Assembly (NCBI GenBank): GCA_019509785.1
Contig: JAEKLQ010000058.1
Coordinates: 1 to 44,524, forward strand
Direction: 5' to 3'
From: Fibrobacterota bacterium
GTDB lineage: Bacteria > Fibrobacterota > Fibrobacteria > UBA11236
DNA: 44,524 nt
The position numbers and the translations under genes were made by a program. Numbering within the stretch: the stretch's first letter is position 1; each line of letters begins with the position of its first letter. Shown here in pieces: positions 1 through 44,524 of this stretch. The notes beneath the pieces are model-generated. The model searched no databases. It saw only the letters and a program-made list of their open reading frames with translations, and was not told the origin of the DNA.

Positions 1-2
1 AC

Positions 3-203
3 ATCCGGACCGTGCAGGATTTGCTGGGGCATAGCGACTTGGCGACGACGATGATCTACACCCATGTCGTGCAGTCGTTATCGGGGCGGGTGATGAGTCC
101 GTTGGATACATTCGGGGAGGGCGGCGAGCTGCGCGAACCCCAGGCGAGTTACGCGGACTGGGCGGGCGTGCTTTCCCTGGTCGATCGGTCCGGGCAATAT
201 TAG
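3..203 (+). CDS. Tyrosine recombinase / integron-integrase-like protein, C-terminal end (5' truncated by window)
   Basis: Only the last 66 residues are inside the window; the frame is open to the left edge. The sequence shows the end of a tyrosine recombinase catalytic domain: the [16 protein letters not shown] block carries the conserved second-box His and is followed by the nucleophilic Tyr in TMIYTHV. The ending with MSPLD shortly after the Tyr resembles integron integrases (typically ...SPLD) more than XerC/XerD, which usually stop sooner. This class cuts and rejoins DNA at short inverted core sites through a 3'-phosphotyrosyl link. No attC-like hairpin array was recognised downstream, and attI would lie upstream, outside the window. 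Recombinase identity is secure; the integron assignment is inference. Confidence 0.85.
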
Positions 204-332
204 CGGGAAGGCGGAATCGGGGCGGAAAGAACGGGCGGCCGGATAAAGTGCCAGGCCTTGCCTGAAGACCGGTCTCGCGGCGGTCAGAGGAGGCGCGGCG
301 GTCGAATGAGCGGGGCGGTCAGACGAGGGTGG

Positions 333-683
333 TCAGGCGAGTCTGCGGGTGAAGGCGATGTAGGAGAGGTCGGGGAGTTTCTGGCCCAGGGCGGAGGCGC
401 GGGAGGCCATCTGGCCGCGGTGGTGGAAGCCGTGGGAGAAGACATGGAGGATCATGTCGCGCGGGGCCGAACGGTGGGCGGAGCCGTCCAGGCGGAGGTA
501 GTCGATTTCGCGATCGGCGAGGCCGGTACGTAACAGGGCAAGCCAGCCATCGCGGCATTCATCGTTCAGGTTGGCGAGGGAATTGAGGAAGAGCGGGTCG
601 AACATGCGGCGATCCCAGTCCCGGCCGTAGGCCCGGTCCAGCCAGGCCTTGTCGCCCCGGAGGATGTGGCTGGCCATGGCCAC
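333..683 (-). CDS. DinB-like protein, N-terminally shortened
   Basis: The 116 residues match the later part of the DinB/YfiT four-helix bundle. MASHILRGDKAWLDR contains the first candidate metal His, and HVFSHGFHHRGQ supplies the other two. Family members are usually 150-170 residues, so the first helix (about 40 residues) is missing. The frame stays open upstream of the chosen GTG and still reads DinB-like for a few codons (NAGDQKEYF), but it meets a stop right at the end of the upstream RND gene. An AAGGA lies about 9 bases before the GTG, so translation is possible. It sits 27 bases downstream of the broken RND pump gene on the same strand. It is either a degraded remnant or a short functional variant; DinB proteins are often metal-dependent thiol transferases, and no substrate can be named here. 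Confidence 0.6.
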   Translation of the reverse strand: MAMASHILRGDKAWLDRAYGRDWDRRMFDPLFLNSLANLNDECRDGWLALLRTGLADREIDYLRLDGSAHRSAPRDMILHVFSHGFHHRGQMASRASALGQKLPDLSYIAFTRRLA

Positions 684-710
684 GAAATATTCCTTCTGGT
701 CTCCAGCATT

Positions 711-3700
711 TCAATGGCCCCGGGCGACTACGCCGTTGCTGTTCCCGGCGGGTAGGCCGTCCAAAGGCGCGTCGGTCAGGTCTTCCTTCACCTTCCAGCC
801 GCGCTTCTCTTTGATCTTCTCCCACGAGTAGTAGAAGGTCGGAACTACGACCAGGGTCAGCAGGGTGTTGAAGGCGAGGCCCCAGAATATGGCCCAGGCC
901 ATCGGCTTCCACCACAGGGCCGATTCCGATTTCGTTTCGAAACCGAAGTGGACGAAGTCGAGGCCCCAGCCGGTGGCCATGGGCAACAGGCCCAACATGG
1001 CGGTCACCGCGGTCAGGAGGACGGGGCGCAGGCGCGTGGCGCCGCCTTCCACCACCGCTTGGCGCAGGGGATGGCCGTGGCGGCGCAGATGGTTGATGAA
1101 ATCGATGAGCACGATCCCGTTCTTGGCCACCACGCCCGCGAGGGCGATGATGCCGATGCCGGTCATCATGATCGCGAAAGGCACCTGCATGATGGCGAGG
1201 CCCCAGTACACGCCGCCGATGGCGAGCAGGACTCCGATGAGCACCAGGAAGGGCTGCAACACCGAGTTGAACTGCATCACCACGATCAGGAACACCAGGG
1301 ATACGGCCATGAAGAAGGCCTTGAAGAGGAAGCGCGTGGTATCGTCCTGTTCGCGGTTGCTGGAGCCGGCTTGGATGCGGTAGCCCGGAGGCGCAGTTTT
1401 GTTGAGTTCGGCGGCGATTTTGGCGCCGGCGGCCTTGGCGCCGGACTCGTCCTGGACGCCGGGGGCCATGTCGCCCCAGACCTGGATGGTCCGGTTGCCT
1501 TCGACGTGGGAGATCTTCGCCAGGCTGGCGCCTTGGGTGATGCGGACCATGGAGGTGAGCGGTACCTGCGCGCCGTCATGGGGAACGGTGATTTGGTCCA
1601 GGCCCTGGAAGTTCTCGCGGGTCTTGGGATCCAGGCGCACCATCACGTCGTACTCGTCCTTACCGACGCGGAACTTGGCGGCTTCGATGCCGTGGATGGA
1701 GCCGCGTACCGCCAGGGCCACGTCGGCGGTGGTCACGCCCAACGCCTTGGCCTGCTCGCGATCGATGTCGACGCGCAATTCCGGGCGCACGGGATCGTAA
1801 TCCCAATCGGGATTGACCACGTTGGGGATGGTCGCGATTTTGGCCTTGAGGTCGCCGGCCAATTTGGAGAGCATGCCGAAGTCATCGCCCACGACTTCGA
1901 AGGAGACGGGATGGCCCTGGGGCGGGCCTTGTTGCTGTTCCTTAACCGAGACCTTCCAGCCCGGCAAGATATCCTTCATGTTCCTCTGCATCCAATCCAT
2001 GGACAGCCAGGAGCTCACGTTGCGTTCGCTATAGTCCTTGAAGGACACGTCGACGTAGGCCTTGTGCGACTCGGGCTGGCGGTCGCCTCCGTTATTGTCG
2101 GGGGGCCCGAAGCCGACCACGCCGGAGAAGGCGTCCACGTCGGCGCTATCGGCGGGCATGGTGAAGAGCTTCTTTTCCACCACCTTGAGGGCGGAATCGG
2201 TTTCGCTGATGTCGATGCCCAAGGGCCCGGTGACGCCCACGGCGGCGACCAGGGGATCGATCTTGGGGAAGAACAGGACGCCCAAGTGGGTGGCGCCGTA
2301 GACCATGATGCCGCCGACGAAGAACAGGACGCAGAACGCGAAGATGAGCCAGGGATGCACGATGATTCGATCCAAGGCGCCGCCGTAACGCTGCTTGACT
2401 TTTTCCCAGCGCTCGCCGCCCTCTTCGAGTTTGGGGCTCTTGACCATGAACAACGATGCGAAGACGGGATTGAATACGAAGGCGACGAAAAGGGATCCGG
2501 CCAGGGTCACGGATACGGTGATGGGCAGGTACTTGAAGAACTGGCCCATCATGCCGGGCATCAGAAGGAGCGGCAGGAAGGCGAAGATGGTCGTCAAGGT
2601 GGCGGTGGCCACCGGCAACATCACTTCCTTGGTGCCGTCGATGGCGGCCTGGACGCGGTTCTTCCCCATGGTCAAATGTCGGTAGATGTTCTCGACCACG
2701 ACGATGCCGTCATCGACCAGCATGCCTAACGCGATCACCAGGGAGAACAGCACCACCATGTTCAGGGTGATGCCGGAATAATCCAGCACCAGGAATCCCA
2801 TCATCATGGAGAAGGGGATGGCGGTGGAGATGAAGAAGCTGTTACGGGCGCCCAGGAAGAAGGTGAGCACGATGAATACCAGCAAGACGCCGGTAAGGAT
2901 GTGGTTGATCAGTTCGTGGAACATGCGGCGGATGGCGATGGACTGATCGAGGGTGTACTTGACTTCGGTTCCGTGCGGCCAGCTGGGCTGCAATTCCGCG
3001 ACGATGGCCTTGGCCTGGTCCACCAGTTCCACGATGTTGGAGCCCGGGCGTTTGGTGAGGGAGATGGCCACCGAATTCTTCCCGTGCAGGCGGAAGACGG
3101 TCGAGCGATCGCGGGCGTATCCGAAATGCACGTTGGCCACGTCGCGCACGCGCACCAGGCTGGAGCGGGTCCCGCGGACGATCAGATTCGCGAAGTCGTC
3201 GGGATTGGACAGTTCGCCGGTGAGCTGGATGCTGAAGCGGTTGCCGCCGGCCACCAAGGTGCCGCCCGGGATGTTGCGATGGTTCCCTTGCACCGTCTTC
3301 ATCAAATCGTCGAGGCTGACGCCGTATTGGCGCATGCGGTAAGGATCGGCGTCGATGGCCACTTCCTTGGTCTGCTTGCCGGTCAGATCTGCGTTGAGAA
3401 CGCCGGGCAGGGCCTTCATGCGATCCTTGAGGTCGTCGGCGAGGCGATCCAGGCGTTCGCTTTCGTAGTCGCCGGACAGGGAGATGACGAAGATGGGCAT
3501 GTTGGAGAAGTTCAGCTCCGTGACCACCGGCTCCTTGGCGTCGTCGGGGATATCGGGCTTGGCCTCGTCGACCTTGTCCTTGACGCGGCGCAAGGCGGTC
3601 TCCACGGGCACGTCGGCGTTGAATTCCACCTGGATCAGCGAGACGCTTTCCATGGATTGGCTGGTGGACTTCTTCATCCCGTCCAGGCCCTGGAGCTTGT

Positions 3701-3858
3701 CCTCGATCTTGTCGGTGACCAGCTTTTCCATGGAGGGGGATCTTGACCTCGGGGAAGGATTCCAGGGGCATGCTCTTGAAGGACATCGAGCCCGCGATGA
3801 GCAGGATGATCGCCAGCACGATGACGGTGACCGGATTTTTGACTGCGAACTTGGTCAT
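711..3858 (-). pseudogene. RND efflux pump (AcrB/HAE1-type inner-membrane transporter), frameshifted near the 5' end
   Basis: Two frames together make one RND transporter of about 1,040 residues. The first frame (from ATG 3858) gives MTKFAVKNPVTVIVL, the first membrane helix, and runs to FPEVKIP. The second resumes at MEKLVTDKIED (3731) and continues to the end at 711. Compared with AcrB-like proteins, about 14 residues are absent between FPEVKIP and MEKLVTD, where a VxTxYPGASP-type segment is expected. A deletion of roughly 40 bases, not a multiple of three, therefore explains the shift. The rest is intact: the proton-relay Asp pair in LVDDGIVVVEN, the second-half Lys in VAKNGIVLIDF, and two porter-domain repeats. 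It is the pump of the tetR-tolC-adaptor operon. It may be a true pseudogene or an assembly or read error; a start inside the second frame would lack the first helix. Confidence 0.8.
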
Positions 3859-3889
3859 GGGGGACTCCCTGGTGTCAATTCAGTGAAAA

Positions 3890-3968
3890 GGGTACAGGGT
3901 TCAGGGTACAGGGTTTGGGCTGCGGTTGCGCGTTTACGACGTTTCCCTGCACCCTGAACCCTGTACCC
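3890..3968. repeat. Large intergenic hairpin built from 7-base GGGTWCA units
   Basis: The left arm (3890-3913) is three and a half copies of a GGGTACA/GGGTTCA 7-mer, and the right arm (3945-3968) is its reverse complement. They agree at 23 of 24 positions, around a 31-base loop. A further unit extends the right side to about 3976. The element lies between the adaptor stop and the RND start on the minus strand, so an RNA copy would fold into a 24-bp stem. No T-run follows it. It may act as an mRNA stabiliser or attenuator setting different adaptor and pump levels, or it may be a copy of a dispersed repeat family. Confidence 0.8.
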
Positions 3969-3985
3969 TGCACCCTCGGTTTTCC

Positions 3986-5092
3986 TTACTTACCCGCCGC
4001 CAATTGCCGCGGGATGTCGTATACGATCTTCGATCCCGTCGCCACCTGGAAGGCTCCGGTGGTGATCAAGGTATCGCCTCCCGAAACGCCGTTGTCGATG
4101 ACGACCGAGTCGCCGGAGGTGGCGCCCAGCTTCACGGGCACTTCCAGGGCCTTGCCGCCGCGGGCAAGCATCACCATGGTGCCCTCTTGCATCCGCAGCA
4201 CCGCCGTCGAAGGGACGACCACGGCATTGGCGATCTTGCGGCGCAGGATGCGGGCGCGGCCCACCATGCCCGGGCGCAGCGTATTGCCCGGATTGGGCAC
4301 TTCGATGCGGGCCATGACGGTGCGATTGTGTTCCTCCACCGCGCGATCCACGCTTTTCAGCCTGCCGGAGAAAGCGCGTCCGGTGTCTTGCACCAGGGAG
4401 AATTCGGCGGTCTGGCCTTCATGGAAATCACGGGCTTCGGTTTCGGGGATGGACACGACCGCCTCCAGACGGTTGGTCGCGGCCACGCGCACCGTAGGCG
4501 CGTTGGGGGCCACCGATTGGAATCGCTCCACCAGACGGCTCACCAGCACGCCGGCGAAGGGGGCCTGGCAGCGGCTGTCTTCATAGGTACGCTGGGCCTG
4601 CAGCATGCCGACGCGCGCCTGTTGGAAGCCCAACTCGGCCTGGTCGAGCACGGCCTTGCCCACGAATCCCTTTTCCACGTTCACCTTTTGGCGCTCGAGC
4701 TCTCCCCGGGCCACTTCGACCTGGGACTTGGCAGCCGCGAGCATGGCCGAATACTTGGCGCTCTCGATGTCGCACAAGGCTTGCCCCGCCGCCACCGACT
4801 TGCCCACGTCGCTGATCTGGTTCACCCGCCCGCCCTGCATGGGCGCGGTCAGGGTGGCGTCTTCGCCACCACGCAGATCGGCGCTGTAGGCGCCCCAATC
4901 CTCGAAAGGACGGACCAGGGCCGCCGTGACCACCACGTGGATGGCTTCGCCCGACGCGGCCGGCGCGCCGCTTTCCGCGGCCCCTTCTTTCTTCTTGCAA
5001 CCGCCCAGCGCCAGCAGGACGATGAGGGCCGCCGCAGCGGTGACGGCGTGCGGGGCCGCTCTAAATAACGGGGCGTGGATGCGGATGTTCAT
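3986..5092 (-). CDS. RND efflux periplasmic adaptor (membrane fusion lipoprotein)
   Basis: A 368-residue HlyD/AcrA-family adaptor that links the inner-membrane RND pump to the TolC-like channel. It has an N-terminal signal with a lipobox LGGC (Cys32), so it should be lipid-anchored facing the periplasm. Next come a barrel-sandwich/lipoyl-like half (APMQGGRVNQISDVGKSV), an alpha-hairpin with coiled-coil character (about residues 105-165), the second lipoyl half (CQAPFAGVLVSRLVE), a beta-barrel and a membrane-proximal domain ending near GAFQVATGSKI. Its ATG overlaps the tolC-like stop by 4 bases (ATGA), and a GAGGAGG Shine-Dalgarno lies within the end of the upstream gene, so the two are translationally coupled. 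The following pump gene is frameshifted, which leaves this adaptor without an intact partner inside the window. Confidence 0.93.
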   Translation of the reverse strand: MNIRIHAPLFRAAPHAVTAAAALIVLLALGGCKKKEGAAESGAPAASGEAIHVVVTAALVRPFEDWGAYSADLRGGEDATLTAPMQGGRVNQISDVGKSVAAGQALCDIESAKYSAMLAAAKSQVEVARGELERQKVNVEKGFVGKAVLDQAELGFQQARVGMLQAQRTYEDSRCQAPFAGVLVSRLVERFQSVAPNAPTVRVAATNRLEAVVSIPETEARDFHEGQTAEFSLVQDTGRAFSGRLKSVDRAVEEHNRTVMARIEVPNPGNTLRPGMVGRARILRRKIANAVVVPSTAVLRMQEGTMVMLARGGKALEVPVKLGATSGDSVVIDNGVSGGDTLITTGAFQVATGSKIVYDIPRQLAAGK

Positions 5093-6522
5093 GGGACCTC
5101 CTCAGTAATCAAAGCTTTGCCTAGGGCGAGCCGCAAGGCGGCCTGGGAACGGATGCGGGCATGGTTGGCGCCCAAGTAACCGAAGGACGCGTCGCGAAAG
5201 GCTTGCTCCGCTTCCAGTAAATCGGTGAGCTGGCCTTTACCGGCCCGGAAATCCTCGCTGAGCATTTCCTGCGCAGCCTGGGCGGCTTGTACGGCCTGCT
5301 GGGCGGCCGCCAGCGACGTATCCGAAGTCTGGTAATCGCGCCAGGCGTTCTCGATCTCGATACGCATCATCTTGCGGGCCTGGCGGGCCGAGAGCCCGAG
5401 GGAACGGGCGTCCGACTGTAACTGATGCGCTTGGGACATGAGTCCCATGCCGTCGAAGATGGGCCAATTGAGGCCGATGCCAACCTGCCATTCGCGGTTT
5501 TGCTCCAGCTCCCCCAATTGATTGAGCTTGTAGGCCAGCACGCCGACCTTGCCCGTCGCCCCGAGGGAAGGCAGGTATTGCATCTTCAGGTATTTGGCCT
5601 GGCCTTCCAGCGATTGCTGGCTCAATTCCATGGCCCGCACGTCCGGACGCTCGCTAATGATTTGATCCAGCGACTGGCTGTCCGGCAAGGCGCTCACGGG
5701 CTCGACGGCGATATGCGCCGAAGTATCCAGGTCGGTTTGCGCGTTCAGGGCCCGGCCCAGTACGCGGTTGAGCGCCATCAGGGAAGCGGCCGCATCGCGC
5801 TCGGCCTGGAGGCGCTGGGGTTCCAGCGACTTTTGATAAGTGACCGCGCGCAAGACGTCCGAGCGGCGGAAGGCGGCGCCCATTTTGAAGTTCGTCTGGA
5901 GGAAGTTCACCGTTTCCGTGGCCCGCTTGGTGGAGGCCTCGAAAGTGCCGAGGCGGGCCTTGGCGGTCACCGCGCCGTAATACGCGTCCAGCACTTGCAA
6001 TTGCAATTGCTGGAGGGAACGCCGTTGGTCGCTTTCGTTGGCGCGCTCTTGGATGCCGGCGGTGTGGATGGCTTGCGACAAGCGGCCGAAGGAGAAAAGC
6101 GATTGGTCAGCCTGGACCCCATAGCTCATGCGGGTCTGGGCGATGTTGATGACGCTCGATCCGCCTCCCTGCGGGGTATTGTCGACGGGTACTTCGCCGT
6201 TCACCACCTTCAGGCTACCGTCCGGATTCTTCTGGTAGACGGGAGCCGGTTTGAATCCCAAGGAACTCGGGTCGAAGGGCGAAGCCCCGCGGCCCACGTC
6301 CGCGTAGGCGGAGATGCGCGGGAAGCCGCTGGACCAGGCTTGCTGCTCGAGCGCTTTGAAGCGTACCGTTTTCTCCTTGAGGATCAAGGCCTCTTCGCTA
6401 TGGGCCATGGCCTCGCGGATGGCTTGCTCTAAGGTGAGGGACTCGGCATGCGCGCGCGCCCCGAGCAGGAGCACGGGGAGCGTGGCGGCGAGGAGGCCGA
6501 GTCGAACGGGATTATTTGGCAT
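5089..6522 (-). CDS. TolC-family outer-membrane efflux channel
   Basis: A 477-residue outer-membrane factor with a cleavable signal peptide (hydrophobic stretch followed by ARAHA). The pattern is typical of TolC/OprM: SLTLEQAIREAM at the start of the mature protein, long Ala/Gln-rich amphipathic helices with internal duplication (about residues 150-260 and 370-460), and a late LTDLLEAEQAFRDA helix. It would form the trimeric outer-membrane barrel and periplasmic tunnel for the adjacent RND system. Its start overlaps the tetR stop by 11 bases and its stop overlaps the adaptor start by 4 bases, so the operon is tightly packed. A GGGCGGA sequence precedes the ATG. No defect is seen in this gene. 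Confidence 0.93.
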   Translation of the reverse strand: MPNNPVRLGLLAATLPVLLLGARAHAESLTLEQAIREAMAHSEEALILKEKTVRFKALEQQAWSSGFPRISAYADVGRGASPFDPSSLGFKPAPVYQKNPDGSLKVVNGEVPVDNTPQGGGSSVINIAQTRMSYGVQADQSLFSFGRLSQAIHTAGIQERANESDQRRSLQQLQLQVLDAYYGAVTAKARLGTFEASTKRATETVNFLQTNFKMGAAFRRSDVLRAVTYQKSLEPQRLQAERDAAASLMALNRVLGRALNAQTDLDTSAHIAVEPVSALPDSQSLDQIISERPDVRAMELSQQSLEGQAKYLKMQYLPSLGATGKVGVLAYKLNQLGELEQNREWQVGIGLNWPIFDGMGLMSQAHQLQSDARSLGLSARQARKMMRIEIENAWRDYQTSDTSLAAAQQAVQAAQAAQEMLSEDFRAGKGQLTDLLEAEQAFRDASFGYLGANHARIRSQAALRLALGKALITEEVP

Positions 6523-7144
6523 GGTATTCCGCCCTGGCTTTATCGGTGAGCAAACCCTCGAACAGCGTCTTGCAGATGGCGTCGTACACGGCGGAGGGCT
6601 TGAAGGGAAGCGATGACAACGTTTCCGGATTGAGGATGTCGCGCACGACGGTCGAGTAGATCAGGATGAACAGGCGTTCGTCCACGTCCTTGCGGAACTG
6701 GCCCTTCTGCCGGCCTTCCTTGATGAGGGCGCCGAAATCGTCGGCGATGGTCTTCTGCCGTTGCTCCTCGACGCGCTTCCAGATATCCGGGGCATGGCGG
6801 CGCAGATCATGGACCAACGGCTCGCTCATCTGGTTGAAGAGCGCGTTCAGGTAAGACATGGTGAGCTTCAGCCGTTCCAAAGGGGATAAGTCCTTCCGGC
6901 CGCATATCGCCTTGAGCTCGCCGTTGCATTCTTGGATATGGGCGGAAGTGGTCGCCTCCAGCAAATCCTCTTTGCTGGGAAAGTGCCGGTACAGGGTTTT
7001 CTTGCTCATGCCCAGCGCCTCGGCGGCTTCATCCATGGTCACGCGGCTGAAGCCGTAACGGAAGAACAAGCCGCGCGCCTCCGCGAGGATGCGGTTGCGG
7101 ACCTCGTTCTCGGTGTGCACGCTGGTGTCGGCTGGGGCGGACAT
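6512..7144 (-). CDS. TetR/AcrR-family transcriptional regulator
   Basis: A 210-residue TetR-family protein. Residues about 15-65 form the three-helix DNA-binding domain: FRYGFSRVTMDEAAEALG is followed by the recognition-helix signature MSKKTLYRHFPSKEDLL. The C-terminal part is a variable all-alpha ligand-binding domain. It is the first gene of the efflux operon (tetR-tolC-adaptor-RND) and most likely represses that operon until a pump substrate binds. A 10-bp inverted repeat lies directly upstream, over the predicted -10 region, and is a natural operator. The Shine-Dalgarno before the chosen ATG is weak. The ligand cannot be predicted. Confidence 0.92.
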   Translation of the reverse strand: MSAPADTSVHTENEVRNRILAEARGLFFRYGFSRVTMDEAAEALGMSKKTLYRHFPSKEDLLEATTSAHIQECNGELKAICGRKDLSPLERLKLTMSYLNALFNQMSEPLVHDLRRHAPDIWKRVEEQRQKTIADDFGALIKEGRQKGQFRKDVDERLFILIYSTVVRDILNPETLSSLPFKPSAVYDAICKTLFEGLLTDKARAEYHAK

Positions 7145-7157
7145 AATCAGGAAACCC

Positions 7158-7187
7158 TGGAAACTCCTTAAGTGTCTGGAGTTTCCA
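7158..7187 (-). promoter_or_regulatory. Candidate TetR operator (10-bp inverted repeat)
   Basis: TGGAAACTCC and GGAGTTTCCA form perfect 10-bp arms around a 10-base spacer, 14 bases upstream of the tetR start. On the minus strand this covers the place where the -10 and transcription start would lie, given the TTGACA at 7208-7203. Steric autorepression by the TetR protein is therefore likely. Binding itself is inference. Confidence 0.55.
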
Positions 7188-7208
7188 AACTAATCATTGT
7201 CCTGTCAA
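7180..7208 (-). promoter_or_regulatory. Candidate sigma-70 promoter of the efflux operon
   Basis: On the minus strand a perfect -35 TTGACA (7208-7203) is followed after 17 bases by a weak -10 GAAACT (7185-7180). The -35 is part of a small palindrome, TGTCAA-T-TTGACA (7203-7215). The weak -10 falls inside the candidate TetR operator, as expected for a repressed promoter. Confidence 0.4.
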
Positions 7209-7321
7209 TTTGACAAGGGGGTTTCGCGCACCGGGCCGTTTCCGGGGGCGTTTCCAAATAGGTAGCAAAGCCAGATTTGCTGGTCAGCGGCCCGGCGCTA
7301 ATTAGGGAGCATGGCCCGATT

Positions 7322-7347
7322 CCGGTTACTGACCGAGAGGTAACCGG
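7322..7347. promoter_or_regulatory. Inverted repeat upstream of the CMD-like gene
   Basis: CCGGTTAC (7322-7329) and GTAACCGG (7340-7347) are perfect 8-bp arms with a 10-base spacer, 67 bases before the start of the four-gene redox cluster. A second repeat, AGCAAA-N6-TTTGCT, lies at 7264-7281. Either could be an operator for a regulator that is not encoded in the window. No convincing -35/-10 pair was found beside them. Confidence 0.35.
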
Positions 7348-7413
7348 TAATTTCCCGCCGCTCAATCTCCAGAAGAGGTAATTTCTCCCCCACTCCCCCC
7401 AGAAAGGCAAGCC

Positions 7414-7743
7414 ATGTCCAGCTATTATCTCTCTGAAGATTTGGCCCGATTCGGTGAAATGGCCAAGACCCAGCCGGGACTGTTCGATCTGTTCATGAAA
7501 TGGTACGGGGCCGCGATGGAGCCCGGCGCCTTGGACGGGCGGACCAAAAAGCTGATCGCCCTGGCGGTCGCATTCGCGATCCAAGAGCCCTACTGCATCG
7601 ACTCCTACGCGGGCCAATGCGCCGAAGCGGGCATTTCCCCGGAAGAAATGGCGGAAGCGGTGAACGTGGCGGCTTCCATCCGGGGCGGCGGGACCATCGC
7701 CCATTGGGCGCAGGTGGGAAATACCCTGGCCCGTAAGGGCTGA
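7414..7743 (+). CDS. AhpD/carboxymuconolactone-decarboxylase-like protein with EPYC in place of CPYC
   Basis: A 109-residue CMD-fold protein. The layout YY..DL.RFGE (residues 4-15), GALDGRTKKLIALAVAFA (38-55), then PYCIDSY and the AASIRGG motif (86-92) strongly recalls the peroxidase-like CMD proteins found beside arsenosugar-type radical SAM genes. In those the redox motif is CPYC, or U-PYC in selenoprotein forms. Here the first position is Glu58 (codon GAG), so only Cys61 remains and a CxxC disulfide cannot form; another Cys follows at 69. It starts a tight cluster with an FAD enzyme 6 bases downstream. AAGG lies about 10 bases before the ATG. A role in peroxide or thiol redox chemistry, or as a non-redox scaffold, is inference. 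Confidence 0.85.
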   Translation: MSSYYLSEDLARFGEMAKTQPGLFDLFMKWYGAAMEPGALDGRTKKLIALAVAFAIQEPYCIDSYAGQCAEAGISPEEMAEAVNVAASIRGGGTIAHWAQVGNTLARKG

Positions 7744-7749
7744 GGCCGC

Positions 7750-8982
7750 ATGGGCAAGCGCCTGATCGTGATCGGGGCCGGCCCCATGGGCCTGTACGCC
7801 GCCTTCCTGGCCGCGCGACGAAACCTGGACGTAACCGTTTTGGAACGGGATCGTATCGGCGCCTCCCTGCTGGGCTGGGGCCCTACGCGCTTGTTCTCGC
7901 CCTTATCCATGAATGCGCCCGCGGCCGTGCTGCAGGCCTTGCCGGGACTGCCGGCCGGGGACGCCCTCTTGACCGGGCCCGAAATGGTCGAACGCGTGCT
8001 CCTTCCCTTGTCCCGCCATCCGCTCCTATACGATCGCGTGAAGACGGGCCGGCGCGTGCTGGCGATTGGCCGCGCGGGGATGCGTCGTCTCGACTTCGCC
8101 GGCCATCCCGTGCGTCAGGAAAAACCTTTCCGCTTACTGGTGGAGGACGACGCGGGCGAGCGGATGATGGAAGCGGATTTCGTTTTCGACGCCGGCGGTA
8201 GCACGACTCCTGGCGCGGCCGGAGCGGGGGGAATGCCCGCCGTGGGGGAAAGGGCCGTCGAGGGCCGCATCCTACGGAGCCTGGGATCGCTGGAGGCTTT
8301 TCTCGCGGATGCGCCCCGCGGGAGGCTCCTCCTTATCGGCCATGGGCATTCGGCCGCCCAGGCCATGGTCCTCCTGTCCGCTGCTGTCCATTCCCGGGGT
8401 AACTTGCAAGTGACCTGGGCTTTCCGCTCCCGCCACCGCCGTCCCATACCGGAAGTGGCCGAGGATCCGCTGCCGGCGCGCGCGGCCGTGGCGGCCGCCG
8501 CCAACGATCTGGCCGCCGCGCCGCCGCCGGGCCTGGAAGTGCGCCGCGGGGTTTCCTTGAGCGCCTTGGAACGCATAACCGGTTCGGGTCGATCTGAAGC
8601 TCGATCTAGGGATCGGTCCGGGGAGCGATCCGGAGAAGGATCCGGAAACCGGTCCGGGGAGCGGCTAGAAGCCGCCTTCACCGCCGGCCCCTCTCTCGAA
8701 GTCGATACCGTGGCCGCCTTCACGGGATATCGGCCCGATCTCACCTACTTAAGCGAATTGGCCCTCGACCTTTCCCCCGTTTCCGAAGGCACGCGCCGGC
8801 TGCACGCCGTTCTCGCGGGCGCTTCCGATTGCTTATCGGTGCCCGCGCCGCAGGCGGCGGATCTGGATTCCGGGGAGGCGGGCTTGTTCCTGATCGGGGC
8901 CAAGTCCTACGGCCGGTCCAATGCCTTCCTCCTTCGCGATGGCATCCGCCATGTGGAATCGATCCTTGGCCGCATCGCCTGA
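7750..8982 (+). CDS. FAD-dependent oxidoreductase
   Basis: A 410-residue flavoprotein. It begins with a Rossmann dinucleotide-binding motif (IVIGAGPMGLYAA, residues 6-18, then VTVLERD), which binds FAD. A second glycine-rich segment (LLIGHGHSAAQAM, about 195-207) may bind NAD(P)H, and a late GLFLIGAKSYGRSNAFLLRDG block is the usual third FAD contact. This layout is like pyridine-nucleotide-type flavin monooxygenases and reductases. Residues about 288-305 are a low-complexity xRSG repeat inserted between the NAD- and FAD-binding parts. The gene follows the CMD gene by 6 bases and ends 22 bases before the most likely radical SAM start, so the set is probably one operon. The substrate is unknown. 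Confidence 0.85.
   Translation: MGKRLIVIGAGPMGLYAAFLAARRNLDVTVLERDRIGASLLGWGPTRLFSPLSMNAPAAVLQALPGLPAGDALLTGPEMVERVLLPLSRHPLLYDRVKTGRRVLAIGRAGMRRLDFAGHPVRQEKPFRLLVEDDAGERMMEADFVFDAGGSTTPGAAGAGGMPAVGERAVEGRILRSLGSLEAFLADAPRGRLLLIGHGHSAAQAMVLLSAAVHSRGNLQVTWAFRSRHRRPIPEVAEDPLPARAAVAAAANDLAAAPPPGLEVRRGVSLSALERITGSGRSEARSRDRSGERSGEGSGNRSGERLEAAFTAGPSLEVDTVAAFTGYRPDLTYLSELALDLSPVSEGTRRLHAVLAGASDCLSVPAPQAADLDSGEAGLFLIGAKSYGRSNAFLLRDGIRHVESILGRIA
8611..8664 (+). repeat. 12-bp tandem repeat inside the FAD gene
   Basis: About four and a half copies of a degenerate 12-base unit (type GATCGGTCCGGG / GAGCGATCCGGA) keep the reading frame and encode DRSG-ERSG-EGSG-NRSG-ER. The codons before it are also Ser/Arg-rich. 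This looks like a recent, possibly length-variable linker expansion. Confidence 0.8.
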
Positions 8983-9004
8983 ATCCGCCTACCCTTCGGT
9001 TCCC

Positions 9005-9844
9005 ATGCTCGGCTTGGACACGGTTTGGTTCCAGGTCGCCGGATCGGTTTGCAATCTCGCCTGCACCCACTGCTTCATTTCCTGCTCGCCCCAGAACACC
9101 CGCCACGCGCCTCTCGATCTGGCCGCGGTGGAACGCTATCTCGCCGAGGCGGAGGCTCTAGGGGTGCGGGACTATTATTTCACCGGCGGCGAACCGTTCC
9201 TGAATCCTGAATTGGAAGCCATCCTGGCCGCGGCCTTACGGCGCGGGCCCGCCACGGTCCTGACCAATGGGACCTTGATCAACGCGCGCCGGGCGGCCGC
9301 CCTCAAGGCCTTGTCCGAAGCCTCCCCGTATAGCCTCGACATCCGGCTTTCCCTGGACGGTTTCGATGCGCTCTCCAACGACGCCATACGGGGAGAGGGC
9401 ACTTTCGCCCGCATCCTGGAGGCCTTGCGCCATTTGGCGTCGGCGGGGATCAATCCCGTGATCACCGTGACGGAAGCTTGCGAAGAGGCGGCGACGGCGG
9501 AAGGGCGGGCCCGCCTGCTGGAAGGGTTGCGGGCCCTGGGCCTGGAACGGCCGCGCTTGAAGGTGATGCCCTTGTTACGGCTGGGCGCCGAAACGGAACG
9601 CTCCCGCGCTTACGCCCCCGAGGAAAGCCTGGCCGGGGCCGAGCCCGGCCCGGAGGCCTTGGCGGCCTTGCAATGCTCGTCGGCGCGGATGGTGACGGCG
9701 GAAGGGGTATTCGTTTGCCCCATCCTCATCGACGCGCCGGAGGCGCGCATGGGGGCGACCCTGCGGGAGACCTTGCGGCCTTATCCTTTGCGGCATCGCG
9801 CCTGCCACACGTGCCATGCGAAAGGCCTGTCGTGCGCGACGTGA
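9005..9844 (+). CDS. Radical SAM protein with C-terminal auxiliary Cys cluster
   Basis: A 279-residue radical SAM enzyme from the chosen start. CNLACTHC (Cys16, Cys20, Cys23) is the CxxxCxxC motif that holds the [4Fe-4S] cluster reducing S-adenosylmethionine. YYFTGGEPFLNPE is the SAM-contact GGE motif. A C-terminal set (the Cys in LQCSS, the Cys in VFVCPIL, and CHTCHAKGLSC, residues 267-277) resembles a SPASM/twitch-type auxiliary Fe-S site. In-frame ATGs at 8921, 8939 and 8948 lie inside the FAD gene. I chose 9005 because the conserved domain starts there (LGLDTVWFQVAG), but no good Shine-Dalgarno distinguishes the options. The stop overlaps the next start as GTGA. The substrate is unknown; the neighbours suggest a small modified metabolite or peptide. 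Confidence 0.85.
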   Translation: MLGLDTVWFQVAGSVCNLACTHCFISCSPQNTRHAPLDLAAVERYLAEAEALGVRDYYFTGGEPFLNPELEAILAAALRRGPATVLTNGTLINARRAAALKALSEASPYSLDIRLSLDGFDALSNDAIRGEGTFARILEALRHLASAGINPVITVTEACEEAATAEGRARLLEGLRALGLERPRLKVMPLLRLGAETERSRAYAPEESLAGAEPGPEALAALQCSSARMVTAEGVFVCPILIDAPEARMGATLRETLRPYPLRHRACHTCHAKGLSCAT

Positions 9845-10710
9845 GAGGGGAAACCTCAAGGTTACCTCGGGAAAGCGGAGGGGCGCGCGAGATTTTCCTC
9901 GGCGATTTCCGGCGCGTGGCCCTGTTCGGGGGGATCTATTCCAATTACCTCGCCCTGGATGCCGCCTTGCCCATGGCCGTCGCCCGCGGCGTCGACCGCA
10001 TCGTGGCCTTAGGGGACTTCGGGGCCTTCGGCCCGTTTCCCGATCGCAGCGTGGAGATCCTCCGCTCGGCCGGCATCCCTTGCCTGCAAGGCAATTACGA
10101 AGAGGCCCTCTCCCAAGGGGCCGACGATTGCCGTTGCGGCTACGTCGATCCGCGGGACAATCATTACGCGCGCTTGTCTTTCGAGTACACCGCCGCGAAG
10201 ACCGCTTCCATACACAAAGCCTGGATGGCGGGGCTTCCCGGCCATCTGCGCTTCACCCTAGGGAACGCCCGGGTGCTGTGCTGCCATGGATCGCCGCGGC
10301 GGGTAAACGAATTCCTATGGGCCAGCGCCACGCCGGATGCCTTCCTGCGGCGCATGCTGGACGAATACGAGGCGGATATCCTGGTATGCACGCATACGGG
10401 CCTGCATTGGGCCCGATTCCTGGCGCCCGAGCGGCCGGGAGCGCCGCGGCGCGGTTTGGTGAACGCGGGCGCCTTGGGGAGGCCCGCCAACGACGGCCGC
10501 ACCGAGGTCCGCTTCGCGATCCTGGAGGCCGCCGGTCCGGACGGGCCGCGGGCGGAATTCCTGCCGGTGGCCTATGACGCCGCGCGTTTGGCGCGGGAGA
10601 TGGCTGAAGAAGGCCTGCCCCGCGAGTTCGGCGAGACGCTATTGACCGGCTGGTGGACGACCTGCCTGGAAATCCTGCCTGCGAAGGAGCGGGCGGCGGG
10701 GCGCTTCTAG
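9841..10710 (+). CDS. Calcineurin-like metallophosphoesterase-family protein with degenerate metal motifs
   Basis: The 289 residues begin at a GTG overlapping the radical SAM stop by 4 bases, so the two are translationally coupled. The fold pattern is that of YfcE/diadenosine-type phosphoesterases: FGGIYSN, LGDFGAFGPFPD, QGNYEE, CCHGSPRR and CTHTGLHW occur in order. The usual first motif (DxHxN) has Gly and Tyr in place of the metal-binding Asp and His, and GNH has become GNY. The remaining Asp and His ligands are present. This family may therefore bind one metal or none, or use another ligand set. The CRCGYVDPRDNH segment adds two Cys. The last gene of the CMD-FAD-rSAM unit; the substrate is unknown. 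Confidence 0.8.
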   Translation: MRGETSRLPRESGGAREIFLGDFRRVALFGGIYSNYLALDAALPMAVARGVDRIVALGDFGAFGPFPDRSVEILRSAGIPCLQGNYEEALSQGADDCRCGYVDPRDNHYARLSFEYTAAKTASIHKAWMAGLPGHLRFTLGNARVLCCHGSPRRVNEFLWASATPDAFLRRMLDEYEADILVCTHTGLHWARFLAPERPGAPRRGLVNAGALGRPANDGRTEVRFAILEAAGPDGPRAEFLPVAYDAARLAREMAEEGLPREFGETLLTGWWTTCLEILPAKERAAGRF

Positions 10711-10809
10711 GTCCCGCCGGCCGGCCTTAGCGGTTCCCTTTTTCGTCCTAACCCCTTCGCTTTCCGCGCTTCCGCATCACCCGCCTGGATTAGCTTAGCT
10801 AACTCAGGG

Positions 10810-10844
10810 TATGATGGGAAAGGCCCTTAGGGGAGGGATCTTTG
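10810..10844 (+). promoter_or_regulatory. Candidate -10 and ribosome binding site of the DUF2341/LamG gene
   Basis: TATGAT at 10810-10815 is a good -10 hexamer in a 131-base gap. The -35 region (CTGGAT/GGATTA around 10785-10792) is weak. TTAGC-TTA-GCTAA, a small palindrome, sits just upstream at about 10790-10802. A strong GGGGAGGG lies directly before the TTG start at 10842. Confidence 0.35.
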
Positions 10845-12638
10845 ACCGTGTTCCGTTCAGTTTTAGCGGCACTCGCTTGCCTGCTCGGGGGGTTGGCCGT
10901 GTCCGCGGCCGGCCCGGCGCAAGCGGCCGATGACCTCAATTCCTGGTCGCATTCCCAGAACCTGTATTACGATACCTCCCCCGCGGGCGCCGACGTGCCC
11001 GCCCTGATCGGGAATTTCCCGGTGTTGGTGCGGCTGCGGGCCGCCAATTTCCCTTTCGATCAGGCCATGCGCGGGGGACAGGATCTGCGCTTTTCCAAGC
11101 CGGACGGCACGCCCCTCAATTACGAGATCGAGCGCTGGGATTCGGCCGGGGCCAAGGCCGATGTCTGGGTGCGTATCGACAGCATACCCGGCAATTCCCA
11201 AGGGGTGCTGGCCCGCATGTACTGGGGCAAGGCCGGATCGGTTTCCGCATCCGATGGCAATGCGGTCTTCAATCCGGCCATCGGCTTCGAATACGTTTGG
11301 CATCTCGGAGGAGCGGGGACGGGAGCGCGCCCCAATTCCGTGGGCGGGAAACCGGCCGCGACGCCGATCAATTACGACGGGGACGAATCCCGGGAAGGGA
11401 TGGCGGGCCTGTGCGATAGCCTGGACGGGAACGCCGCGGGGGATTACCTGGACCTGGGCAGCGGATATACCGACCTATCCCCCAACCTGACGATTTCGAT
11501 GTGGGCCTCGCCCTCGCGGGCCTCGGTATGGGGCCGCCTTCTCGATCTGGGGAATGGCGCCGCCATGGACAATATCCTGTTCTCGCGGGTGGGCGGTTCC
11601 CAGGATCTTGTTTTCCAGCTTTATGCGGCTTCCGGGCAAACCGCGGCCGCGGAATTGAAGGCGACGGGCGCGCTGACCTTGGATCAATGGCAGCTTTTCG
11701 CCCTTACCGTGAACGGTACCGCGGCATCGATATACCGCAATGGCGTGTTGGTGGCCTCGGGAACGCTGGCCGCGCCGGTTTCGAACGTGAGCCGCATCCA
11801 CAATTACCTGGGGCACTCCAATTGGACCGCCGACGAATACTTCGCCGGCAAGCTGGACGAGGTGGAACTGATCCGTTCCTCCCATAGCGCCAATTGGTTC
11901 AAGCTCGCATACGCGAACCAGAAGCCGGACCAGACCCTCATCTCTTTCACCCCGCCCACGCCGCAATGCGCGAACCCCAAGTTCGGCGTCCCCGCCGATA
12001 CTTCGCTTGCGGAGGCTTCCCCGCTGGACTTGAAGGGCGTGGCCGATTGCGCCTCTTCCTACCAATGGGCGGCGGTGTCGGGGCCGGCGCCCCGCATCCT
12101 CGATCCCGAGGTTAAGACGCTCCACGTCGCTTTGCCCCGCGTCACCGGGGACACGACCCTCGTTTATCGGTTTACCGCCATGCTCGCGGGAGCCGCCCAA
12201 ACCCACGACGTAGCCGTCCACGTACGGGAAGCCATTCCCGATCCGGCCTTCACCCTTGCCAACGCCGCTTGGAACGGAAAGGACTCGCTGGTGCTTCGGC
12301 CCGCGATCGAGAATTCGGCCGCCATACGCTCCAGCCCGGAGTCGACCCTTACCTACGCTTGGACCCTTTCCGGGGACCTGGCCGATACGACCTGGGAAAG
12401 CGATGGCCTGCTTCTGCGCGCGGCTCCGGATGGGAGCGTTCTGCGGGTGGGATTGTGCCTGGGCAATAACGGCCCGCTCGTTTGCGATACGGCCACGGTC
12501 ACCGTGGGCGGGACCGTAGGATTGGCGCCGTTCGTGGGGAAGAAGCCGCCGGCGCGGTCCCCTCTCCGCGATGCGCGCGGTCGTAGGCTAGCCGGCGAAT
12601 CTAAGTCCCGACGCGCGTTTCCTGTTCCGCGGCCGTAA
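10842..12638 (+). CDS. Secreted DUF2341 / LamG-like (concanavalin fold) protein
   Basis: A 598-residue exported protein. Residues 1-28 are a signal peptide ending AAGPAQA. A DUF2341-type domain follows (about 50-130; FPVLVRLRAANF to ARMYWGKAG). Next is a LamG/concanavalin-like domain (about 150-370; GDYLDLGSGYTDLSPNLTISMW, then FAGKLDEVELI), and finally two Ig-like stretches. Such proteins usually bind or act on polysaccharide at the cell surface. The start is TTG 10842 behind a strong GGGGAGGG; GTG 10848 is possible. The last 12 codons overlap the 3' end of the convergent Wzz-kinase gene. The tail LRDARGRRLAG looks like the beginning of a C-terminal sorting or FlgD-like motif that stops early. 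No catalytic residues can be named. Confidence 0.85.
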   Translation: MTVFRSVLAALACLLGGLAVSAAGPAQAADDLNSWSHSQNLYYDTSPAGADVPALIGNFPVLVRLRAANFPFDQAMRGGQDLRFSKPDGTPLNYEIERWDSAGAKADVWVRIDSIPGNSQGVLARMYWGKAGSVSASDGNAVFNPAIGFEYVWHLGGAGTGARPNSVGGKPAATPINYDGDESREGMAGLCDSLDGNAAGDYLDLGSGYTDLSPNLTISMWASPSRASVWGRLLDLGNGAAMDNILFSRVGGSQDLVFQLYAASGQTAAAELKATGALTLDQWQLFALTVNGTAASIYRNGVLVASGTLAAPVSNVSRIHNYLGHSNWTADEYFAGKLDEVELIRSSHSANWFKLAYANQKPDQTLISFTPPTPQCANPKFGVPADTSLAEASPLDLKGVADCASSYQWAAVSGPAPRILDPEVKTLHVALPRVTGDTTLVYRFTAMLAGAAQTHDVAVHVREAIPDPAFTLANAAWNGKDSLVLRPAIENSAAIRSSPESTLTYAWTLSGDLADTTWESDGLLLRAAPDGSVLRVGLCLGNNGPLVCDTATVTVGGTVGLAPFVGKKPPARSPLRDARGRRLAGESKSRRAFPVPRP

Positions 12639-15087
12639 GGGTTTTCGGACCGTTCCCCGCGCCTACGGGGGGCGGTTCCTCCGTGTGATAATAGTAACCG
12701 TAGCGGGCATAATAGTTATCGTCCGCCGGGGAGCGGTGGATGCCGTTGATGGCGGCGAGGATGGGAACCTCGCGTTCCAGGAAGGGCTCCAGCGCCCGCG
12801 CCGCCTCGCGGGCGGGCACTTGCCCGGAGCGCAACACGAAGAGCATCCCGTTGCACATGCCCGCGAAGTTAACGGGGTCGGCGGTGACGATCACCGGCGG
12901 CCCGTCCACGATGACCACTTCGAAGGCGGCGCGCATCAGCTTGAGGTAATAATCCATGGGGGCGCGATAGGCCGCCTCCGTGGCCGACTCGTCGTAATGG
13001 CCCTTGGGCATGACCGAGAGGCCGGCTTGCACGGTGGGCAATTCCAGGCTATGGGCGCGGCGGCCGAAATCGGGATCGACGCCGCCGCGCAGGAGATCGA
13101 TGAGGCCGCGTTGCGGGGAGAACCCGAAGATGGCCTCCTGCCGGCCATGGCGGAAATCGGCGTCGACCAGCAAAGTGCGCCGCCCGCGGCGGGCGAAGCC
13201 GACGGCCAGATTGGCGGCCACGGTGGACTTGCCTTCGTTAGGCTGGGTGCTGGTGACAAGGAGGGTGAGGGCCCCGCGACCCGGCTCGTTGCCGAAATGG
13301 TGTTCCAGTTCCACCCGCAAGGCGCGGTAGGCTTCCACGTCCGCGGGACCCGGGAGGCGGCCATGGTGCAGGAGGTGATCGTCGACGGGCCGCCCGCCTT
13401 GGGAACGGCCGGGCATCCGGCGCGCGCGGCCGCTTAGGTAGAAGAGCGAGCCGGCCACCTTCACCTTGAGCATGCGCTCGGCGTCGTCCTTGGTCCAGAC
13501 GCGCGGGAACAAAATCTGCGACAGGAGCAGCCAGAACAAGCCCGGGAAGAAGGCCACCACCACGGCGGCGGCGGAGAATACCAGGCGGCCGCGCAGGGTG
13601 GGCGCCTCGTAAATAGGCGGACGCGCGGGATCCATGATGTTGACGTCGAACAGGCCCGGGCCCGCGCCCAGCTTGGCTTTATCGTACTCGCCTTGCAAAT
13701 CCTGGAGCGCCTTGGCGGCATTGTCCCTTTCCTGGGTCAGGCGTTGGGCCTCGGCCGTGAGGCCCATGTCCCCGCCGCCGCCGGGCAGGCTGCGGGCGAT
13801 CTCCCCGCTGGCCTGGGAAAGGCGGGACTTATCCAATGCGCGGGTATCCTCGGCGAGCTGGGCCACCGACGGGAACAGGGATGCCATCTGCCCGTCCACC
13901 GCGACCACCATGGGATGGGCCGGATTGTATTTGGCCGTGAGCTCCACCTTCTGGCGCTCCAGATCGGTCATGCGCGCGCGCAAGGCTTCGGCCCGTTGCA
14001 CGCCTTGCCCGGAGAGGAGGGCCAAGGCCTCATTCATCCATAGAATGCGGGCTTGCGCGCTATCTTCCGGGCCGGGCTTTCCGGACAAGGTTTGCGTGAG
14101 GCGATCGAGATTGGTTTCGAGCTGCGACTTCTGGGTTTGCGCGCTGGCGAGCGCGTAGGGGTTGCCTTCCTTCACCGCCAGGCGGGCCTGGTGCTTGTCA
14201 TAAAAGGAGGCGAGGCGATCCTCCGTTTTGTCGAGGGTGGCTTTGGCCGCCGCGATGTTGTCGTGCATCTTGGCCAGCACGTCCTGGTCCTGGTTCTGGT
14301 TGGCCCCCGAGTAAGCGCGGATGAAATTATCGGTCAGGCGGTTGACGACGTCGGCCACCAGGAAGGGATCGCGATCGTCCAGTTCGATGGAATAGTTGAC
14401 GGCGGCCCCGCCCTTGTCGAGGGGCGTCACCTTAAGGCGTTCGCCGAAGTCGACCAGGGCTTCGTCAGGGGTGCGGAACAGCATCTCGACCTCGAAGCCG
14501 CGGGAGACGTCGAGCAAGGCGGCCGGGAAGGTGATGCGGCCGCCGGGGATGGCGACGCTGTTGGTGCTATCGGCGCGGCCGTCGCTATAGGTCGCGTAAT
14601 GGTCGGTGCCCCAGGGCCGGTATTCGACGCGCACGCGGCGATCCCCCGGGAAGTGTAGGCGATAGCGGCCCGCCGGCGTCTTATCCGAATAGGCGATGTC
14701 CTGGATGATGTACTTGCGGAAGACTTCCTTGGTGGTCACCTGCATGCGCAGACCCATGTCGTCGATGGTCTTGAGCAATACCTTCTGGGAATGGAAGAGG
14801 CGCACCACCGATTCGGCTTCGCCCAGGGAGACGTCGCGCACGGGGGCGTTCTGGGCGCCGCCCATCACGTGCGGAAAACGCAAGAAGGCCACGCTGGTAT
14901 AAGTCTTGGGAAGATCGTATACGGCCAGGAAGGTGGCCGCGGGCAATGCGATGAGGGCCCAAATGGCCAGCAGCTTCCATTTCTTGAGCCATAGCATATG
15001 GAAGAGAGTGCTCGGCGTTGATACCTTGCTTTTGGGATTCAAGAAGGCTTCGAGGTCGAGCCCGCGCTCCCGCCGCTGCGATTCCAT
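12601..15087 (-). CDS. Polysaccharide chain-length determinant fused to BY-kinase (Wzz/GumC-Wzc type), copy 1
   Basis: An 828-residue inner-membrane protein that controls EPS chain length and polymerase/exporter activity through autophosphorylation. It starts with a Wzz domain: first membrane helix at about residues 37-57, then LPKTYTSVAFLRFP. A long periplasmic coiled coil follows (about 250-480), with a second helix near residue 510. The cytoplasmic kinase has Walker A (NEGKST, about 620), Walker A' (LLVDADFRHG), Walker B (VVIVDGPP, about 725) and a tyrosine-rich tail (NYYARYGYYYHTEE), the autophosphorylation cluster. The start at 15087 is chosen because GCGGAG lies 8 bases upstream; the frame is open 30 codons further. 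It is divergent from the Wza-like gene and homologous to the second copy at 36.7-39.2 kb. Confidence 0.94.
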   Translation of the reverse strand: MESQRRERGLDLEAFLNPKSKVSTPSTLFHMLWLKKWKLLAIWALIALPAATFLAVYDLPKTYTSVAFLRFPHVMGGAQNAPVRDVSLGEAESVVRLFHSQKVLLKTIDDMGLRMQVTTKEVFRKYIIQDIAYSDKTPAGRYRLHFPGDRRVRVEYRPWGTDHYATYSDGRADSTNSVAIPGGRITFPAALLDVSRGFEVEMLFRTPDEALVDFGERLKVTPLDKGGAAVNYSIELDDRDPFLVADVVNRLTDNFIRAYSGANQNQDQDVLAKMHDNIAAAKATLDKTEDRLASFYDKHQARLAVKEGNPYALASAQTQKSQLETNLDRLTQTLSGKPGPEDSAQARILWMNEALALLSGQGVQRAEALRARMTDLERQKVELTAKYNPAHPMVVAVDGQMASLFPSVAQLAEDTRALDKSRLSQASGEIARSLPGGGGDMGLTAEAQRLTQERDNAAKALQDLQGEYDKAKLGAGPGLFDVNIMDPARPPIYEAPTLRGRLVFSAAAVVVAFFPGLFWLLLSQILFPRVWTKDDAERMLKVKVAGSLFYLSGRARRMPGRSQGGRPVDDHLLHHGRLPGPADVEAYRALRVELEHHFGNEPGRGALTLLVTSTQPNEGKSTVAANLAVGFARRGRRTLLVDADFRHGRQEAIFGFSPQRGLIDLLRGGVDPDFGRRAHSLELPTVQAGLSVMPKGHYDESATEAAYRAPMDYYLKLMRAAFEVVIVDGPPVIVTADPVNFAGMCNGMLFVLRSGQVPAREAARALEPFLEREVPILAAINGIHRSPADDNYYARYGYYYHTEEPPPVGAGNGPKTLTAAEQETRVGT

Positions 15088-15159
15088 AGGAAACTCCGCG
15101 TTAATGTCGTCGGAAAAACGGTACAGAAATGAATGAAAATTTTTGCGACGGTAGCGGAC

Positions 15160-15176
15160 AGCATTTAGTTTACCCA
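15160..15176 (-). promoter_or_regulatory. Possible sigma-54 (-24/-12) promoter of Wzz-kinase copy 1
   Basis: On the minus strand GG (15174-15173) and GC (15162-15161) are separated by exactly 10 bases, in the context TGGGTAAACTAAATGCT. The -12 half (ATGCT) is good; the -24 half is weaker than TGGCAC. It lies about 60 bases before the 15087 start. Control by the PrsR activator in this window is a plausible guess. Confidence 0.3.
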
Positions 15177-15200
15177 CAGAATAAACGTGGGGAGGACCAG

Positions 15201-15902
15201 GTGATCGAGCTTCAGCCGAGATTGAATCGAATCAAGACCGTTTTCCCGATGCTATTGCTCTTGCTATCCGCGCTGGCGGCAATCCCGTGCGGGGCCCAAC
15301 AGGCCAAGGAGCGCTCGGTGCCCCGCGAGGAATTCCTCTCCGGGGACGCCATCCGCATCGAAATCCCCGCGGATACCGGATCGGTGCTCGACGGCGTCTA
15401 TCCCATCGATGGGCAAGGCATGGCCGATCTGCCCATCGCGGGAAAGGTAGTGGTGGCGGGCAAGACGCGCGCGAACATCGAACAATACCTGGCGGGCCTG
15501 TGGGCGCCGCTTTTGAAGGACGCCCACGTGCAGGCCACTCCCGCCATCCGCGTGGCGGTGATGGGCAACGTGAAACTGCCCGGCTATTATTATCCCTCGC
15601 CGGACGCTGTCATCTACGACGTCATCAACATGGCCGGCGGCCCCTTGCTGCCGTGGAAGATCGAGGATACCCAGCACATCCGAGGCCGTGAAGTGATCAA
15701 CAAGCGCCTGATCGATTACGTCAGCCGCAGCATGACGCTACGCGAATCCGGCATCCTCTCCGGCGACGAAATCCTCCTGCCCGTGCCGGAACGGATCACC
15801 ATGAAGGAAGCCATCCCGCTGATCGGAACCACCTTGGCCATCATCTTGAACGCGATGACCATCTACTTCCTGACGGCGGATCGCTCGGCCCGCAGCAACT
15901 GA
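15201..15902 (+). CDS. Polysaccharide export protein (Wza/SLBB-like)
   Basis: 233 residues from GTG 15201, chosen because GGGGAGG lies 5 bases upstream; the frame is open to 15129. A signal peptide (about residues 8-33, ending CGAQQ) is followed by a polysaccharide-export domain (EFLSGDAIRIEIP, then YPIDGQGMADLPIAGKVVVAGKT) and an SLBB-like region (IRVAVMGNVKLPGYYYPSPDAVIYDVINMAGG). An unusual C-terminal hydrophobic helix (LIGTTLAIILNAMTIYFL) suggests a membrane anchor instead of the outer-membrane helix of Wza. It is shorter than Wza (about 380 residues) and has no clear lipobox. Divergent from the Wzz-kinase, it completes the export channel. Confidence 0.87.
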   Translation: MIELQPRLNRIKTVFPMLLLLLSALAAIPCGAQQAKERSVPREEFLSGDAIRIEIPADTGSVLDGVYPIDGQGMADLPIAGKVVVAGKTRANIEQYLAGLWAPLLKDAHVQATPAIRVAVMGNVKLPGYYYPSPDAVIYDVINMAGGPLLPWKIEDTQHIRGREVINKRLIDYVSRSMTLRESGILSGDEILLPVPERITMKEAIPLIGTTLAIILNAMTIYFLTADRSARSN

Positions 15903-15997
15903 AGCCGCGGGGATATGGCGCGAGAGGACCTCCCCTAAGGCGGGCTGGCATCCCCACGCTTCCCTCCCACCGGGCCCACCTCCCCTCGCATGCTGCA

Positions 15998-16034
15998 AGA
16001 CAATGTATTGACAACGATTGTCAATACATTGTCT
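15998..16034. repeat. Perfect AT-rich inverted repeat (17-bp arms, 3-base loop)
   Basis: Arms at 15998-16014 and 16018-16034 are perfect reverse complements (17 bp, beginning AGACAATG and ending CATTGTCT) around CGA. The element is markedly AT-rich in a GC-rich setting and lies between the convergent Wza-like and glycosyltransferase genes. Only CTCTGG follows it, with no T-run, so it is not a classical terminator. It could be a two-sided hairpin terminator, a protein-binding palindrome, or the scar or end of a small mobile element. Confidence 0.8.
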
Positions 16035-16087
16035 CTGGATAGGCGAACAAGTCCTTTCCCCGACTCCCCGCGACCGCTCGCCGCTTT

Positions 16088-17257
16088 TTAGGCTGCGAGC
16101 GCTTCGGCGTCCGCGGGGATGGCATCCTCGGCGGCGCGCCGGGCGGGAACCTCGAGCAGCGCGAATGCGGCGGCCACGCGGTTGCGCAGGGCCGCGAAGC
16201 TGAACTCCCGTTCCGCGAGGCGGCGACCGGCCGTGCCCATGCGGGCTCGCAAGGCGGGATTGTCGATCAGGGAGCTGAGGGCGGCGGCCCAGTCCTCGGC
16301 GCCGGCGCGGTAAGGCACCAGCACTCCGTTTTCCCCGTTATGCACGGCTTCGCGCACGCCGCCCACGTCGGTGGCTACGATGGGCAGGCCCGCAGCGCAG
16401 GCCTCCGTGGTGACCATGCCCATATGCTCCTTGCGCGTGGGGAAGACGAAAACGTCGGCGGTGCGGTAGGCTTCCACCAGCGCCTGCGGATCGGCATGGC
16501 CCAATCCCGCCAGATGCTCGACGTTGGCGGGCCATTCCCGGCCGATCAGGGCCGGGTCGTTGGACACGATGCGAAGGCGCGCGCGGCCGGCGAAACGCGC
16601 TTGGAACAACTCAAATAGGAAACGTCCGCCCTTGCGTTCGAAATCGTTACCCACGAAGAGGAGCACGGGAAGATCGCGCCGCGGTCCCGCCGGGGCCGGC
16701 TTCCAATGGCCGATGTCGATGCCGCCCGGGGCCACTACGATGCGATCCGGATCCACCCCGAAATCGTTCAGCAGGGAACGCGCGCACCAATGGGTCCGCG
16801 GCAAGAAGGCCTGCACGCGGCGGACGTAGGGGCGATAAGCCGGAGTCACCAAGCGCGATTTGAGGGCGCATCGGAGGGCGGCGCCCGGAGTAGGATCGGT
16901 GTCCCGGATGAGGCGATAGGACAGGACGTTGGTGGCATCATGGGCCAGGATCACCGGCAAGCGGGGATCGATCGCCGACAGGGCCGGCAGGATCTCGAAG
17001 CTCTGGAGGAAGACCGCATCGCAAGGCGGGGGCGGTTGCGCGCGCAATTTATGCCGCAGGATGGCCGGCCCGATGAAAAGGCCGGAGGCGCGCTGCCATA
17101 AGGGGACGTGCTTGCGCAGGGTCGCGTATTCCGGCCCATCCAGGAACACGTAATGGGGCTCAAGGCCCATGGACTCGGCGACCCGTTGCATCTGGCCCGA
17201 GAAGGTCCTCCCCCCCAGTACCCGGGACATGAGGAAGAGCACGCGTTTAGGCCGCAT
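16088..17257 (-). CDS. Glycosyltransferase family 4 (GT-B)
   Basis: 389 residues starting MRPKRVLFLMSRVLGG. The C-terminal GT4 donor-site pattern is clear: LLFVGNDFERKGGRFLFE, then ADVFVFPTRKEHMGMVTTEACAAGLPIVATDVGGVREAV, an EX7E-like motif that contacts the nucleotide sugar. It transfers a sugar from a nucleotide donor in the cytoplasm, probably onto the lipid-linked EPS repeat unit. The start overlaps the end of the upstream glycosyltransferase gene by 11 bases, so the three minus-strand transferases form one transcript. It is the last gene before the AT-rich palindrome. Confidence 0.9.
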   Translation of the reverse strand: MRPKRVLFLMSRVLGGRTFSGQMQRVAESMGLEPHYVFLDGPEYATLRKHVPLWQRASGLFIGPAILRHKLRAQPPPPCDAVFLQSFEILPALSAIDPRLPVILAHDATNVLSYRLIRDTDPTPGAALRCALKSRLVTPAYRPYVRRVQAFLPRTHWCARSLLNDFGVDPDRIVVAPGGIDIGHWKPAPAGPRRDLPVLLFVGNDFERKGGRFLFELFQARFAGRARLRIVSNDPALIGREWPANVEHLAGLGHADPQALVEAYRTADVFVFPTRKEHMGMVTTEACAAGLPIVATDVGGVREAVHNGENGVLVPYRAGAEDWAAALSSLIDNPALRARMGTAGRRLAEREFSFAALRNRVAAAFALLEVPARRAAEDAIPADAEALAA

Positions 17258-18431
17258 CCAGCACCCCCTGCGGCCGGGGCTCGAGGGCCGGGTCCCGGGC
17301 CTGCACCTGGCGCAACACGCGTCCGTAGAAATCGAACAGCCTGCGGAAATAATGCTCCGCGTTCCACTCCGCCAGCGAGCGCATGCGCGCATGCATGCCC
17401 AGCTCCTTGCGGAGGTTATCATCGCCCATCAGGCGATCGAGCTTGGCCGCCAGATCCTGCGCATCGTTGGGCCGGAACAGGAGCCCGTCCACCTCGTTCT
17501 CGATCACGGTGGGGATGCCTTCCAGATCCGATCCCAAGCGCGGCTTGGCGCAGGCGGCCGCTTCCAGAAGCACCCGGCCCATGGCTTCGGTGCGCGAAGG
17601 CAGGACGAAGATGCCGCAGCGGCCCATGTGGGCGGGCATGTCCGAAGGCAGGACCGGCGGTTGGTGGAAAATGCCGGGGTGGCCGCCCATGCGTTCCTTC
17701 AGCTCGCGATCGTCCGGATACCAACCCAGGATCTTCAGCTTCCACGCGGGATGCCGGGGGGACACGGCCTTGAACGCCTCGATCAAAAGATCCACGCCCT
17801 TGAGGCGGAAAGGATAACCCACGAACAGGATGGTTTTCTCCTCGCCCAGATCGGTGAACGGTTCCAGGTTCACGAAGTCGAAGAAATACTCCACCACGGG
17901 CGTTTTGATGCGATCCTGGTAATGCTTCAGTTGGGACGGGAACAGGGTCTTGATCCCGTCCGAGCGCGCGAGGGTGAAGCCGACCACCCGGGGATAGAGC
18001 CAGCGTTTGCAGGCGAGGGCGAAGCGGGATCCACCCTCCAGGTAATTGGCATAGGAGTCGTATACGCCGTTGACTTCGGGGGCGAAACGGGCGCCGGCCA
18101 GGCGCGCGACCAGAAGGCCGATCAGGCCCGAGCGCAGGGGATCGTAGGCCACCACCAAATCCCATCGCTCGCCGCCCAGGCGCGCGGCCAACCCTAAGCG
18201 CACCCCGTAGAGGAGGTATTTGACGTGCATCCAGGGCTTCCAGAAGGCCCCGCGGCGATAGCGCAGGGCGGTCAATCGGAAGCGTCCGCAATCGTGATCG
18301 CCCGGCTTTTCCATGGTCGTGACGATACGGCCCTCGAAGCGCTCCGAAAGGCGTTCCATGCGCTTGCGCAGGGTGGTGGGGATTTCCCATAGCGGGCCCG
18401 GCAGGACCACCAAAAGGCGGTTGCGAATCAT
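17247..18431 (-). CDS. Glycosyltransferase family 4 (GT-B)
   Basis: 394 residues starting MIRNRLLVVLPGPLWE; the ATG is one base after the stop of the membrane GT2 gene. The N-terminal half has an acceptor Rossmann-like pattern (WDLVVAYDPLRSGLIGLLVARL). The C-terminal half has the donor motifs KTILFVGYPFRLKGVDLLIEAF and CGIFVLPSRTEAMGRVLLEAAACAKP, with the two Glu of EX7E. It is one of the sequential sugar transferases of EPS module 1. The acceptor and the sugar cannot be read from sequence. Confidence 0.9.
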   Translation of the reverse strand: MIRNRLLVVLPGPLWEIPTTLRKRMERLSERFEGRIVTTMEKPGDHDCGRFRLTALRYRRGAFWKPWMHVKYLLYGVRLGLAARLGGERWDLVVAYDPLRSGLIGLLVARLAGARFAPEVNGVYDSYANYLEGGSRFALACKRWLYPRVVGFTLARSDGIKTLFPSQLKHYQDRIKTPVVEYFFDFVNLEPFTDLGEEKTILFVGYPFRLKGVDLLIEAFKAVSPRHPAWKLKILGWYPDDRELKERMGGHPGIFHQPPVLPSDMPAHMGRCGIFVLPSRTEAMGRVLLEAAACAKPRLGSDLEGIPTVIENEVDGLLFRPNDAQDLAAKLDRLMGDDNLRKELGMHARMRSLAEWNAEHYFRRLFDFYGRVLRQVQARDPALEPRPQGVLDAA

Positions 18432-18432
18432 G

Positions 18433-19635
18433 CTATCTCCGGGATGGGGCCCACAGGGTGATGCGCTCGCCGCGCAGGTACCGGAACCAGGCGGCCAGGA
18501 TGGCCGCATTCACTTGGGCGAAGAAGAAGGGGATCTTGATCAGCAGGTTGTCCCGCGCGGCAGGGAAGGCGAGGCCGATGACGGCCAGGCCCCAGAAGCC
18601 GGTCTGCATCACCGCCAGCGCTTGCGCCAGCGGGTCGCCCAAGGCGGCGCCCAAAGCCGTGACGGGGATGAGGAGGATCATGAAGACGGGGGCCAGCCAG
18701 CGCATCAGTTTGTGGCTCAAGAGCTGGAAGGAGAAAAAACCGAAGCGGCGGAAATCCAGCAGCTCCAGGTTCGCGAAGAAAGCGGTGATGCCCCGAACCA
18801 GGGTCCGCACCTTGCGCTGGTATTCGCTTTGACCGCGCTTGATGTCGCGGTAATACCCGATCACGCTGTCGTCGGAAACGGCGATATAGCCCTTGCGCAC
18901 GCAATTGAGGACGGTATTGAAATCGGAGGGCAGGTTTTCCGCCCAGGGCATGCAAACGGAGCGCCGGGCCGCGAAGAACGATCCCGACATCCCCACCAGC
19001 CCGCGCACTTCCGATTCCAGGCGGCGCAGAAGCATCTCGTAGCGCACGTAAAGGTTCTCGCCCGAGGGCTTGCCCGCCTCGTCCACCATCTTGTCGGTGG
19101 AACTCAAGGCCCCCACCCGCGGATCGTCGAAGGCGCGGGACAAACGGCGCAGGGCGTCATGATCCAGCAAGGTACCCACGTCGGTGAAGACCAGGACGTC
19201 GCCGGTACTGCGCAGGATGGCCTGCTTTTGCGCATGCTCCTTGCCTTTGCGGTCCTCCACGCGCACCAGCTTCACGCCGGGAAAGCCTTCCACGATGGCA
19301 TCGGTCCCGTCGCTGGAAGCATCGGAGGCGACCAGGATTTCCAATCGGCCCGGATCGTAATCCAACGTGAGGCTATTCTCGAGCTTGGGCCGGATCCGTT
19401 CCGATTCGTTATGCGCGGTGATGATCAGGGACATGCGCGGCGCCTCTTCGCTGCGCAGGGCCCCGCCGGTAAGGGCGGCGCCATCGGCAAGGGTCGCCAC
19501 ACCGGCGCGGGCGGCCCCGCCGGACCCCGGGGATCGGCCCGCCAATTTGCGGGCCGCCACGAGCACCAAGGGATACACGCAGTATGAATAGACGGAAAGG
19601 AAGACCAATATGATCAGAGAAAGGGTCGCATTCAT
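18433..19635 (-). CDS. Membrane glycosyltransferase family 2
   Basis: 400 residues. An N-terminal membrane helix (LSLIILVFLSVYSYCVYPLVLVA) is followed by a GT-A domain: SLIITAHNESERI, LEILVASDASSDGTD, VLVFTDVGTLLD in the position of the metal-binding acidic motif, and QRKVRTLVRG where processive enzymes carry QxxRW. Three or four C-terminal membrane helices end near LWAPSRR. This layout fits enzymes that start or extend a polysaccharide at the inner membrane. A good GGAGGAG lies 8 bases before the ATG. It heads the minus-strand GT2-GT4-GT4 unit. A linker rich in Gly/Ala (about residues 35-65) separates the first helix from the catalytic domain. Confidence 0.9.
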   Translation of the reverse strand: MNATLSLIILVFLSVYSYCVYPLVLVAARKLAGRSPGSGGAARAGVATLADGAALTGGALRSEEAPRMSLIITAHNESERIRPKLENSLTLDYDPGRLEILVASDASSDGTDAIVEGFPGVKLVRVEDRKGKEHAQKQAILRSTGDVLVFTDVGTLLDHDALRRLSRAFDDPRVGALSSTDKMVDEAGKPSGENLYVRYEMLLRRLESEVRGLVGMSGSFFAARRSVCMPWAENLPSDFNTVLNCVRKGYIAVSDDSVIGYYRDIKRGQSEYQRKVRTLVRGITAFFANLELLDFRRFGFFSFQLLSHKLMRWLAPVFMILLIPVTALGAALGDPLAQALAVMQTGFWGLAVIGLAFPAARDNLLIKIPFFFAQVNAAILAAWFRYLRGERITLWAPSRR

Positions 19636-19802
19636 TTAATCGCTCCTCCGCCCACGCGGCCGGCGGACGATCCTAAACTAAATTCCGCCGTCCCCATGGC
19701 GGAATTATTCACAGGACCCTGAAACCGGGAGGTTACGGTCCCGTTCATGGCCTTCCCCGCGCTTGTAGGTCCGGTTCCCAAAAGCGTATTTGAATCGGAC
19801 AT
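19632..19802 (-). CDS. Possible small ORF (56 aa) overlapping the GT2 start
   Basis: An ATG at 19802 opens a 56-codon frame (MSDSNTLLGTGPTSAGKAMN... ending GGGAIK) whose TGA overlaps the GT2 ATG as ATGA, the same coupling style used elsewhere in this locus. Its Ser/Gly/Thr-rich content is unlike the Arg/Pro-rich shadow frames of this genome, and no gene lies opposite. The Shine-Dalgarno-like AGGGG is too close to the start. I recognise no family. It may be a leader peptide or chance. Confidence 0.25.
   Translation of the reverse strand: MSDSNTLLGTGPTSAGKAMNGTVTSRFQGPVNNSAMGTAEFSLGSSAGRVGGGAIK
19681..19706. promoter_or_regulatory. Inverted repeat between divergent glycosyltransferase units
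   Basis: AATTCCGCC (19681-19689) and GGCGGAATT (19698-19706) are perfect 9-bp arms with an 8-base spacer, in the 185-base gap between the GT2 start (19635) and the divergent GT4 start (19821). It is well placed to act as an operator for both directions. It also falls inside the small ORF. Confidence 0.4.
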
Positions 19803-19820
19803 CCCCTGCCGGCGGAAACC

Positions 19821-20981
19821 ATGCCCATTACCGCATCCGAAACATCCGCGACGTCCCGCATGACCGTGGCCCATGCCATCCACAGCGGGGGTTTCTACGG
19901 CGCCGAAAAGGTGCTCTGCGACCTCGCGCGCGAGCAGGCCGCCGCTTCGCCCTATGCGCCGCGCCTTTTGGCCTTGCTCGATCCCGATCAGGCCGGCAAC
20001 GAAGTCTGCGTCCGCGCCGCGGCGATGGGGGTTCCCGTCGATCACGTGCGCGCCAAGCCGGGCCTTTCCTGGGAAGGCCTGCGGGCCTACGCGCTGGCTT
20101 TGAACGCGAGCGGCGCCTCCCTGGTGCATTCCCACGGCTACAAGGCCACCGTCTTCCATCTGCTTTCGCGCTGGCTGGGCTTCCACCGCGTGCCCTTGAT
20201 CGTCACCGCCCATGGCTACCCCAAGGACTCGGGCGGCCGCAAGGCATCCCTATACAGATGGTTGGACCTGGGGCTTCTGACCGCCGCCGATTGCGTAGTG
20301 GCCGTCTCGCGCGAGATGGAAGGCTACCTGCGCGCGCATAATCCCTTGTGCAGACCCTGCACCATCCCCAACGGCATCGCCGCGCAGGCGGAGGTCAAAG
20401 GGGAACATCCCCTGCGCGCCGCCTTGGGGACCGCCCCGGACGTACCCATCATCGGGACGGCGGGGCGCATGGCGCCCATGAAGAACCACGCCCTGCTCAT
20501 CCGCGCTTACGCCCGCGTACGCGCCAATCTCCCTTGCCGCTTGGCCATCCTCGGCGACGGGCCTTTGCGCCCCGAGCTGGAAGCCCTTTGGCGCGAACTC
20601 ATCCCCGACGAAGAGCCGGGCCTGTTCCCGTTCCAGCCCAAAGTCCTGGAATGGATGGCCGATATGGACGTGTTCGCCATGCCTTCCAACGACGGCGAAG
20701 GCCTGCCCATCGCCCTGCTCGAAGCCGGGATGCTATCGCGCGCCGTGGTCGTATCCGACGTGGGTGGCATGCCCGAGGTCGTCTCCGACTGGGTTTCCGG
20801 GCGCGTGTTCCCCCGCGGAAACGAAATCGCCTTGGCCCGCGCGCTGGAAGACCTGCTGGCGGATCCGGGGCGGCGGGAATCCTTCGGGAGGAATCTGCGC
20901 GCCGAGGTCCTCGCCCAACACGATATCCGCGCGGTCCATGCGCGCTATATGGAGGCCTATGCGCACGCCCTGGCCGCCTGA
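19821..20981 (+). CDS. Glycosyltransferase family 4 (GT-B)
   Basis: 386 residues. The acceptor half shows TVAHAIHSGGFYGAEKVLCDLA (residues 14-35) and LVHSHGYKATVFHLL. The donor half shows IIGTAGRMAPMKNHALLIRAY and MDVFAMPSNDGEGLPIALLEAGMLSRAVVVSDVGGMPEVV. The start is ATG 19821; ATG 19860 (MTVAHAIHS) matches the conserved domain start and is an alternative. It opens a five-gene plus-strand run (GT4-GT4-ligase-flippase) in which each gene overlaps the next. A GT-B sugar transferase of EPS assembly, acting on the cytoplasmic face; the sugar is unknown. Confidence 0.9.
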   Translation: MPITASETSATSRMTVAHAIHSGGFYGAEKVLCDLAREQAAASPYAPRLLALLDPDQAGNEVCVRAAAMGVPVDHVRAKPGLSWEGLRAYALALNASGASLVHSHGYKATVFHLLSRWLGFHRVPLIVTAHGYPKDSGGRKASLYRWLDLGLLTAADCVVAVSREMEGYLRAHNPLCRPCTIPNGIAAQAEVKGEHPLRAALGTAPDVPIIGTAGRMAPMKNHALLIRAYARVRANLPCRLAILGDGPLRPELEALWRELIPDEEPGLFPFQPKVLEWMADMDVFAMPSNDGEGLPIALLEAGMLSRAVVVSDVGGMPEVVSDWVSGRVFPRGNEIALARALEDLLADPGRRESFGRNLRAEVLAQHDIRAVHARYMEAYAHALAA

Positions 20982-22272
20982 GCCCGCCCAAGCCTCCGCA
21001 GCGGCCGATACGACCGCGACGAGCGGCCCGGAGGCCCGCGCCGACGCCGATGCGAACGCCCGGCCGGCCGCACCCATCGCCACCTCGCCCGTAACGCACG
21101 CCCCCGGCCGTCCCCTGCGCATCCTGCAGATCAGCCATGACCTCAAGCCCGGCGGCCTCCAGCGCGTGGTGATCGATTTGGCCCAGGGCCTCCGGCGGCT
21201 GGGCCATGACGCGCATATCTGCTCCCTGCGCGGCACCGGGCCCCTCTCCGCGGAGATCCGCGCGCGGGGCATCCCGCTCCGGGAAATGCCCTGGCCGGAG
21301 CGCGGATCCGATCGCCGGATGTTCCTGAAGGTAACCCACCTGTTACGGGAACATCGGTATGACGTGGTGCATACGCATAACACCCAGCCTTTCCTGGACG
21401 GCGGGCTGGCGGCCCTTCTGGCCCGCGTGCCGGTCCGCATCCATACCGATCATGCCCGCCCCTTCCCCGACAAGATGAGATACATGCTCATGGAACGCCT
21501 GATGTCCCTCGCTTACGACCAGGTGGTGGGGGTGTCGGCGCATACCGCCGAAGCATTGCGGCGATACGAAGGCATTTCCCGCCGCAAGCTGGCGGTGATC
21601 CCCAACGGCATTGACGGGGAATGGTATCGCGCCGAATGCGCCCGCGCCGATCGCGCGCGTTTGCGGGCGGAGGCCGGCTTGGGCCGCTTCCGGAACGTGT
21701 TCGGCCTGGGCGCGCGCCTGGAAGCGCAGAAGGGGATCGCCTTCCTGATCGATGCCATGCCCGCCATCCTGGCACGCCATCCCGACTCCGCCTTGGCGCT
21801 GGCCGGTTCGGGATCCCTGGAAGGCGAGCTGAAGGAAAAGGCCCGCGCCTTGGGGGTTGCCGATCACGTGCGCTTCCTGGGATCCTACCCGCAGTTGTTG
21901 CGCTTTTATCCCATGCTCGATTTCCTGGTGCTGCCCTCGTTATGGGAAGGCCTCCCGCTTTGCATCCTCGAGGCCATGAGCCTGGGGCTGCCCATCATCG
22001 CGACGGAGGTGGGCGGCGTAGGCGATGCCTTGCAGGACGGGCGGACGGCCCGCCTGCTGCCCGCGGCCGATTCGGCCGCCTTGGCGCGGGCGGTGGTCGG
22101 CTTCCTGGACGCGCCCGAGGCCGCGCGCGAATTGGGCCGGGCCGCGCGCCGCGCCTTCGACGAACGCCACGATGCCGCGGTCATGGTGCGCGGCTATCTG
22201 GACTTGTACGGGCGGAAATCCAACGGAACGGGATCGCCGGGAACGCGATCGGTCGGGGATCGGCGCGCATGA
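20959..22272 (+). CDS. Glycosyltransferase family 4 (GT-B)
   Basis: 437 residues. The ATG at 20959 lies inside the previous gene (23-base overlap) just after GGAGG. The first 50 residues are a disordered Ala/Pro/Asp-rich extension. The catalytic part then begins LRILQISHDLKPGGLQRVVIDLA, a typical GT4 opening, and continues with VVHTHNTQPFLDGGLAALL, NVFGLGARLEAQKGIAFLIDA and LPSLWEGLPLCILEAMSLGLPIIATEVGG. The last motif carries the EX7E donor-site glutamates. The stop overlaps the polymerase/ligase start as ATGA. It acts in the same EPS pathway. Confidence 0.9.
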   Translation: MRTPWPPEPAQASAAADTTATSGPEARADADANARPAAPIATSPVTHAPGRPLRILQISHDLKPGGLQRVVIDLAQGLRRLGHDAHICSLRGTGPLSAEIRARGIPLREMPWPERGSDRRMFLKVTHLLREHRYDVVHTHNTQPFLDGGLAALLARVPVRIHTDHARPFPDKMRYMLMERLMSLAYDQVVGVSAHTAEALRRYEGISRRKLAVIPNGIDGEWYRAECARADRARLRAEAGLGRFRNVFGLGARLEAQKGIAFLIDAMPAILARHPDSALALAGSGSLEGELKEKARALGVADHVRFLGSYPQLLRFYPMLDFLVLPSLWEGLPLCILEAMSLGLPIIATEVGGVGDALQDGRTARLLPAADSAALARAVVGFLDAPEAARELGRAARRAFDERHDAAVMVRGYLDLYGRKSNGTGSPGTRSVGDRRA

Positions 22273-23588
22273 GCCCCTATCGCGTCGGCTTCTGGACTTG
22301 GTTGGCTTACCTGCTGATCGATTTCGGCCAGGTCCATCGCATCGTCCCGGGCATGTCCCATCTGTTCCTCGGGGCCCTGGCCACCGTCACCTTGATCGTG
22401 CTGGTCTTGACCGAACTCCCCCGCGGCCTTACCGCCCCCGGAGGCGGCTGGTTCAGGCCCCTGGTGGTCTGGCGGGTGCTCTTCCTTTTCGCCATCGCCA
22501 CCGGCCTTCTCTTGGCGGTGACCCAGGGCCGCGCCTTGATGGTTCTGAAGACCGAATTCCCGCGCTTCCTCGCCGCCTTCCTGGGCGCGCTGCTTTTCCT
22601 CCGGAGCGTGGACGATTTGCGCAAAGTGCTGAACGCCATGCTGGTGATGGACTTCCTGCTTTCGGCCTGGGTCATCGCCCATCACGGGCACGGGCCGGGC
22701 CTGTACATCGACGAGAACGACGTGGCCCTGGTGCTGGTGATGCTCCTCCCCTTCCCCTTCCTGCGCATCTTCGCGCCGGACAGCAAGGTAACGGCGCGGT
22801 TACTATCCATCGGGATCTTCGGGTTATCCCTTTGCGCCATCGGCATCACCTTGTCCCGCGGGGCCATGGTGGGCAGCATCCCCGCCCTGCTCTTCTGCTG
22901 GATGAAGAGCCGTCAGAAGGTCCTGAGCCTGGCGCTGGGCGGCCTGGCGCTGGTCTTGGCGGTGCTGTTCGCGCCGCCCACCTTCACCAAGGAATTCGAA
23001 TCCATCAGCGATACCCACGAGAGCACCGCCGAGGCCCGCCGCTACTATTGGGATCTCTCGACCCAGATGTGGCCGCATCGCCCCATCTTCGGGGTGGGCG
23101 CCATGTGTTGGGGCAATGCGCTCTATTCCGGGCTCTTCACCACTCCCGATCGGCGCGCGCATATGACGCCGCATTCGATTTATTTCCAGTGCTGGACCGA
23201 GCTGGGCCTGTTCGGCATGACTTGCTGGATCGGCTTCATCCTCGCCGCCTTCCGCGAAACGCGCTCCTTGGGCCGACGCAAGCTGAACGCGGGCCTGGCC
23301 ATGGTCGCCGATGCCGATCCCGATCCTCTCCAAGTGGCCCGTCTGCGGGCCACCATGGATTTCGTCGGCCCCTTCTCTTCCTGCCTCGCCATCGGTATGG
23401 TCGGATACCTCGTGAGCGGCGCCTTCCTCTCGGTGCTTTTCTACCCGGGCTTCGCCCTCTTCGCGGCCATCGCCCAGGCCACGGCTGCCGTGTGGCGGCG
23501 GGAGCTTTTGACCGAAGCCATGCGGGCCCGCGCGGGCGATCAGCCCGTTCCGCGCAGGGCGGAAGCGGCGCAATGGGTCGCTTCATGA
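22269..23588 (+). CDS. O-antigen ligase / Wzy-like polymerase (multi-pass membrane)
   Basis: 439 residues with about ten to twelve predicted membrane helices. The layout is that of the Wzy/WaaL family: a short periplasmic segment around AHHGHGPGLYIDENDVAL, the ITLSRGAMVGSIPALL helix, and a large periplasmic loop (about residues 240-310) with HRPIFGVGAMCWGNAL and MTPHSIYFQCWTELG, where ligases carry their functional Arg and His. It resembles the O-glycosylation ligase-like proteins of exosortase/EPS loci. It would polymerise or ligate undecaprenyl-linked repeat units on the periplasmic face. It overlaps both neighbours by 4 bases (ATGA). Polymerase and ligase cannot be separated from sequence. 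Confidence 0.85.
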   Translation: MSPYRVGFWTWLAYLLIDFGQVHRIVPGMSHLFLGALATVTLIVLVLTELPRGLTAPGGGWFRPLVVWRVLFLFAIATGLLLAVTQGRALMVLKTEFPRFLAAFLGALLFLRSVDDLRKVLNAMLVMDFLLSAWVIAHHGHGPGLYIDENDVALVLVMLLPFPFLRIFAPDSKVTARLLSIGIFGLSLCAIGITLSRGAMVGSIPALLFCWMKSRQKVLSLALGGLALVLAVLFAPPTFTKEFESISDTHESTAEARRYYWDLSTQMWPHRPIFGVGAMCWGNALYSGLFTTPDRRAHMTPHSIYFQCWTELGLFGMTCWIGFILAAFRETRSLGRRKLNAGLAMVADADPDPLQVARLRATMDFVGPFSSCLAIGMVGYLVSGAFLSVLFYPGFALFAAIAQATAAVWRRELLTEAMRARAGDQPVPRRAEAAQWVAS

Positions 23589-25180
23589 TCGCCCGCCAGG
23601 ACATGACCGCCGATGCCGAGGCGCAGTCTCCCGCGGCGCTGGCCCCCTCGGTGGGCCCGGCCACGGTGCCCACCACGGACCCGGTGGCGGCTTCGTCCGC
23701 GGTTTCGGTGACGGCACCCAACCCGGGCCCTTCGGCGCCCGCCCAGAAGATCTTCGCCGGCGCGGGCTGGCTCGCCCTGTCCAAGGTGGGCTCGCAGATC
23801 TTTTCCTGGGCCGGCACCTTCTACGTGGCCACCCATCTGTCCCCCAGCGATTATGGCCTCTCCAACCTGTCCACCGCTTTTACCGAGTTCGCCGTGATCC
23901 TGACCAACCTGGGGATCGGCACCACCTTGGTGCAGCGACAGGAAACCGATTCCGTAAAGGCCGACAACCTGTTCACCGCCACCTTGGGCCTGGGCGTCCT
24001 TTTGGCCTTGAGCGCATTGGGCCTGGCCTACGTGGGCGCCTGGTATTTCCGCGATGCCCGCCTGGTGGCCCTCACCCAGTTCACCGCCTTCATCTATCTG
24101 CTCAGCTCGCTGACCATCGTTCCCTACAATTTCCTGAATCGCGACATGCGCTTCCGGGAGCGGGGCTTGCTGGACATGTACAGCGTGGTGGCTTCCATCT
24201 CGATCCAGATGCTGCTGGCCCGCCTGGGGTTCGGCGTGTGGACCTTGCTGTGGGGATCGGCGGTGCGCTTCGGGGCGCGCCTGGGGCTCGCCTTCTGGTA
24301 TTCCGGCTACCGTCCGCGTTTGCGCTTCAGCTGGACCTTGCTCAAGGACGACATCGCCTTCTCGGCCCGGCTCACCCTGAACTGGCTGCTGTTCGTCCTC
24401 AAGGAACGCAGCATCCCCATCCTCATCGGGCGTTCGTTCAGCGTCGCGCAATTGGGCCTGCTCGGTTTCGCGGGCAGCCTGTCGGGCATCCCCAACCTCA
24501 AGATAGTGCAGCTCCTGCGCGAGGTGCTTTTACCTCTCCTCTCCAAGCGCAACCACGATCCCATCGCGCAATTACGCGGCTTGGGCACCGCCCTGAAGAT
24601 GATGACCCTGCTCATCCTTCCCATCTACCTGTGCGGATGGCATTACGGAGTCGATACCCTGTCCTTGATCCTTCCGGAACGCTGGGTGCCCATGTTCCCG
24701 CTCTTCGAGGCGCTTTGCCTGGTGCAACTCTGGACCGTGCTGGCCAGCATCGTGTCCATCTACAACACCGCCCAGGGCAAGCCCGGCCGCTCCACCTGGT
24801 ACGAAGGCGCCATGGCCCTGTGCATCCCCATCGCCACCCTGGCCTGCCTGCATTTCCGCCTGATCCAACTGGCGCATATCTGGTCGGCGGTGGGGGCGGG
24901 CGTCTTCTTCATCTGGTTCCTATGGCAATTCCGATCCGAGACCGCCCTGGTGCGCGGCTTCCTCGGCCAGGTCTTTTCCGCGATCGGCGTTTCGGGAGCA
25001 TTGTTCGCCTTGGATACGCTGGTCTCGCGGCATCTCCCGGGAGCCGGGATGGGAAGGGAGATGGGAAGAGAGGTGGCCTGGGCCGTATTGCTGGCCCGCA
25101 TCGCCCTATTCTGCGCGGGCTACGGGCTCTTCCTGCGCCTGGCGCATTGGGAATTCCTGAAGGGGTTGCGGCGGAAATAG
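23585..25180 (+). CDS. Wzx-like polysaccharide flippase
   Basis: 531 residues. A 50-residue Ala/Pro/Thr-rich N-terminal tail precedes the MOP/PST-type transporter, which begins KIFAGAGWLALSKVGSQIFSW and has about 13-14 membrane helices. Family signs include HLSPSDYGLSNL in the first loop, NLGIGTTLVQRQ and NFLNRDMRFRERG. It would flip lipid-linked oligosaccharide repeat units to the periplasm for the upstream polymerase. The ATG at 23585 overlaps the previous stop as ATGA; ATG 23573 is also in frame. Last gene of the plus-strand unit; the convergent YdeI gene ends 41 bases later. Confidence 0.9.
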   Translation: MIARQDMTADAEAQSPAALAPSVGPATVPTTDPVAASSAVSVTAPNPGPSAPAQKIFAGAGWLALSKVGSQIFSWAGTFYVATHLSPSDYGLSNLSTAFTEFAVILTNLGIGTTLVQRQETDSVKADNLFTATLGLGVLLALSALGLAYVGAWYFRDARLVALTQFTAFIYLLSSLTIVPYNFLNRDMRFRERGLLDMYSVVASISIQMLLARLGFGVWTLLWGSAVRFGARLGLAFWYSGYRPRLRFSWTLLKDDIAFSARLTLNWLLFVLKERSIPILIGRSFSVAQLGLLGFAGSLSGIPNLKIVQLLREVLLPLLSKRNHDPIAQLRGLGTALKMMTLLILPIYLCGWHYGVDTLSLILPERWVPMFPLFEALCLVQLWTVLASIVSIYNTAQGKPGRSTWYEGAMALCIPIATLACLHFRLIQLAHIWSAVGAGVFFIWFLWQFRSETALVRGFLGQVFSAIGVSGALFALDTLVSRHLPGAGMGREMGREVAWAVLLARIALFCAGYGLFLRLAHWEFLKGLRRK

Positions 25181-25221
25181 CGGTCAGCGGCAGGCCCGGA
25201 AGAACGGCGTCGCCGCTCCCC

Positions 25222-25833
25222 CTACTTCTTCTCGTACTTCCAGTTCCGTCCCTTGCCTTCGGCCATCCATTCCAAGGCCTGCGCCAGGCGCTTCTCCCGG
25301 GTCGCTTCCGTCTTCGCTTCCGCCAGCCATTCGATGTACTCGCGTTGCTTGCCCGGAGGGAGCCCCTTGAATCCGGCCGCCGCCTTGGCGTCCCCGCGGA
25401 AGGCCGCTTGCAGGAAGGCCGGCAGCTTGGCCGGCGGCTTCGGCTTGGCGCGGTCCTCCGCGCTCCGGCCGGGGTTCTTCGCGCCCTGATCGGTCAGGGC
25501 CATCGCTTTCTTGATGCAGGCCAGGATCACCTTGTCCGCGGGCAAATCCTGGAGCGAGGTGATACGGCCGAACTGGCCCATGGCAGTTTCGAAAGCCTTC
25601 TCCTCCACGATCAGGCGTCCCAGCCAGAACCCCAGGACCACATGGGCCTTGAAGGCGGCCATATGCATCAGAGGGCTGCCGGCGTAGGTGAAAAAAGGCA
25701 TTCCCCATTTCACGGTCTCTTCGGTTTCCGGGCAGCCCTTATGGGCCAAGGCGCGGATATGGGTGAGGATGGGCCGGGCGAAGGCGGGGGCGGAAGCGAT
25801 CTTATCGTCGATGCGCGGATCGCGTTTGGGCAT
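25222..25833 (-). CDS. YdeI/OmpD-associated-type protein with DUF1801 domain
   Basis: 203 residues. The first part (about 10-115) matches the DUF1801 fold (ETEETVKWGMPFFTYAGSPLMHMAAFKAHVVLGFW). The tail is the YdeI-type helical segment (LPPGKQREYIEWLAEAKTEATREKRLAQALEWMAEGKGRNWKYE). Homologues are small soluble proteins, some linked to stress or cationic-peptide resistance; no reaction is known. It follows the small lipoprotein gene by 6 bases on the same strand. It is not an obvious part of EPS synthesis. Confidence 0.88.
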   Translation of the reverse strand: MPKRDPRIDDKIASAPAFARPILTHIRALAHKGCPETEETVKWGMPFFTYAGSPLMHMAAFKAHVVLGFWLGRLIVEEKAFETAMGQFGRITSLQDLPADKVILACIKKAMALTDQGAKNPGRSAEDRAKPKPPAKLPAFLQAAFRGDAKAAAGFKGLPPGKQREYIEWLAEAKTEATREKRLAQALEWMAEGKGRNWKYEKK

Positions 25834-25839
25834 AGACGT

Positions 25840-26193
25840 TCAGTCCTTCAGCTTGTTGGTTTTGATCTTGAAATGCAATCCGCTTTCCATATAGAGCACG
25901 TCGCCCTTGATGGGCAGATAGCCGGCGGGAAAATGGGGCTTGAAGGCGTCGGCCAGGAACCAGATCGTATCATGCGCGTAACGGTAACCGCCCTGTGCCT
26001 TCAGGTTCTCCTTCACCACGCCGTAGCCGTACTCGGCATGCCCGTCCGGGAACAGGCGGATGAACTCGCTGCCCACAGGGGCGGGGCGTTCGGCCTCGAG
26101 CACGGGGCCCTGGCGGCAGGCCGTGAATACGGCTAGCGCAAGAGAGGCGGCGAACAGCAGGCCGGGAAGGCGCGAAAGTTTACCCATCGGCAT
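25840..26193 (-). CDS. Small predicted lipoprotein, unknown family
   Basis: 117 residues with a signal peptide and a plausible lipobox (FTAC, Cys26). The rest is a compact, partly beta-rich domain (SEFIRLFPDGHAEYGYGVV, DTIWFLADAFKPHFPAGYLPI) with no motif I recognise. It sits 15 bases after the GT2 gene and 6 bases before the YdeI gene on the same strand, so the three are probably co-transcribed. There is no strong Shine-Dalgarno at the first ATG; a second ATG lies two codons in. Confidence 0.65.
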   Translation of the reverse strand: MPMGKLSRLPGLLFAASLALAVFTACRQGPVLEAERPAPVGSEFIRLFPDGHAEYGYGVVKENLKAQGGYRYAHDTIWFLADAFKPHFPAGYLPIKGDVLYMESGLHFKIKTNKLKD

Positions 26194-26208
26194 GGGGCAG
26201 AAAGGTAA

Positions 26209-27141
26209 TTACTGGGCCGCGACGTAGGTATGCGTTCCGGCGTGCGCGGCGTCCGGCGGCAGTGGCTCCGGCCCTGGGGCGGGGGCGAGGCGTCGAAAGA
26301 TCCAATGGGTCATGCGCGCGCTGCTCCATTTGCCGAAAACGCCCAGGCAGGCCAGGCGGTCCATGGGGGAGAGCGGGGCGCGATTGAGGGATTCCCAATA
26401 GCCCCAGGCGCGGCTGAAGGCGGGCGACAACGGGGGGCGGGCGCCCACCCGGAACCAGGCCATCCGTTCCCTCGCCGAGGGGAATTGCCGGGTACTCGTG
26501 CCCGGATGATCGCGGCGGAGAAAGAGGATCTCGGGCACTTCGACGAAGGGGCCGTGCAGGCAAAGCTCCGCCAGCAAATTGCGATCGGCGCCGGCGTAGG
26601 CCCCGAGCAAGGGAGTGCGCCGCAGGAACTCGGTCCGCATCACGCCGAAAATGGGGAAGCAGGCGTGATCGACGCAGATGCAATCGTGGAAGCGCACGGC
26701 CGGGTCGGGCGAATCGGTGCGCAGGCGGATGCCATAGTCCCAGAGCGTCTCGCCTTCCGGCCCGATAACCCGGGTGCGCGGATAGGCGAGCACGGCGGAA
26801 GGGCGGGCCTTAAGCGCGGTGACGCAGCGCTCCAGCAGTTCCGGCGAGCAAACGTCGTCATGGGCCGCCCACCGGAAAAAAGGGGAGCGGCCGAGCCGGA
26901 ACACGCGGTTGAAATTCCAGGTGGCGCCGCGGTTGACCGGTTCGCGCAGATAGCGGATGCGGCCGTCGCGCGCCGCGAATTCGCGGCAAATGGCCTCGGT
27001 GCCGTCCTTGGAGCCATTATCGGAGAGGATCAGTTCCCAGTCGGTGAACGTCTGGGCCAGCAAAGACTCAAGGGATTGCCGCAGGTAATTCTCCCCGTTA
27101 TAGACGGGAAGGCCGATCGTCAGCGAGGGAGCGTCATCCAT
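26209..27141 (-). CDS. Glycosyltransferase family 2 (GT-A)
   Basis: 310 residues from ATG 27141, where the domain begins MDDAPSLTIGLPVYNGENYL. Catalytic signs are LILSDNGSKDGTEAI, PFFRWAAHDDVCSPE (the acidic metal-binding motif is read as HDD) and ADRNLLAELCLHGPF. No membrane helix is seen, so it is a soluble or peripheral enzyme. It probably adds a side sugar to the EPS or to a glycan on surface proteins. It is divergent from the secreted lyase-like gene at 27220, with a 78-base gap. The Shine-Dalgarno is poor. Confidence 0.87.
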   Translation of the reverse strand: MDDAPSLTIGLPVYNGENYLRQSLESLLAQTFTDWELILSDNGSKDGTEAICREFAARDGRIRYLREPVNRGATWNFNRVFRLGRSPFFRWAAHDDVCSPELLERCVTALKARPSAVLAYPRTRVIGPEGETLWDYGIRLRTDSPDPAVRFHDCICVDHACFPIFGVMRTEFLRRTPLLGAYAGADRNLLAELCLHGPFVEVPEILFLRRDHPGTSTRQFPSARERMAWFRVGARPPLSPAFSRAWGYWESLNRAPLSPMDRLACLGVFGKWSSARMTHWIFRRLAPAPGPEPLPPDAAHAGTHTYVAAQ

Positions 27142-27219
27142 GCCTTGAAAAAACCTTATGGGCAAGTCACGGTCAATAGGCCATTTGCGATCGGAGCCGC
27201 CACCTCGTATCTTCCCCAT

Positions 27220-28110
27220 ATGCTGCGAACGGCCCTGCTCCCGATCCTGGCGGCCGTCCTCGTTTGCGGAACGCGCGCCCAAACCACGGCGACCTTCACC
27301 GGCGTTCCTTTCGCTTCCGATTTCGAGGACGCCGACGCGGCCTGCATCCAGTCCCGCCCCGCCGCAGGATGCGCGGGCTGGATGGGGATCCACGACGCCC
27401 CCATTTCCCTAAGCTCGGGTGAGAAGGCGCATAGCGGCAACAAGGCCTTGCGCATCGAATTCACCAAGAACGAAGACTATGGCGGCACCTGGCGCAAGAC
27501 GGAAGCCCGCCGCATCTTCACGCGCTTTTACGATTACTACGATTCGGGGTTCGACTTCGCGGCGGGCATGAAAATCCATCGCCTCTCTTCGTTCAACGAC
27601 GCCAAGCAGATCAACGATTTCGATATCATCCTGCAGCTCAAGGCCGATACCCCGGACGCCAACTATTGCGGCCTTACCGATGCGCGCTGGATCGCCCTAT
27701 CGTTCAACGGGGGGCCCAACGATTGGGGCAGCGTAGAGGCGCGTTTCACCCCCGTGCGCGGCCGCTGGTATTGCATCGAAACCGAAGTCTGGCTGAATTC
27801 GCCCGGCATGTCCGACGGCGAGGCGCGCGTTTGGATCGACGGCCAACTCGTGGCCGAAGGCAAGAAGATGAACATCCGCGGCTCGCTCGATACGCCCATC
27901 AACCGCGTGATGTTCGGCGGATGGTACTCGAACTCTGCGGCGGGCAAGAATCCCTGCCCCAACCCCGTCTCGCCCTCGCGCCGCTACGTCGACGATGCGG
28001 CCATCTCCGGAACCTATATCGGACTCCTGCCCGCCAGTCCCGGCACGCGCCACCCGACCCATCGGCCCCGCAATTTACCCGCCCACGAGTACGATCCCAT
28101 CCCGGACTAA
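27220..28110 (+). CDS. Secreted polysaccharide-lyase-like jelly-roll protein
   Basis: 296 residues with a signal peptide (LLPILAAVLVCGTRA). The mature part looks like a concanavalin-type beta-sandwich as in polysaccharide lyase or alginate/heparin lyase-like families: FASDFED, a middle GTWRKTEARRIFTRFYDYYD, INDFDIILQLKA, GRWYCIETEVWLNSPG and ARVWIDGQLV. Such proteins cleave or bind acidic polysaccharide outside the cell, which would fit trimming or release of the EPS encoded here. The C-terminal 25 residues are Pro/His/Arg-rich. The lyase role is inferred from pattern only, and I cannot assign catalytic residues. No good ribosome site precedes the ATG. Confidence 0.7.
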   Translation: MLRTALLPILAAVLVCGTRAQTTATFTGVPFASDFEDADAACIQSRPAAGCAGWMGIHDAPISLSSGEKAHSGNKALRIEFTKNEDYGGTWRKTEARRIFTRFYDYYDSGFDFAAGMKIHRLSSFNDAKQINDFDIILQLKADTPDANYCGLTDARWIALSFNGGPNDWGSVEARFTPVRGRWYCIETEVWLNSPGMSDGEARVWIDGQLVAEGKKMNIRGSLDTPINRVMFGGWYSNSAAGKNPCPNPVSPSRRYVDDAAISGTYIGLLPASPGTRHPTHRPRNLPAHEYDPIPD

Positions 28111-28116
28111 GGGCCG

Positions 28117-29196
28117 CTAAGCAGAGGTCTCGAAAACCGGGCCGGCGGCGGACAAGGCCGGCGCGGCAAGCGCGGCCAGCGCCCCTTCCAAAGCCGCCAG
28201 ACGCTCCCGCTCATCGCTTTGGCGCCGATCCAGCCAGGATCGGATAGCCGATCTGTAGGCGGGAAGGCCGTTCATCAGTTCGCGGATGCGCGCCTCCAGA
28301 TCGGCCGCGCTGCCATCGGTATAAACGCAGCCGGCGTCGAAAAACCCGCGCAGCGCCCGCGAGTTCCCCAGGATGAGCGGCTTGCCCATGGCCGCGCCTT
28401 CGTAGCCCCCGCAGACCAAGGTGGCCTCTCGCCGCGTCACCGCCATTACGGCATCGCAATGGGCCATGGCCGCGAAGAAATCGTTTTCGGACAGGTAGCC
28501 CGTGGCGATGAAATTGTCCGGGGCCGAACGTAAAAGGCGCGCGTAGCCCGCGGGAGCGCGGCCCGTGATGCGGACGATGACCTCGCCGCGCAGGCGGCGG
28601 CAGGCCTCCATGGCCGCCTCGATAGGCTCGTCGAAAGCCCAGGACGAGACGAACAGGATTTCCTTGATCGCGCGCGGCTTGGCCTCGGCAGCCTCGGCCA
28701 GGGGGCGCCAGGCGGAAACATCGGGAAAGGGATCGGGCAGCACGAAAGCCCGGCCGCCGGCCCGCTCCACGCTTTCGGCCAATTCCGGATTGGTCACCAG
28801 GGTGAGGTCGGCGCGCCGCAAGGTGAAATCGCTGAGCAAATCCGAGAGGCGGCGCTTAAGGCCCGCGCCGGGCCCGGAGAGATGCGCGAAATTGCTGTGC
28901 CGGTCGACCACGAGGGTATAACCGAGCGGGCCTTTGAGGGCGCCCGCCCAGGCCGCCAAAACCATGGACGGATTCTGGACGAAGACCAAATTTCCTGGTT
29001 TTTTCGAGAGGAGCGCGGCGGTGCCGGCCAGGCACCGCGGATAGCGCAGCCAACCCTTGTGCAGGAAAAGCCGGATTTCCGCGCCCAGGATGCGCGCCAG
29101 CCCCAGGGACCGGCGCTGGGTCTCCCAGGCGATCCATGTGCGGGAGAGAGTGCGGGAGAGAAATGGGGCGGAAGCGCCGGATGGGCCGTTCCTCAC
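28117..29196 (-). CDS. Glycosyltransferase (GT4-like, GT-B)
   Basis: 359 residues. The GTG start at 29196 overlaps the methyltransferase stop (GTGA) and has GGAGG 8 bases upstream. GT-B signs are YTLVVDRHSNFAHLSGPG and RRADLTLVTNPELAESVERAG in the acceptor half, and ILFVSSWAFDEPIEAAMEA, DNFIATGYLSENDFFAAMAHCDAVMAVTRREATLVCGGYEGAAMGKPLIL in the donor half. The usual EX7E is replaced by a more distant pattern, so it may be a divergent subfamily. It is coupled to the methyltransferase and probably modifies the same glycan. Confidence 0.8.
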   Translation of the reverse strand: MRNGPSGASAPFLSRTLSRTWIAWETQRRSLGLARILGAEIRLFLHKGWLRYPRCLAGTAALLSKKPGNLVFVQNPSMVLAAWAGALKGPLGYTLVVDRHSNFAHLSGPGAGLKRRLSDLLSDFTLRRADLTLVTNPELAESVERAGGRAFVLPDPFPDVSAWRPLAEAAEAKPRAIKEILFVSSWAFDEPIEAAMEACRRLRGEVIVRITGRAPAGYARLLRSAPDNFIATGYLSENDFFAAMAHCDAVMAVTRREATLVCGGYEGAAMGKPLILGNSRALRGFFDAGCVYTDGSAADLEARIRELMNGLPAYRSAIRSWLDRRQSDERERLAALEGALAALAAPALSAAGPVFETSA

Positions 29197-29900
29197 AAAC
29201 GAAACCTCCGCCCCAGTACGTTGTAGAGGTGCCAGATGCGGCGGTGGCGGGATAGATCGAAAAGGGGGGCCAGCTCGCGATCGACGCTGCCGATCCACAT
29301 GCCCCCCGAGTAGCGGCGGTAATCCTGGAACAGCAATTGATGCGGGAACAGGTCCCATTCCGAGCGCAGGAACAGGCGGTTGGCATCGTGCAGGACCACC
29401 ACGCCGCCGGGCGCGAGGAGTTCGCGGGCCTTGCGCAGGCAGGCTTCCCGGGCGCGCCCGTCGATGAGGATGAAATCGAAGGGCTCGAAGCGGTCCGGGT
29501 ATTCGACGTAACTGCGGAAGTCGGCGTAGGTGCCGTCGCCGTTCTCGGGGTGCCATGGCTCTTGCTCGGCCGGCACGGCATGCACTTCGACGTTAGGGGG
29601 CGCCTCTTCCCGGATCCGCGCCGCCCAGGCGGGATCATGCTCGATGGCGATCCAAGCGCCGCCGGGGGCCCCTGGTTCTAAAAGGCGGGAGAAATGGGAG
29701 GTGCCATAGCCGGCTCCCCATTCCAGGGCCCGCTTGGGACGCAGGCCGGCAAGCAGATCTTCCATGATCCGGATTTCCCGGTATTTCATCCATGGTTTGC
29801 GCACCTCTTGTTTAAGGATGCGCTCCAGGACCTTGTCGCGGTATTCCCGCACGGCCTGATCGAGAAAGGTTTGCAGGGGTGCCGGAATGGTATTTGCCAT
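29193..29900 (-). CDS. Class I SAM-dependent methyltransferase
   Basis: 235 residues from ATG 29900 (MANTIPAPLQTFLDQ); the frame is open to 29990 but the extra segment looks non-coding. A Rossmann-like methyltransferase: motif I LEWGAGYGTSHFS, an acidic residue after beta-2 in WIAIEHDPAW, and a later FDFILIDGRAREACL followed by GGVVVLHDANR. The DGR and HDAN motifs resemble the FkbM/TylF-like or O-methyltransferase-type groups that modify sugars. Coupled by a 4-base overlap to a glycosyltransferase, so a methyl decoration of the EPS is likely. Confidence 0.85.
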   Translation of the reverse strand: MANTIPAPLQTFLDQAVREYRDKVLERILKQEVRKPWMKYREIRIMEDLLAGLRPKRALEWGAGYGTSHFSRLLEPGAPGGAWIAIEHDPAWAARIREEAPPNVEVHAVPAEQEPWHPENGDGTYADFRSYVEYPDRFEPFDFILIDGRAREACLRKARELLAPGGVVVLHDANRLFLRSEWDLFPHQLLFQDYRRYSGGMWIGSVDRELAPLFDLSRHRRIWHLYNVLGRRFRL

Positions 29901-30221
29901 CCTTTTAAGATGAAAATCGGCGCGCGGGGGCCGCAATAGGAAAGATTCCGCGCGATTGCCGGAGGTTAGCGTGAGGCGGACCCGTTCCACCCGATTTCGG
30001 TGCTGCCCGCGAATTCGTCACTTTCTTCACGGATCATTTTGCCGCTTGCGTAAGCAGTCGAAATAACTGACGGGAATTTTACTGGTGCCATCGAGACCGT
30101 GGCGGTAGAATAGACAAGTCTCCGCATGGGACCGAGTTCAAGCCTGATGGGATGTGTGCCCGAAGGGCGTCCTCAGCGGCGATACCACCTGACCTGAGCG
30201 GCCGGAAAGGGATTTTTCCCG
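29901..30221. other. 321-base intergenic region with possible promoter and leader
   Basis: No gene was found between the divergent methyltransferase and FlgD-like genes. TAGAAT at 30106-30111 is a fair plus-strand -10; the -35 is unclear. It would leave a leader of about 100 bases containing small stems (GCCC-GAA-GGGC; CTCAG pairing with CTGAG). GGGA-TTTT-TCCC (30209-30220) lies directly before the ATG and overlaps the only Shine-Dalgarno-like AAAGGGA. I compared it mentally with c-di-GMP-I and other common riboswitches and saw no match. Confidence 0.4.
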
Positions 30222-31121
30222 ATGTCCCCTGTGTCCCGTTTTGCCTTCGTTTTCGCGGGCATCATCGCCTTCGCAGCCCCTTCCCATTCCAAGGGCATCA
30301 GGGTCCGTTTCCTTCCCAATCCCCCGGAGGACTCGGTCGTCAGTTACCAGGTGATGCGCGCCGACGGGCTCAACCTGGCGACGGTAAAGGTGGGGCAGGT
30401 TTCCGCCGCGGCCGCGCGCGATACCTTCGATTTCGCGGACACCACCGCCCTCAAGGGTCGGCCCTATGTCTATAGCATCATCGGGCTCGACGCCGGCGGC
30501 GGAGCCAGCGCCCCGTCCGAATCCACCGAGGTGGCGCAGCCCTTCCTGGCCTTGCCGGATACCTTGCTCGGGGGTGCCCAGGGCGCCCGTTTCACCTTGA
30601 GCATAGGCGCCAACCCCTTGTCCGGCTCGGCGCCCCTGGCCCTTTCCCTGGAAGACAGCTCGCGTTTCAGCTTGCGCTACGACAGCGCGGCGGGGCAAAT
30701 CGTATTCGCGCCGCGCGGCGCGGCGCGCTCGGGCCAGGTGGTTTTGCATGCGACCTATTTCGGCAAGTTCACCGATCAAGGTTCGGTTTGGATTTCCCTG
30801 GAGACCACCGCGCTGCGCCCTTCGCCGAGAACGGAGGGAGGCATCTGGGCCGTTCCTTCCGCATGGTCGTTGCGCCAGGGCGTGCTCCGCATCCGCGGCG
30901 CGGCCGGTTCGGCAGGATCTGCAACGGCGGCGAACTGGAGCCTGTGGACGGCGGATGGCGGGACGGTGGCCGTCCTACCCTTGCCGGGGGATGGTTCGGA
31001 AGCGGCCTGGGATGGGCGCGATGGAAGCGGCCGCCCGGTGAAACCCGCCGCATACCTTTGGGCCGCGCGGGGACCCGGAGGGACGCTTTTGCGATCGGGA
31101 TCGCTGCGCATCCTCCCTTAA
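30222..31121 (+). CDS. Secreted protein with fibronectin-like and FlgD-like Ig C-terminal region
   Basis: 299 residues. A signal peptide (FAFVFAGIIAFAAPSHS) is followed by a fibronectin-III-like part (about 25-105; YQVMRADGLNLATVKVG, ALKGRPYVYSIIGLDAGG), a middle beta-rich part, and a C-terminal FlgD-type Ig domain (EAAWDGRDGSGRPVKPAAYLWAARG). The FlgD-like ending is common at the C-terminus of exported proteins in Fibrobacterota and other bacteria with envelope sorting systems. It is probably a cell-surface or EPS-associated structural protein. No catalytic motif is present. Confidence 0.7.
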   Translation: MSPVSRFAFVFAGIIAFAAPSHSKGIRVRFLPNPPEDSVVSYQVMRADGLNLATVKVGQVSAAAARDTFDFADTTALKGRPYVYSIIGLDAGGGASAPSESTEVAQPFLALPDTLLGGAQGARFTLSIGANPLSGSAPLALSLEDSSRFSLRYDSAAGQIVFAPRGAARSGQVVLHATYFGKFTDQGSVWISLETTALRPSPRTEGGIWAVPSAWSLRQGVLRIRGAAGSAGSATAANWSLWTADGGTVAVLPLPGDGSEAAWDGRDGSGRPVKPAAYLWAARGPGGTLLRSGSLRILP

Positions 31122-31197
31122 ATACCCTCCCAGACTGATTTCACGGCCGGCGCCGGTGGCGCTTGTTTCCCCCTCCCGCGGAAACGTTTTTCATCGC

Positions 31198-32559
31198 ATG
31201 GCCTTTTTCGCCCTGCCTCCCAGCGGAAATGCCACGCCCCCCGCCTTCCTGTTGCGCGCCGGCGATCCCGGTTTCGCCGCCTCCTTCGCGGAGCATATCG
31301 GCCGCAACGAAAACGGCATCCTGCTGACCGACTCGGGAACCTCGGCTTTGTACGTCGTTTTCCGCGCCGTGGCCGCCTTACGGGGCCGGGGGGGCCGGGG
31401 GCGCGTGGCGGTGCCGGCGTGGTGCTGCCCATCGGTCCCACAGGCGGCCCTCCAGGCCGGACTGGAACCGGTGCTGGTCGATCTCGATGCGACCACCCTG
31501 GCGTACGCGCCGGATTCCCTGGAAGCGGCGCGCGCGCATCCCTCCGGGCTGGCCGCCGTCCTCCTGGTGCATTTCTTCGGAAGGGAGGCGGTCCGTCCCG
31601 GCGGCGACTGGGGCGAGGTCCTATTCATCCGCGATTGCGCCCAGGACTTCGATTACAATCCCGCTCCGCTGGAATCGGCTCCTTGCATCTATAGCTTCGG
31701 CCGCGGCAAGGCGCTGAACGCCGGCCACGGGGGCGCCCTATGCCTCCCGCCCCCGGGCCCCTTCGCCGATGCCTGCCGCGGCGCCTACGCGGAGCTTTCC
31801 GTCAGCGGCGCGCGGCCCTTGGCCAAAGCCCTGGCCATCAACGTCCTCTCGCGTCCCCGCCTGTACTGGGCCGTCAGGGCCCTGCCCGGCCTCGGCATCG
31901 GCGCCACCGTTTGGGACGCGCCCTTGTCCTTCGCCCGCCTATCGCCCGCCTTCCCGCGCTTGGGATCGGCCTGCCTGGAAGGCTACCTGCAACGCCGGAA
32001 CGGCTATCGCGGTTTGATCGCGCGTTACCGGGCCTTGGCCCTCGCCTGCGATCCGGCGCGGGCGCGGGCCGCAGGGGCCGCTTTGGAATCCGCCGGGACC
32101 GAGCTGGAATCCGTTCCCGTGCGCTTTCCCTTGCTCTTCGAGGATGCGGCCTTGCGGGAGCAATTCCATGCCGCCGTCAAGGCGCGTTTCGGGGGGGTAA
32201 CGCGCATGTATCCCGCCATCCTCGCGGAGCTCCCCGGCGCGCCCCGGGATCTGGCCGGCGCCGACGGCGATCCTTACGACCCCAAGGCCTTTCCGGGAGC
32301 CCGTCGGGTGGCCCGGGAAATCCTGACCCTGCCGGTGGCGGCGGATCTGATGGGCCGCGAGGACGCGTTCCTGGCCTATTTGGAGGGCTTGCTGCGGAAG
32401 GCGGGGGCGCTCCGTGCTCCCGTAGCCGATGCCAAGGGGATGGAGCCGGGGGGCGCAAGGGCCGGGTCGGGAACCGAGGTGCCGGCGGGGGCCGAGGGTC
32501 GCGATTGGGCGCCGGGGCGCGAACGCGTGAGCCGGCCGGCGCTGTTCCCGGCGCCGTAA
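31198..32559 (+). CDS. DegT/DnrJ/EryC1/StrS-type sugar aminotransferase
   Basis: 453 residues from ATG 31198; a GTG at 31156 is an alternative, and neither has a strong Shine-Dalgarno. A PLP fold-type-I pattern: LTDSGTSALYVVFRAVAAL (cofactor phosphate site), VAVPAWCCPSVPQAAL, FIRDCAQDF (Asp near the pyridine N) and YSFGRGKALNAGHGGAL, where Lys is the expected Schiff-base residue. The first 30 residues are unusual for the family. The C-terminal 60 residues are a low-complexity Gly/Ala/Arg tail. It would make an amino sugar for the EPS or a surface glycan, although some members have lost transaminase activity. Confidence 0.82.
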   Translation: MAFFALPPSGNATPPAFLLRAGDPGFAASFAEHIGRNENGILLTDSGTSALYVVFRAVAALRGRGGRGRVAVPAWCCPSVPQAALQAGLEPVLVDLDATTLAYAPDSLEAARAHPSGLAAVLLVHFFGREAVRPGGDWGEVLFIRDCAQDFDYNPAPLESAPCIYSFGRGKALNAGHGGALCLPPPGPFADACRGAYAELSVSGARPLAKALAINVLSRPRLYWAVRALPGLGIGATVWDAPLSFARLSPAFPRLGSACLEGYLQRRNGYRGLIARYRALALACDPARARAAGAALESAGTELESVPVRFPLLFEDAALREQFHAAVKARFGGVTRMYPAILAELPGAPRDLAGADGDPYDPKAFPGARRVAREILTLPVAADLMGREDAFLAYLEGLLRKAGALRAPVADAKGMEPGGARAGSGTEVPAGAEGRDWAPGRERVSRPALFPAP

Positions 32560-32598
32560 CCGACAGGGTACCGTTTCACACGGGTTACCTTGGTCCGG

Positions 32599-32988
32599 CT
32601 AGACGTTCACCTTGTAGGCGAGTTCGAGCTCGTCGCCCAGCTTCCCGCGGATGCCCCAGCAACGCCGGGGCGATTCGAAAATCGTGACCTCGAGATCGTT
32701 GGGATGCATCCCGAATTCCGATTGCGCGTCGTCCATGAGTTTGCGCAGGAGGGCCTTAAGGGCCACGGGCGAACGACCCTCGAAAAGGGAGATCTCGATG
32801 ATGGTGTACGCCGAAGTCCGATCCGAGGGATAGAGGAAGTCCTCCCCGTCCAAAGGGAAAAAGCGCTGGAAACGTTTGTCCTTGGGCAGGCTCAACGCCG
32901 CGACCACGGCGTTTTGGATGAGATCGGACCAGCGGGCCCGGTTCGGGACCAGGACTTCGCGGCGGCCGTAAATCTTAACCTGTGCCAT
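32599..32988 (-). CDS. Tautomerase-superfamily (MIF/4-OT-like) protein
   Basis: 129 residues. The pattern VKIYGRREVL, KDKRFQRFFPLDGEDFLYPSDRTSAYTIIEISLFEGRS and NDLEVTIFESPRRCWGIRGKLGDEL is typical of tautomerase-like proteins of this length. The residue after Met is Ala, so the catalytic N-terminal proline of the classic family is absent. It begins 5 bases after prsR, with AGGAGG inside the end of prsR, so it is likely translated from the prsK-prsR transcript. A role in the exosortase regulatory pathway would be new; simple hitch-hiking is equally possible. Confidence 0.85.
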   Translation of the reverse strand: MAQVKIYGRREVLVPNRARWSDLIQNAVVAALSLPKDKRFQRFFPLDGEDFLYPSDRTSAYTIIEISLFEGRSPVALKALLRKLMDDAQSEFGMHPNDLEVTIFESPRRCWGIRGKLGDELELAYKVNV

Positions 32989-32993
32989 GGCCC

Positions 32994-34394
32994 TCAGCCT
33001 CCTACGCTGGAAGAGGGGGATTGAGACTCAGGCGGCCGGTCTTCCATCTTGGCCTCCATGGAAACCGTGATGCCGTTCTTCTTCATCATGTCGTATAAGG
33101 TGGGGCGCGTGAGGCCGGTGACCTTGGCGGCCAGGCTGATGTTGCCTTTGGCCTGCTTGAGGGCGTTGAGGAGGAAATTGCGGTCGAACATCTGCCGCGC
33201 TTCGCGGTAGCTGAGGACGGTGAAGGAGGTCTCCGAAAGCTGCAAATCCTCGGGCTCGATGACCTGGTTGGCGCAGGTGATGGAGGCGCGGTTCAGCTTG
33301 TTCTCCAGTTCGCGCACGTTGCCGGGCCAGCTGTAATTCATCAGCATCTGCTCGGCGCGCTTGGAAAGCTTCAGGCGCGCCTGGTTGAACTTCAGGCGGT
33401 TGGCCTCGATGATCTTGGCGGCGATGAAGGGGATGTCGTCCTTGCGATCCCGCAGGGGCGGCAGATGGATCTCGAACTCGCTGAGGCGGTAATAGAGATC
33501 GGTCCGCATGGCGGGATTGTCCTTCTCCGCCAGGTTGGTCTTGTTGGTGGCGGCGATGATGCGGACGTTCAAGCTGCGGAAAGCGGTCTCCCCTACGCGC
33601 TGCAGCTTCTGGTCCTGCAGGAAGCGCAGCAGCTTCACTTGCAAGGCCATGGGCATGTCCCCGATTTCGTCGAGGAACAGGGTTCCCTTGTTGGCCGATT
33701 CGATGAGCCCCATCTTGTCGGTGTTGGCCCCGGTGAAGGCGCCCTTCACGTAGCCGAACAGTTCCGATTCCATCAGGCTGGCCGGGATGGAGCCGCAGTT
33801 AATGGGTACGAAAATCTCGTTGCGGCGCGGGCTGTGGAAATGCACGGCGCGCGCGCACAGCTCCTTGCCGGTCCCGCTCTCGCCGGTGATGAGGACGTTC
33901 ACGTCCGTCTTCGCCAGCTTGCGGATGTTGTCGAAGATCTTCCGCATCAGATCGCTTTGCCCGATCATGAGGTTGTCCGCCTCGCTGGGCAGGCCCTGCG
34001 CCGCCTTCTCCTCGGCCGGCTTCTCCAGGGTGGCCATGCGGCAGGCCCGCGCCAGGATCACTTTCAACTCATCGATGTCGATCGGCTTCTGCAGGTAGTC
34101 GAAGGCGCCGCGTTCCACCGCGCGGCGGCCCAGATCGGCGCTATTGTTCGAGGTATTCACGATGATCTTGGCCAGGCGATCCTCGCGCAAGACCGCGTCG
34201 ATGATCTCCAGCCCCCGCTCAGGCTTGTTCTCCAGGCCCATGTCCAGGCAAATGACGCCGGGCTTCTGCCGCCGCACCGCGTCCAAGCAGCCCTCCAGGG
34301 TCTCGGCCTCGAGCACCTCGAAGTCCGAGTTCAGGGCCCATTTCATTTGTTCGCGCAGGCCCACGTTGTCTTCCACGAGAAGGAGCTTGATCAT
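32994..34394 (-). CDS. prsR: PEP-CTERM system sigma-54-dependent response regulator PrsR
   Basis: 466 residues. Receiver domain with acidic pair Glu8/Asp9, phospho-acceptor Asp51 (VICLDMGLE) and Lys103 (FDYLQKP). AAA+ domain with Walker A GESGTGKE (171-178), the sigma-54 contact loop GAFTGA (218-223) and GTLFLDEIGDMP. The C-terminal Fis-type helix-turn-helix (GNISLAAKVTGLTRPTLYDMMKKNGI) is followed by a Ser-rich tail. It activates sigma-54 promoters after phosphorylation, most likely by the adjacent PrsK. Its likely target in the window is the -24/-12 promoter of the PEP-CTERM gene. The ATG is preceded by TTCCCCCC with no Shine-Dalgarno, 89 bases after prsK. Confidence 0.93.
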   Translation of the reverse strand: MIKLLLVEDNVGLREQMKWALNSDFEVLEAETLEGCLDAVRRQKPGVICLDMGLENKPERGLEIIDAVLREDRLAKIIVNTSNNSADLGRRAVERGAFDYLQKPIDIDELKVILARACRMATLEKPAEEKAAQGLPSEADNLMIGQSDLMRKIFDNIRKLAKTDVNVLITGESGTGKELCARAVHFHSPRRNEIFVPINCGSIPASLMESELFGYVKGAFTGANTDKMGLIESANKGTLFLDEIGDMPMALQVKLLRFLQDQKLQRVGETAFRSLNVRIIAATNKTNLAEKDNPAMRTDLYYRLSEFEIHLPPLRDRKDDIPFIAAKIIEANRLKFNQARLKLSKRAEQMLMNYSWPGNVRELENKLNRASITCANQVIEPEDLQLSETSFTVLSYREARQMFDRNFLLNALKQAKGNISLAAKVTGLTRPTLYDMMKKNGITVSMEAKMEDRPPESQSPSSSVGG

Positions 34395-34483
34395 GGGGGG
34401 AAAGATAACAAGCGGGCGGGAGGGACGGGTCGAATGGTTCCGGCGCGCGCGTAAATCCGCGCCGGGACGGAGCTGGAAAGGGC

Positions 34484-36664
34484 TTATCCCGTTCCCAAGA
34501 GGATGCAGAACTCCGTCCCCTTGCCCAATTCCGAATGCGCCAGGATGCGCCCGCCCATTTGCTCGACCAGGGTCTTGCATTGGTACAGGCCGATCCCCAC
34601 GCCCTTTTCCTTGGTGGTCGCGAAGGGCTGGAACAGGCGCCGCCGCACGAATTCGGGATCCATGCCCGCGCCGTCGTCCTCGACCATGATCCAGGCCGCG
34701 TAGCTGGCGAAAAACCGTTCGCCGCCCCCGAAGAGATCCCGCAGGCGCTGGGGCGCGCCTTCGGCCAGGTACCCGAAGGAAAGGCGCAGCCTGCCCCGGG
34801 GCGAGGCTTCGCCGTCCCGGCGCATGGCCTCCAGCGAATTGGTGACGAGGTTGCGGACCACGAAGAACAGGGCTTGCCGATCCATGGGGACCGCCGAAGC
34901 CCCGCGGCCTTCGAGGGCGAAACCCACCTGGGGCAGGGAGGCCAGGCCGGAATTCTGGACCACCTCTTCCAACAGCGGCCGCAAGGGGGCATGCGCCAGC
35001 TTCACCTCTTGCGTTTTCGGGGCCACCGCCAGGCGATCGATCAGCCCTTGCAGGTTCACGGCGCAACTCTTGACCGAGGCCAGCATGCTGGCTTGGAAGG
35101 CCGGATTGCCCAGGTTCTTCTCGGCGTTCCTCATCAACAGGTTCAGGGTCGCGATCTGGTTCTTGATATCGTGGATGATGAAGGAGGCCACGTGGTGGAA
35201 CGACTCGAACTGCTTGCGCTCGATGCGTTCCTGGAGCACGCGGTTCTTGAAGAGCGCATCGCCGATGGAAGTGGAAAAGACCTCGATGAGGGCGAGATCC
35301 TCCGAGTCGAAGGCCTCCCCCCCGCTGCGGCCCTGCAAGGCGAGGATGCCCCCCAACCGCTCCCCGATGAAGACCGGGAAGGCGCCGTCCAGGCGCAATT
35401 CCTCGACCAGGGGCTCCTTGCGCGCGGCCTGCCGGCGCGCGCGGCCCGCATCGTCCTCGGCCACCAGATCCAAAGGACGCCCGTCGGCGACCAGTTCGCG
35501 CGCCAGCGGGCTGTCGCCGCTGATCACCAGCCCGCGCCGCGTCGCCTCTTCCTTGTTCTCATGCTGGTAGAAATTCCCGTCCTGCCAATCGAGCAGGAAG
35601 AAGTAGGCGTCCTCGACGTTCACCGAGTATTTCATGTTCTCGATCAATTCGGTAATGGCGCCGTCCACGTCCGCGCCCGACCTGGACGTCTTATGCTGGC
35701 GGAAGAATTGCTCCTGGTAATCGTACTTGCGCGAGTAGAACCGGCTGTTGATCCAATCGCTGATGTGCCGGCGCATGGTGCCGGAGCCCAGCACCAGCAC
35801 GGCCAGGAAGCAAAGGGAAAAGCCCACCAGAAAGCGATCGAAATAAGTGAAGTCCAGGTGTAGCCATTGGAAGGCCAGGATGGTGAGGGCCACGCCCAGG
35901 AAGGCCGCCCCGGTGAGGAAGACGGTGGCCGAGGAATACAAGGTGCCGCGCGGGATGGCGATGCGTTCCGAGCCCAGGCGGTAGCGGAGGAAGCCGGCCA
36001 GGATCACCGGATACACCACTCCGTAAACCACCGAAGAGGCTTCCGCGAAATGTTCCGGCAACTCGCGGTAGATCAGCACTTTCGAGAAATAGAGGATATG
36101 GAAGACGGACAGGCTGCCCAAGCCGATGAAGCAGAGCCGGCCGATGCGCCGCTGGTAATCCTTGGCGAAACGGTAGGTGCTTTCCAGCAGGTAAAGCGTG
36201 TAGACCGCCGTCAGCACGCGCATGGCGGGGATCAGTATCGCCGGACCCGTGAACAGGATGCTCGACAGGCCCAGGGAACCCGTGGCGGAAACATGGCCCG
36301 GCAGCCATAGCGCCGCCATGGCCGCCGCCGTGCCGAAGGCGGCCACCGAATAAAGCGAAACCTTCAGGCTTCCCCAGGCCAGGGAAGGCCCATCGCCCTC
36401 GTCGCGCAGGAAATGCCGGGCCAACTCCAGGATGCCCAGGGAGATCAGCAGTCCGATGAGCTGCAAGGCGAGCTGGTAATGGTACCAGACCGCGTTCTCC
36501 CTGGCGAACACGGCCCCCCAACCGAACCAGAGGTGGGCGACGAACAGGCCGGAAAGCCCTGCCAGTACGACGCGCAAGGCGGTCCGGTAGGATCGGAAAA
36601 GGACCAGGAAGCCTAGCGCCAAGTCGAGGAGGGTGCCGACCAGGAGGAAGGCGAGGGTAAGCAT
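34484..36664 (-). CDS. prsK: PEP-CTERM system membrane histidine kinase PrsK
   Basis: 726 residues. The N-terminal 300 residues hold about eight membrane helices. A GAF-like domain follows (about 330-480; VEDAYFFLLDWQDG, FIGERLGGILALQG), then the kinase core. The H-box is FIIHDIKNQIATL with phospho-accepting His near residue 498. The N-box is VVRNLVTNSLEAM, and the G-boxes are VEDDGAGMDPE and EKGVGIGLYQCKTLVEQMGG. This exact layout is the known PrsK architecture found with exosortases. It should phosphorylate PrsR. The stimulus is unknown; the many membrane helices suggest an envelope signal. It follows Wzz-kinase copy 2 by 39 bases, with a palindrome at the junction. Confidence 0.93.
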   Translation of the reverse strand: MLTLAFLLVGTLLDLALGFLVLFRSYRTALRVVLAGLSGLFVAHLWFGWGAVFARENAVWYHYQLALQLIGLLISLGILELARHFLRDEGDGPSLAWGSLKVSLYSVAAFGTAAAMAALWLPGHVSATGSLGLSSILFTGPAILIPAMRVLTAVYTLYLLESTYRFAKDYQRRIGRLCFIGLGSLSVFHILYFSKVLIYRELPEHFAEASSVVYGVVYPVILAGFLRYRLGSERIAIPRGTLYSSATVFLTGAAFLGVALTILAFQWLHLDFTYFDRFLVGFSLCFLAVLVLGSGTMRRHISDWINSRFYSRKYDYQEQFFRQHKTSRSGADVDGAITELIENMKYSVNVEDAYFFLLDWQDGNFYQHENKEEATRRGLVISGDSPLARELVADGRPLDLVAEDDAGRARRQAARKEPLVEELRLDGAFPVFIGERLGGILALQGRSGGEAFDSEDLALIEVFSTSIGDALFKNRVLQERIERKQFESFHHVASFIIHDIKNQIATLNLLMRNAEKNLGNPAFQASMLASVKSCAVNLQGLIDRLAVAPKTQEVKLAHAPLRPLLEEVVQNSGLASLPQVGFALEGRGASAVPMDRQALFFVVRNLVTNSLEAMRRDGEASPRGRLRLSFGYLAEGAPQRLRDLFGGGERFFASYAAWIMVEDDGAGMDPEFVRRRLFQPFATTKEKGVGIGLYQCKTLVEQMGGRILAHSELGKGTEFCILLGTG

Positions 36665-36680
36665 GGGCTGGTCCGCGCCT

Positions 36681-36706
36681 TAGTGCTCAGTCATGACCGA
36701 GTACTA
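36681..36706. promoter_or_regulatory. 26-base imperfect palindrome between Wzz-kinase copy 2 and prsK
   Basis: The element is centred on GTCATGAC and is symmetric at 22 of 26 positions, with TAGT and ACTA at the ends. It includes the stop codon of the Wzz-kinase gene and ends 17 bases before the prsK start codon. Its position suits an operator or RNA hairpin that sets prsK expression apart from the upstream gene. No T-run follows it. Confidence 0.45.
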
Positions 36707-39160
36707 GCCCGCCTCCGCTTCGGGGGCGGATTGGACTTGGTAGTAGTACGAGTACTTCCGGTACCGGTTCTCCTCGAAAGGGGAGATTTTCGATCCGTTC
36801 AGGATGCATGAGACCCTGGCGTTGCGCTCGAACAAGATGTCGACGGCCTCGCGCGCCTCGCGCGCGGCGGTGACGCCCGAGCGGCAGACGAAAACCACGC
36901 CGTCCACCTGGTCCGCCAGGGAGAGGGGTTCCGGCGTGATCATGACGGGAGGCATGTCGAGGATGACGACGTCGAATTGGCTGCGGGCCATCTCGACGAA
37001 AGCCTTGAAACGATCGGAACCCACCAACTCCCCCGCGTTGGCGTTCGGCGATTTGCGCGGAGCCACCACCAGGTTCCGCTGCAAGGTAGGCTGGAAAACG
37101 AGGCTCGCGGATTCCAGGAAGTGCCCGGCCTCGATGTCGGGCTGATCGAGGATGGTGTCCAGGCCGGTGGCCACGTGCAAGTTGAAGATCTTGGCGACCC
37201 TCCCCAGGCGGAAATCGGCGTCGATGAGGAGGGTACGTTTCCCCTTGCGGGCGAAAGTCACGGCCAGGTTGGCCGCGCAGGTGGACTTGCCCTCATGCGG
37301 CCGGCACGAGGTGATCAGCAGGCAGAACTTCCCGGGCGCGCCCGCGTTGCGGAAGCCATTCTCGATTTCTTCCCGGATCATACGGAAGGCTTCCACGTCT
37401 TCCAACCGCGACATCCCGCCGTGGATGATCAGCATGGGGTCGACCGCGGGCTTGCGCGAGTCGCCCTCTTCCTCGCCCTTCTTATACTTGAGCTTACGCT
37501 CGGCGATGACCCCGAGGACCTTCAGCCCCAGCAAACGCGTTACGTCTTCCTTGGTCCAGATGCGGATGAAAACCAGGGACCAGGCCAGCACCAGGCCGGG
37601 GATGAGGATAAAAAGCAGGGCGACCGCCGCCGCCGCGATCAGCAAACGCGTTTTGGTGGAAGGCGGATAGTAGATGGCCGGGCGGGCGGGATCCACCACC
37701 GACACCTTGAAGAACTCCGACCCGGTCACCAGCTTGGCGCGGTTGTAGCTTTCCAGCAGGCGATCGTAGATGTTCTGGTTGTTCTTGTTGACGTTGTTCA
37801 GGCGCTCGAGCTCCAGTTGGATCTTGACGGGGGGCCGGTAGTTCTGGCGCGGCGCGGTGGTGGCGACCCGGGCCCGCGCTTGCGCGAGTTCCTGGTCGAT
37901 GCGCTTTACCAACGAGCCTTCCGCCCCCTCGAGCTGGCGGTAGAGGGAATCCTTCTCCGCCTCCGCTTCCTTGATGCGGGGATGATCGGGGCCCAGGGTG
38001 GCCCGCAAGCTCTGCTGCCGCGCGTTCACCTCTTGCAGGCTCGCCCTCAGGATGCCCGCTTTCGCTTCGCCCGCCTGCGCCATTTCCCCCAACAGTTCGA
38101 GGGCCCAGAAATAACGCCGCTCGGGCGTTGCGTCGGGTTCCCGCGCCGCGAACGCCTGGACCACCCGCCGCTTCTGGCCCTCCAGCTGATCCATGGTCTG
38201 GCGCGATTCGAGGTAGGTCAGGTTGTCCCCCGCGCTGGGGCCTTGTTGCTGGGACAACTCCGGGTTTTCGGCATAATAATGGGAAAGGTCGTCCTGGCTT
38301 TTTTCCAGGCGTTCCTTGGCCAAGTCCAAATCCTTTTCCATCTGCGCCAGGATGCCCACGTCCTGCACCTCGGTGGTGCCGTAATAGACGTCCAGGAACT
38401 CGCTCTGCAAGGTGGAGAGGATATCGGCGACGAGGAAGGGATCGCGATCCTTAAGGTGGATCTCGAAATTGGTGCCTCCCAGGGGCCGCGCGGAAACGTT
38501 CTTCTTCAGATCCTGGAAGACGGCGTCGAAGGGCATGAAATCCAGATCCACGCGATTGCCGTGCTCCCCGGAAAGGAATTCCGGCGTGAACTGCACGTCC
38601 AGTCCCGGGAAGGAAAGACGGCCCTCGCCCACGATAGGGCCTTGGTGCACCTTGTAATCGGTGGTCGCCCCTACGGGCTTGTAGTTCACCGTGGCTTCGG
38701 TGCCGCGGCCGGACAAAACGATGGTGTAACGTTCCAGCCCCAGGTTGTCCGTGTATTTCACGTCTTTGAACACCCACTTCTGGAACTGTTCCTTGGTGGC
38801 GATGCGCAGGCGCAATCCCAGCTTGGTAATGGTCCCTTCCAGCACCTGATGGCTGGAGAGGATGCTCAGGATGGATTGGCCCGAGGTGATGGCCACGTCG
38901 CGCATGACGTTGGTCTGGGCGCCGACCACGTCGGGAAAACGCATCACCGTGGTGGCGGAATACGATTTCGGCAAATCGAAAAGGGACAGGGCGATGCCTA
39001 CCGGCGCGGCCACGACGAACCAAGCGATGAGCGCGATCCATTTCCGCATCCAAAGGACGTGGAAAAGGGTGGTGAGCGAGGGGAGCTTGCGCGGACCGGA
39101 GGGGAGATCCTCCATCTCCCCCGCTGGGTGCGCATCGGGAGGCGGGGTTCGGGGGCTCAT
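36704..39160 (-). CDS. Polysaccharide chain-length determinant fused to BY-kinase (Wzz/GumC-Wzc type), copy 2
   Basis: 818 residues. A Wzz domain has its first membrane helix at about 40-60 and LPKSYSATTVMRFPDVVG just after it. A long periplasmic coiled coil follows (about 270-460), and a second membrane helix at about 505-525. The cytoplasmic kinase has Walker A HEGKST (about 623), Walker A' LLIDADFRLG, Walker B VVILDMPP (about 732) and a Tyr-rich tail RYRKYSYYYQVQ. It is homologous over its whole length to the copy at 12.6-15.1 kb, but the coiled coil differs. ATG 39160 is chosen; ATG 39115 (MEDLPSGPRK) is an alternative. Divergent from the TPR gene, it is probably the chain-length regulator of the exosortase-linked polymer. 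Confidence 0.94.
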   Translation of the reverse strand: MSPRTPPPDAHPAGEMEDLPSGPRKLPSLTTLFHVLWMRKWIALIAWFVVAAPVGIALSLFDLPKSYSATTVMRFPDVVGAQTNVMRDVAITSGQSILSILSSHQVLEGTITKLGLRLRIATKEQFQKWVFKDVKYTDNLGLERYTIVLSGRGTEATVNYKPVGATTDYKVHQGPIVGEGRLSFPGLDVQFTPEFLSGEHGNRVDLDFMPFDAVFQDLKKNVSARPLGGTNFEIHLKDRDPFLVADILSTLQSEFLDVYYGTTEVQDVGILAQMEKDLDLAKERLEKSQDDLSHYYAENPELSQQQGPSAGDNLTYLESRQTMDQLEGQKRRVVQAFAAREPDATPERRYFWALELLGEMAQAGEAKAGILRASLQEVNARQQSLRATLGPDHPRIKEAEAEKDSLYRQLEGAEGSLVKRIDQELAQARARVATTAPRQNYRPPVKIQLELERLNNVNKNNQNIYDRLLESYNRAKLVTGSEFFKVSVVDPARPAIYYPPSTKTRLLIAAAAVALLFILIPGLVLAWSLVFIRIWTKEDVTRLLGLKVLGVIAERKLKYKKGEEEGDSRKPAVDPMLIIHGGMSRLEDVEAFRMIREEIENGFRNAGAPGKFCLLITSCRPHEGKSTCAANLAVTFARKGKRTLLIDADFRLGRVAKIFNLHVATGLDTILDQPDIEAGHFLESASLVFQPTLQRNLVVAPRKSPNANAGELVGSDRFKAFVEMARSQFDVVILDMPPVMITPEPLSLADQVDGVVFVCRSGVTAAREAREAVDILFERNARVSCILNGSKISPFEENRYRKYSYYYQVQSAPEAEAG

Positions 39161-39260
39161 TTACGGGACCGAAAGATAGATATTAATTTTTTTGGATTGG
39201 AATCCGTGACCGCGCCGGATCCTTCGTCGTAAACTTACCACCGAACAGAACCGGACGGCC

Positions 39261-41171
39261 ATGAAAAAAATCCTCCTGATAGCGCCTATTCCCATCCTCG
39301 CGATCGGCGCTTTGTTGGTCTGGCAGAACCTGCCGCAGAAGCGCTTCGCCAAACACGTCACCAAGGCCCGGCTGTACGCGAAGGAAGGCAACCTGACGGC
39401 CGCCCGGATCGAGTACGAAAAAGGGTATTCGGCCCAGGGGGCATATACCCCTTACGTTTCCCTGGAGGTGCTCAACCTCGCCAACCGCCTCAGCATCCAG
39501 GACGGCAAGCCGCGCGAGGCCCTGGAAAATACCCAGAAGTTCGTGGCCGCGCACAAGACCAACAAGGAAGGCCGGGTGCTTTTGGCCGGCCTCGCCTTCG
39601 AGATGGGGGAAACGGAATTGGGATTCGACGCCCTGAACGAATTGCTCGTCCAGGATCCTTGGAATTACCGCGGCCGCCTGCTGCTCACCCAGGTGCGCGC
39701 GAAACAGGGACGTTTGGATCTCGCGGAACAGCAGTTGCGGTACCTCTACAGCAAATACCCGGATTCGGTGCAGGCCCTGTTGCCCATGGCCGAGGTGCTT
39801 TTGCGCGAACGTCGATCAAGCGAAGGACGCGAGTTCCTCCGCCGCGCCCTGGTAAAGGAACCCAAGAACGTCCGCGCCCGGCTGCTGCTGGTGGACAGCT
39901 ACCTGATGGAGAAACAACTCGACTCGGCCGAACTGATGCTCGATCAGTGGCAGGAATCGGATCCGGACAAGAAGCAACAGGTGCAGATCCGCAAGGCCCG
40001 GCTTTACTCCCTGGCCGGACGGCTGGGCGATGCCGAGGCCGCCTTGGCGCCTTACCTCAAGCCCACGGAGGACAATCTCCAGGCCCTCTCCGAGCTGGCC
40101 ATCCTCCACGCCAAGGGCGGCCGCTACGATTCGGCCCTGGCCTTGTACCGCGCCATCGGCGACGTCTCCCCCAAGGCGAGCGCGACCGCGGAGATCATGT
40201 CCTACTACCTGGACATGAAGGCGCAGAATCCGGCCCGCGCCTTGGAGGCGCTCAAAACCCTGCAGATCAGCGATAAGCGCCCGGCCCTGCTGCCCCCGCT
40301 CATAGCCGCCTACCTCGCCATCGGCCAGGACAACAAGGCGCAGGACCTGATCGCCCAGCAGCCCGACAGCCTGAAGCGCTCCCTGACCGCCTTCATGGGC
40401 AGCCTCCTGCCCGACAAGGAATTCATCGGGCAATGGGCGCTCATCACGTACTTCAGCGCCAACCACCAGAACCCTTCCGTTTTCCAGGCCGTGGAAGATC
40501 TCTATAAAAGATGGCCCAAGCAACGCCTCGCCATCGAAATGTGGACCAGCCAATTGTCCGCCATGGGCCGATACGCCGATGCGGCCAAGGTGCTGGCCAC
40601 CCTGGACAAGCCCGAGCTCGGCCAACGGGTAGGTTATCTGCAGCTTTTGGCCAGCGCGGGCCAGGGCGATAAAGCGCGGGATGCCGCCCTTAAGCTTTCC
40701 GCCGATTACCCCGACCTGAAGGGAGTCAACCTCATCCTGGCCGAGTACTGGGTCAAGAAGGACAAGGCCAAGGCCATGGACTATTACCAGAAGGAGCTGG
40801 CCCTCAACCCGGACAACCTGGTGGCGTTGAACAACCTGGCCTGGGAATACGGCGTGGTGCAAGGGGACTTGGCCAAAGCCCGGCCGTTCCTCGACAAGCT
40901 GAAGGGGGTTAAGAATCTCGACCCGCGCATCCTCGATACGGTGGGTTGGATCCTGGCCGTGAACGGACAGGCCGCCGAAGGCGAGCCCTATCTGCGCAAT
41001 GCCATCGATCTGGTCCCCGATTTCCCCGCCTTCCAATACCATTTGGCCTTTATCCTGGCGCGGACCGGAAAGAAGGACGAAGCCCGCGATCTCCTGAAGC
41101 AGGCCTTGTCCGCCACGGCCGCATTCGAGGAACGCAAGGACGCCGAGAAGCTGATGTCGGAGCTGGGATGA
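39261..41171 (+). CDS. TPR-repeat protein of the exosortase/EPS system (PrsT-like)
   Basis: 636 residues. A short N-terminal membrane/signal segment (ILLIAPIPILAIGALLVW) is followed by about fourteen tetratricopeptide repeats up to the end, for example RLDLAEQQLRYLYSKYPDS, GRYDSALALYRAIGDVSP and AMDYYQKELALNPDNLVALNNLAW. No lipobox Cys is visible, so it is likely anchored by its first helix and faces the periplasm. PrsT-like TPR proteins are regular partners of PrsK/PrsR and exosortase and are thought to scaffold EPS export. Its stop overlaps the exosortase start as ATGA, so the two are coupled. Confidence 0.85.
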   Translation: MKKILLIAPIPILAIGALLVWQNLPQKRFAKHVTKARLYAKEGNLTAARIEYEKGYSAQGAYTPYVSLEVLNLANRLSIQDGKPREALENTQKFVAAHKTNKEGRVLLAGLAFEMGETELGFDALNELLVQDPWNYRGRLLLTQVRAKQGRLDLAEQQLRYLYSKYPDSVQALLPMAEVLLRERRSSEGREFLRRALVKEPKNVRARLLLVDSYLMEKQLDSAELMLDQWQESDPDKKQQVQIRKARLYSLAGRLGDAEAALAPYLKPTEDNLQALSELAILHAKGGRYDSALALYRAIGDVSPKASATAEIMSYYLDMKAQNPARALEALKTLQISDKRPALLPPLIAAYLAIGQDNKAQDLIAQQPDSLKRSLTAFMGSLLPDKEFIGQWALITYFSANHQNPSVFQAVEDLYKRWPKQRLAIEMWTSQLSAMGRYADAAKVLATLDKPELGQRVGYLQLLASAGQGDKARDAALKLSADYPDLKGVNLILAEYWVKKDKAKAMDYYQKELALNPDNLVALNNLAWEYGVVQGDLAKARPFLDKLKGVKNLDPRILDTVGWILAVNGQAAEGEPYLRNAIDLVPDFPAFQYHLAFILARTGKKDEARDLLKQALSATAAFEERKDAEKLMSELG

Positions 41172-42709
41172 GGGGAGCGGCCTGGGCGGCATTCTCCCTC
41201 CTGTTCTTCGCCAACTATTTCCCCGCTTTCCGATGGATGGTGGCGCGCTGGGACGAACCTGCCTCCTACATGTCCCATGGGTGGCTCATCCCCCCCATTT
41301 CCGCCTTCCTTCTCTGGCAGCGCAGGAGGGAAATCGCATCGCTCCCCCGCGGCCCCGCCCAGGCAAGCGCCTGGGGTTTTCCTGTGATCATCGTATCGCT
41401 TCTTCTCCATCTTACGGCCGGCCTGGCCGACGTCTCTTCCCTATCCGGGCTGACCCTGGTGGGAGTACTGTTGGGCTTCGTCCTATTGGTCGAGGGAAAG
41501 CCGACGGCGAAGGCCGCCTGGTTCCCTATCCTGTTCCTGGCCTTGATGGTGCCCCCGCCGGAATTCGTCATCGACAAGCTCAATTTTTCCCTGAAACTGA
41601 TGGCCGCCGATATCGCGACCAGCCTCCTCGACTTGGTGGGCCTGCCGGCCATCCGCCAGGGCTCGTACATGATTTTCGGCGATGAGAAACTGGCCGTCGG
41701 GGACGTATGCTCCGGCCTGCGCAGCCTGCTCGCCCTGCTCGACCTGGGCGTACTTTACGCCTACCTGGTGCGCGAACGCGGACGCGCCGGGGTGGGCGCC
41801 GCCCTCGCGATGGCCGTCCCGGCCGCCATCGTCGGCAACGGCCTGCGCATCTTCCTGGTCGCCTGCCTGGTGATCGCTTTCGGGCAAGCCGCCGTGTTCA
41901 AGCCGCTGGTGGGCAGTTGGGACCTGCACTTGTTCACGGGCGCCTTCATCTTCATAGCCGCCTTCGGCTGCCTTTACCTCGCGGTGTGGGCGGTAGACCG
42001 TTTGTCTCCCGCCGTTTCCGGGCGGGAGCCCGTTCCCCGGGCGGAACCCGTCCAAAAGGGCGTACCGATGACCGCGCGGCGGCAACGCGCGTGGCTGGCG
42101 GCATCCCTCCTGGCCCTGGCGGCGGCGGCGGCGCTCTCGGAATCGGTCCTCTTCAAGCAAGTGGTGCAAGGCCAAACCGATCTGGCCCGTAACATCCCCC
42201 GCCAACTCGGGGCTTGGCAATTAGTGGACGAACAAACGGCCACGCCATCCGAAGTACAAGGGTTGGAGACGCGCGACATCATCAAGCGCACCTATAGCGA
42301 CGGGCGCGAATATATGGAATTGGTAGTGGCCTACATCGCCCATAGCAGCCGCAAGTCGGCCCATGCGCAGGAAGCCTGTTTACGGGGAGCGGGAGCCCTG
42401 GTGGGAAGCATCGGGAAGGTCTCCTGGGAGAATGGCCGGGTGAACGGAAAGCTCATTTCCATCGACGTGCGGGACCAACGCGAATGGGTCTGCTATTGGT
42501 ATAAGATCGGGGATACCTATACCGCCGACTACCTGGCCTCCAGCTTGCGCATGTTCCTGGGCGGCCTCATCGGCGAGAAGATCCAGGGAGCATCCTTGGT
42601 CCGCATCCTCACGCCCGAGGCCCGCGGCGAAAGCCAAGCCCGCATTGAATCCCGCATGCAGGACTTCACCCATGCCTTGTTGCCGGAATTGAAGAAGGCT
42701 CTACCTTAG
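41168..42709 (+). CDS. xrt: Exosortase fused to EpsI domain
   Basis: 513 residues. The first part (about 1-285, eight or so membrane helices) is a transpeptidase-like exosortase that recognises and cleaves PEP-CTERM sorting signals in the inner membrane. The catalytic triad is visible: Cys181 in VGDVCSGLRSL, Arg227 in GNGLRIF and His254 in SWDLHLFTG. After a linker (about 285-310) and one helix (WLAASLLALAAAAALSESVLF) comes an EpsI/DUF3485-type periplasmic domain (PRQLGAWQLVDEQ, YMELVVAYIAHSSRKSAHAQEACLRGAG) to the end. Fusions of this type are known in the exosortase family. It is coupled to the TPR gene and lies directly upstream of its probable substrate. I cannot decide the exosortase subtype. 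Confidence 0.93.
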   Translation: MRGAAWAAFSLLFFANYFPAFRWMVARWDEPASYMSHGWLIPPISAFLLWQRRREIASLPRGPAQASAWGFPVIIVSLLLHLTAGLADVSSLSGLTLVGVLLGFVLLVEGKPTAKAAWFPILFLALMVPPPEFVIDKLNFSLKLMAADIATSLLDLVGLPAIRQGSYMIFGDEKLAVGDVCSGLRSLLALLDLGVLYAYLVRERGRAGVGAALAMAVPAAIVGNGLRIFLVACLVIAFGQAAVFKPLVGSWDLHLFTGAFIFIAAFGCLYLAVWAVDRLSPAVSGREPVPRAEPVQKGVPMTARRQRAWLAASLLALAAAAALSESVLFKQVVQGQTDLARNIPRQLGAWQLVDEQTATPSEVQGLETRDIIKRTYSDGREYMELVVAYIAHSSRKSAHAQEACLRGAGALVGSIGKVSWENGRVNGKLISIDVRDQREWVCYWYKIGDTYTADYLASSLRMFLGGLIGEKIQGASLVRILTPEARGESQARIESRMQDFTHALLPELKKALP

Positions 42710-42765
42710 ATTGGAAATGGCTTTGCCGAAAGTCCGGTTTTTCATGGAGGAACTCGCGATATATG

Positions 42766-42787
42766 GACTTTTTGAGTCTGTAAAGTC
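42766..42787. promoter_or_regulatory. Inverted repeat far upstream of the PEP-CTERM promoter
   Basis: GACTTT (42766-42771) and AAAGTC (42782-42787) are perfect 6-bp arms with a 10-base spacer, about 110 bases upstream of the -24 element. Sigma-54 activators such as PrsR bind enhancers at this kind of distance. Binding is not shown. Confidence 0.35.
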
Positions 42788-42843
42788 GAAGAGGGAAGCG
42801 ACGGCATTCTTTACGCCTCTCCCCGACGAAGGAAGCCGGGGTT

Positions 42844-42861
42844 CCGAAATCCCGGTTTCGG
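42844..42861. promoter_or_regulatory. Inverted repeat, candidate PrsR enhancer site
   Basis: CCGAAA and TTTCGG are perfect 6-bp arms around TCCCGG, about 36 bases upstream of the -24 GG. GGAA-N7-TTCC overlaps it on the left (42831-42845). It is a second possible activator site for the PEP-CTERM promoter; closer than usual for a looping enhancer. Confidence 0.35.
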
Positions 42862-42895
42862 GCGCATTCCAAGCTGGATAACTCCCTAATTTTCT

Positions 42896-42912
42896 TGGCA
42901 TTGAATTAGCTT
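42896..42912 (+). promoter_or_regulatory. Sigma-54 (-24/-12) promoter of the PEP-CTERM gene
   Basis: TTGGCATTGAATTAGCTT contains GG at 42897-42898 and GC at 42909-42910, exactly 10 bases apart, in good context (TGGCA at -24; AGCT at -12). Transcription should start near 42922, leaving a leader of about 30 bases to the ATG at 42953. Together with PrsR this makes a coherent regulatory circuit. It would also fit the known habit of PEP-CTERM genes having sigma-54 promoters. Confidence 0.7.
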
Positions 42913-42952
42913 GTCTAGGGCTGAGCAGCGCATGAATGAGAAGAGGATTTCA

Positions 42953-43519
42953 ATGCAGAAGTTATTAGCGATTTTGGCACTTTCGGCGGGTTTGTCCCAG
43001 GCCACGGTAATTCACTGGAGCGCGTCCAACGACTCTAAGTCCTTGGCTGATGCCGTTGCCAATGACAGCATTTACACCGGCTACGTCGACTTGGTCGAGT
43101 TCAACGATGGTTCGTTCAGCAGCATCTGGTCCACGCCCGATCCGCTCTTGGGAAAATACGTGGTCATGAATACCAAGACCGACATGTTCTACATCTCCAC
43201 CAGCAACGCTCCCGCTTCGATCGCCAGCAATGCGCTGTTCTCGGCGAGCTTCGACTTCGACCTGAACTCGTCCAACCTTTCGACCGCGAACGGTTACGTG
43301 CTCGGGAATATCTCCATCAATAATACCATCGGTTCCGCGGGCCTAACGGAGTTCGCCCAGACCGAGGCGATTTATCCGGACGCCCAGTACACCTTCTCCG
43401 CCCAGGGCTCCTTCGGGAACGGGCAGTTGGGCACGGTTCCCGAACCCACCTCCCTCGGCCTGATGGGCTTGGGCCTGATCGGCTTCGGTCTCTTCATCCG
43501 CCGCAAGAAGACCGTCTGA
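42953..43519 (+). CDS. PEP-CTERM domain surface protein
   Basis: 188 residues. The signal peptide MQKLLAILALSAGLSQA is followed by a 145-residue Ser/Asn/Asp-rich, beta-rich mature domain with no recognised family and no Cys. The C-terminal sorting signal is VPEPTSLGLMGLGLIGFGLF followed by the basic tail RRKK: a PEP motif, a membrane helix and positive charges. The exosortase would cleave after translocation and release or anchor the protein, often with glycan attached. ATG 42953 has AGAGG 7 bases upstream; earlier ATG 42932 is in frame but would put the signal peptide further in. Its Asn/Ser-rich, less GC-biased codon use differs from neighbouring enzyme genes. Confidence 0.92.
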   Translation: MQKLLAILALSAGLSQATVIHWSASNDSKSLADAVANDSIYTGYVDLVEFNDGSFSSIWSTPDPLLGKYVVMNTKTDMFYISTSNAPASIASNALFSASFDFDLNSSNLSTANGYVLGNISINNTIGSAGLTEFAQTEAIYPDAQYTFSAQGSFGNGQLGTVPEPTSLGLMGLGLIGFGLFIRRKKTV

Positions 43520-43538
43520 GCCTTTTTAGCATCGATTG

Positions 43539-43571
43539 AAAAAAGCGGAGGGGAAACCCTCCGCTTTTTTT
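43539..43571. terminator. Bidirectional rho-independent terminator
   Basis: GCGGAGGG (43545-43552) pairs with CCCTCCGC (43557-43564) around a GAAA loop, with six A's on the left and seven T's on the right. It ends transcription of the PEP-CTERM gene and of the convergent PIG-L gene. Confidence 0.92.
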
Positions 43572-43634
43572 GCGTACTCCCCGCATCCATAGGCAAACGG
43601 GAAATCGGGTAGCGGACGGCCCGGCAGGGGACCC

Positions 43635-44276
43635 TTAGAACTTGAGCTTCCGGCCGTAGAAAGCTTCCGCATAGCTGCTTTCGGCTTGGCACTCCATCCC
43701 TCGGATGCGCATCAGGCCCAGGAAGGTATCTTCGCTGAACCAATTCTTGCCCCATTGGGTGGGATAACCTTCGCGGATCAATTCCACTTTCCGGCGGAAA
43801 ACGGATTCGGGTAATTCCACGAAAACGTTGGGAACACCCAGGTCGCCATCGTACTTGGGGATTTCGTACTCCCAGATCAAATGATTCCGCCATGTGTTCC
43901 AGGTCAGTTCGGAGATGAGGCGATGGTCCTGATGCAGATCCTGGCGATAATGCGTGAGGATGAGGTCGGGGTTCACTTGCGCTTTCAAAACCTCGAAGGC
44001 CTCCTTCACCTCGATCCCATGGTAGGGAAGGAATCCATCGCGAAACGCATGCACCCGGACCTCGGCCTTGGCGGCCCCGGCCAGGAACAAGCCGGCGGAT
44101 TTTTCCGCCTCCGACTTGCGGACCGGGTTGGATGCGAATACGATCCAGTACACCTCGAGGCCGGGGTTCTCCTTCAAGAGCCGGAGCAAGGCGCCGCCGC
44201 AACCGATTTCGATATCATCGCAATGCGCCCCCAGGGCGAGCACGGTCTTGAGTCCCGGCAATCGGGCCGTCAGCAT
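43635..44276 (-). CDS. PIG-L/LmbE-family deacetylase
   Basis: 213 residues. The zinc motif near the start is ALGAHCDDIEIGCGGALL (the usual AHPDD read as AHCDD, still with the His and both Asp). HYRQDLHQDHRLISE supplies the second His-containing site. These enzymes remove N-acetyl or other acyl groups from amino sugars or related small molecules. The gene is 46 bases downstream of the cytidylyltransferase on the same strand, so it may deacetylate a CDP- or lipid-linked sugar. The substrate is unknown. Confidence 0.88.
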   Translation of the reverse strand: MLTARLPGLKTVLALGAHCDDIEIGCGGALLRLLKENPGLEVYWIVFASNPVRKSEAEKSAGLFLAGAAKAEVRVHAFRDGFLPYHGIEVKEAFEVLKAQVNPDLILTHYRQDLHQDHRLISELTWNTWRNHLIWEYEIPKYDGDLGVPNVFVELPESVFRRKVELIREGYPTQWGKNWFSEDTFLGLMRIRGMECQAESSYAEAFYGRKLKF

Positions 44277-44322
44277 CGGGCTTCACCGGATGGCTGGCGG
44301 AGCCCGGCGGAGGGACGGGGGC

Positions 44323-44524
44323 CTACAGGGCGCTCTTCTTCCAGACTTCCCATGGGGCATCGCCTTTCGCGTATAAATCGTCCAACTGCTGCTTGTCCTT
44401 GAAGGTGTCCATGCAGCCCCAGAACCCGTTGTGATGGTACGCGGTCAGCTCGCCCTTGGCGATCAGCCGCTGGAATGGCTCGTGCACCAGCTCTTCGCCG
44501 GGCTTGATGTGGTCGAATATCTCG
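44323..44524 (-). CDS. rfbF: Glucose-1-phosphate cytidylyltransferase (RfbF-type), C-terminal end (5' part outside window)
   Basis: The last 66 or so residues are inside the window. IKPGEELVHEPFQRLIAKGELTAYHHNGFWGCMDTFKDKQQLDDLYAKGDAPWEVWK matches the ending of CTP:glucose-1-phosphate cytidylyltransferases (FWxxMDTxKDxxxL...G.APWKVW). They make CDP-glucose, the precursor of CDP-3,6-dideoxyhexoses such as abequose and tyvelose. The gene is cut by the window edge, so upstream genes cannot be seen. The set suggests a CDP-sugar branch next to the exosortase module. Confidence 0.9.
   Translation of the reverse strand, partial: EIFDHIKPGEELVHEPFQRLIAKGELTAYHHNGFWGCMDTFKDKQQLDDLYAKGDAPWEVWKKSAL

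Follow-up and report, generated by a model that had tools for sequence, protein, structure and literature searches.

The window analysed in the present work, a stretch of 44,524 nucleotides from a Fibrobacterota genome, contains four consecutive genes for a CMD protein, an FAD oxidoreductase, a radical SAM enzyme and a phosphoesterase-like protein (Table 1). All four open reading frames are confirmed on the forward strand, in the positions, order and close packing given in a preliminary description of the locus. The reported spacing of 6 bases (GGCCGC) between the CMD and FAD genes is also correct, as is the overlap at 9841-9844, where the radical SAM stop codon and the GTG start of the phosphoesterase-like gene share the letters GTGA; the reported gap of 22 bases between the FAD and radical SAM genes, by contrast, applies to the annotated start at 9005 and is probably an overlap in reality. 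No ribosome-binding site is evident at 9005 and the radical SAM relatives in the same genus carry about 21 extra N-terminal residues, so that the true start is probably near 8951, inside the FAD gene.

Table 1. Genes and sequence motifs of the four-gene locus, with positions in the window.
Feature	Position	Strand	Remarks
CMD/AhpD-like protein, 109 aa	7414..7743	+	PF02627 57.6 bits; TIGR04169 113.1 bits
CMD active-site region E58-P-Y-C61	7585..7596	+	Glu at first CxxC cysteine position
FAD/NAD(P)H-type oxidoreductase, 410 aa	7750..8982	+	two Rossmann motifs (GAGPMG, GHGHSA)
Radical SAM enzyme, 279 aa as annotated	9005..9844	+	PF04055 76.7 bits; AlphaFold2 pLDDT 91
Radical SAM cluster motif C16-x3-C20-x2-C23 (CNLACTHC)	9050..9073	+	invariant, 36-37 aligned homologues
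C-terminal cysteines C224, C238, C267, C270, C277	9674..9835	+	invariant in homologue alignment
Degenerate calcineurin-like metallophosphoesterase, 289 aa	9841..10710	+	AlphaFold2 pLDDT 89; GTG start
Phosphoesterase-like motif I G30-G-[IV]-Y33-[SN]-N35	9928..9945	+	replaces D-x-H
Phosphoesterase-like C97-x-C99, inserted D-C-x-C-G-Y loop	10129..10137	+	invariant in homologue alignments, incl. Roseomonas
Phosphoesterase-like C275, C-terminal GWWTTCLE motif	10663..10665	+	invariant in 31 aligned sequences

The same gene order recurs in other genomes of the genus, with protein identities of 71-83% (58-60% for the FAD protein), and the radical SAM and phosphoesterase-like genes are adjacent in all 53 loci that could be read, which are distributed over the Fibrobacterota, Acidobacteriota, Myxococcota, Elusimicrobia and Eisenbacteria. 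Because the order is kept within the genus and the core pair is kept across phyla, the four-gene set is beyond what chance would produce. The survey of gene neighbourhoods does not, however, uphold the foursome as a conserved unit: the conserved core is the radical SAM/phosphoesterase-like pair, which is accompanied in varying combinations by FAD, glycosyltransferase, ArsM-type methyltransferase and CMD genes. A strictly conserved foursome is ruled out, and CMD and FAD, the latter with homologues at 20 radical SAM loci of the survey, make up a second, movable module. The pair occurs in 12% of the sampled Myxococcota genomes (35/284), and a search of plasmids returned one distant relative, in Roseomonas, which spans most of the query. 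No paper describing the gene set was found in literature on arsenosugars, ArsS and ArsM, on Rv1681, on CMD proteins, or on radical SAM enzymes together with metallophosphoesterases and arsenic, nor was a description of the radical SAM/half-site phosphoesterase pair found in the searchable literature.

Membership of the third protein in the radical SAM superfamily follows from its PF04055 score, the invariance of C16, C20 and C23, and a confident AlphaFold2 model, which resembles SkfB, BlsE and MoaA and has the SPASM/twitch-type proteins SkfB, BlsE and SuiB as its nearest folds. Its score on the ArsS profile TIGR04167 (54.9 bits against a curated cut-off of 300) rules it out as an ArsS, and ArsS is absent from the whole of its own assembly and from five same-genus assemblies, so that both the non-ArsS type and the lack of the usual ArsS stand as originally proposed. 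The closest curated family is NF049973 (Rv1681, MoeX), to which the protein does not belong (102 bits, cut-off 380); this family is likewise the nearest for every member of the group tested, at scores of 95-108 bits. The C-terminal CHTC...C cluster of the preliminary description is revised to the five cysteines of Table 1, which bring the number of invariant cysteines in the homologue alignment to eight and likely represent a shortened SPASM/twitch-like set binding one or more auxiliary [4Fe-4S] clusters.

The fourth protein is metallophosphoesterase-like in its fold, as proposed, but not in its metal site. Both Pfam cut-offs are missed, the Metallophos_2 match being weak (24.6 bits, cut-off 27); the AlphaFold2 model has the calcineurin-like fold, with a Foldseek probability of 1.00 to 3qfn, 3rqz and 1nnw, and the nearest solved structures are the asymmetric Ap4A hydrolase/phosphodiesterase SapH (3qfn, 3qfm) and 3rqz, at a TM-score of about 0.65 by query length. 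The window protein lacks the full dinuclear ligand set (D-x-H, GD, GNH, H, GHxH): where the aligned motif I of 3rqz reads S-D-V-H-A-N, the D and H are replaced by G and Y, GN is kept as GNY, and motif V reads THxG, its last H having become G. G30, G31, Y33 and N35 are invariant in the 31-sequence alignment. The protein has lost its metal-1 ligands and kept its metal-2 ligands, and with this half-site it is no normal metallophosphoesterase. Unlike SapH and 3rqz, it has also gained a CxC loop and a C-terminal cysteine; these three cysteines (C97, C99, C275) are invariant within the clade, while the distant Roseomonas copy keeps C97-x-C99 and lacks C275.

The best family match of the CMD protein is the arsenosugar-associated TIGR04169, whose curated cut-off of 120 bits it narrowly misses, and its closeness to arsenosugar-type CMDs was rightly recognized; it is a sister form of the ArsS-linked protein. 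One cysteine of the CxxC has been lost and an ExxC remains: QEPYC is found in 10/10 copies of the window type and QCPYC in 10/10 of the ArsS-associated CMDs compared. Copies of the window type, 72-83% identical, are present in 9 other genomes, every one of which has the radical SAM pair. ArsS accompanies the ordinary CMD in 21/21 Acidobacteriota genomes, as against 0/10 genomes for the window type, which has the radical SAM gene in 10/10. The idea that the ArsS-type CMD and the new pair exclude each other in the Acidobacteriota was not retained (overlap 0/21, p = 0.24, not significant), and one genome (G445) carries a divergent pair together with ArsS. The second protein is recognized by Pfam/NCBIfam as an FAD/NAD(P) Rossmann protein but falls outside the curated families, and no solved structural relative was found outside its FAD-binding stretch.

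Links to arsenic come chiefly from relatives of the locus. A subtype of ArsM, related to the arsinothricin ArsM (about 340 bits, cut-off 500) and keeping the cysteine motif SNCVxNL in 13/13 copies, is encoded close to the radical SAM gene at 9 main-clade and 4 distant loci. Across 297 Acidobacteriota genomes the subtype and the radical SAM gene are found together in 8 cases where 1.1 would be expected (Fisher p = 1e-6, uncorrected for kinship), on different contigs in three of the eight, and ArsM presence changes no fewer than 7 times along the radical SAM phylogeny. ArsM is also a neighbour of distant radical SAM relatives that lack the phosphoesterase-like partner, and ArsS is the second-best curated family for two distant members. 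TIGR04282 glycosyltransferases adjoin 14 loci; this family is named from context, which weakens the point. A TIGR04282 protein scores above the cut-off in exactly those four same-genus genomes that carry the cassette, but the copy elsewhere in the window's genome sits in a conserved, unrelated-looking glycosyltransferase operon with no other link, and because phylogeny accounts equally well for the co-occurrence it was left out of the cassette. At the window itself the link to arsenic stays indirect, because no ArsM adjoins the cluster (an ordinary homologue lies elsewhere in the genome) and two same-genus genomes with all four genes (G157, G158) give no ArsM match at 1e-12. In none of 19 Myxococcota pairs does an ArsM, CMD, FAD or glycosyltransferase homologue lie nearby, and the arsenic genes are therefore accessory, not obligate; nor does any predicted structure or sequence motif indicate arsenic binding.

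Most likely, the pair-based cassette is a second route from arsenic, or a similar element, to an organic compound. Our preferred reading, held tentatively and at somewhat less than even confidence, is an alternative organo-metalloid module that most likely makes an organoarsenical; sequence shows which genes are linked, how the families are related, which active-site residues were lost or gained, and the co-occurrence with ArsM, while the element, the reaction and the individual roles are inferred. The module would parallel the arsenosugar system with a different radical SAM enzyme at work, which would cleave SAM and either join carbon to arsenic in a trivalent arsenical or modify this compound. 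The phosphoesterase-like partner, with its metal-2 half-site and three cysteines, would be no ordinary dinuclear phosphatase and may bind the arsenical or pass it on, or have the nucleoside-like product as its substrate; redox adjustment of the metalloid, or of its adduct with a thiol, may fall to the FAD protein together with the one-thiol CMD; and, where present, the ArsM homologue would methylate and the TIGR04282 glycosyltransferase glycosylate. The dedicated arsenic or selenium pathway originally suggested thus gains from recurrence across phyla, the CMD sister form and the co-occurring ArsM subtype as regards arsenic, while for selenium no supporting neighbour gene is found at the locus.

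Arsenosugar biosynthesis (ArsM, ArsS, the CMD of TIGR04169 and the glycosyltransferase of TIGR04282) resembles the cassette in its CMD family, its central radical SAM enzyme and, in many relatives, the ArsM homologue and the glycosyltransferase. It differs in that the cassette has another radical SAM subfamily in place of ArsS, a CMD without CxxC, and additional phosphoesterase-like and FAD proteins, neither of which turned up next to 12 ArsS/CMD loci. Arsinothricin biosynthesis (arsQML) likewise places a radical SAM gene after ArsM, and its ArsM family is the nearest to that of the relatives. No ArsQ was seen with the cassette, and ArsL is reported to have 428 aa and just three conserved cysteines (PMC8552651), against about 280-300 aa and eight in the cassette enzymes.

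Some of the evidence admits other explanations. The importers at the relatives, namely 2-aminoethylphosphonate-type ABC importers directly upstream at L123, L124 and L135, a PhnD-type importer at L122 (Roseomonas), PstS at L126, and a PiT-like transporter at L127, a locus that also has a MIP channel, accord with the organoarsenical reading but would serve equally for arsenate, phosphate or phosphonate. Together with the phosphoesterase fold they could mean that the module handles a phosphorus oxyanion or takes up and modifies phosphonate or phosphite, with arsenic genes riding along as arsenate shares transporters. This is unlikely: the ArsM subtype co-occurs with the radical SAM gene even when unlinked, an arsenate reductase (ArsC) adjoins one locus (L124), the metal-1 ligands are gone, and the neighbours read include no recognizable enzyme of phosphonate metabolism (C-P lyase, PEP mutase). 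A rather unlikely alternative is that the two genes together encode a general-purpose enzyme acting on a nucleotide, pterin or lipid-linked metabolite and recruited into different operons, the arsenic-linked operons being one recruitment among several; this would fit the 19 Myxococcota pairs free of arsenic genes, three of them directly after FolE, the large AMP-ligase-type protein preceding the pair at L137 and L139 (with carrier and acyltransferase domains at L137), and the likeness to SapH. The FolE and ligase links are nevertheless restricted to particular lineages, whereas those to ArsM, CMD and importers turn up repeatedly on separate branches, and partnerless radical SAM relatives adjoin ArsM too.

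That the SPASM/twitch-like enzyme modifies a small precursor peptide as a RiPP maturase is very improbable despite its resemblance to SkfB, SuiB and other peptide maturases, as comparison with same-genus and other relatives reveals no conserved short ORF in the flanks, the genes leave no space between them, and the partners (CMD, ArsM, importers) are unsuited. Accidental packing of unrelated housekeeping redox genes, for which the wide occurrence and generic nature of FAD and CMD proteins speak, is scarcely credible given the order kept in the genus and the confinement of the window-type CMD to pair-carrying genomes (10/10), even where it lies with the FAD gene on a separate contig (G170, G178), which also favours the organoarsenical reading; for the radical SAM pair it is ruled out by the adjacency count of 53/53.

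A 2025 review names only ArsS and ArsL as radical SAM enzymes that form C-As bonds (PMC12159101). A bolder form of the organoarsenical reading, which we regard as speculative and rather unlikely, would make the present enzyme a third kind that forms C-As or other C-metalloid bonds, obligately paired with a half-site metallophosphoesterase that would have become its trithiolate partner for handling As(III). If the reading is true, Fibrobacterota and Acidobacteriota genomes without ArsS would possess another C-As route, with a partner protein that is clear and can be tested; should arsenic prove to be the wrong element, the invariantly paired radical SAM enzyme and half-site phosphoesterase would still be well worth studying in the search for a new reaction.

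The cassette of CMD, FAD oxidoreductase, radical SAM and phosphoesterase-like genes is real and conserved, and its core is the pair formed by the last two genes. Relatives of the radical SAM protein were gathered by one scan of GTDB genomes, which found them in Acidobacteriota, Elusimicrobia, Eisenbacteria, Myxococcales and Fibrobacteres, and from further Acidobacteriota loci. Among the 35 loci read from the main clade (window included), the phosphoesterase-like gene directly follows the radical SAM gene in 34, and at the 35th the contig end is reached first; in Myxococcota, where the phosphoesterase-like gene occurs in 35 of 284 genomes, the two adjoin at all 19 loci read, so that the pair is adjacent in 53/53 readable loci. 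The pair is almost certainly one functional unit. Over 40 loci, five of them from distant radical SAM relatives, its partners are FAD homologues (20), TIGR04282 glycosyltransferases (14), ArsM-like methyltransferases (13) and CMD (7).

The packing on one strand that had been described beforehand, with a 6-base gap and a GTGA overlap, stands, while the 22-base gap holds for the annotated radical SAM start; the true start probably lies at ~8951, overlapping the FAD stop, because ATG 9005 lacks an evident ribosome-binding site and same-genus relatives begin ~21 residues earlier. Upstream of the cassette, divergent genes encode a TetR regulator and a TolC/MFP/RND efflux set, and same-genus genomes with the cassette share this order. 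The perfect inverted repeat there is a probable TetR operator for this efflux set, and the two short conserved blocks may form a promoter or operator of the cassette; a similar repeat occurs at L072 5425-5452. The FAD protein carries a low-complexity Arg/Ser/Gly repeat (RSEARSRDRSGERSGEGSGNRSGE, window ~8590-8665); the same-genus L034 copy has a different Gly-rich expansion.

Features of the cassette and its upstream region in the window
Feature	Position	Strand	Remark
CMD	7414-7743	+	ORF confirmed
FAD protein	7750-8982	+	ORF confirmed
Radical SAM	9005-9844 (as annotated)	+	ORF confirmed
Phosphoesterase-like	9841-10710	+	ORF confirmed
Perfect inverted repeat, 10 bp, TGGAAACTCC-N10-GGAGTTTCCA	7158-7187		13 bases before divergent TetR gene (6512-7144)
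Two short blocks between TetR and CMD	7258-7277, 7373-7386		kept in same-genus L072 and L070

CMD and FAD form a second module. Ten genomes, each of which also has the pair, yielded window-type CMD (72-83% identical); in two of them, G170 and G178, CMD sits on a contig other than that of the pair, again adjoining a FAD gene, and the link between CMD and the pair therefore does not rest on proximity alone. At G178 L068:7479-7971 the FAD homologue is divergent from CMD and matches at its two ends only, as if its middle were deleted. ArsS-type CMD (43-51%) occurs in 21 of 297 Acidobacteriota genomes, each with ArsS above cut-off and usually adjacent, and ArsS is present in 0/10 genomes with window-type CMD. 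The active site reads QCPYC in 10/10 ArsS-type copies compared, whereas it reads QEPYC in 10/10 window-type copies. Within ~6.5 kb around 12 ArsS-type CMD loci there was no phosphoesterase-like, FAD or ArsM homologue; two had a glycosyltransferase.

The radical SAM protein, in which alignment reveals eight invariant cysteines, lies outside every curated equivalog, scoring 102 bits against Rv1681 (cut-off 380) and 55 against ArsS (cut-off 300); for the distant relatives at L143 and L122, these are the only two families reached at the threshold used. Its closest folds are SkfB, BlsE and SuiB. The fourth protein (AlphaFold2 pLDDT 89) has SapH (Ap4A hydrolase), 3rqz and 1nnw as profile and fold relatives. 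Motif I is G-x-Y in 31/31 family members, in contrast to D-x-H in 3rqz (SDVHAN); motifs II-IV (GD, GN, H) are retained, and motif V is THxG, not GHxH. Under the standard ligand assignment of the phosphoesterase superfamily, this pattern, read from sequence, predicts that the metal-1 site is lost and metal 2 retained. Three cysteines are invariant in the family: a D-C-x-C-G-Y loop contains two of them, and the third lies in GWWTTCLE; the distant Roseomonas copy has the loop and lacks the third.

That the cassette handles arsenic is suggested by neighbouring and co-occurring genes. The ArsM-like proteins encoded beside the radical SAM gene reach ~340 of the 500 bits required for arsinothricin ArsM and 194-205 of the 263 required for the general ArsM family; 13/13 copies keep SNCVxNL, a motif that contains an As(III)-binding cysteine in characterised ArsM. 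ArsM presence requires at least seven changes on the radical SAM tree, so the link was gained or lost repeatedly. Of 297 Acidobacteriota genomes drawn evenly, 17 have the ArsM subtype and 19 the radical SAM (E < 1e-60); the two coincide in 8 against 1.1 expected (p = 1e-6, without phylogenetic correction), on different contigs in three. Neighbours of relatives include an ArsC-type arsenate reductase (L124), a MIP channel with a PiT-like transporter (L127), PstS (L126), 2-aminoethylphosphonate-type ABC importers (L123, L124, L135) and a PhnD-type importer (L122), and contig C31 of the window's own genome carries an ars-type set of MIP channel, LMW-phosphatase/arsC-like, ArsR-like and ArsM-like genes. 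Arsenic is nevertheless given slightly less than an even chance, because G157 and G158 gave no ArsM match at 1e-12 despite carrying the complete cassette, none of the families tested provides an arsenic neighbour for the Myxococcota pairs, and the importers fit phosphorus compounds equally well.

Other contexts were also seen. A FolE-like gene (GTP cyclohydrolase I) directly precedes the pair at three Myxococcota loci (L214, L218, L221), and a large AMP-ligase-type protein lies directly upstream of it at L137:4653-7460, where it has carrier and acyltransferase domains too, and at L139:4530-7220. Four Acidobacteriota loci (L029, L126, L131, L133) have a type III polyketide synthase-like gene <9 kb from the pair. 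At G179 L036:4778-5923 an ArsM-like gene is interrupted (split match, one in-frame TAA), through pseudogene formation or assembly error. Roseomonas haemaphysalidis plasmid p546-1 (L122) carries a distant version of the cassette, with a TIGR04282 glycosyltransferase, DUF547, two radical SAM proteins (one TrsS/Tes-like), the PhnD-type ABC importer and a half-site phosphoesterase.

The literature searched yielded no description of the cassette. Arsenic receives an adenosyl group from ArsS, and a 3-amino-3-carboxypropyl group is what ArsL transfers (PMC12159101, PMC8552651). From the linkage, family relations and residue losses and gains that the sequences provide, we infer chemical steps in which the half-site partner would bind or deliver a trivalent arsenical to the radical SAM enzyme, and a SAM-derived radical would attack it or be transferred to it; the FAD protein may reduce As(V) or oxidise the product, CMD with its ExxC may offer one remaining thiol for adduct or redox chemistry, and methylation and glycosylation would be optional tailoring. 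The cassette would work like the arsenosugar set and yet is not a member of it, since of the membership features tested, ArsS and the CMD form, it has neither.
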